A DNA stretch of 32,252 bases from positions 1-32,252 of the forward strand of contig JACETE010000006.1 in assembly GCA_013911465.1 (NCBI GenBank). The letters run 5' to 3'. The position numbers were made by a program, and so were the translations under genes. The notes under the pieces are model-generated. The model had not been told where the DNA came from and made no database searches. It was given only the letters and a program-made list of their open reading frames with translations. Source of the DNA: Candidatus Poseidoniales archaeon (lineage in GTDB: Archaea > Thermoplasmatota > Poseidoniia > Poseidoniales > Poseidoniaceae). Below, piece by piece: positions 1-32,252 of this stretch; positions within the stretch are counted from its first letter, which is position 1; each line of letters starts with the position of its first letter.

Positions 1-1
1 A

Positions 2-1219
2 ATCACTGGTTATTCAGTAGGTCTCAAACTTCATGCCCATGACTTCGAAGATCCTACTCAAACAATCTTACGCAACGCTTCAATCAATTCGGTTGAGGCA
101 GCTTCTGTTGAATACTTTGATGTCCGATTTGAATCTTCATCTCTACTTGGTAATCTATCCGTCTCAAGTAGCGTGATTGATGCTATCGATTCGACTCTCT
201 CTGGTTCGACATCCATCGATACGGATGGTATGGTCAACGAGTGGTCCACGCATTCGATTCGCGCCTCCCTCAATGGAGATGTTGTGGAAGCAACATTCAC
301 AATTTCATCCGACCTACTTACTGACCCAATTGAATTCACAGGTTCATTTGTTGATATCGAAATGCTTCATACAAGGTCACTTGCCGATGCATCAACATCA
401 ATTATTGAGGCTACGGTTTTGGTTTTATCAGCCCAGAGTCTTGCCAGCACTGAGGTGTTCCCAATTGGTTCAGACGCACAACAAAATGTTGTCATCAATC
501 TCCAACCAAATACGCCCCCTGCTCTTTCAATCACGGCACCATATTCTGGGCAACGTTACATGGAAACGATTCCTGTAGAGGTCTCGTTAACAGTGATGGA
601 TGATACGACCGAATCTGATGAAATCGTGCTGAATTGGTTTGTCTATGATGCCCAGAACCAACTTGTGAAGGAAGGTATTGCATCTTCAAACCAGTTCAAC
701 ATTACCTCTCTTGATACCGGTCTCTTCGTCGTTCAGGTAGTGGCTTCAGACAACCTCGGACTTACAACCTTGGCAGAAGTAGATATCGAGATAACCCAAC
801 TTGATACAGATGGAGATTGGGTTTCAACATGCAATTCAGAAACCTGGTTCGATGCAACAGCAGGATTGCAATGTGGCCCGGATATTTATGACCCAGACGA
901 TGACAACGATGGTCGCTTGGATACGAATGACGTCTGGCCCAAAGATCCGTGTGCATGGATTGACACCGATGAAGATGGACAACCTGATCGTATTGATTGT
1001 CCACCCGGCTTCACAACATTGTTGTTTGAAGATCAAGATGATGATGGAGACGGGACTCCTGATGAGTTGGAAGGTACTTCTCTCGGTGAGTCCGAAGACA
1101 ATGCCACTCCATTGATTTTGATTGGATCGATCGTGATTCTTCTTCTCGTTGTTTTCTTCATTCGAGTTCGTGGCGGTGGGCCGAAAACACTGGGCGAGAT
1201 CGATGAGCGAATGCTCTGA
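2..1219 (+). CDS. Secreted/membrane-anchored surface protein, 5' truncated by window; Asp-rich thrombospondin-type-3-like Ca-binding stretch and C-terminal TM anchor
   Basis: Frame is open from base 2 (ITGYSVGLKLHAHDFEDP...) through the listed ORF at 173; DPDDDNDGRLDTNDVWPKDPCAWIDTDEDGQPD... motif; C-terminal LILIGSIVILLLVVFFIRVRGGG TM segment. Confidence 0.8.
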   Translation: MTGYSVGLKLHAHDFEDPTQTILRNASINSVEAASVEYFDVRFESSSLLGNLSVSSSVIDAIDSTLSGSTSIDTDGMVNEWSTHSIRASLNGDVVEATFTISSDLLTDPIEFTGSFVDIEMLHTRSLADASTSIIEATVLVLSAQSLASTEVFPIGSDAQQNVVINLQPNTPPALSITAPYSGQRYMETIPVEVSLTVMDDTTESDEIVLNWFVYDAQNQLVKEGIASSNQFNITSLDTGLFVVQVVASDNLGLTTLAEVDIEITQLDTDGDWVSTCNSETWFDATAGLQCGPDIYDPDDDNDGRLDTNDVWPKDPCAWIDTDEDGQPDRIDCPPGFTTLLFEDQDDDGDGTPDELEGTSLGESEDNATPLILIGSIVILLLVVFFIRVRGGGPKTLGEIDERML

Positions 1220-1228
1220 GGTGAGATC

Positions 1229-1756
1229 ATGCTACCGAGTGCAGAACCTGTTGCTCTTGCAATGGTTCTCATCCTCTGTGGGATTGTGATCTGGGATGCT
1301 TGGTGGCTCACCCGCCAACATCGCGATATTCCCGAATATGGTCATCTCCCGAACAATGGATTTGCATGGAAAAGTGAACGTAGCCATGAGATGTTTCGAC
1401 AATGGGCGAATCTAGGTTCGATGGCAGCAATGATGGCTTTGCCTTGGGGTTTTGCTTCTTTTTCCAACACACCGATTGTATACGTTATTGTCTGGGACGT
1501 ATTGCTTGGGTTGCATATTATTTCGCTCTTGGTGCCAAAGCGCTATGCTGTTACCTCTACCCACCTTTTTGCGGATGGGCAACGGTATGAATGGAGCAGA
1601 CTCGTCCTTGCAAAACGTCAACCAAAGCATCGAATCATGCTCCTTCGAAAGGGCTGGGGTCCATTTGGGCCTCTTCCTCTCGGTGGAGATCGAGCAGACC
1701 TCGACATTGCAGCTGAAAAAATCATTGAAGTTCTTCATCCTGATCAAGAGGAATGA
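1229..1756 (+). CDS. Membrane protein with 2-3 predicted TM helices and possible bacterial PH-like C-terminal domain
   Basis: Hydrophobic N-terminal segments, then YAVTSTHLFADGQRYEWSRLVLAKRQPKHRIMLLRKGWGPFG, resembling a bPH/DUF5673-like fold; starts 9 nt after the previous stop. Confidence 0.65.
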   Translation: MLPSAEPVALAMVLILCGIVIWDAWWLTRQHRDIPEYGHLPNNGFAWKSERSHEMFRQWANLGSMAAMMALPWGFASFSNTPIVYVIVWDVLLGLHIISLLVPKRYAVTSTHLFADGQRYEWSRLVLAKRQPKHRIMLLRKGWGPFGPLPLGGDRADLDIAAEKIIEVLHPDQEE

Positions 1757-1796
1757 TGAGGGGTATTGCTAAGTGATTCCTTGATGTGTTCAGGGC

Positions 1797-2237
1797 ATGG
1801 AATGGGCGCGTAGTGGCGATGACGTTGTTGTGGTACTGGAACCTGGTGAAGAGATTCATACTTCGCTTCGAAACCTTGCGGATGAACTTGGGATAAATGG
1901 TGCAGTCATCACAAGCGGAATTGGGCGTACCATGAATTCTACATTTGGATACATGGATGAAACGTTCACATATCATCGTCGTTGTCTTGAACAACCCGCT
2001 GAACTCGTTACGTTGCAAGGCAATCTTGCAAGGCATGAAGATGGTTCGGCATTTACTCACCTACACGCAACCTTTGCTGACGATGAATTTGTAACAAAGT
2101 CAGGTCATATGTTTGAGGCAACCGTCTTTGTCGTAGCAGAAATACACATGCGAATAATGTCAAAAATTGTAATGACACGATGCCCAATGATCGATGGTGA
2201 ATTTGTGGAATTAAAACTCCAAAATCGGGACCCTTAA
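1797..2237 (+). CDS. PPC/DUF296 domain protein (AT-hook-associated PCC domain family)
   Basis: LEPGEEIHTSLRNLADELGINGAVITSGIGRT...TLQGNLARHEDGSAFTHLHATFADDEFVTKSGHMFEATVFVVAE; conserved HLHxxxxD...GH pattern of PPC domains. Confidence 0.8.
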   Translation: MEWARSGDDVVVVLEPGEEIHTSLRNLADELGINGAVITSGIGRTMNSTFGYMDETFTYHRRCLEQPAELVTLQGNLARHEDGSAFTHLHATFADDEFVTKSGHMFEATVFVVAEIHMRIMSKIVMTRCPMIDGEFVELKLQNRDP

Positions 2238-2261
2238 ATGGGGTCGAGATGGTGGTAATGC

Positions 2262-4382
2262 ATGGCTCAAGGAGGCGATGAAAAAACTCGCAATTCGGGC
2301 CGAGTAGCATGGTTGGCTGAGCAGATCGCTCATCACTCAGATATGTACTACAATCAAGCGAAAACAGAAATTTCAGATTCTGAATTCGATGCTCTATGGG
2401 ACGAATTGAAACAACTTGCTCCTGACCACCCCCAACTGCAAAGAGTCGGTGCTGAAATCGATCCTGGTACAGTGAAGGTCGATCACATGTTTCCTATGCG
2501 TTCTCTCAACAAAGGCACAAACGATGACGATATCGCCCATTTCGTTACGGAATCTTCTTTGGAATCAACACGATTCATTTCCCAACCAAAGTTGGACGGC
2601 TCTGCATTATCCTTGGAGTATAGAAAAGGCAGACTCGTCCGAGCAGCAACCCGTGGTAGTGGAGATAGGGGGGAGGACGTGACGAAGAATGCGAGAAGAG
2701 TTGAGAATGTCCCACACACTCTGGGTGTAGAAGTGGATGTTCACATTCGCGGTGAGGTTGTCATGAGATTGGCGGTCTTTGAAGAGAAGTATCGCACCAT
2801 TTCTCCTAATCCAAGGAACCTTGCTGCGGGAGCATTACGTCAGAAAAATGCAGACGGTAAAGCGAATGCAAGTGATTTGGTTTTTCTTGCATACGATGCT
2901 AAGTTCCCTTCTGAAGCAGATCGTCACCCCGATTCGGTTTCACCCCCGAGCGAGAATTTTGATAGTGCAATTCTAGAGTGGTTAAGTGAAACAGCAGGGG
3001 TTGAACCTGCTCCTTGGGTTGTCCACGATTCGGGTTCAGAAGATGCATCCATTGAATCTCTTTGTCAAGAAACACGAACATGGAGCAAGGGACGAGAATC
3101 GTACAGTTTCGAGATCGATGGGCTTGTTTTCAAAGTCGATGATCTTGAAAAGCGGGATCTGCTCGGCATGACAGCACATCATCCAAGGTGGGCTCTTGCA
3201 TGGAAATTCCCTCCAGAGGAAGCAACATCCGTTCTGCTTGACGTTGATTGGCAAACTGGACGTACAGGCACAATCACTCCTGTTGCTCGGATTGCTCCGC
3301 AACGAGTTGGAGGGGTTACAGTTGAGAATACGACGCTTCACAATCTAGGCGAAGTTCAGCGCTTGGATATTCAAATCGGTGACAAGATTCGTATTGTACG
3401 TCGAGGCGATGTCATCCCAAAGATCGAAGCAGGTCTTGGTGTAGCCACACAAAGTGATGTTGATGGTAGAACACATGCTGATGGTGAACCATTCACAGGA
3501 GGATTACCAGAACGACGCCAGATTACTCCTCCCGATTCATGCCCTGCTTGCGCAGGACCAATCGAAATTGAAGGGGCATTCATTCGCTGTACGGATGTCC
3601 AATGTTCGGCCCGACTCGGACGAAGCATCCTGTACTATTGCAGGGCATTGGAAATGGATGGTATTGGGGAGAAGCTTGTCGAACAACTCATCGAAGAAGG
3701 TCTGATTTCAAGCATCCCAGATTTGTATCGTCTTGATCAACCAATGTTGCTTTCCCTCGATCGGATGGGACAAAAATCTGCGGACAATGTACTTAGCGAA
3801 ATTGGAAAAAGCCGCTCGATGGCATTTTCAAAATTTTTGAGTGCCCTTGGATTACCGGGGATTGGCCCAGAACTTGCGACCTCGATCTCGAACCACTTTG
3901 GGGTCCCCGCACAACTTCTACAGTGGGTTGATGTTGCATTAACAGATGCTTCACGCCTTTCAGAATTAACATCGATTGATGGTGTGGGAGACATTGTTGC
4001 TCTACAACTTCGTGATGGAATCCAATTGAGAAGAGAAATGGTTGACGATCTTCTCTCCCTACTTTCCATTCAACAGGAGGAGCGAATTGCTGAAGGCGGA
4101 ATGTTCGATGGCATGACGTTTTGTGTCACAGGTACGCTCACAGAACCAAGAAAAAGCATTCAAGCACGAATTAAAGCGGCTGGAGGCAAGGTTGTGGGAA
4201 GTGTCTCTGGTAATCTCTCTGTTTTGATTGCAGGAGAAAATGCAGGCTCAAAACTCGCTAAAGCTGAGAAATTGGGCGTTCAGGTATGGGACGAAGAGAC
4301 ACTACTTGGCCGAATTTCAGGCCAACCAGAAGAGCAGGAATCATCTTCGCCTGCGAGCCAACCAACATTGTTCGATTATTGA
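2262..4382 (+). CDS. ligA: NAD+-dependent DNA ligase LigA
   Basis: Domain Ia-like YYNQAKTEISDSEFDALWDELKQL; active-site KLDG (QPKLDGSALSLEYRKGRLVRAATRGSGDRGEDVT); Cys4 zinc finger CPAC...CTDVQC; HhH region; C-terminal BRCT (FDGMTFCVTGTLTEPRKSIQARIKAAGGKVVGSVS). Confidence 0.96.
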   Translation: MAQGGDEKTRNSGRVAWLAEQIAHHSDMYYNQAKTEISDSEFDALWDELKQLAPDHPQLQRVGAEIDPGTVKVDHMFPMRSLNKGTNDDDIAHFVTESSLESTRFISQPKLDGSALSLEYRKGRLVRAATRGSGDRGEDVTKNARRVENVPHTLGVEVDVHIRGEVVMRLAVFEEKYRTISPNPRNLAAGALRQKNADGKANASDLVFLAYDAKFPSEADRHPDSVSPPSENFDSAILEWLSETAGVEPAPWVVHDSGSEDASIESLCQETRTWSKGRESYSFEIDGLVFKVDDLEKRDLLGMTAHHPRWALAWKFPPEEATSVLLDVDWQTGRTGTITPVARIAPQRVGGVTVENTTLHNLGEVQRLDIQIGDKIRIVRRGDVIPKIEAGLGVATQSDVDGRTHADGEPFTGGLPERRQITPPDSCPACAGPIEIEGAFIRCTDVQCSARLGRSILYYCRALEMDGIGEKLVEQLIEEGLISSIPDLYRLDQPMLLSLDRMGQKSADNVLSEIGKSRSMAFSKFLSALGLPGIGPELATSISNHFGVPAQLLQWVDVALTDASRLSELTSIDGVGDIVALQLRDGIQLRREMVDDLLSLLSIQQEERIAEGGMFDGMTFCVTGTLTEPRKSIQARIKAAGGKVVGSVSGNLSVLIAGENAGSKLAKAEKLGVQVWDEETLLGRISGQPEEQESSSPASQPTLFDY

Positions 4383-4439
4383 GAAATTTTCCGTCGCGAA
4401 GAACGAACATTCTTAACAAGATTCGTCTAATTTTACCTT

Positions 4440-6950
4440 ATGCAACTGAAGGCCATCCTTCTCTCAACCATCGTTGCTATGGTCATGCTTTCGCCGATTA
4501 TTGAGGCAAATTCGAGTGGTAAACACAACTCCTCCGCGAGTTGTGGTTGCCATGGTAGTAGCGCTTCCGTCACCATTTCGGAGAACTTTCCCTCCACATA
4601 TATTGCAGGGCAATCCTATTCCATTCAAGTTTCCGTGTCCGGTGGCGTATCAGGCTCACAAGGAGGTTTCAATGTTGAAGTGGACAAAGGTTCACTATCG
4701 ACAGCAGGGAATTCAGGTGTGAAGGTCAGTGGAAAGTCGATAACACACGCCAACAAAGCAAGTCGGACATGGTCGTTCGACTGGATCAGTCCATCATCGG
4801 GAAGCGGATCTGTGACCGTCAACATCGCTGGAATGACGGCAAATGGCGCCAATGGAAACAGTGGTGATGCTTGGACTACGGCCATCTTGACCATCACAGA
4901 AACCGTTGTATCCACGAACACTCCCCCAACCGTTTCAAATGTTCAAATCACTCCTTCAGGTGCAACGTCAGCGGATGACCTGACTCTTGCCTATGATTTC
5001 AACGATCAAGACATCGGAGATACAGAATCAGGCACAACAATCCATTGGTCAAAAAATGGAGTGCATCAAACACAACACGATGGATTAATGATGCTATCAA
5101 AAATCCACACAACAAGAAATGATGATTGGAGTGTATCGGTAACTCCGAGCGATGGTGAAGATTTTGGAACAACTCAATCCTCCAACATCATCATTGTACT
5201 CAATGCCCCACCAACCATCAGCTCCTCGCTTCTAGCGCCAACAACTCCGACTTCTGACGACGATATTACTGCCTCAACATTTGGTCAAAGCGACGAGGAT
5301 GGAGATGCATTGACGTTTGAATACCGTTGGTATCTTGAGGGCACATTGCAAGAGAACCTCAACGATGTTGACGTTCTTCCATCGCTTGCTACCAGAAGCG
5401 GAGACACTTGGATGGTTGAAATTCGGGCCTACGATGGGGAAGACTATTCCACTTGGGTGAGTTCAAACCCTATCTCTGTAGGTCAGCAAACATCAAACAA
5501 TGCTCCAACCGTAGATTCAATTGCGATTTCTCCAACCAATCCAACAACAACAGATACCCTTGTAGCAACCTCGACATCATCCGATGCAGATATGGATTCC
5601 ATCACCATTACTGAATATCAGTGGCGAAGGAATGGGGAACTTGTAGGAATTACAACTTCTACGGTTGACCCAGTATCGACCAACAAAGGGGAATCTTGGA
5701 GTGTTGAAGCACGATCCTTTGACGGAACAGATTGGTCTTCTTGGGTGACATCTTCCTCCATCCAAATCCTAAACTCCGTTCCAAATCTAGAATCTGCATC
5801 CATTAGTGCGGCAGAAGTAACGACGGACGAAAACATTAGTGTTAGCTCTACCATGAGCGATGCTGATGGAGATTCACTGACCATGTCCATCAAATGGTAT
5901 CTCGATGGAACGTTACAACCGGAATACAATAATCAAGTAATGTTATCAGCACAATTAACCAACAAAGGAGACATTTGGACTTCAGTGGTTGAAGCATTCG
6001 ATGGTTTCGAAACAAGCATAACTAGCCAAACGTTCACAGTTCAAATTCTAAATTCAGAACCTACAATCTCCCTCGAACTCGATGATGAAGTTACATCACA
6101 AGACATTCTCACACTCGATGCGCTTGTCGCTGATAGCGATGAGGATGTTATCGAAACCGTATCCGTTACATGGTATCGCAATGGATTCCGCGAGAGTTCG
6201 CTCGACAATACAACAACTGTTCCATCAACATATCTTGGCCCAGGTCAAGAATGGAGCGTTGAAATGGCAGTCACCGATGGCGAAGTCATTGTTGTTTCCG
6301 AAGCCTCCGTCATCATTGACAATGCACCTCCACTTGCTGTGATTTCAGTCTTAACCGATGATTTGTATGCTGGTGAACGCGTTCACCTTTCAGGAACTCA
6401 ATCGACAGATCCAGACAATGCGATTGTTCGGTACCAATGGATGTGGCCTGGTGGAGGGGCCTCTGGAATTGAGACCTCGTTTCTGATGCCATTAACCGGG
6501 ACAATCGACGTCGTGCTTTCAGTAACGGATGCATCAGGTGCAAGCAATTCGACAACATTGACGCTGACGTCAAGTTCGCCATTACCGTGCCCAAATCTAA
6601 CCTCGATTGTCTCTGGGAACGATGTTTCGTTGGAATGGACATGGACATCACCTGAACAGGCCTTGTTCGAGATAACTCGAAATGGCGTGATCATTGGCGT
6701 TACGAATTCGACAATCTTCGCCGACACACCAAGTTTGACTGGCACTTCGTCCTACCAGATTCAAACCTACATTGATGACAGAATACTCGAATCTTCATGT
6801 CAATCACCATCGGCGGATGTGATCATTGAATCATCGGTTACTGATTTTGAAGAAGGTCCGTCTTCCGTCGCAGGTCTTGGTTTAGGTTCAATTTACGTTC
6901 TTCTTGGTATACTCCTTCTTGTTTCAGCTACTCTAAGACGAGGTGACTAA
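4440..6950 (+). CDS. Secreted surface protein: signal peptide, CxCH-containing Reeler/'choice-of-anchor V'-like domain, about five Ig/PKD-like repeats, C-terminal TM anchor
   Basis: N-terminal signal MQLKAILLSTIVAMVMLSPIIEA; SCGCHG motif; domain ends SRTWSFDWISPSSGSGSVTVNIAGMTANGANGNSGDAWTTAILTI; repeated 'AP(P)T...D.D.D.L....W..NG....' units; C-terminal GLGLGSIYVLLGILLLVSATLRRGD. Confidence 0.85.
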   Translation: MQLKAILLSTIVAMVMLSPIIEANSSGKHNSSASCGCHGSSASVTISENFPSTYIAGQSYSIQVSVSGGVSGSQGGFNVEVDKGSLSTAGNSGVKVSGKSITHANKASRTWSFDWISPSSGSGSVTVNIAGMTANGANGNSGDAWTTAILTITETVVSTNTPPTVSNVQITPSGATSADDLTLAYDFNDQDIGDTESGTTIHWSKNGVHQTQHDGLMMLSKIHTTRNDDWSVSVTPSDGEDFGTTQSSNIIIVLNAPPTISSSLLAPTTPTSDDDITASTFGQSDEDGDALTFEYRWYLEGTLQENLNDVDVLPSLATRSGDTWMVEIRAYDGEDYSTWVSSNPISVGQQTSNNAPTVDSIAISPTNPTTTDTLVATSTSSDADMDSITITEYQWRRNGELVGITTSTVDPVSTNKGESWSVEARSFDGTDWSSWVTSSSIQILNSVPNLESASISAAEVTTDENISVSSTMSDADGDSLTMSIKWYLDGTLQPEYNNQVMLSAQLTNKGDIWTSVVEAFDGFETSITSQTFTVQILNSEPTISLELDDEVTSQDILTLDALVADSDEDVIETVSVTWYRNGFRESSLDNTTTVPSTYLGPGQEWSVEMAVTDGEVIVVSEASVIIDNAPPLAVISVLTDDLYAGERVHLSGTQSTDPDNAIVRYQWMWPGGGASGIETSFLMPLTGTIDVVLSVTDASGASNSTTLTLTSSSPLPCPNLTSIVSGNDVSLEWTWTSPEQALFEITRNGVIIGVTNSTIFADTPSLTGTSSYQIQTYIDDRILESSCQSPSADVIIESSVTDFEEGPSSVAGLGLGSIYVLLGILLLVSATLRRGD
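4917..6320 (+). repeat. About five tandem diverged ~90-100-aa Ig/PKD-like repeats within the 4440-6950 CDS
   Basis: Recurrent units beginning NTPPTVSN, NAPPTISS, NAPTVDS, NSVPNLES, NSEPTISL, each with SDxDxDxxxxxxxxWYxxG and GxxWxVxxxAxDG motifs. Boundaries approximate. Confidence 0.7.
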
Positions 6951-6952
6951 CC

Positions 6953-7909
6953 ATGCGCTCAAAACTCGTACTATTGGTCGTAGTTTCATTACTAATCCCA
7001 TTTCATGCAAGCGGAAATCCAGGTGGTGTTGGCAATGGGTTGGAAGATATGCAGTGTGGGGGCGCTTGCCATGGGGATGCCAATCAGAACGCGACATCAA
7101 ATCTGCAACTGAGTTTGCAAACGGCAGGTACGGTTTGGGTTGGGCAACCTGCTGAAGTTACCGTTCAGATCTCTGGCTTCGACTCATCTCACGATATCGA
7201 TCAGATTGGAATCTTCCTTCTCTCTTCCACCAATGCAAACGGTGACATTCCAACCACGGATGGTTGGGACATTCTCTCGGACGGGATGGGCGGTTCAAAC
7301 AATTATGTTGAGTACTCCTCGATTGAATCAACAACATTAACGCATTCTTGGATCCTTAGAGCAGATGAAATAGGAGACAAAACATTGTACGTCTCTGTCC
7401 ATCATGGTGACAATTCAGGGTCTGATTCAGGGCGACCGTTCTTTGGTGTTTCACAAGCATTCTCAATCACCATCGAACCAATTCCAGAAAATTTGCAACG
7501 AATAAACCCCGATTACAAGCCGCCAACATCTAGAGAGGTTGGTGAATCCACTGAATTGTGTGTACAAACCACTGCTGCAAGCAGTGTTGTGATTGAATGG
7601 CGTGAACCATCTGGATCGAGTTCGCAGTTGATAACAACTCAAAATGGAGATTGTTGGAAGGCAATATTGCCTACTGCAACAACCACTTCAACCATTGAAT
7701 GGCGGGCAATTCTGGATGGAGAAGGACCCCAACAGACAACCCCATGGTTCTCGATGACAAGTGTTGAACCAACTTGGGAAGCGGATGAAACAGCACTGTT
7801 ACTCCAATCAATTGCCCATCTTGTTCTCTTCTTTGGAGTGGTAATCTTGGTTCGAAAACCAAAACGAAAGGAAGATGAATTCAAGAATTATTTGGAGGAG
7901 AGCATATGA
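6953..7909 (+). CDS. Secreted membrane-anchored protein with CxxxCH motif; sister of upstream CxCH protein
   Basis: Signal peptide MRSKLVLLVVVSLLIPFHASG; MQCGGACHGD; beta-rich domain with VSVHHGDNSGSDSGRPFFGVS; C-terminal TM LLLQSIAHLVLFFGVVILVRKPKRK. Confidence 0.82.
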   Translation: MRSKLVLLVVVSLLIPFHASGNPGGVGNGLEDMQCGGACHGDANQNATSNLQLSLQTAGTVWVGQPAEVTVQISGFDSSHDIDQIGIFLLSSTNANGDIPTTDGWDILSDGMGGSNNYVEYSSIESTTLTHSWILRADEIGDKTLYVSVHHGDNSGSDSGRPFFGVSQAFSITIEPIPENLQRINPDYKPPTSREVGESTELCVQTTAASSVVIEWREPSGSSSQLITTQNGDCWKAILPTATTTSTIEWRAILDGEGPQQTTPWFSMTSVEPTWEADETALLLQSIAHLVLFFGVVILVRKPKRKEDEFKNYLEESI

Positions 7910-8457
7910 TTGAAGCAGCCACATTTCACGTTATGACGACTGAACTCGTAGTCGGCTCGTTTGCCCTTGCAGGATTTTGTTTCGTCCTACATTCATTCTT
8001 TACGTTCCAAAACCAAGAAAGTCAGTTCATCAAAATGATGGATACAACTGCTCATGTCGCCTTGCTTTTCGGCCTTCTCGCTCTACCGTTTGCCATTCTT
8101 TCTGGCCTTGAATCTACATCGAGTGGAGCTCATACATCGCCTCTTCTGGCCAACAAAATGCTCCTCTCAACTGCTGGAGGCGGGCTTGCATTGGGTGTTC
8201 TGTTCACCCGTTGGAGAATGGGTGACGACACCTCCTCTCGTCATCTTCACAATGCCTTTGGTTCGATCTCAACAGGCTGTATGCTCCTTACTGCATCGCT
8301 CGGAGGAACCTATTCAAGGGCCGATTCACTTACCGAATTTTTACCATTCGTTAAGGAGAACACGCTCTTACTTCCGGCATGGATGAGCATCATCGTAATT
8401 CTACTGATTTTTGGCGCACTTATTGTACGTCAAACATCAGCCGTAAAGCATGGATGA
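7906..8457 (+). CDS. Multi-TM (about 4-5) membrane protein with several His residues, possibly DUF2231/b-type-haem-like
   Basis: ATGA overlap with the upstream gene; hydrophobic helices with H in FHVMTTELVVGSFALAGFCFVLHS, TAHVALLFGLLALPFAILSG, GAHTSPLLANK, RHLHNAFGSISTGCMLL. Family assignment is tentative. Confidence 0.7.
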   Translation: MIEAATFHVMTTELVVGSFALAGFCFVLHSFFTFQNQESQFIKMMDTTAHVALLFGLLALPFAILSGLESTSSGAHTSPLLANKMLLSTAGGGLALGVLFTRWRMGDDTSSRHLHNAFGSISTGCMLLTASLGGTYSRADSLTEFLPFVKENTLLLPAWMSIIVILLIFGALIVRQTSAVKHG

Positions 8458-9234
8458 TGGTGATGGCGCTTCGTTCGGCGCCGCTTGACTCAACAGTGAT
8501 TTGAGTTGTTCTTCCAACATCTGTGCTTCCTCGAGGAGAGGTTGGTCATCAAGATGTGTAGTTGGAAGAATTGCATTGAGCTTCTTCACCAGGGCAGCAG
8601 CTGCACGAGCATCAGGGAAACGAGGATCGGCTTCGACCATGATGCTCAACACATCAATTGCTCTTCGCCTTGCCTCACTTAGCAAGACGCCATTAATTCC
8701 ACGAATAACTCCACTTGAGAGCATAGGGACATCCATATCTTTCAACATCTCACAAACGTGGTCTGTTGCTCCAATACCAACCAAATCGGTTCCTTCAGTG
8801 TCTTCATAGTCGACGGTTGGTTCCTCAATTCCTGAGTTGCCGCCAAGCCCGTCTTTCGAGAAAGCATCAACCAAAATTCCCATTCGAATCTTTGATCCCT
8901 TCGACCAGTCGTACAGCGCCCAAACGATGTCATGAACCAATGGACTCGGTATAACGAGCTCACTCATCAAAAGGATAATCTTGTCACATCCCTCGATACT
9001 GCATTCAGGTTTGCCGGCATAGGCTCGAATGATCGGCATTGGTTTGCCATCGGTTACTAACGTGAGTGGTGGCAGGCGAGGGTCGACAACGCCTCCAACA
9101 AATTCTAAATCCAAATTATCAATCAAATAATGACCAACAACACTTGACACCATGCCTACGCTTGGAAAGCAGGTGATAACAAGGGCGCCTTCGGTCACAA
9201 CGTCGGCTCGAATCTTAACGAGAGTTCCTTCCAT
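8437..9234 (-). CDS. PAC2 family protein (proteasome assembly chaperone-like ATP-grasp-associated family, COG1938/COG2047-like)
   Basis: LVITCFPSVGMVSSVVGHYLIDNLDLEFVGGVVDPRLPPLTLVTDGKPMPIIRAYAGKPE... typical PAC2 N-terminal region. Confidence 0.8.
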   Translation of the reverse strand: MEGTLVKIRADVVTEGALVITCFPSVGMVSSVVGHYLIDNLDLEFVGGVVDPRLPPLTLVTDGKPMPIIRAYAGKPECSIEGCDKIILLMSELVIPSPLVHDIVWALYDWSKGSKIRMGILVDAFSKDGLGGNSGIEEPTVDYEDTEGTDLVGIGATDHVCEMLKDMDVPMLSSGVIRGINGVLLSEARRRAIDVLSIMVEADPRFPDARAAAALVKKLNAILPTTHLDDQPLLEEAQMLEEQLKSLLSQAAPNEAPSPSSMLYG

Positions 9235-9314
9235 ACCACCAACTTACCGAGGAGGCATTCAACACTTTCGCCTTCAAGCGCAGGTTTCATGTCCTTCAAT
9301 GATAGGGGTTGAAC

Positions 9315-10469
9315 ATGGTCGAAGAGCGAAAGCACAGTCTCTCCCCCTCGGCATGGAATCGATATGAGACCTGCCCGCGCATGTATTGGCTCAGTCGTCA
9401 AGGGTTGCCCCGCAAGGCCGGTATGGCAGCCTCCTTGGGTACTGCAGTCCACGCCTCGATTGAGGATTTGTTGCAAATCGATCTCTCAGGACGCGAACCG
9501 GCAGAATCGGGTTGGATTTTTGATGAGGCTGATGCACTCTTGCGAAAACGTTGGGAAGAGGAAAAGCAAATCTTCCACGATACACCTCGCCACCCCAACT
9601 GGAAAGAAGACAAATACAGAGAGGCGCAAAAGCAACAGAAAGGAGCAATTAACATGCTTCTCGATCACGTCGGTGTCCAAGGTCTTGTTCACGACCGAAT
9701 CACGATTGCATTGTGGAAGAAGATACAATCACTCATCATCGCCGTCGAGGGAGAATTGGTTACCAAAGATGGTCGTCTCATGGGGCGATTGGATTTGCTT
9801 CTTGCTGATGTTGACGACAATGGCAAACTTACCGGCTGGCTTGTTGCAGATTTGAAAACAGGTAAACCACCTCAAGGGAAGCTCAAACCTGAGGTAAACC
9901 GACAATTGCGAATGTATCGTGACATTCTTCTTTCCAACAACCAAAAGGCCCCTCCTGTTCAAGCCCAGGGATGGTATACCGATACGTCCTCAAAATGGGA
10001 TGCGATTGGAGAGAACGTTCTCGAAGCCGCATACGAAGCATGGAATGCCACTCAACCCTCAGAAATTCCACTAGATCCAACACCAGGTCAATCGTCCTGT
10101 GGTGGTTTCTGCGACTGGAAGGCATGGTGCCCCTATTGGTGGAATTGGCGCCACGAAAACAAATCGCTCCACAAGGGAGATTTTGCAGATGGAGTCGTCA
10201 TCCTTCATCAATACGACGAAGGGAAATCAACTGCAACGGTAGAGGAATGCATCCCTCTCAACACATCAGGTGAAGTTGAACCAACTGGTCAAATGCGAAC
10301 AGTTACCTTCGATGGCCGTGGAAAAGAAGTTCTTGAAACTCTCCTGGATGCTGGCCACCAAGGCCCACTGTTCCTCGGTAGTGCAATGATGAATCGTGAG
10401 GTTTGGAGAGTTGGTCCTTGGTGTGATGTTTTACCGTGGTCACCTATTCCCGATTCAGGTATGCCTTGA
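9315..10469 (+). CDS. PD-(D/E)XK superfamily nuclease, RecB/Cas4-like with likely 4Fe-4S cysteines
   Basis: LSPSAWNRYETCPRMYWLSRQGLP, LGTAVHASIEDLL, GRLDLLLADVDDNGKLTGWLVADLKTGK, NRQLRMYRDILL (QxxxY) and C-terminal CGGFCDWKAWC. ORF track starts at TTG 9309; ATG at 9315 is preferred. Confidence 0.88.
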   Translation: MVEERKHSLSPSAWNRYETCPRMYWLSRQGLPRKAGMAASLGTAVHASIEDLLQIDLSGREPAESGWIFDEADALLRKRWEEEKQIFHDTPRHPNWKEDKYREAQKQQKGAINMLLDHVGVQGLVHDRITIALWKKIQSLIIAVEGELVTKDGRLMGRLDLLLADVDDNGKLTGWLVADLKTGKPPQGKLKPEVNRQLRMYRDILLSNNQKAPPVQAQGWYTDTSSKWDAIGENVLEAAYEAWNATQPSEIPLDPTPGQSSCGGFCDWKAWCPYWWNWRHENKSLHKGDFADGVVILHQYDEGKSTATVEECIPLNTSGEVEPTGQMRTVTFDGRGKEVLETLLDAGHQGPLFLGSAMMNREVWRVGPWCDVLPWSPIPDSGMP

Positions 10470-11265
10470 TCTGTTCAATTGCGGTTGCGTCTTCAATACC
10501 ATTGGGCGAAAGTAGCCAATTCAGATATCCAGGATCCAGTTGATTCAACTCTTCCAAATGACGACCGCGATGTCGCCCGACTGCCAAGACCATATGGGCT
10601 CCATCACGTCGAACCATACCGTTTGGATCGACAAGTTCCAAATCATCAAGTTGTGGTCCGAGGTCGGATTGAGCCTTGGCAGTTGAACCAGTGGCACACC
10701 ATTGTTCAACTTCTTGAAGCGATTTACGAAAATAGCTGGGATGGTCGAGCGCCAATTTCCACAACAGGAGGAGAGATGCCGCAGCGTCAGCAGATGCAGT
10801 GTGAGCATTCTCAAGTGAGATTCCATGCCGATTGCATTGAGCACCCAATCGGTGGGGGCGTGGAAGTTTCAACCGACGGACCATCTCTAATGTATCGAGT
10901 ACTGCTTTTGGTTCAGGAGGCAGTGCACCGATTCTGAAAAATTCATTTCGTAACATAGGCAAATCAAACTGTCGAACGTTGTGCCCGATAAGAACGGAAC
11001 CATTGATCAATTCGTATACCTTGTCAGCGATTCCAGAAAAATCAGGCTGCCCTCGCACATCCGCATCCGATATGCCATGAATCCGTTGTGATTCGTAAGG
11101 AATAGAACGGCGTGGATTCACCAACTGATCATAGGAGACCTCAGAACCATCCACATCAGATCCAATTAATGCAAGTTGTACAATACGATCACGAGATGTA
11201 CTAATTCCTGTGGTTTCTAAGTCGAAAGCGAGAACTCGTTCGCCTTCAAGTAGTTCCATAACCAA
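10444..11265 (-). CDS. DEDDh 3'-5' exonuclease (DnaQ-like) with C-terminal small domain (DUF3820-like)
   Basis: LAFDLETTGISTSRDRIVQLALIG, GHNVRQFDLPMLRNEF, RLGAQCNRHGISLENAHTASADAAASLLLL; tail GRHRGRHLEELNQLDPGYLNWLLS. Confidence 0.88.
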   Translation of the reverse strand: MVMELLEGERVLAFDLETTGISTSRDRIVQLALIGSDVDGSEVSYDQLVNPRRSIPYESQRIHGISDADVRGQPDFSGIADKVYELINGSVLIGHNVRQFDLPMLRNEFFRIGALPPEPKAVLDTLEMVRRLKLPRPHRLGAQCNRHGISLENAHTASADAAASLLLLWKLALDHPSYFRKSLQEVEQWCATGSTAKAQSDLGPQLDDLELVDPNGMVRRDGAHMVLAVGRHRGRHLEELNQLDPGYLNWLLSPNGIEDATAIEQIKAYLNRE

Positions 11266-11361
11266 GCCTAGTCAAGTGGAATTCAAGAACTATCGCTTGA
11301 ACCATGCTGTCGATTGAAATCTGCCACTGGGATTAAAGAACAGTCCCCCCCACCTGTCATT

Positions 11362-11736
11362 ATGGGTTTCTTCAAACGTTTTTTTCAGAAGCGTTCAAAC
11401 GATACCCAGGCGAATCAGGCTGAAGATGAGATTGACCCAATGCTTGCGACATTGAAAGATCAATACGACAGAGACATCGAACAAGATGTCACGGCCATTG
11501 AATCCATACTTGATGCCGATGAAGAGCAACTAGAGGAAATGGCCATTCAACCTGCGCCCGATTATGATGAAAACGATGCAACTCCAGATGATGTTTTGTC
11601 AGATGATGAGATGGTCAGTTTTTCAGAGAAGAATGTTGTTGAACACGACTCTATTGAAGGGATTGGAAATCACTTGGAATCAGCGACTATTGAAGGAGAT
11701 GTTTCCAAAGAGGTGACCTTTGATGGGGATGAATAA
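11362..11736 (+). CDS. Small highly acidic protein with basic/aromatic N-terminus (hypothetical)
   Basis: ATG at 11362 gives MGFFKRFFQKRSNDTQANQAEDEIDPMLATLKDQYDRDIEQDVTAIESILDADEEQLEEM...; no overlapping alternative gene; ORF track starts upstream at a less likely start. Confidence 0.7.
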   Translation: MGFFKRFFQKRSNDTQANQAEDEIDPMLATLKDQYDRDIEQDVTAIESILDADEEQLEEMAIQPAPDYDENDATPDDVLSDDEMVSFSEKNVVEHDSIEGIGNHLESATIEGDVSKEVTFDGDE

Positions 11737-11810
11737 TCAATCAACGAATTCAAGAATATAAGCCCAGAACAACAACATGGTTAGATATAGGACGAGACTG
11801 AGGAGATGGT

Positions 11811-12986
11811 ATGCAAGAGAAAACGTTACGCCTTCGGGGTCTGTTTCTCTCTGCAGTGATGCTAACCATTTCGCTTACAGGATGTCTCGGAGTCCTTGAT
11901 ACGACGACAGAACCGAGGGCAACCCTAGAGGCGTACCCTCTCCTTATTCAAGAGGGTGAAATGGTCACTCTTGATGGTCGTGAATCCGATGCCATTGAAG
12001 GAATAATAACGGCATATCGATGGGATTTCGGCGATGGTGAAACCTCAGAAACAGTAACAGGATTTACATCACATGTTTACGATGTCTTCGGGGCTTACAC
12101 GGTTTCATTGGAAGTGGAGAACGACCAAGGTGGAACCGACGAAACCTTCACCGTGATCATCGTGAACGGAGTGCCAACAATTGAACTCAATTACCCAGAG
12201 AACCCACGTGCAGGTGACGCAATTCTGCTGGATGCAACTTCCTCCACCGACCCAGAAGGTGCCGAACTCACCTATCTTTGGGATTTGGATTGGGGTGTTG
12301 ACTCAGACGGTGATGGCGATGGACGAAACGATGTGGATGCTACCGATGCTCAAACATTGCTTCCCACCAATACAAGCGGGTTGTATGTTGGCTCACTAAC
12401 CATTGACGATGGCCAAGGAGGCATGGTCACCGAGGTGTTCGAAATCAATGTTTCATCTCGCCAATTTAACATCGAATGGAAAGAGAAAGTGATCGAACAA
12501 TCTTGGTCTGATTACCTCGATGAGGGTGAGGAATGGAGCGAACAGATTCTGCCAGGACAACAAGGCCGTATCCTTTCCTTCGAGGCTATTCTCGAACTCG
12601 AAAACGATGTTATCCAACCGTACGACAACTTTTCACTCGGTATCTCAATCCCAAGTGATGGTTTCAATGAAGAAGCCGAAACTGAGGGCGGAAACATTAC
12701 GCAATCTGAAAACGCAAAAGCAACAATAACAGCAAACGATCTCAATTCCAAAGGACTGGATGAAATTATCGAAGCTGATTCAGAGGAGATGGTTCTGCAG
12801 ATGCTCCTCAATCGCCCAGGGCAAAATTTCGGGCAAGATGAATGGGCGCTCTTCGTCCGAGCGTTACAGACCAATCCAGATTCAACAATTGAATTTCTTC
12901 CGGACCCAGATCCAGGGAACGATTGGACTTTGACATTACGAATTGTCATCCATGAACCGGTAATTACTGAGATTGCATTTGAGTAA
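11811..12986 (+). CDS. PKD-domain lipoprotein
   Basis: Lipobox LTISLTGC at N-terminus; PKD repeats (YRWDFGDGETSETVTGFTSHVYDVFGAYTVSLEVENDQGGTDE and LTYLWDLDWGVDSDGDGDG...). Confidence 0.87.
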   Translation: MQEKTLRLRGLFLSAVMLTISLTGCLGVLDTTTEPRATLEAYPLLIQEGEMVTLDGRESDAIEGIITAYRWDFGDGETSETVTGFTSHVYDVFGAYTVSLEVENDQGGTDETFTVIIVNGVPTIELNYPENPRAGDAILLDATSSTDPEGAELTYLWDLDWGVDSDGDGDGRNDVDATDAQTLLPTNTSGLYVGSLTIDDGQGGMVTEVFEINVSSRQFNIEWKEKVIEQSWSDYLDEGEEWSEQILPGQQGRILSFEAILELENDVIQPYDNFSLGISIPSDGFNEEAETEGGNITQSENAKATITANDLNSKGLDEIIEADSEEMVLQMLLNRPGQNFGQDEWALFVRALQTNPDSTIEFLPDPDPGNDWTLTLRIVIHEPVITEIAFE

Positions 12987-13007
12987 GGTTCGACGAAAAG
13001 GGTTTGA

Positions 13008-13391
13008 ATGGCCGATGATTGGGAAGGAATGAGTGGCATGGTTGAATCAGTCGAAATCAGTCGAGTCAATATTCGCGATACTCTCTCGCTTGACCTATCT
13101 GTATGGATGAACCATCCGGACGATATGGACTTCAGGCCATCACTTTCCTGCAAAGACAAAACAATTACGATTTCGTCGATTTCATCCGGTGAAGCACTCG
13201 CAAGTGTCGAACTCGATGATGAACAGATGCAAGCACTTGAAGCATCCTTGACAGCTGAACTACGAGTTAAATTCCAAGTTCATGGAATGCACGGCCGTCT
13301 TAACAAAATCGCCCCAATCATCGCTGACGGAAAAGCGAAGAAACTCGCTACGGCGAACTGGAAAACCGTACAACCGGTGACCATGGAATAG
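13008..13391 (+). CDS. Hypothetical protein
   Basis: Intact 127-aa ORF immediately downstream of the PKD lipoprotein on the same strand; no recognisable domain. Confidence 0.6.
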   Translation: MADDWEGMSGMVESVEISRVNIRDTLSLDLSVWMNHPDDMDFRPSLSCKDKTITISSISSGEALASVELDDEQMQALEASLTAELRVKFQVHGMHGRLNKIAPIIADGKAKKLATANWKTVQPVTME

Positions 13392-13439
13392 GGAAAACCC
13401 CCATTTGTTTGATAAGCATAGACGTTGAGAATTTCGTTT

Positions 13440-13712
13440 ATGTCTCCTCGGAAAACAGGCAAAGGCTCCCAGAAAAAGGCACGTTTCGAACGGCTGAAAG
13501 AAGAAATCATGCGCTTTGTAACAGCAAACCATGGATGTTCTGCACAATCGATTGTGGCGAATCTATCTCACGATCGAACAATGCGCAATCACGGACTGAC
13601 ACCAAGAAAAATTGGTTTCTTTATTCCACGACACTTAGCAGACAAACTGACTTGGTGGCAGGATCATAGAGCCGGCCGTCGCGTTTATGGCTGTCTCGAA
13701 TCAGAACAATAA
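13440..13712 (+). CDS. Small basic protein, possible winged-helix DNA-binding protein
   Basis: ATG 13440: MSPRKTGKGSQKKARFERLKEEIMRFVTANHGCSAQSIVANLSHDRTMRNHGLTPRKIGFFIPRHLADKLTWWQDHRAGRRVYGCLESEQ; helix-turn-helix-like arrangement. Confidence 0.6.
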   Translation: MSPRKTGKGSQKKARFERLKEEIMRFVTANHGCSAQSIVANLSHDRTMRNHGLTPRKIGFFIPRHLADKLTWWQDHRAGRRVYGCLESEQ

Positions 13713-13729
13713 TATTCGAAAAGAAGCGG

Positions 13730-14002
13730 TTATTCAGTCACAAGACTGGTTTCCTTCGCCTCTCTTTTCTTACGATTTTGACGCTTCTTATACCAAGGAT
13801 AAACTGGCCATTTGGCAAGTCCCGTCCACATAACAAAGAAAATGAAGTACATCGAAACGAACTTATCCGTTTCTTCAGACCACAACGTGGTCACACCAAA
13901 CATTCCCTGATGGTAGTATGCTATTCTTGCGTGATATACGACCAAGATTAATCCCAATGAAAGATGGATATATCGCCAAATTTTGTTCCAGTTTTTCGTC
14001 AT
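13730..14002 (-). CDS. Small two-TM membrane protein with conserved-looking His/aromatic residues (hypothetical)
   Basis: MTKNWNKIWRYIHLSLGLILVVYHARIAYYHQGMFGVTTLW...KFVSMYFIFFVMWTGLAKWPVYPWYKKR; TATA-like element about 25 nt upstream. Confidence 0.65.
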   Translation of the reverse strand: MTKNWNKIWRYIHLSLGLILVVYHARIAYYHQGMFGVTTLWSEETDKFVSMYFIFFVMWTGLAKWPVYPWYKKRQNRKKREAKETSLVTE

Positions 14003-14023
14003 TAATGCAATCGAGATGGACCT

Positions 14024-14031
14024 AGTATATC
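14024..14031 (-). promoter_or_regulatory. Candidate archaeal TATA box for the 90-aa gene (leaderless configuration)
   Basis: AGTATATC (complement GATATACT) centred about 25 nt upstream of ATG at 14002. Confidence 0.4.
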
Positions 14032-14046
14032 TGTATCTCTCTGTAA

Positions 14047-16152
14047 TTAGTCGGAAAGCCGCTTAACCATCTCTCGTCTCGTCTCTTCAGGATCGATGAA
14101 CATAGCACCAAGGATGACGACGGTTTCGAGCAATGCTGCGATGTAGAACAGTGTTGAATAATCAAATCGAGCTGCCAATGGCGCTGTTAATTGATAGCCA
14201 ATAATCGCTGAGAGATTCATCATTGCCATGTATCCTGTAAACTGTGTTCCTCCAACCTCAGTCCACGTGATTCGCATCATGAGTGAGTAAATGTTGATCG
14301 AAACCATGGCCCATACAAACGTCTGAAGACTCCATACTGTCATCATGAAGAATCCATTGCTCCAAAGCGATTCGTTCATGCCCCAAAAGGCAGTAATGAG
14401 GGCAGTTGAAAAAGCAGAATAGATGATGATTGCTTTTCCACCGTATTGTTTTCCTAATTGCCCACCAGCCATGTAGCCCAGCATTGTGACGATAAGAATC
14501 ACTCCGCCTTTTGTGGCATTGAACTGCTCTTCAGTCCATCCCAATTCACGTACGAACAGTAACGGAAGAATTGGAATAAGGAAATAGGACAATGAGATAA
14601 TGAGGCTCAGTAGTATTCCAAGTTGTGCGGATCGGAATGAGAAAGCAATCTTAATGTTGTCAAAAATCTCCTTGAAATTCTTCTGTTTTTCGATTGTATC
14701 TGATGTCTTTTGTTTGGATGATTCGCTCCAGGGATACAATTTCTCTCCAGGGCGTTCAGTCATGAACAAAGGAACAAGCATGATCACGACAAGGATTGGA
14801 ATCTGCATGACGATCGCTCCCTTAATTCCAACAAATCCAATGATGGTTCCCAATCCAGCGCCACCAATGATTCCACCTACTGCCTTTGAAGTGAACATGT
14901 AACTGTTGACCTTCTCGAATTCATGAGGTTCCAATACATCAACAGCAAGTGCATCTGTACTCACATCCTGCAGGGCAGTAAAGATGTTGTAAACGAGGAA
15001 CATAATTCCAACAAGGGTGACATTGGAGGACATGTCTGGAATCAAGAGCATTGAACTGAGAACAACGATCATTCCGCTTTGTGCAATCAAAATCCACGGT
15101 CGCCGCTTCCCCATTTCAGGGAATTGATATCGATCAATAATCGGGCCCCATAGGAACTTCACAGACCACGGTAAGGTTCCAAGCGTGAGTAAGAATGCAA
15201 GTTGACCGGCAGCAACACCTTCAACGGCCAAGTAAGTCACGAACGTTACCGTGATGAAGCCCCAAGGTATTCCTTGAGCGACATAAAGGGCGCAAAGCGT
15301 TAGCACTCGAGCCCGATAACTTTCAACAAGTGTTCGCCCTTCTTCGCCAGATGACGCACCTTCAGAATCCACATCGGAATCATCCTCAAGAATAATTCCA
15401 AGGTGATAGCGTTCTTTCTTACTGACAAGATACCCGACCAAGAGAAACATTCCAATGAACCAAGGTAGGAAAAGAACGATTGAAACTGCTCCATCGCCAA
15501 CAGAAAGTGCATTGGTTTCACCCCCTCCTATGAGTTCAAGATCAAGCACGAGGAGAGACACAGCCGTTGAAACCTCTTCGCCGTTGTCCGTGTGAGTACA
15601 TCCTGTTCCCTCATAGGCATCAGCATCAACTCTGACGCTGAAATCGTAGGTTCCCAAAGCCTCGTTACCAAGGTCAATTTGATTTCGGATTCCATTCTCT
15701 GACATCCCAGAGATGTTTTTGGCATCCAATAGTGACTGATTGTGCCATGTGAGATTGACAGCGTGTGAACCAGGGTTAACTTCACTTGCAGTTAACGTCC
15801 AATCGTTTTTGGTAATCGTTCCAAAAATAGTATCAGGAGCATCGCTTTCTAGACCTGTACAGAATCCAAGATTTGGTGTTTCGTCTTCATTGGGATAATC
15901 AAGCACCAGGGCAAGTCCAACGACGATGCCACCAGCATCCTGGATTTGCTCCGTGAAGGGCTCGGATGAAAGCTCCCAAGGCGTGTCAGCGCCGTCCGAA
16001 TAATACTGGGATTTGGTTTCGATAGGAATCTCAGTCCAGACAGCCTCAACAGTAATCGTCCCGGATGCATTATCTGAGTCGTTTTCCCCCAAGCATCCAG
16101 CAAACGGAATGAGAAGCATGGCAATAAGAACCAATGCTATCATTCGCTGCAT
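14047..16152 (-). CDS. MFS transporter (AmpG/PAT-like) with N-terminal lipoprotein-type ectodomain
   Basis: MQRMIALVLIAMLLIPFAGCLGEN lipobox start; ~220-aa soluble region; TM; then MFS core YVAQGIPWGFITVTFVTYLAVEGVAAGQLAFLLTLGTLPWSVKFLWGPIIDRYQFPEMGKRRPWILIAQ and further helices. ORF track start at 16212 is likely upstream of the true start. Confidence 0.85.
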   Translation of the reverse strand: MQRMIALVLIAMLLIPFAGCLGENDSDNASGTITVEAVWTEIPIETKSQYYSDGADTPWELSSEPFTEQIQDAGGIVVGLALVLDYPNEDETPNLGFCTGLESDAPDTIFGTITKNDWTLTASEVNPGSHAVNLTWHNQSLLDAKNISGMSENGIRNQIDLGNEALGTYDFSVRVDADAYEGTGCTHTDNGEEVSTAVSLLVLDLELIGGGETNALSVGDGAVSIVLFLPWFIGMFLLVGYLVSKKERYHLGIILEDDSDVDSEGASSGEEGRTLVESYRARVLTLCALYVAQGIPWGFITVTFVTYLAVEGVAAGQLAFLLTLGTLPWSVKFLWGPIIDRYQFPEMGKRRPWILIAQSGMIVVLSSMLLIPDMSSNVTLVGIMFLVYNIFTALQDVSTDALAVDVLEPHEFEKVNSYMFTSKAVGGIIGGAGLGTIIGFVGIKGAIVMQIPILVVIMLVPLFMTERPGEKLYPWSESSKQKTSDTIEKQKNFKEIFDNIKIAFSFRSAQLGILLSLIISLSYFLIPILPLLFVRELGWTEEQFNATKGGVILIVTMLGYMAGGQLGKQYGGKAIIIYSAFSTALITAFWGMNESLWSNGFFMMTVWSLQTFVWAMVSINIYSLMMRITWTEVGGTQFTGYMAMMNLSAIIGYQLTAPLAARFDYSTLFYIAALLETVVILGAMFIDPEETRREMVKRLSD

Positions 16153-16236
16153 GTTCAGTGCCTCAACCTTGATTGATTTCAATATTCGGTGGATTTGAAC
16201 CGACGACCTCATGAAGCGTTTTCAAGTGCGTAATGT

Positions 16237-16908
16237 ATGGGCGAAGCATCTGAGGTTGCCGCATATTTCGACCTCGACGGGACATTGCTCAATGCTTCAA
16301 GCGAGAAGACATTGACCGGCGTCCTCGCAAAACGCCGCCCGTGGCGCATACCCCATGCCACAGTTGCATGGATGCTCGGGACGACCTTTGGCCTCCTCAC
16401 TGGCAAAGCTCCTTACGATGCTTTACGAAACCGAGGCCACCTCTCGTTGGCTTCTTGGAAGGTACTAGATCAGTACTCTGATGAACTTGCAGCATCGGTT
16501 CTCAAGGCAAAGATTTCACCTGGTGCTTGGGAGCGATTGGAGTGGCATCGATCTCAAGGGCATCGATTGGTATTGGTGACTGCAACCGTAGCGCCCATGG
16601 CAGAAGCCATGGCCCGGGTGCTTGGTATGGATGAAGTATACGGTTGTGGACCAGAAGTTCGTACAGGCATGCTCTCAGGTTCGGAACGTGGATGGTCCGT
16701 TCCACGACGAAAGGGAAAGGTCCCCGTTGTTGAGAAGGATGCGCAGATGAACGGACATGTATTGTCAAAATGCTATGGATACGGAAACACACTTGCAGAT
16801 TCGTGGTTTATGCGAATTTGTGGTCACGCAATTGCAGTCAACCCAGAATCATCGTTGGAAAAATTTGCCAAGGAGCATGAATGGGAGATTGTCTACTGGC
16901 CATCTTGA
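16237..16908 (+). CDS. HAD superfamily hydrolase, subfamily IB (phosphoserine phosphatase-like)
   Basis: AYFDLDGTLLNASSEKT (motif I DxDGT), LVLVTATVAPMAEAMARVLGMDEV (motif II), KCYGYGNTLADSWFMRICGHAIAVNPE (motif IV region). Confidence 0.88.
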   Translation: MGEASEVAAYFDLDGTLLNASSEKTLTGVLAKRRPWRIPHATVAWMLGTTFGLLTGKAPYDALRNRGHLSLASWKVLDQYSDELAASVLKAKISPGAWERLEWHRSQGHRLVLVTATVAPMAEAMARVLGMDEVYGCGPEVRTGMLSGSERGWSVPRRKGKVPVVEKDAQMNGHVLSKCYGYGNTLADSWFMRICGHAIAVNPESSLEKFAKEHEWEIVYWPS

Positions 16909-16938
16909 GTTCATATACTCTTGATATTGGATATTGAC

Positions 16939-17832
16939 ATGGACGAATCCCAGTTTCTTTTAGCCCAGGAAGACGAAGTCGAACAACCATCGGCTTCACT
17001 TGAATATCAAACCAAAAAATTTGAACAATTTCAAGGAGAAATAGACGGTAGTTTCACTGCAATGCAAACCTCTTTTGATTACCTTAAGAAGACCATCACC
17101 AACAACCCCGAACGAATTCTTTTCGATGCTGAGAACATCATTGTTCTCGGCAACTTGGCCACATACACCATTCCTCTCAGTGCTATTCTTTCACGCTTGA
17201 GAAATCCATTTGCAGGAGGCAGCGGGCTGCAAGCAACAAAAACAACCAAGAAAGGGGAATTGAAAGGAAAAGAGACAACCGTATGCATTCAACCTGATTA
17301 TCAAAACGTCTCCGATTTGCCTGGCTGCGATATTCTTGATTCGTACTTCTTGATGCTTCTCAACGATGACAAATTCATCCACCTCCCCGCCCATCAACCA
17401 CTGCGAAGGGCCATGCTTCTTCTGTACGGATTGTGCGTAAGCCCAGCGTCAGCATCGATGAAGACATGGATCGAATCCACCACTGCTGCTGAATTCAAAC
17501 CTGAGGAAGCTGCTGTTGAAATTAAGGGAACAAACGGATGGAAGTGGAGAGTAACCGATTGCAATCCGTTGGTTCATGGATTCACAATTTGGTTCAAGAA
17601 GAAGAATCAAAGGAAGTGGACCAAAGTCATCGAGGATTCCTCGAACTTTGAGTACAGTTATCATTACGATGATGTAATCTCCATGCTCGACTTGCTTTCA
17701 GATTCTCCTCGAGTTCTCATCGAAGATGAAATGTACGCTTCTGATGAATACTTCATGCGAGAGGTTGCCAAACATCACCAACCGGTGGCGCAACGGCTTG
17801 AAAACGAAGAGGCACGACGTGCAGCATCGTGA
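16939..17832 (+). CDS. Hypothetical protein
   Basis: Long ORF; ATG at 16939 (MDESQFLLAQEDEVEQPSASLEYQTKKFEQFQGEIDG...) preferred over TTG 16921; no recognised domain. Confidence 0.7.
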   Translation: MDESQFLLAQEDEVEQPSASLEYQTKKFEQFQGEIDGSFTAMQTSFDYLKKTITNNPERILFDAENIIVLGNLATYTIPLSAILSRLRNPFAGGSGLQATKTTKKGELKGKETTVCIQPDYQNVSDLPGCDILDSYFLMLLNDDKFIHLPAHQPLRRAMLLLYGLCVSPASASMKTWIESTTAAEFKPEEAAVEIKGTNGWKWRVTDCNPLVHGFTIWFKKKNQRKWTKVIEDSSNFEYSYHYDDVISMLDLLSDSPRVLIEDEMYASDEYFMREVAKHHQPVAQRLENEEARRAAS

Positions 17833-17834
17833 TT

Positions 17835-17911
17835 TGGCGGCCCCTCCGCGATTCGAACACGGGTCTCAACCTCCGCAGGGTCGAAGGATATCCAAACTAC
17901 CCCAAGGGGCC
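17835..17911 (-). tRNA. tRNA-Arg(GCG), CCA encoded
   Basis: Reverse complement GGCCCCT TG GGGTAGTTTGGATATCC TT CGACC CTGCGGA GGTTG AGAC CCGTG TTCGAAT CGCGG AGGGGCC G CCA; 7-bp acceptor stem, anticodon loop CTGCGGA, canonical T-loop TTCGAAT. Confidence 0.9.
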
Positions 17912-17937
17912 GGGGTAATTGCTCCACCTGACGACTT

Positions 17938-17945
17938 GATATAAG
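17938..17945 (-). promoter_or_regulatory. Candidate TATA box for tRNA-Arg
   Basis: GATATAAG (complement CTTATATC) centred about 30 nt upstream of the tRNA 5' end. Confidence 0.5.
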
Positions 17946-18009
17946 CACAACGGATTGGAATCGGCAGGTTCGTACAAGAGTTCATCATGCTTGTTCTCTT
18001 GGATTAATC

Positions 18010-18426
18010 ATGGCTGTTCAACTTGAAAGGGGAGTGGATTTCCCGATGGTTGACCTAGCAAACATTGCCTATTATCCTCGAATATTTGATCTCGCACATC
18101 GATTCTTTGAAGACTCATGGGTGCCCATTTGCAACATTCGATATGCAGACCTTCTCCTCTTGCGGAAAGTAGGATTCCCCGTCGTTCACGTTGAATCTGA
18201 TTTCCATGCACCGTTGCGCTATGGGGATACGATTACTGCAACGATCTGGATCGACCGTGTAGGAGAATCTTCCTGCACTTGGTGCTATGAATTTCACAAT
18301 CAAATGAGTGAACTTTTGTGGAGCTCAACCCAGGTAACGGTTTGTGTTGACATGAATTCAATGTCTCGAATTTCCATACCGGATGACTTACGCAAGGGGC
18401 TTGAGGCCTGCAGGAGGGATGCTTGA
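18010..18426 (+). CDS. Hotdog-fold acyl-CoA thioesterase (4HBT-like)
   Basis: FPMVDLANIAYYPRIFDLAHRFFEDSW...VGFPVVHVESDFHAPLRYGDTITATIWIDRVGESSCTWCYEFHNQMSELLWSSTQVTVCVD; canonical 4HBT pattern. Confidence 0.88.
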   Translation: MAVQLERGVDFPMVDLANIAYYPRIFDLAHRFFEDSWVPICNIRYADLLLLRKVGFPVVHVESDFHAPLRYGDTITATIWIDRVGESSCTWCYEFHNQMSELLWSSTQVTVCVDMNSMSRISIPDDLRKGLEACRRDA

Positions 18427-19019
18427 TGATGGCGAGTGATGATGCAGATATGTTCGCCATTCGCCCTGACCATAAAGGTCCCAAAACAGTCGCTATTCTC
18501 TTGATTGTTTTTTCCATCTTTCTTGGCTTTGTAGCGAAGGCAGATCTTGATTTAGCCGGGACTGAACAGGTATCGGATGCATACATGGAACAAATTCTTG
18601 AAACTCCGAATCAGCAAGGAGACAATGTTTCCTTTGAAGAGTATCAATCGTATCATCAAGAAGTGAACGACAACAACGGCTACCTTATCCGAGGTGTTTC
18701 ACTAGCCATTGGAAGTGTTGCGGGTATTGTTGGAGGGGCACTGTTGTACAGAATGAAACCCCTTGGAGGTAAACTAGCTTTATCCGGTGCATTGATTTCT
18801 TTCGTCGGGGGTATTGTTGGGAACATGATTTTCTACGACGCAGCCCAGTTGCATCTGCGTGGAACAATTCAAGATAATGCGGAATACTTCGGCTATGCTT
18901 GTGGCATCTGTACCTTTTTTGTAGCCGCTCTTGCTCTTCTTCCTTTGATCAATGCCCGAGCCCGTTTAGCATTTGCAGAAGTTAACAAGGTAGAAGTGAT
19001 TCAAGACGAATCGGAATGA
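18426..19019 (+). CDS. Membrane protein, about 4 TM helices (hypothetical)
   Basis: Start overlaps the thioesterase stop (TGATG); hydrophobic segments VAILLIVFSIFLGFVA, GVSLAIGSVAGIVGGALLY, LALSGALISFVGGIVGNMIFY, YACGICTFFVAALALLPLI. Confidence 0.75.
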   Translation: MMASDDADMFAIRPDHKGPKTVAILLIVFSIFLGFVAKADLDLAGTEQVSDAYMEQILETPNQQGDNVSFEEYQSYHQEVNDNNGYLIRGVSLAIGSVAGIVGGALLYRMKPLGGKLALSGALISFVGGIVGNMIFYDAAQLHLRGTIQDNAEYFGYACGICTFFVAALALLPLINARARLAFAEVNKVEVIQDESE

Positions 19020-19459
19020 TTGCTTGGACGGGGCCATTTTTTCGCCAGTGCTTTCTCAAGGTCTTCATTGAGGATAGCATTCCACCAGTCGCTACCTTGC
19101 CAAATAGCGTACTTGCCACGAATGCCACGCAAGTCGGCTCCCTTCATCTTGCAATTTCTGAAATTTGAAAGATTACATCGAGCTTTACGGAGGTCTGCGC
19201 CCCGGAAATCTGCTCCATCGAATGCGGACTTCATGAGATCCGCCTCAACCATTGAGGCGCGTCTGAAATCACAATCTGAAAAATCTCCTTCCGTTAAATC
19301 AGCCTCATCGAGTATGGCTCTTCGAAAGGTTGAGCCACGATGTCTTCCTTTCCGAAAGATACCTTTTGCATGGTTCTGGTAGGAACAGTCGATGACATCA
19401 GCATTGCTTGCATCAGGGTCATCTCGGGGGTCACCCTCGCCTCCGCCGGACATCACCAT
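19001..19459 (-). CDS. Pentapeptide repeat protein
   Basis: GSTFRRAILDEADLTEGDFSDCDFRRASMVEADLMKSAFDGADFRGADLRKARCNLSNFRNCKMKGADLRGI; A(D/N)LxX repeats. Confidence 0.9.
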   Translation of the reverse strand: MVMSGGGEGDPRDDPDASNADVIDCSYQNHAKGIFRKGRHRGSTFRRAILDEADLTEGDFSDCDFRRASMVEADLMKSAFDGADFRGADLRKARCNLSNFRNCKMKGADLRGIRGKYAIWQGSDWWNAILNEDLEKALAKKWPRPSNHSDSS

Positions 19460-19466
19460 ATGGCAT

Positions 19467-19973
19467 TCAAGTTGTCGATTGTTTATCGAGGTGCGCCCTT
19501 CCAGCGTCCGTTAAGAGAGAAAATCGGTTCTTATCTCCATGCTCAAGCGGGACCATGAGCAAACCGCGCTCCTTGAGACGGTTAAGATAGAGGCTGAGAT
19601 TGCCTGGAGGCTCGATGTCTGCGTCTGAGAACAATTGGTTGACAACACGAGGAGGGCTATCTGTGATGTTTTCAACATCTCGTAAGTAATGGATGGCGGC
19701 GAGTACCTGATCCGGCTTTTTGGTTAAGGTACAGTTTTCAACAAGGGCACGGAAGGCTGAACCTCGTTCTGGCAAACCAACATCTCTCGCAGCATCAATC
19801 GCAGCGTCGATAGCAGCATCTCGTGCATCTCTCAACCGTTCGAGAACGATGGACCATGTATCATCATGACGCATTTGAATCAGACGTGCATCGACTTCGA
19901 CAGTCGCCCCGCTAACATCTATTTCCAAATCACCTGCGGTGATGACAATTCTGGATTGACTTACCATTGTATT
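19467..19973 (-). CDS. Hypothetical protein with probable C-terminal winged-helix region
   Basis: ATG at 19973 (MVSQSRIVITAGDLEIDVSG... or preceding MNT); C-terminal VVNQLFSDADIEPPGNLSLYLNRLKERGLLMVPLEHGDKNRFSLLTDAGRAHL resembles a wHTH. Confidence 0.65.
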   Translation of the reverse strand, partial: NTMVSQSRIVITAGDLEIDVSGATVEVDARLIQMRHDDTWSIVLERLRDARDAAIDAAIDAARDVGLPERGSAFRALVENCTLTKKPDQVLAAIHYLRDVENITDSPPRVVNQLFSDADIEPPGNLSLYLNRLKERGLLMVPLEHGDKNRFSLLTDAGRAHLDKQSTT

Positions 19974-20118
19974 CATTCTTCCGAAAGATGCTCTCATTGA
20001 TAATGTTTGTATAATCGCCAGCCATTGAGAAAATCAGCTTTTGTGACAAAAACCAATTGAATACAAAGAACAGTCATCGATTTGAAGTAGAAGTTTGTTG
20101 TGTCATAGAACTGGTGGC

Positions 20119-23100
20119 ATGATGCAAGAAACACGCATGAACAAAAAAACCCTCATCCTCGTGGTGCTGTTCCTCACACCAGTTCTCTTTGTCCCACAGT
20201 CATTTGCGAGTGGAACAACTGAGGTCAATACCTTTGCAGGAGGCGCTTCTTCCCTTACAGTACTTTCAGATGGGAACAACACGACAACATCGCTTCAATT
20301 GGATTTGGAGAGAAACGTGACCTTCCAAGAAGCATCGTTTGTTGTGGAAAGTCAATCCGCTTCTCCATCTCCCGGAAGTGTATGGATCAACAGCAGTACC
20401 GGCACCACTCTCTGGACATACTCAGGTGTCGGGTATGGGGATTTATCCCATCAAAATGCATTCCAAACCGGGTCAACATATGATACCATCCAACTGAACA
20501 ACAGTTCAGGCATGCCATCTCCGATTTTGCTTCCGAAGAATGCATCCATTCAATCCAGTCATGCTAACATTACTTACTCTCCGCAAATCGATGCACAGTA
20601 CGTACAAGTCGGCGCAGTACGACACATGGAACTCGGAGATTCAAACGGAGATAATCTCACTGACGCCTTCGTATTCTCAACTTCAAATTCAACCACCGGG
20701 GTCAACACTGGTTTTGCCGTCGTTGAGAGCAATCAAACCTCCATGCAATACAATCTCACAAACTGGACGTCAACTTGCATCAATTCTGATCAGATACGAA
20801 TTGCAGACATGAATAACGACTCCTATGATGATGTCGTTACGTTTTCTGCAGGCAGTGAAATGATGTGCATCCACTATTACAATACGACAACAATGGCATA
20901 CGACCCATCATTCTCAGTGAATATTACATCAAGTCCAATTGATGTTCAACTGGCTGATATGAACGAAGACGGGTATCCCGATTTCGTAACGATTCATGGC
21001 TTTTCAGGCCAAGGACTTGTTTCATTAACGCTGTTCAATGGCTCTTCAGATGTAGTTCGGCAAGACGATGACATCCCAATCTTCCGTTGGAACTTTGGCC
21101 AAGGTAGAACAAGTCTACGTACTCTTCAAATCGATGATTTCTTCAACAGAAATCAAAACACGATCATCGTTTCCGATGCTTGGAACGATGCAACAGAGAT
21201 CACCTATGATTCACAGACCAGACAACTCAATGCGAACATTCAGAAATTCAGAAACCTAACTGCACAATCCGTAGCTGGAGACATTGATGGAGACGGAGAC
21301 ATCGACTTTTTGACTCCAAAGCAAATGGGTTCGGTTCTTGTTCTCAACAACCAAACCGAATGGCTTCAAGTTTCGCTCTTTGACGTTCTTGATACAATGA
21401 ATGCAACGATTGCAGATCATGACAACGATGGAAGCGTTTCTTTATTCACACCAGATCCACAGTTCGAAGATGGTAACCCTTCAACGATTGAAGGAAGTAT
21501 TGGCCTCCGTTCGATTTCTACAATTGGATTGGGCTCACCAAGCCTCTCGCCATTGACTCCATATTCAGTCCCGAGAGATATACAGTTTTCAGACATTGAC
21601 CATGATGGATTGTTGGATCAGTTTATTCTTGCCGGTGAGGGTTCACAAGGTGTTTTTATCGGGGCATGGCACAACCTTTCGTTAGACACGGATGTTGATG
21701 GTGATGATGATCTCTGGGCAGAGGGATATTCCAGCACGACAATATCACACCTTGGAATTTTGACAGTGTCGGATTCAAACGATGTCATCAAAGACTCAAT
21801 TGCTCCTTTCTTACCAGCCTACCCAGGAATTTCAGACGGGTATGGGGTTGAGATGGTAACCAACATGATGTCTCTTTCAAGCAACTCAAACGGCACGGTA
21901 AATTTCTCAGACCTTGATATCGCATACGATATCGAATTTTCTGTAAAAAATAGCGCAGGCACAATCGGATCCTTGAGCAACTCCCTCAATCAGCAAATGC
22001 TACCGGGATCCGGTACGTTCACAATCACATTACCAGTTGAAACGACAAAACCTGGTCAGTTTGATGTCACTTCACTGAGTCTGAATTACACTCTCGGCGC
22101 ACCAAACCTTGCTCTTCCACCAACTCCGGTTCTTACAGTCCAATCACTGACGGAATCGGGCGTTATCATCGAATGGCAAGCACTTTCTGAATTTGGTTCA
22201 GATCTCCAAGAGTTCCAAGTCTTCAAAATGAGTTCTACCAGCTCCTATGATTATTCATCGCCGTATGACACCGTTTCGGGGCAGAACTTCTTTTCCGATA
22301 CTGAAGTCGATATTGGATCAACATACGGCTATGTGGTTCGTTCAATGCATTCCTATGGTATTGTGAGCAATCTGTCTCAACCACTCGAAGTAACAATTCC
22401 GTATCCTCCTGCTCCCTCTGCCGTCACAAATGTGCAGATTTTTGATCTGGACATTGAAACCTCTTCAACACCGATGAAGGTCACGTGGGATGCAAGTACA
22501 GATACTTCGATTGACGAGTACAGGGTTTTCGTCAAAGAAGCAGGATACTGGGATACGGAGATCTCAGATTTCTTCGGTAATGGAACAGTAACCTCGGATA
22601 ATAAATACCAAATTCTCCCTTACGACGACATCAATAATTGGTACAGAACATACTCTCCTGTAGCAACAGTTGGCCCGGATGTTACGGAGGTCGATGTGAC
22701 TGAAACGAGTGAATATTACGATATGAATGCAGGAAACTTCCCTGCAACGTCGATTCAAGATACTTCCCAGTACTATGCAGTTGTACTCGCCCTTGACACG
22801 TATGGAAACGCTTCGCTACCGCATCTTGCAGGCCCAACAACGATTTACAACAATTCCTACATCAATTCGCAACTGAGCCTCTCCGTTGAATCAGGACCAG
22901 ACTCAACTCCAGTTCTTGAGTCGACCAGCCCTCTCATGGTGAGTGCTTATGCCTATTATCTCAACGAGACTCAGTCAGAGATTGCTATTGAGAGCGCCCA
23001 ACTTGAAGTGAAAATAACTCATGGTGATGAAAAATTTATTCTCAACGGACAGACCGATGCGAATGGCGTGTGGACTGCCATTGACGTTGACGATCTTCAT

Positions 23101-24459
23101 GATATTCTCATACCACAAACTCTCCTCGACTATTCTGCTCTCAACACCGGTGTGGTTGACATTGAAGTCACAATGGCACCGATTGAACCGAACAACGCTC
23201 AACCGTTCTCGGGGGCCACGGCAACCACTTCGATGGGCACCGGGATTACCGTCGAACTCAGTGGCATTGAAAGCACCGTGGATATGGATGCAAATGATGC
23301 CATTGACATCAACATAACACTGAGTGCCACAGATACAGTAAATCCAGCACATCAGGCTTCACTCGAAGGGGTTACCATTCTTTGGGAGGCGTACGATGCC
23401 ACTTCAGAGAATGCATCACTGACTGGTTCTGAGACCATCTCAAAGGGGAAGGTCCGAATTGTCTCATCCTTTGAGAACATGTCAAGAATTGAATTTACGG
23501 TCGATTCCTCTGGACGCACTCTTTTCGGTACGACAACATTCACAGTTTTGCTCAATGAATACGTCGTACCTGACCAAGGCAATGAGACCAATCAAACCGT
23601 GACAGAGTGGATTCCAACATCCATTGAATCGGTAACAATTGCTTGTGAGAGCGCAACAATACTAACCAATAAACAAGATTCCAATGACCCAATTGAGTGC
23701 CTTTTGGAGAATCCGAATCCATTCTCGGTTGACGTTGTGGTTTCTGTGACGGCCTCGCCGCCGTTGTTCAAGTCTCCAGGAACAGTGACCATTCTTGCAA
23801 ACGGCTCGCAAACGATATCCTTTGTTCCAAAGTATGAAGATCCACTATGGGACAGACAAGATGATGTTGATGAAACCAAAGAGTTCACAATCCAGATCCG
23901 AACAAGTTCACCTGAATACGATATTGCTGGCGAACCACTCACGGTTGATGACGTGGTAACATGGACTGCCTCGCTCCATGTCGAGGAGCCTGCCGCTACG
24001 GATGGAGAAGACAAGAGCTCATCCAATGGAGCACTCTATGGAGGAATAGGAGCGGTCGTCGCCGTTCTTGCCATTCTCGGGTACATCGTTTACAATCGTC
24101 GTGCTGGTGCTGACTTTGACGATGAATCGTTCTACGAAGAGGAAGAATTCATCGAAGAAAAAGAGGTGGAAACCATTGAAATTCCTGAGGGTAAGCCCCT
24201 TGATGAGTTTGAAGATAAAACAATTTCAGAAGAGCCTGAAATCATTGAACGCCCTGGGGATGCGTTGATTTCTGAAGTATCGGAATCAGCCGAAAAACCC
24301 GTTGAAGAGACGGCCGAAGAGGTTGTTGAAGAGGAAGAACAGGACGATGATGACGGCATTTCAACCGATGAATTCGGAACAGAATGGTACGAAGATGAAG
24401 TTGGAACATGGTGGTATCGTGAAGCCGGTGCTGAAGACTGGTCCGAATACTCCGAATGA
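20119..24459 (+). CDS. Very large surface protein: signal peptide, FG-GAP/VCBS-like repeats, FN3 domains, TM anchor, acidic cytoplasmic tail with Trp-rich terminus
   Basis: MNKKTLILVVLFLTPVLFVPQSFASG signal; LGDSNGDNLTDAFVFS, IADMNNDSYDDVVTFS, LADMNEDGYPDFVTIHG, AGDIDGDGDIDFLTPK, FSDIDHDGLLDQFILAG; FN3-like segments; TM ALYGGIGAVVAVLAILGYIVYNRR; tail ...GTEWYEDEVGTWWYREAGAEDWSEYSE. Confidence 0.9.
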   Translation: MMQETRMNKKTLILVVLFLTPVLFVPQSFASGTTEVNTFAGGASSLTVLSDGNNTTTSLQLDLERNVTFQEASFVVESQSASPSPGSVWINSSTGTTLWTYSGVGYGDLSHQNAFQTGSTYDTIQLNNSSGMPSPILLPKNASIQSSHANITYSPQIDAQYVQVGAVRHMELGDSNGDNLTDAFVFSTSNSTTGVNTGFAVVESNQTSMQYNLTNWTSTCINSDQIRIADMNNDSYDDVVTFSAGSEMMCIHYYNTTTMAYDPSFSVNITSSPIDVQLADMNEDGYPDFVTIHGFSGQGLVSLTLFNGSSDVVRQDDDIPIFRWNFGQGRTSLRTLQIDDFFNRNQNTIIVSDAWNDATEITYDSQTRQLNANIQKFRNLTAQSVAGDIDGDGDIDFLTPKQMGSVLVLNNQTEWLQVSLFDVLDTMNATIADHDNDGSVSLFTPDPQFEDGNPSTIEGSIGLRSISTIGLGSPSLSPLTPYSVPRDIQFSDIDHDGLLDQFILAGEGSQGVFIGAWHNLSLDTDVDGDDDLWAEGYSSTTISHLGILTVSDSNDVIKDSIAPFLPAYPGISDGYGVEMVTNMMSLSSNSNGTVNFSDLDIAYDIEFSVKNSAGTIGSLSNSLNQQMLPGSGTFTITLPVETTKPGQFDVTSLSLNYTLGAPNLALPPTPVLTVQSLTESGVIIEWQALSEFGSDLQEFQVFKMSSTSSYDYSSPYDTVSGQNFFSDTEVDIGSTYGYVVRSMHSYGIVSNLSQPLEVTIPYPPAPSAVTNVQIFDLDIETSSTPMKVTWDASTDTSIDEYRVFVKEAGYWDTEISDFFGNGTVTSDNKYQILPYDDINNWYRTYSPVATVGPDVTEVDVTETSEYYDMNAGNFPATSIQDTSQYYAVVLALDTYGNASLPHLAGPTTIYNNSYINSQLSLSVESGPDSTPVLESTSPLMVSAYAYYLNETQSEIAIESAQLEVKITHGDEKFILNGQTDANGVWTAIDVDDLHDILIPQTLLDYSALNTGVVDIEVTMAPIEPNNAQPFSGATATTSMGTGITVELSGIESTVDMDANDAIDINITLSATDTVNPAHQASLEGVTILWEAYDATSENASLTGSETISKGKVRIVSSFENMSRIEFTVDSSGRTLFGTTTFTVLLNEYVVPDQGNETNQTVTEWIPTSIESVTIACESATILTNKQDSNDPIECLLENPNPFSVDVVVSVTASPPLFKSPGTVTILANGSQTISFVPKYEDPLWDRQDDVDETKEFTIQIRTSSPEYDIAGEPLTVDDVVTWTASLHVEEPAATDGEDKSSSNGALYGGIGAVVAVLAILGYIVYNRRAGADFDDESFYEEEEFIEEKEVETIEIPEGKPLDEFEDKTISEEPEIIERPGDALISEVSESAEKPVEETAEEVVEEEEQDDDDGISTDEFGTEWYEDEVGTWWYREAGAEDWSEYSE

Positions 24460-24510
24460 GAGACGAGAGATTTTTCAAACAGCAGTCGACCAGCAAAACG
24501 AGGCGTGAGC

Positions 24511-25266
24511 ATGAAACAGCAATTCGGAACGTATGACCTCGTCCTTCGTTCAGGAGTCGACCCAACCACCGGGGGGGTCGCAATATGCGGTTTTACCACC
24601 GCAGGAATGGTCGGTGTCATTGCAACATCTCACATCATCGAGTCGCTTAACTTGACTCAACTGGGCACTGTTATGGATGAGAATTTCCCTGCAGTTGCTT
24701 TGATTCAAAACGAGGTTCCACGCCACCCTGTCCGCGTGTATCAGGGCGATGGAATCGGTGTGTTCACCGCAGAGATTCAATTCGAAAAGGAGCAAGACAT
24801 TGCTTTTGGTTCAACCGTTCTTGAATGGTATCGAGCCGGAGGGTTTGACCAACTGATCATCATTGATGGAATTCTCAAACCTGAAAAACAAATCCAAGGA
24901 GAGGGATTGTTCGCAGTAGGTGCGAATGAGGCAGCACGTTCTCGATTGAAGTCACTCGACTTACAAACCATCCAAAGAGGAATTGTTTCAGGAATTACAG
25001 GTTTCTTGTTGAGTGAAGGGGACCGTCTTAATCTCGATATTACCGCTTTACTTTCAGAAGCAAGTCCGATGTACCCAGACGTACGAGCTGCTGCTGTAGC
25101 AATCGAGGCAATTACAGAGATGACAGGAAAAGAAATCCCGTTATCGAAGATGCTTGAAAATGCTCGCAGTATCGAGCAATCCGTTCAAGAAATCATTGAA
25201 AGCGCAACCCCATTGTTGCCATCACCAGATGATGATGAGACCATCAACGACCCATCATTTGGTTGA
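24511..25266 (+). CDS. PAC2 family protein (second paralogue)
   Basis: VAICGFTTAGMVGVIATSHIIESLNLTQLGTVMDENFPAVALIQNEVPRHPVRVYQGDGIGVFTAEIQF; similar length and layout to the 8437-9234 protein. ATG 24511 preferred over GTG 24505. Confidence 0.82.
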   Translation: MKQQFGTYDLVLRSGVDPTTGGVAICGFTTAGMVGVIATSHIIESLNLTQLGTVMDENFPAVALIQNEVPRHPVRVYQGDGIGVFTAEIQFEKEQDIAFGSTVLEWYRAGGFDQLIIIDGILKPEKQIQGEGLFAVGANEAARSRLKSLDLQTIQRGIVSGITGFLLSEGDRLNLDITALLSEASPMYPDVRAAAVAIEAITEMTGKEIPLSKMLENARSIEQSVQEIIESATPLLPSPDDDETINDPSFG

Positions 25267-26604
25267 CTCAAATGATCGAAGGGTTTCGAGCACAGTATCG
25301 AATGGTGCATGGGTTGCAATGAATGGGCGAAGGTCCGGCACTCTTGCCGTTTGATGGCCGGCTTCGTTGAGTGCATCAATCAGTCGTTCCATGGTTGGCA
25401 AAGAACCGACATCAGCCAAGCGAGGCAATAGATCGAACGGTAAGAGCAAATGTTCCGAAGACAACAACGGGGCGGCATCTGCGATATGCCGAACAGATCT
25501 TCGAATCTCACGTTCGGCATACACGTGGTCGTCTTCACTCCATTGGAGGCCGTGTTTGACCCCTCTTTCGATATCAGGAACTCTTGCAAGGCATGTTGCT
25601 ACTGCGTGATCTTCAGTCAGGCGAGAACAAATCTCTCCATTCCAGAGCGGACCTATCCACATCGGACCGCTTGCTTTTTCCATTTCTTCTGGGCTAGGGT
25701 GTACAGAAAATTTGTATGGCTTACCTTCGGTTCGAATTCTCCAACCCATCAATTCACGATTTCTATCCGCTCCTTGCTTGCTTTTTCGAACCAAGACAGA
25801 GACACGAACGTGATGTCCATCAAACAATGCAAGAATTGGTTCAATCGCTCGATCAAGTTGGGCCGCTCGCGTTGCAATCGTGCCGAGGAGGACACGAACA
25901 GCATCGTCATGCGCATAGAGGTCAACGATCCCTTTGTGACCATAGCGACGCATTCCTGAAGTTGAGGAGGAACCGGTCAGAGCGGCTGTATCCGTTGCAG
26001 TTACTTCCAGAACACCTACGCGCCCGAGAGCTTGCAGTGCCCCGTCGATGAATGAAATTGGAGAGCCGAAAGGATCGACGTCGATCCATTGAAATGATCC
26101 CTGTATCATAGCCATTCTTGCATCGCAGCGTTGGAACTTTATCCCATTGCGTTCAATGAATTCGGGTTGGAGTTGTTCATCATCGATATCGGTGATACCC
26201 TGGGTGGATTCGTCAGATGTTGTGGAAACTAAGGCCCAGTCTAGGGCTTCACTGTCGAGGTCGTTTGCTGTAATGTGCAGTCTGCATTGATGTTCTGGGC
26301 TGATTTCATTTCTCCATCTTCGAACTCGTATTCCTGTTGCGCACAATGCATCCAATGCCCGGATTGGTCGGTCACCGTTGATCCAACCATGCTCCAGGGC
26401 ATCTTGCAACAACAACACTGAACGTGTACGTGCAGGAGCCATTGCAGGATTCATGAACCCAGTTCCAGATTTTGCAGCAGGTCCACGAGGCATATGGGTT
26501 GGACGTTCTTGACTTTCTTTGAGGTGAACAAATGTTCGACCTTCACACCAGATATGACCAGGCCAGCCATCGGGAGATTCCTCTCCAGAAAACGACTCGG
26601 CCAT
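25255..26604 (-). CDS. trm1: tRNA (guanine26-N2)-dimethyltransferase Trm1
   Basis: FMNPAMAPARTRSVLLLQDALEHGW...RALDALCATGIRVRRWRNE...ITANDLDSEALDWA...FQWIDVDPFGSPISFIDGALQALGRVGVLEVTATDTAALTGS...MRRYGHKGIVDLYAHDDAVRVLLGTIATRAAQLDRAIEPILALFDGHHVRVSVLV. Start at 26604 (ATG) or 26646 (TTG). Confidence 0.94.
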   Translation of the reverse strand: MAESFSGEESPDGWPGHIWCEGRTFVHLKESQERPTHMPRGPAAKSGTGFMNPAMAPARTRSVLLLQDALEHGWINGDRPIRALDALCATGIRVRRWRNEISPEHQCRLHITANDLDSEALDWALVSTTSDESTQGITDIDDEQLQPEFIERNGIKFQRCDARMAMIQGSFQWIDVDPFGSPISFIDGALQALGRVGVLEVTATDTAALTGSSSTSGMRRYGHKGIVDLYAHDDAVRVLLGTIATRAAQLDRAIEPILALFDGHHVRVSVLVRKSKQGADRNRELMGWRIRTEGKPYKFSVHPSPEEMEKASGPMWIGPLWNGEICSRLTEDHAVATCLARVPDIERGVKHGLQWSEDDHVYAEREIRRSVRHIADAAPLLSSEHLLLPFDLLPRLADVGSLPTMERLIDALNEAGHQTARVPDLRPFIATHAPFDTVLETLRSFESTK

Positions 26605-26642
26605 GCTTGGACGAGATGTCACCTCTTCTTGACCGCACCGCT

Positions 26643-27740
26643 TCAATAATGCTCGAAGAAAACATCCGGATTGCTGTGTGTGACCTTATGTCCGTTATCG
26701 TGAACGCGTCCAACGATTGAGGCGCTTGGTTCGAATGACTTTAGGAATTGAAGAATAGATTCAGCTTGTTCGTTTTCAACAGCAAGTACCATGCCCAAGC
26801 CCATGTTGAATGTTCGATGCATTTCCAAATCGGTGACGTTTCCTGCTTGTTGAAGCCAAGAAAATTCAGGCGGTATTTGCATCGGCGCATCAATGTGCCA
26901 TCCAAATGTGTCATGCAGCCTCAACAGGTTAGAGAGACCTCCACCAGTAATGTGAGCGATACCATGAACTGAATGCACTGAGTTTGCTGTTTGCTTGAGG
27001 TGGTGAAGAAGTTGAACAACAGGCTCACAGTAGATCTTTGTTGGAATTAACAGAACATCAGCAAGAGTTGGATTGTCAGGGAGTTCTCGGTTTTGAAAAC
27101 GAGCATCAAACGGGCATGCATCGGTGTATACCAGGCCCATGTGATTGATGATGTTCCGAACGAGTGAGAATCCGTTCGAGTGAATCCCTGAAGAGGGCAA
27201 TCCGATGAGGACATCTCCATCTTTGAGGTGTTCACCAGTAATTGCAGAATCTTTTTCGAGGAATCCAAGGGCGGTTCCGGATAGATCAAGTTCGGTAACG
27301 ATCCCAGGAAGAGAGGCTGTCTCTCCACCAGCGAGTGTGACATTGGCTAATTCACATGCCTTTGCAAGAGATGCTCCAACTGCAGCATGAACTTCAGGAT
27401 CTGGTTTTGGAACTGCGATGTAATCGACAAATGCAATCGGTTCAGCACCCACGCATAGTAAATCGTTGACATTCATGGCCATACAATCAATACCGACACT
27501 ATCCCAATTTTTTACTGCAGTTGCAATTTGTAATTTACTCCCAACACCGTCCGTTGCCATGGCTAAGAGGTGATTTCCGAATTCGATCAATCCACCAAAT
27601 CCACCTGGTAAATCAACAGGTGCTCCGGGTGTGCCAGCCTTTCGTGTTGAACGCTGGAGAGAGCCGATGAGTGAAGCGACAGCAGCTCCTTCAAGGTCGA
27701 TGTCAACACCGCTCGAAGCGTAATCCATCGGGTCGCTCAT
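26643..27740 (-). CDS. purM: Phosphoribosylformylglycinamidine cyclo-ligase (AIR synthetase)
   Basis: MDYASSGVDIDLEGAAVASLIGSLQRS...GGFGGLIEFGNHLLAMATDGVGSKLQIA...DSVGIDCMAMNVNDLLCVGAEPIAFVDYIAVPKPDP...LAGGETASLPGIVTE...LIGLPSSGIHSNGFSLVRNI; ATG at 27740. Confidence 0.96.
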   Translation of the reverse strand: MSDPMDYASSGVDIDLEGAAVASLIGSLQRSTRKAGTPGAPVDLPGGFGGLIEFGNHLLAMATDGVGSKLQIATAVKNWDSVGIDCMAMNVNDLLCVGAEPIAFVDYIAVPKPDPEVHAAVGASLAKACELANVTLAGGETASLPGIVTELDLSGTALGFLEKDSAITGEHLKDGDVLIGLPSSGIHSNGFSLVRNIINHMGLVYTDACPFDARFQNRELPDNPTLADVLLIPTKIYCEPVVQLLHHLKQTANSVHSVHGIAHITGGGLSNLLRLHDTFGWHIDAPMQIPPEFSWLQQAGNVTDLEMHRTFNMGLGMVLAVENEQAESILQFLKSFEPSASIVGRVHDNGHKVTHSNPDVFFEHY

Positions 27741-27762
27741 ACGTTTTCCACCGCAAGACCAT

Positions 27763-28299
27763 TCATGAATCAATCGTCTCGCCACTCAACAACTGAGCAG
27801 CCCCGATGATTTCCTTGTGAGACTGGGCAAGACGATGCCCGTCGTCGACTTTGTGGAACGCCAAGATATCCTTTTTCGACCGTTCAGCATACTCGACACT
27901 GCATGAAATGGGTACGATATCATCTTCGATACCGTGGATGATGACGGTATTCAACCCATCAGGTACTGAGAGGATGGTTGTGTCATCAACTGGAGGTTCG
28001 ACAAGATGTAAAGCAGGTGCGCACAGAAGTAGGCCAGAAAAAGAATCGGGCATTTGCATGGCAACAAGTGCTGCTGTAAGGCCTCCATAACTCGAACCTG
28101 CAAGGATTGGTCTTTGTTCAGAATATTTCTCGCACTCCTTCAGTAAAAGGCGAACGCGTTGAGCAAGATCCATTCCCTGGAAATCAGGAGCGTTGACATC
28201 GAAACCTGCGTTTCGTAGCGCCTGAATTTTACCTCCATTTGGCGACCCTTCTAGTCCGTGTGCAAAAATAATCATGATGTTCGCAAATGCTGAATTCAT
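27763..28299 (-). CDS. Alpha/beta hydrolase (YqiA-like/serine-hydrolase-like)
   Basis: IIFAHGLEGSPNGGKIQALRNAGFDVNAPDFQGM...LAGSSYGGLTAALVAMQ (nucleophile elbow GSSYGG), VIIHGIEDDIVPISCSVEYAERS, VDDGHRL (catalytic His). Alternative start 28275. Confidence 0.85.
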   Translation of the reverse strand: MNSAFANIMIIFAHGLEGSPNGGKIQALRNAGFDVNAPDFQGMDLAQRVRLLLKECEKYSEQRPILAGSSYGGLTAALVAMQMPDSFSGLLLCAPALHLVEPPVDDTTILSVPDGLNTVIIHGIEDDIVPISCSVEYAERSKKDILAFHKVDDGHRLAQSHKEIIGAAQLLSGETIDS

Positions 28300-28358
28300 A
28301 TCAACTTATTGAGGCCGGCATTTTTCCACTCCCTAGAAAAAAACCATCAAAAAGCCCA

Positions 28359-30578
28359 ATGAGTCAGTGTGTTTTTCCAGTGGAAATGAAGGGGGCCAGA
28401 AGATACAATGGAACCATTAAGAACAGTCGCCGTTCATATCCAACTCCTTGGTGTGATGTGTACGTGATTCAAGATTTCGATTTAACGGCTCGCTGGTCTA
28501 CCCTTCTTCACGCTCACTTTACCGAAGATGTTCACAATATTGCCCAACTCTGGCCTGACGTTCAAAGTCTTGAAGTCTCGTATCGAACGATTGAAGGATT
28601 TGATCCAACATTTGCCCAGAGCATCCTCGAACAACCGGATCTTCACGATGATGCATCGAATAGAGCACTTCGAGAGTTACTTGCTGATGTTGGTTATGGT
28701 GCGATCAATCCCTGGGTTCGAATCGTTCACCTCCCAAGCGATCAAGTTCGAACTGTTTCACAACTTCGTTCGGATGACATTGGCTTGATGATTTCAATCG
28801 ATGCGGTTGTAACCAAAATCTCGGGAGTTCGACCCAGGATGTATTCTGCGACTTTCAAATGCGGGGCATGTGAACACCTCATTACAATCCAGCAACCCAA
28901 TGAACAAGAACTCATCAATCCAATGGAATGTTCGCAAATCGATGGTGGATGCGGGCTTACAAATCGTCAAACACGTTTCCAACTGATCCAAGAACGTTCG
29001 ACTCTGACAAATTCACAATTTATCGAACTCCAAGAACTGCCCGAACAAGTCCGTGGTGGAGTACAACCAGAACGCATCTCATGCGTCGCTGAACATGATT
29101 TGACGGGAAAGGTCAATCCTGGTGATCGTGTCAAGGCCAACGGAGTATTGTTTATTCGTTCACAACGTAAATTCGGAAAAGACACTCCTGTGTTTGATAT
29201 CTTTATGCGCGTTCAATCCTTAGAACGTCAAAACCTTGCTCTCGAGGAGATTGTAGTCACGGATGAAGAAGAGGCGGATATCCGGAGTTTTGCATCGGAA
29301 CAAGATGTCTACAAACGCATAGCACAATCGATTGCGCCATCGATTTTCGGAATGGACAAAATCAAGGAAACTCTGATGTTGCAATTGTTCGGCGGTGTCG
29401 CCCGACTTAATCCCGATGGAACACGAAATCGTGGAGACATTCACATTCTCTTAATGGGTGACCCCGGGGTCGCAAAGTCTCAACTCTTGGCATACATGGG
29501 GAACATTTCACCTCGAGGTCGTTTCACTTCTGGTATGTCTGCATCTGCAGCTGGTTTGACAGCCGCAGCAGTTCAGGATGCAAGTGCTGATGGACGTTGG
29601 ACACTTGAAGCAGGAGCCCTCGTTCTTGCGGATCAAGGTCTAGCAGCGATTGACGAATTCGACAAGATGAATCAATCGGATCGATCCAGCATGCACGAAG
29701 CTATGGAACAACAAACGATTTCCATTTCAAAGGCGGGAATCAATGCGAGTCTGAGAACGCGTTGTGCAGTTCTGGCAGCCGCAAACCCGAAGGCAGGACG
29801 ATTCCAACCGGTTTCTGAAGTTCCATTCACTGGTCAAATCAACCTCGCTCCGCCCCTTATCTCACGTTTCGATGTGATATGGCTCTTGACGGACGAACCT
29901 TCCGAGGATAAGGACGCTAAAATTGCAGGGCACATTGTTGATAACCGATTATCAGGAACAAGCGAACTCCTGGTCAATGAAGGATCTCGACCTGATCCTC
30001 GTAAATTGAGTTCAGTTGCAACAAAGCCGAGTAATTCAGATGGTCATCTTCATCGTGAATTCATTCGGAAATACGTTGCTTATGCAAAGCGAACCGTTCA
30101 CCCGAATTTGGATGATGAGGCTAGAAAGTGCATCATCGATTATTATGTCAAAACCAGAAAGCAATCCGGTGAATATCAGGATTCAGTTGCTATTACAGCG
30201 CGTGCATTGGAAGCACTTGCACGACTTGCAGAAGCCAGTGCGCGCATTCGATTGTCGGAAAAAGCAACGATTGAAGATGCTGAACGGGCGGTTCGCCTTA
30301 CCAAGACTTGGCGATACGATCTCATGGGAGAGAACTATGATGAAACTGCGATTGCATCCAACCAAAAGGGGAAAGCGCGTCATGCAGAACGTAGCATTCT
30401 CGACATCGTGGAGCGTCTTTCTGCCAATGGTGACGGGTTCGCCCAACTTGTCGACGTACTCAACGAAGCAGAGCGTGTTGACATCTCTCGAGAAAAGGCC
30501 GAGGAAGTAATTGACAAACTCAATCAAAATGGTCGCCTCATGCGTCCAACTGGTTACGATACTCTCCAGATTGTTTAG
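28359..30578 (+). CDS. mcm: Replicative helicase MCM
   Basis: Zn-binding CGAC...C...C; IFGMDKIKETLMLQLFGGV; Walker A MGDPGVAKSQL; Walker B LAAIDEFDKM; AANPKAGRF sensor; arginine-finger-region LISRFDVIWLL; C-terminal wHTH. Start uncertain (ORF opens at 28287; 28359 or later ATG likely). Confidence 0.95.
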   Translation: MSQCVFPVEMKGARRYNGTIKNSRRSYPTPWCDVYVIQDFDLTARWSTLLHAHFTEDVHNIAQLWPDVQSLEVSYRTIEGFDPTFAQSILEQPDLHDDASNRALRELLADVGYGAINPWVRIVHLPSDQVRTVSQLRSDDIGLMISIDAVVTKISGVRPRMYSATFKCGACEHLITIQQPNEQELINPMECSQIDGGCGLTNRQTRFQLIQERSTLTNSQFIELQELPEQVRGGVQPERISCVAEHDLTGKVNPGDRVKANGVLFIRSQRKFGKDTPVFDIFMRVQSLERQNLALEEIVVTDEEEADIRSFASEQDVYKRIAQSIAPSIFGMDKIKETLMLQLFGGVARLNPDGTRNRGDIHILLMGDPGVAKSQLLAYMGNISPRGRFTSGMSASAAGLTAAAVQDASADGRWTLEAGALVLADQGLAAIDEFDKMNQSDRSSMHEAMEQQTISISKAGINASLRTRCAVLAAANPKAGRFQPVSEVPFTGQINLAPPLISRFDVIWLLTDEPSEDKDAKIAGHIVDNRLSGTSELLVNEGSRPDPRKLSSVATKPSNSDGHLHREFIRKYVAYAKRTVHPNLDDEARKCIIDYYVKTRKQSGEYQDSVAITARALEALARLAEASARIRLSEKATIEDAERAVRLTKTWRYDLMGENYDETAIASNQKGKARHAERSILDIVERLSANGDGFAQLVDVLNEAERVDISREKAEEVIDKLNQNGRLMRPTGYDTLQIV

Positions 30579-30607
30579 ATGCGAAGCAATCAACTCTTGA
30601 AGTGGTG

Positions 30608-32252
30608 ATGCTTGGGAAGGCTATGTCAGATGCAATCTCACAGGAGCCGGAAGGTGATGTGACGGATGCATCGACCTTCGATACGGCCCAATTGGGATTC
30701 ATGTGCGGAATCGAAGTTCATCAACAATTAGCCACTGGAAAACTCCATTCGCGTCAACCTTCGATGTTGTATGATGTCACCATAGACTCCGTTCCTGACG
30801 AGTGGCCTCGCTATGCTCGAAAGCTTCGATTGGCAAGTGGCGAGGGCGGTAAAGTCGATGTTGCAGCCCGTTTTGAAAAACAGCGAAACCGCTCTTTCGT
30901 GTACATTCAATCCCCCAATTCTGGGCTCATAGAATTGGATGAGAGCCCCCCTCTTGTCCATGATTCAGATGCTCTCGATGTGGCATTGACGGTTTCAGCC
31001 ATGCTTGAAGCAAAGCCAGTTGGAGCAATTCAAACCATGCGAAAAACGGTTGTAGATGGCTCAAATACGAGTGGGTTCCAAAGAACCTCACTCATCTCAA
31101 CCGATGGTGTTCTTCGAACTGAGACAGGTGATGTAGGCATCGATGTTCTTTGTTTGGAAGAAGACAGTGCCAGAAAACTCGACAGCATCTCAACCAATCA
31201 TGGCGAACAAGTCATCTATAATTTGGACCGACTTGGTGTGCCTTTGATCGAGATTGCTACGTCCCCTGATATTCAGTCACCTGAACATGCCAAGGAGACT
31301 GCCCAAGCACTCGGCCGAACGTTGCGAGACACCCGCCGTGTTCGTCGAGGTTTGGGATCAATTCGGCAAGATCTGAACGTAAGCGTTGCTTGTGGCGATC
31401 GGGTTGAAATCAAGGGATGTCAAGATCTAGGCTGGATTCCTCGAATCGTTCGATTGGAAATGGTCCGCCAGGTTCACATGTACAGGCTTGCAAACGAATT
31501 ACGTTCTGAATTGGACCTGCCCCCTTTGCCTCAAGATCGCCGGCTTGATGACGATGAGATTGAATCAAATGTTGCCTCAACTGTTGCTTCACAAATTTCA
31601 CTCGAATGCATCGATGTGACTCTTTCATTCTCCTCATGTGAGAGCCGTATGGTCAAGGAAGGTATCGAAGGAGGTTCAACCATGCTCGCCCTCAAACTTT
31701 CAGGATTTGCTGGAAAAATCGGTACCAAAACAATGGACATTGACGGGGCCCAACTTCCCCGATTAGGCCGAGAACTTGCAGGTGCTGCAAAACTAGCGGG
31801 TGTTCGGGGAGTATTCCATTCCGATGAACTTCCAGCATACGGCATTGAAGAATCACATGTTCTCGCTGTACGAGATACGTTAGGTCTCAGTTCTGAAGAT
31901 GCGTTTGTCCTCTGCCTTGCACCTTCTTGGCAGGCGCAATTGGCTCTGGAAGCTGTGGGCCACCGAGCACGTTTAGCCTATCATCGTATTCCGCAAGAAG
32001 TTCGAAATGTTGTTGTCAAGAAAGGTGCCCCTGATGATGGAACAACCACACCAATGCGTCCACTTCCAGGAGGTGCTCGCATGTATCCTGAAACCGACGT
32101 TCCTACGGTATCCGTCGAGAAAGGACATTGGCTACATGTCATCCAAAACCTTCCGATGCGCCAAGAAGAACGAATGGCTCGACTCAAGCAGACCGAACTT
32201 TCCGAGGATCAATGCAAACAACTTCTCTCTCGAGAACTGGATGATGCTTTCT
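30608..32252 (+). CDS. gatE: Glutamyl-tRNA(Gln) amidotransferase subunit E (GatE), 3' truncated by window
   Basis: Open frame from ATG 30608 to window end, absent from the ORF track: FMCGIEVHQQLATGKLHSRQPS...RRVRRGLGSIRQDLNVSVACGDRVEIKGCQDL...GGARMYPETDVPTV; GAD-type insert region. Confidence 0.95.
   Translation, partial: MLGKAMSDAISQEPEGDVTDASTFDTAQLGFMCGIEVHQQLATGKLHSRQPSMLYDVTIDSVPDEWPRYARKLRLASGEGGKVDVAARFEKQRNRSFVYIQSPNSGLIELDESPPLVHDSDALDVALTVSAMLEAKPVGAIQTMRKTVVDGSNTSGFQRTSLISTDGVLRTETGDVGIDVLCLEEDSARKLDSISTNHGEQVIYNLDRLGVPLIEIATSPDIQSPEHAKETAQALGRTLRDTRRVRRGLGSIRQDLNVSVACGDRVEIKGCQDLGWIPRIVRLEMVRQVHMYRLANELRSELDLPPLPQDRRLDDDEIESNVASTVASQISLECIDVTLSFSSCESRMVKEGIEGGSTMLALKLSGFAGKIGTKTMDIDGAQLPRLGRELAGAAKLAGVRGVFHSDELPAYGIEESHVLAVRDTLGLSSEDAFVLCLAPSWQAQLALEAVGHRARLAYHRIPQEVRNVVVKKGAPDDGTTTPMRPLPGGARMYPETDVPTVSVEKGHWLHVIQNLPMRQEERMARLKQTELSEDQCKQLLSRELDDAF

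Follow-up and report, generated by a model that had tools for sequence, protein, structure and literature searches.

A conserved three-gene cassette of Poseidoniales archaea as a candidate surface haem-c electron-transfer module

Results

Poseidoniales are uncultured archaea that are abundant in the ocean. In a window of 32,252 nucleotides of Poseidoniales DNA (the whole stretch that was analysed, to which the coordinates of genes 1 to 3 refer), a first-pass annotation made from the sequence alone had pointed to three consecutive genes as a possible surface redox or metal-binding cassette. The open reading frames of the window bear out this layout, including its coordinates. All three genes lie on the forward strand and encode proteins of 836 amino acids (gene 1, 4440 to 6950), 318 amino acids (gene 2, 6953 to 7909), and 183 amino acids (gene 3, 7906 to 8457); a 2-nucleotide gap separates genes 1 and 2 (6950/6953), and genes 2 and 3 share an ATGA stop/start overlap (7906 to 7909). 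We compared this arrangement across relatives from two Poseidoniales families and found the gene 1-2-3 order and tight spacing in all of the 40 loci that we examined, with differing genomic neighborhoods around the cassette. Because the linkage is kept in every locus fetched, with similar overlaps in the relatives, the arrangement is beyond chance and the three-gene cassette is real.

Gene 1, conserved in 40 loci, encodes a signal-peptide-like segment, a choice-of-anchor V domain with a CX1CH motif, five Ig-like repeats, a polycystic kidney disease (PKD) domain, and a C-terminal transmembrane (TM) segment. Residues 18 to 148 (4491 to 4883) match the choice-of-anchor V profile NF041895 with 96.1 bits (E = 2e-27; curated cutoff, 42), making this protein a clear member of the family. 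The proposed haem-c attachment motif of this domain is C35-G-C-H38 (4542 to 4553), in which C35, C37, and H38 are found in 40 of 41 aligned rows; the exception is L110, where gene 1 is truncated by the contig end. A close relative at L111 has a longer motif spacing, CGGGYCH. H103 (4746 to 4748), the proposed distal haem ligand, is likewise present in 40 of 41 rows of gene 1 and in 42 of 53 rows over the wider domain family. Residues 160 to 628 (4917 to 6323) form a stalk of five Ig/PKD-like repeats of ~93 amino acids each, delimited by conserved N..P boundaries (N160, N255, N353, N445, N538, and N628). The stalk had been described at first pass as about five such repeats; to these five can be added a Pfam PKD domain at residues 628 to 707 (6321 to 6560; PF18911 or PKD_4, 32.2 bits, cutoff 27).

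Gene 2 encodes a signal-peptide-like N terminus, a choice-of-anchor V-like domain with a CX3CH motif, an Ig-like domain, a TM anchor (residues 279 to 300), and a basic cytoplasmic tail. It scores 24.6 bits against NF041895, under the cutoff of 42, and its L252 homologue scores 45.5 bits, over this cutoff. In its proposed haem-c attachment motif, C35-GGA-C39-H40 (7055 to 7072), both cysteines and the histidine are invariant (41 of 41 rows, and likewise in a second alignment, A1), as is H151 (7403 to 7405), the proposed distal haem ligand. Genes 1 and 2 thus match their earlier description as signal-peptide, TM-anchored proteins with a CH-type motif close behind the signal peptide (CGCH at residues 35 to 38 and CGGACH at residues 35 to 40), and both motifs are essentially invariant in the alignments. 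Gene 2 has an AlphaFold2 model with a pLDDT of 85; Foldseek with this protein returned generic Ig folds only, a sequence search of the PDB gave no useful match, and Pfam and Rfam assigned no function to genes 2 and 3.

Gene 3 is predicted by AlphaFold2 to have five TM helices (pLDDT 84), with an N-out/C-in topology predicted from the charge distribution. It adjoins gene 2 not only in the two Poseidoniales families but also in another class, and it is a probable membrane partner of the surface proteins. It had been presented as a multi-TM protein with histidines in or near several helices; the helices are there, but the histidines are not generally conserved. The exception is H8 (7927 to 7929), the sole invariant histidine in the alignments, predicted to lie at the end of helix 1 that faces the cell exterior. 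Because the other TM histidines are not conserved, a histidine-rich haem or copper acceptor, in the form first proposed for gene 3, is not supported. This protein has no recognizable haem or quinone motif and no Pfam family above cutoff. Foldseek searches against the PDB gave weak matches to COX3, cytochrome b561, and STEAP (best E = 0.13, TM-score about 0.5), which are not significant, and we therefore assign no fold. We rejected gene 3 as a bis-His haem b protein (it has one invariant histidine and no conserved histidine pairs), and neither sequence nor fold identifies it as cytochrome b561 or COX3 (it has no family match, no significant fold match, and no paired membrane histidines).

Across the choice-of-anchor V family, the motif takes the form CXnCH with n = 1, 2, 3, or 4. 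A family member at L252 (10086 to 10784) carries the canonical spacing, CDDCH, and an L350 relative keeps only the second cysteine of the motif. This combination of variable cysteine spacing and a constant second Cys-His is as expected of a haem-c site. CX1CH itself is not an established haem-c motif, which counts against a haem-c reading; the one mention of it that we found is as a permitted setting for the motif scan of a search pipeline (PMC11218250). The position of the distal histidine differs between genes 1 and 2, and some paralogues, including those of the pntB-tatC type, lack this residue.

The domain also occurs in respiratory contexts. It is fused to COX1 (oxidase subunit I) in this genome and others, a choice-of-anchor V domain protein heads a Rieske/cytochrome b operon in these genomes, and in relatives the domain is fused to NrfD or, at L155, to DOMON-cytochrome b561. 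These contexts bear on the possibility that the cassette encodes a surface adhesin or S-layer-associated anchor, in which the cysteine pair would form a disulfide with a structural role and the working part would be the Ig/PKD stalk. Such a role would suit the stalk, the generic Ig-like fold matches of gene 2, and the NCBIfam name, which speaks of anchoring only. However, adhesion does not account for the COX1, NrfD, and cytochrome b561 fusions or for the cytochrome b operon, the histidine of CXnCH and the distal histidine are conserved along with the cysteines, and vicinal CX1C disulfides are unusual. We consider an adhesin very unlikely.

We next asked which haem-c maturation genes accompany the domain. 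CcmE was found in 46 of 60 genomes of the class and CcmC/F in 59 of 60, including the genome studied here (CcmE at G000:C76, CcmF at C82, and CcmC at C53), so the co-occurrence with cytochrome c maturation (Ccm) raised by the first-pass annotation holds. CcmE of the class ends in CPSKY, which is the CXXXY form shown to bind haem in Methanosarcina (PMC9084895). Class-I cytochrome c (PF13442) was found in none of the 60 genomes, and sampling 19% of one complete chromosome showed no secreted CXXCH proteins and CXXCH at chance level. In genomes outside the class, every occurrence of the domain is accompanied by Ccm (13/13 versus 15/95, p = 1.8e-9, counts that take no account of phylogeny).

This association also weighs on whether CXnCH...H is instead a site for Cu, Zn, or mononuclear Fe ions, which would make the cassette a surface metal-binding, metal-reducing, or copper delivery complex. 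C35, C37, H38, and H103 of gene 1 would form a plausible metal site, and delivery of copper to the oxidase would be in keeping with the COX1 fusion. Against this, the cysteine spacing ranges from 1 to 4 with only the second cysteine kept in L350, the distal histidine shifts between genes 1 and 2 and is missing in some paralogues, and the domain tracks a Ccm system that otherwise has no evident substrate. We regard a metal site as unlikely. Copper, which had been offered as one option for the cassette, is disfavored because the cysteine spacing varies while Cys-His stays and because Ccm tracks the domain.

In another class of Thermoplasmatota, the gene 2-gene 3 pair was present in 13 of 16 loci, often with Ccm genes beside it, and multihaem open reading frames of 8 to 12 motifs lay nearby in 10 of these 16 loci. 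The multihaem clusters of Thermoplasmatota outside Poseidoniia (L252 and L350 to L364) share the gene 2-gene 3 order, the Cx3CH motif, and the invariant H8 with the cassette; their neighbor is an 8- to 9-motif cytochrome, whereas Poseidoniales have gene 1 upstream instead. In several Poseidoniales genomes, a ccm gene lies about 5 to 11 kb from the cassette. This proximity and the Ccm linkage outside the class would also be consistent with a module (thiol-redox or haem chaperone) that serves respiratory complexes or haem-c maturation in an accessory or assembly capacity and is not itself an electron carrier. Because archaeal Ccm lacks CcmH (PMC9084895), a missing Ccm factor is conceivable. Yet no cassette is among the matches listed for family f3, a Ccm-bearing family of the same class, and the cassette is thus not required for Ccm; nor is a chaperone a good fit for a protein with a long stalk. 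We give an accessory role very little weight.

Discussion

Together, the invariant motifs, the Ccm system, the respiratory fusions, and the multihaem neighbors of the gene 2-gene 3 pair lend strong indirect support to the surface electron-transfer or haem module suggested at first pass. On the basis of these sequence comparisons, the product of the cassette is probably a haem-c electron-transfer module that is exposed outside the cytoplasm and anchored in the membrane, where gene 3 is its partner. CXnCH (n = 1 in gene 1 and n = 3 in gene 2), set in a beta-sandwich domain, would hold a covalent haem attached to both proteins by the archaeal Ccm system, with iron ligated by the motif histidine and probably by the second conserved histidine (H103 in gene 1 and H151 in gene 2). 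Gene 1 may display its haem at the tip of a stalk that comprises about six Ig/PKD domains, and gene 2 may keep its haem near the membrane. Gene 3, with its conserved residues facing outward, could dock gene 2 or exchange electrons with the membrane pool. What we infer here is that haem is attached, which residues ligate it, which way electrons flow, and what gene 3 does.

More tentatively, Poseidoniia and other Thermoplasmatota could possess a separate cytochrome c family that replaces cytochrome c1 and soluble cytochrome c, built on the choice-of-anchor V beta-sandwich with CX1CH or CX3CH haem attachment. The cassette would be the cell-surface branch of this family, combining stalked and membrane-proximal haem proteins with a dedicated five-TM partner that derives from a multihaem system for extracellular electron transfer.

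According to published surveys, a canonical bc1 complex is missing from Marine Group II archaea, which do have cytochrome b, a Rieske protein, and a cytochrome c oxidase (PMC6336850), and the cytochrome c families PF00034 and PF01322 are absent from all Thermoplasmatota (PMC9287336); the electron route from Rieske protein to oxidase is therefore a gap. Should the choice-of-anchor V domain with its CXnCH motif prove to carry haem c, this gap would be filled in abundant ocean archaea, and the wider family may supply the cytochromes c that Poseidoniales seem to lack. CX1CH would then be a new haem-c motif, overlooked by standard CXXCH scans, and the cytochrome c content of other archaea would be undercounted.

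The first-pass annotation had called the cassette undescribed. This is not wholly so, because NF041895 already names the N-terminal domain of gene 1, but we found no described function: open-access literature on the domain name and CXCH contained no earlier functional claim. Gene 1 is a clear member, and gene 2 a weaker match, of NF041895 (choice-of-anchor V), to which the MXAN_6652 family (NF041894) belongs as well. The annotation of this family goes no further than an extracellular domain whose anchors vary, and the sources searched describe neither a haem role nor an operon or membrane partner for it. Among plasmid sequences, we found no bacterial relatives of the domain.

At L155, DOMON and cytochrome b561 are joined with a CXCH domain, an arrangement that recalls the Reeler-DOMON-cytochrome b561 architecture (PF02014, PF03351, and PF03188). 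Reeler (PF02014) itself does not match genes 1 and 2, and two paralogues score 18.5 and 20.7 bits, under the gathering cutoff of 21. Profile searches of genes 1 to 3 gave no match to known cytochrome families. Compared with canonical c-type cytochromes (cytochrome c1 and class I), genes 1 and 2 differ in having a beta-sandwich rather than a helical fold and CX1CH or CX3CH rather than CXXCH. Like them, these proteins are secreted and membrane anchored and carry a Cys-His motif in a genome with Ccm, and choice-of-anchor V paralogues sit at cytochrome c1 and oxidase-linked positions.

Conservation of the three-gene cassette

The three ORFs of the cassette (genes 1, 2 and 3; 4440-8457, plus strand) lie where the first-pass annotation placed them, and the 2-nt gap and ATGA overlap that it described are confirmed. 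Judging by their sequences, the upstream ORF (2262-4382) is DNA ligase-like and the downstream ORF (8437-9234), convergent on the minus strand, is PAC2-like; the 3′ ends of gene 3 and this convergent ORF overlap by 21 bases (8437-8457). No Rfam family was found within the window.

Of 146 genomes in the class Poseidoniia, 100 match gene 2 and 100 match gene 3; family f3 of the class has no match among those listed for either gene. In 40 of 40 loci (L numbers) from two families, genes 1, 2 and 3 keep this order on a single strand, and neighbours mostly overlap or lie only a few bases apart; the loci were selected for having matches, and the count is conditional on that selection. Flanking genes differ between the two families (e.g., L103 versus L112), so the linkage of the cassette is more than shared surroundings.

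Residues 18 to 148 of gene 1 match the choice-of-anchor V domain (NCBIfam NF041895; E = 2e-27), gene 2 scores 24.6 bits against this model (below the cut-off of 42), and gene 3 has no match in the NCBIfam family search; Pfam contributes nothing further except for a PKD domain within gene 1. The choice-of-anchor V domain is thus already named, but the name conveys no more than its extracellular location and its varied anchoring, and we found no paper using the name in the open-access literature.

Motif conservation and Cys spacing

The CH motifs noted in the first-pass annotation are conserved. C35, C37, H38, and the proposed distal His, H103, of gene 1 are present in 40 of 41 aligned rows, the exception (L110) being a gene 1 truncated by a contig end; C35, C39, H40, and H151, the proposed distal His of gene 2, are invariant in 41 rows (also in alignment A1). 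The transmembrane histidines of gene 3 that had been singled out are not conserved in the alignment except H8, its sole invariant His, which is retained outside the class too and is joined by invariant G17, P61, G67, K84, G93, and G133.

Most gene 1 relatives carry CX1CH, CGGGYCH occurs in a protein closely related to gene 1 of the window, and CGGQGCH in another family member; gene 2 types have CX3CH, and one member of the domain family at L252 has canonical CXXCH (CDDCH). Among 53 aligned domains, each Cys is present in 51 and the His in 52. The first-pass annotation had left open the binding of a metal such as Cu. A two-Cys metal site would be expected to hold its spacing; a haem-c site is able to vary it, given natural examples such as CX15CH (PMC3601427), and we infer that the varied spacing fits haem c.

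Haem-c maturation genes and a proposed noncanonical substrate

CcmE was found in 46 and CcmC/CcmF in 59 of 60 genomes of the class, and both are present in the window's own genome (Poseidoniales, 65% complete), where a search for Ccm genes had been proposed. CcmE ends in CPSKY, a motif of the CXXXY type; in Methanosarcina, CcmE of this type has been shown to bind haem (PMC9084895). The model for class-I cytochromes, PF13442, matched 0 of 60 genomes of the class and 7 of 14 controls, and PF00034 and PF01322 are reported absent from Thermoplasmatota (PMC9287336). Within 400 kb evenly sampled along one complete chromosome, a single CXXCH was seen against 1.1 expected, and none follows a hydrophobic N terminus. 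A Ccm system without a canonical substrate points to a noncanonical one. Outside the class, all 13 genomes with the domain also have PF01578, compared with 15 of the 95 genomes that lack the domain (Fisher P = 1.8e-9, with no phylogenetic correction).

A second class of the same phylum also has gene 3 homologues, present in 17 of 200 genomes, and a gene 2-like ORF lies immediately upstream in 13 of 16 loci read. ORFs with 8 to 12 CXXCH motifs lie in the same stretch in 10 of the 16, and several loci have CcmA, B, C, and E adjoining the gene 2-gene 3 pair. By their gene content, these loci link the two genes with haem-c biology on evidence independent of Poseidoniales.

Paralogues and fusions with redox proteins

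In the window's own genome, a CXCH paralogue forms the N-terminal part of COX1, adjoining COX2 and COX3 (L204:4131-6515, contig C26), and this fusion recurs in other families and another lineage; further loci that have it are L138, L151, L159, L188, L189, L192, L207, and L211. Another paralogue heads an operon, found in both families (L199:7516-13191 on contig C38 of the own genome; also L142 and L209), with a DUF7318-like protein (weak match, L199:12041-12487), a Tat-signal Rieske protein carrying CTHLCC...CICHSSRFD (Pfam match weak), cytochrome b (PF00033), and a 4Fe-4S/CCG protein. This operon is a candidate bc1 substitute, in which the CXCH protein would replace cytochrome c1. Haem-c bc complexes without CXXCH have been published as the "haloarchaea paradox" (PMC4429474); the same kind of protein may be worth looking for there.

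The domain is also fused, with Ig repeats, to DOMON and cytochrome b561 in a single CXCH protein (L155:3866-6511) and, as a CX3CH form outside Poseidoniia, to NrfD next to a multihaem cytochrome (L252:15492-17783). COX1, the Rieske protein, cytochrome b, DOMON-cytochrome b561, and NrfD are all redox proteins. A further paralogue is fixed between pntB and tatC (L205:3029-4024; also L143 and L210), most copies lacking the distal His.

Proposed function and predicted structures

Genes 1 and 2 most likely encode mono-haem c-type electron carriers with gene 3 as partner. Both carriers would sit on the outer face, that of gene 1 on its stalk and that of gene 2 close to the membrane, and gene 3 would serve for docking or electron exchange; reduction of an external acceptor and electron uptake would both be compatible. 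We consider haem binding reasonably probable; that gene 3 would itself take part in redox chemistry is judged less likely than not. The cassette is well conserved, at the surface, and probably haem binding, which would place it with the c-type cytochromes; the broader claim, which is directly testable, extends to the whole choice-of-anchor V domain family.

AlphaFold2 predicts for gene 2 (pLDDT 85) a signal helix, a beta-sandwich preceded by a loop holding the motif, a second Ig-like domain, and a transmembrane helix; its matches to PDB folds were uninformative. Gene 3 (pLDDT 84) is predicted as five helices, and no PDB fold matched significantly (best E = 0.13, the top ones including COX3 and cytochrome b561). 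Its charged loops suggest an N-out, C-in orientation, which would place H8 and most conserved residues outside.

The cytoplasmic tail of gene 2 homologues (e.g., L112 and L115) ends in a conserved GW..EQW.WYG..YLAG, absent from the window's copy. One gene 2 homologue (L350:8247-9203) retains the second Cys alone (GQPSCH) and adjoins a nine-motif cytochrome and Ccm genes.
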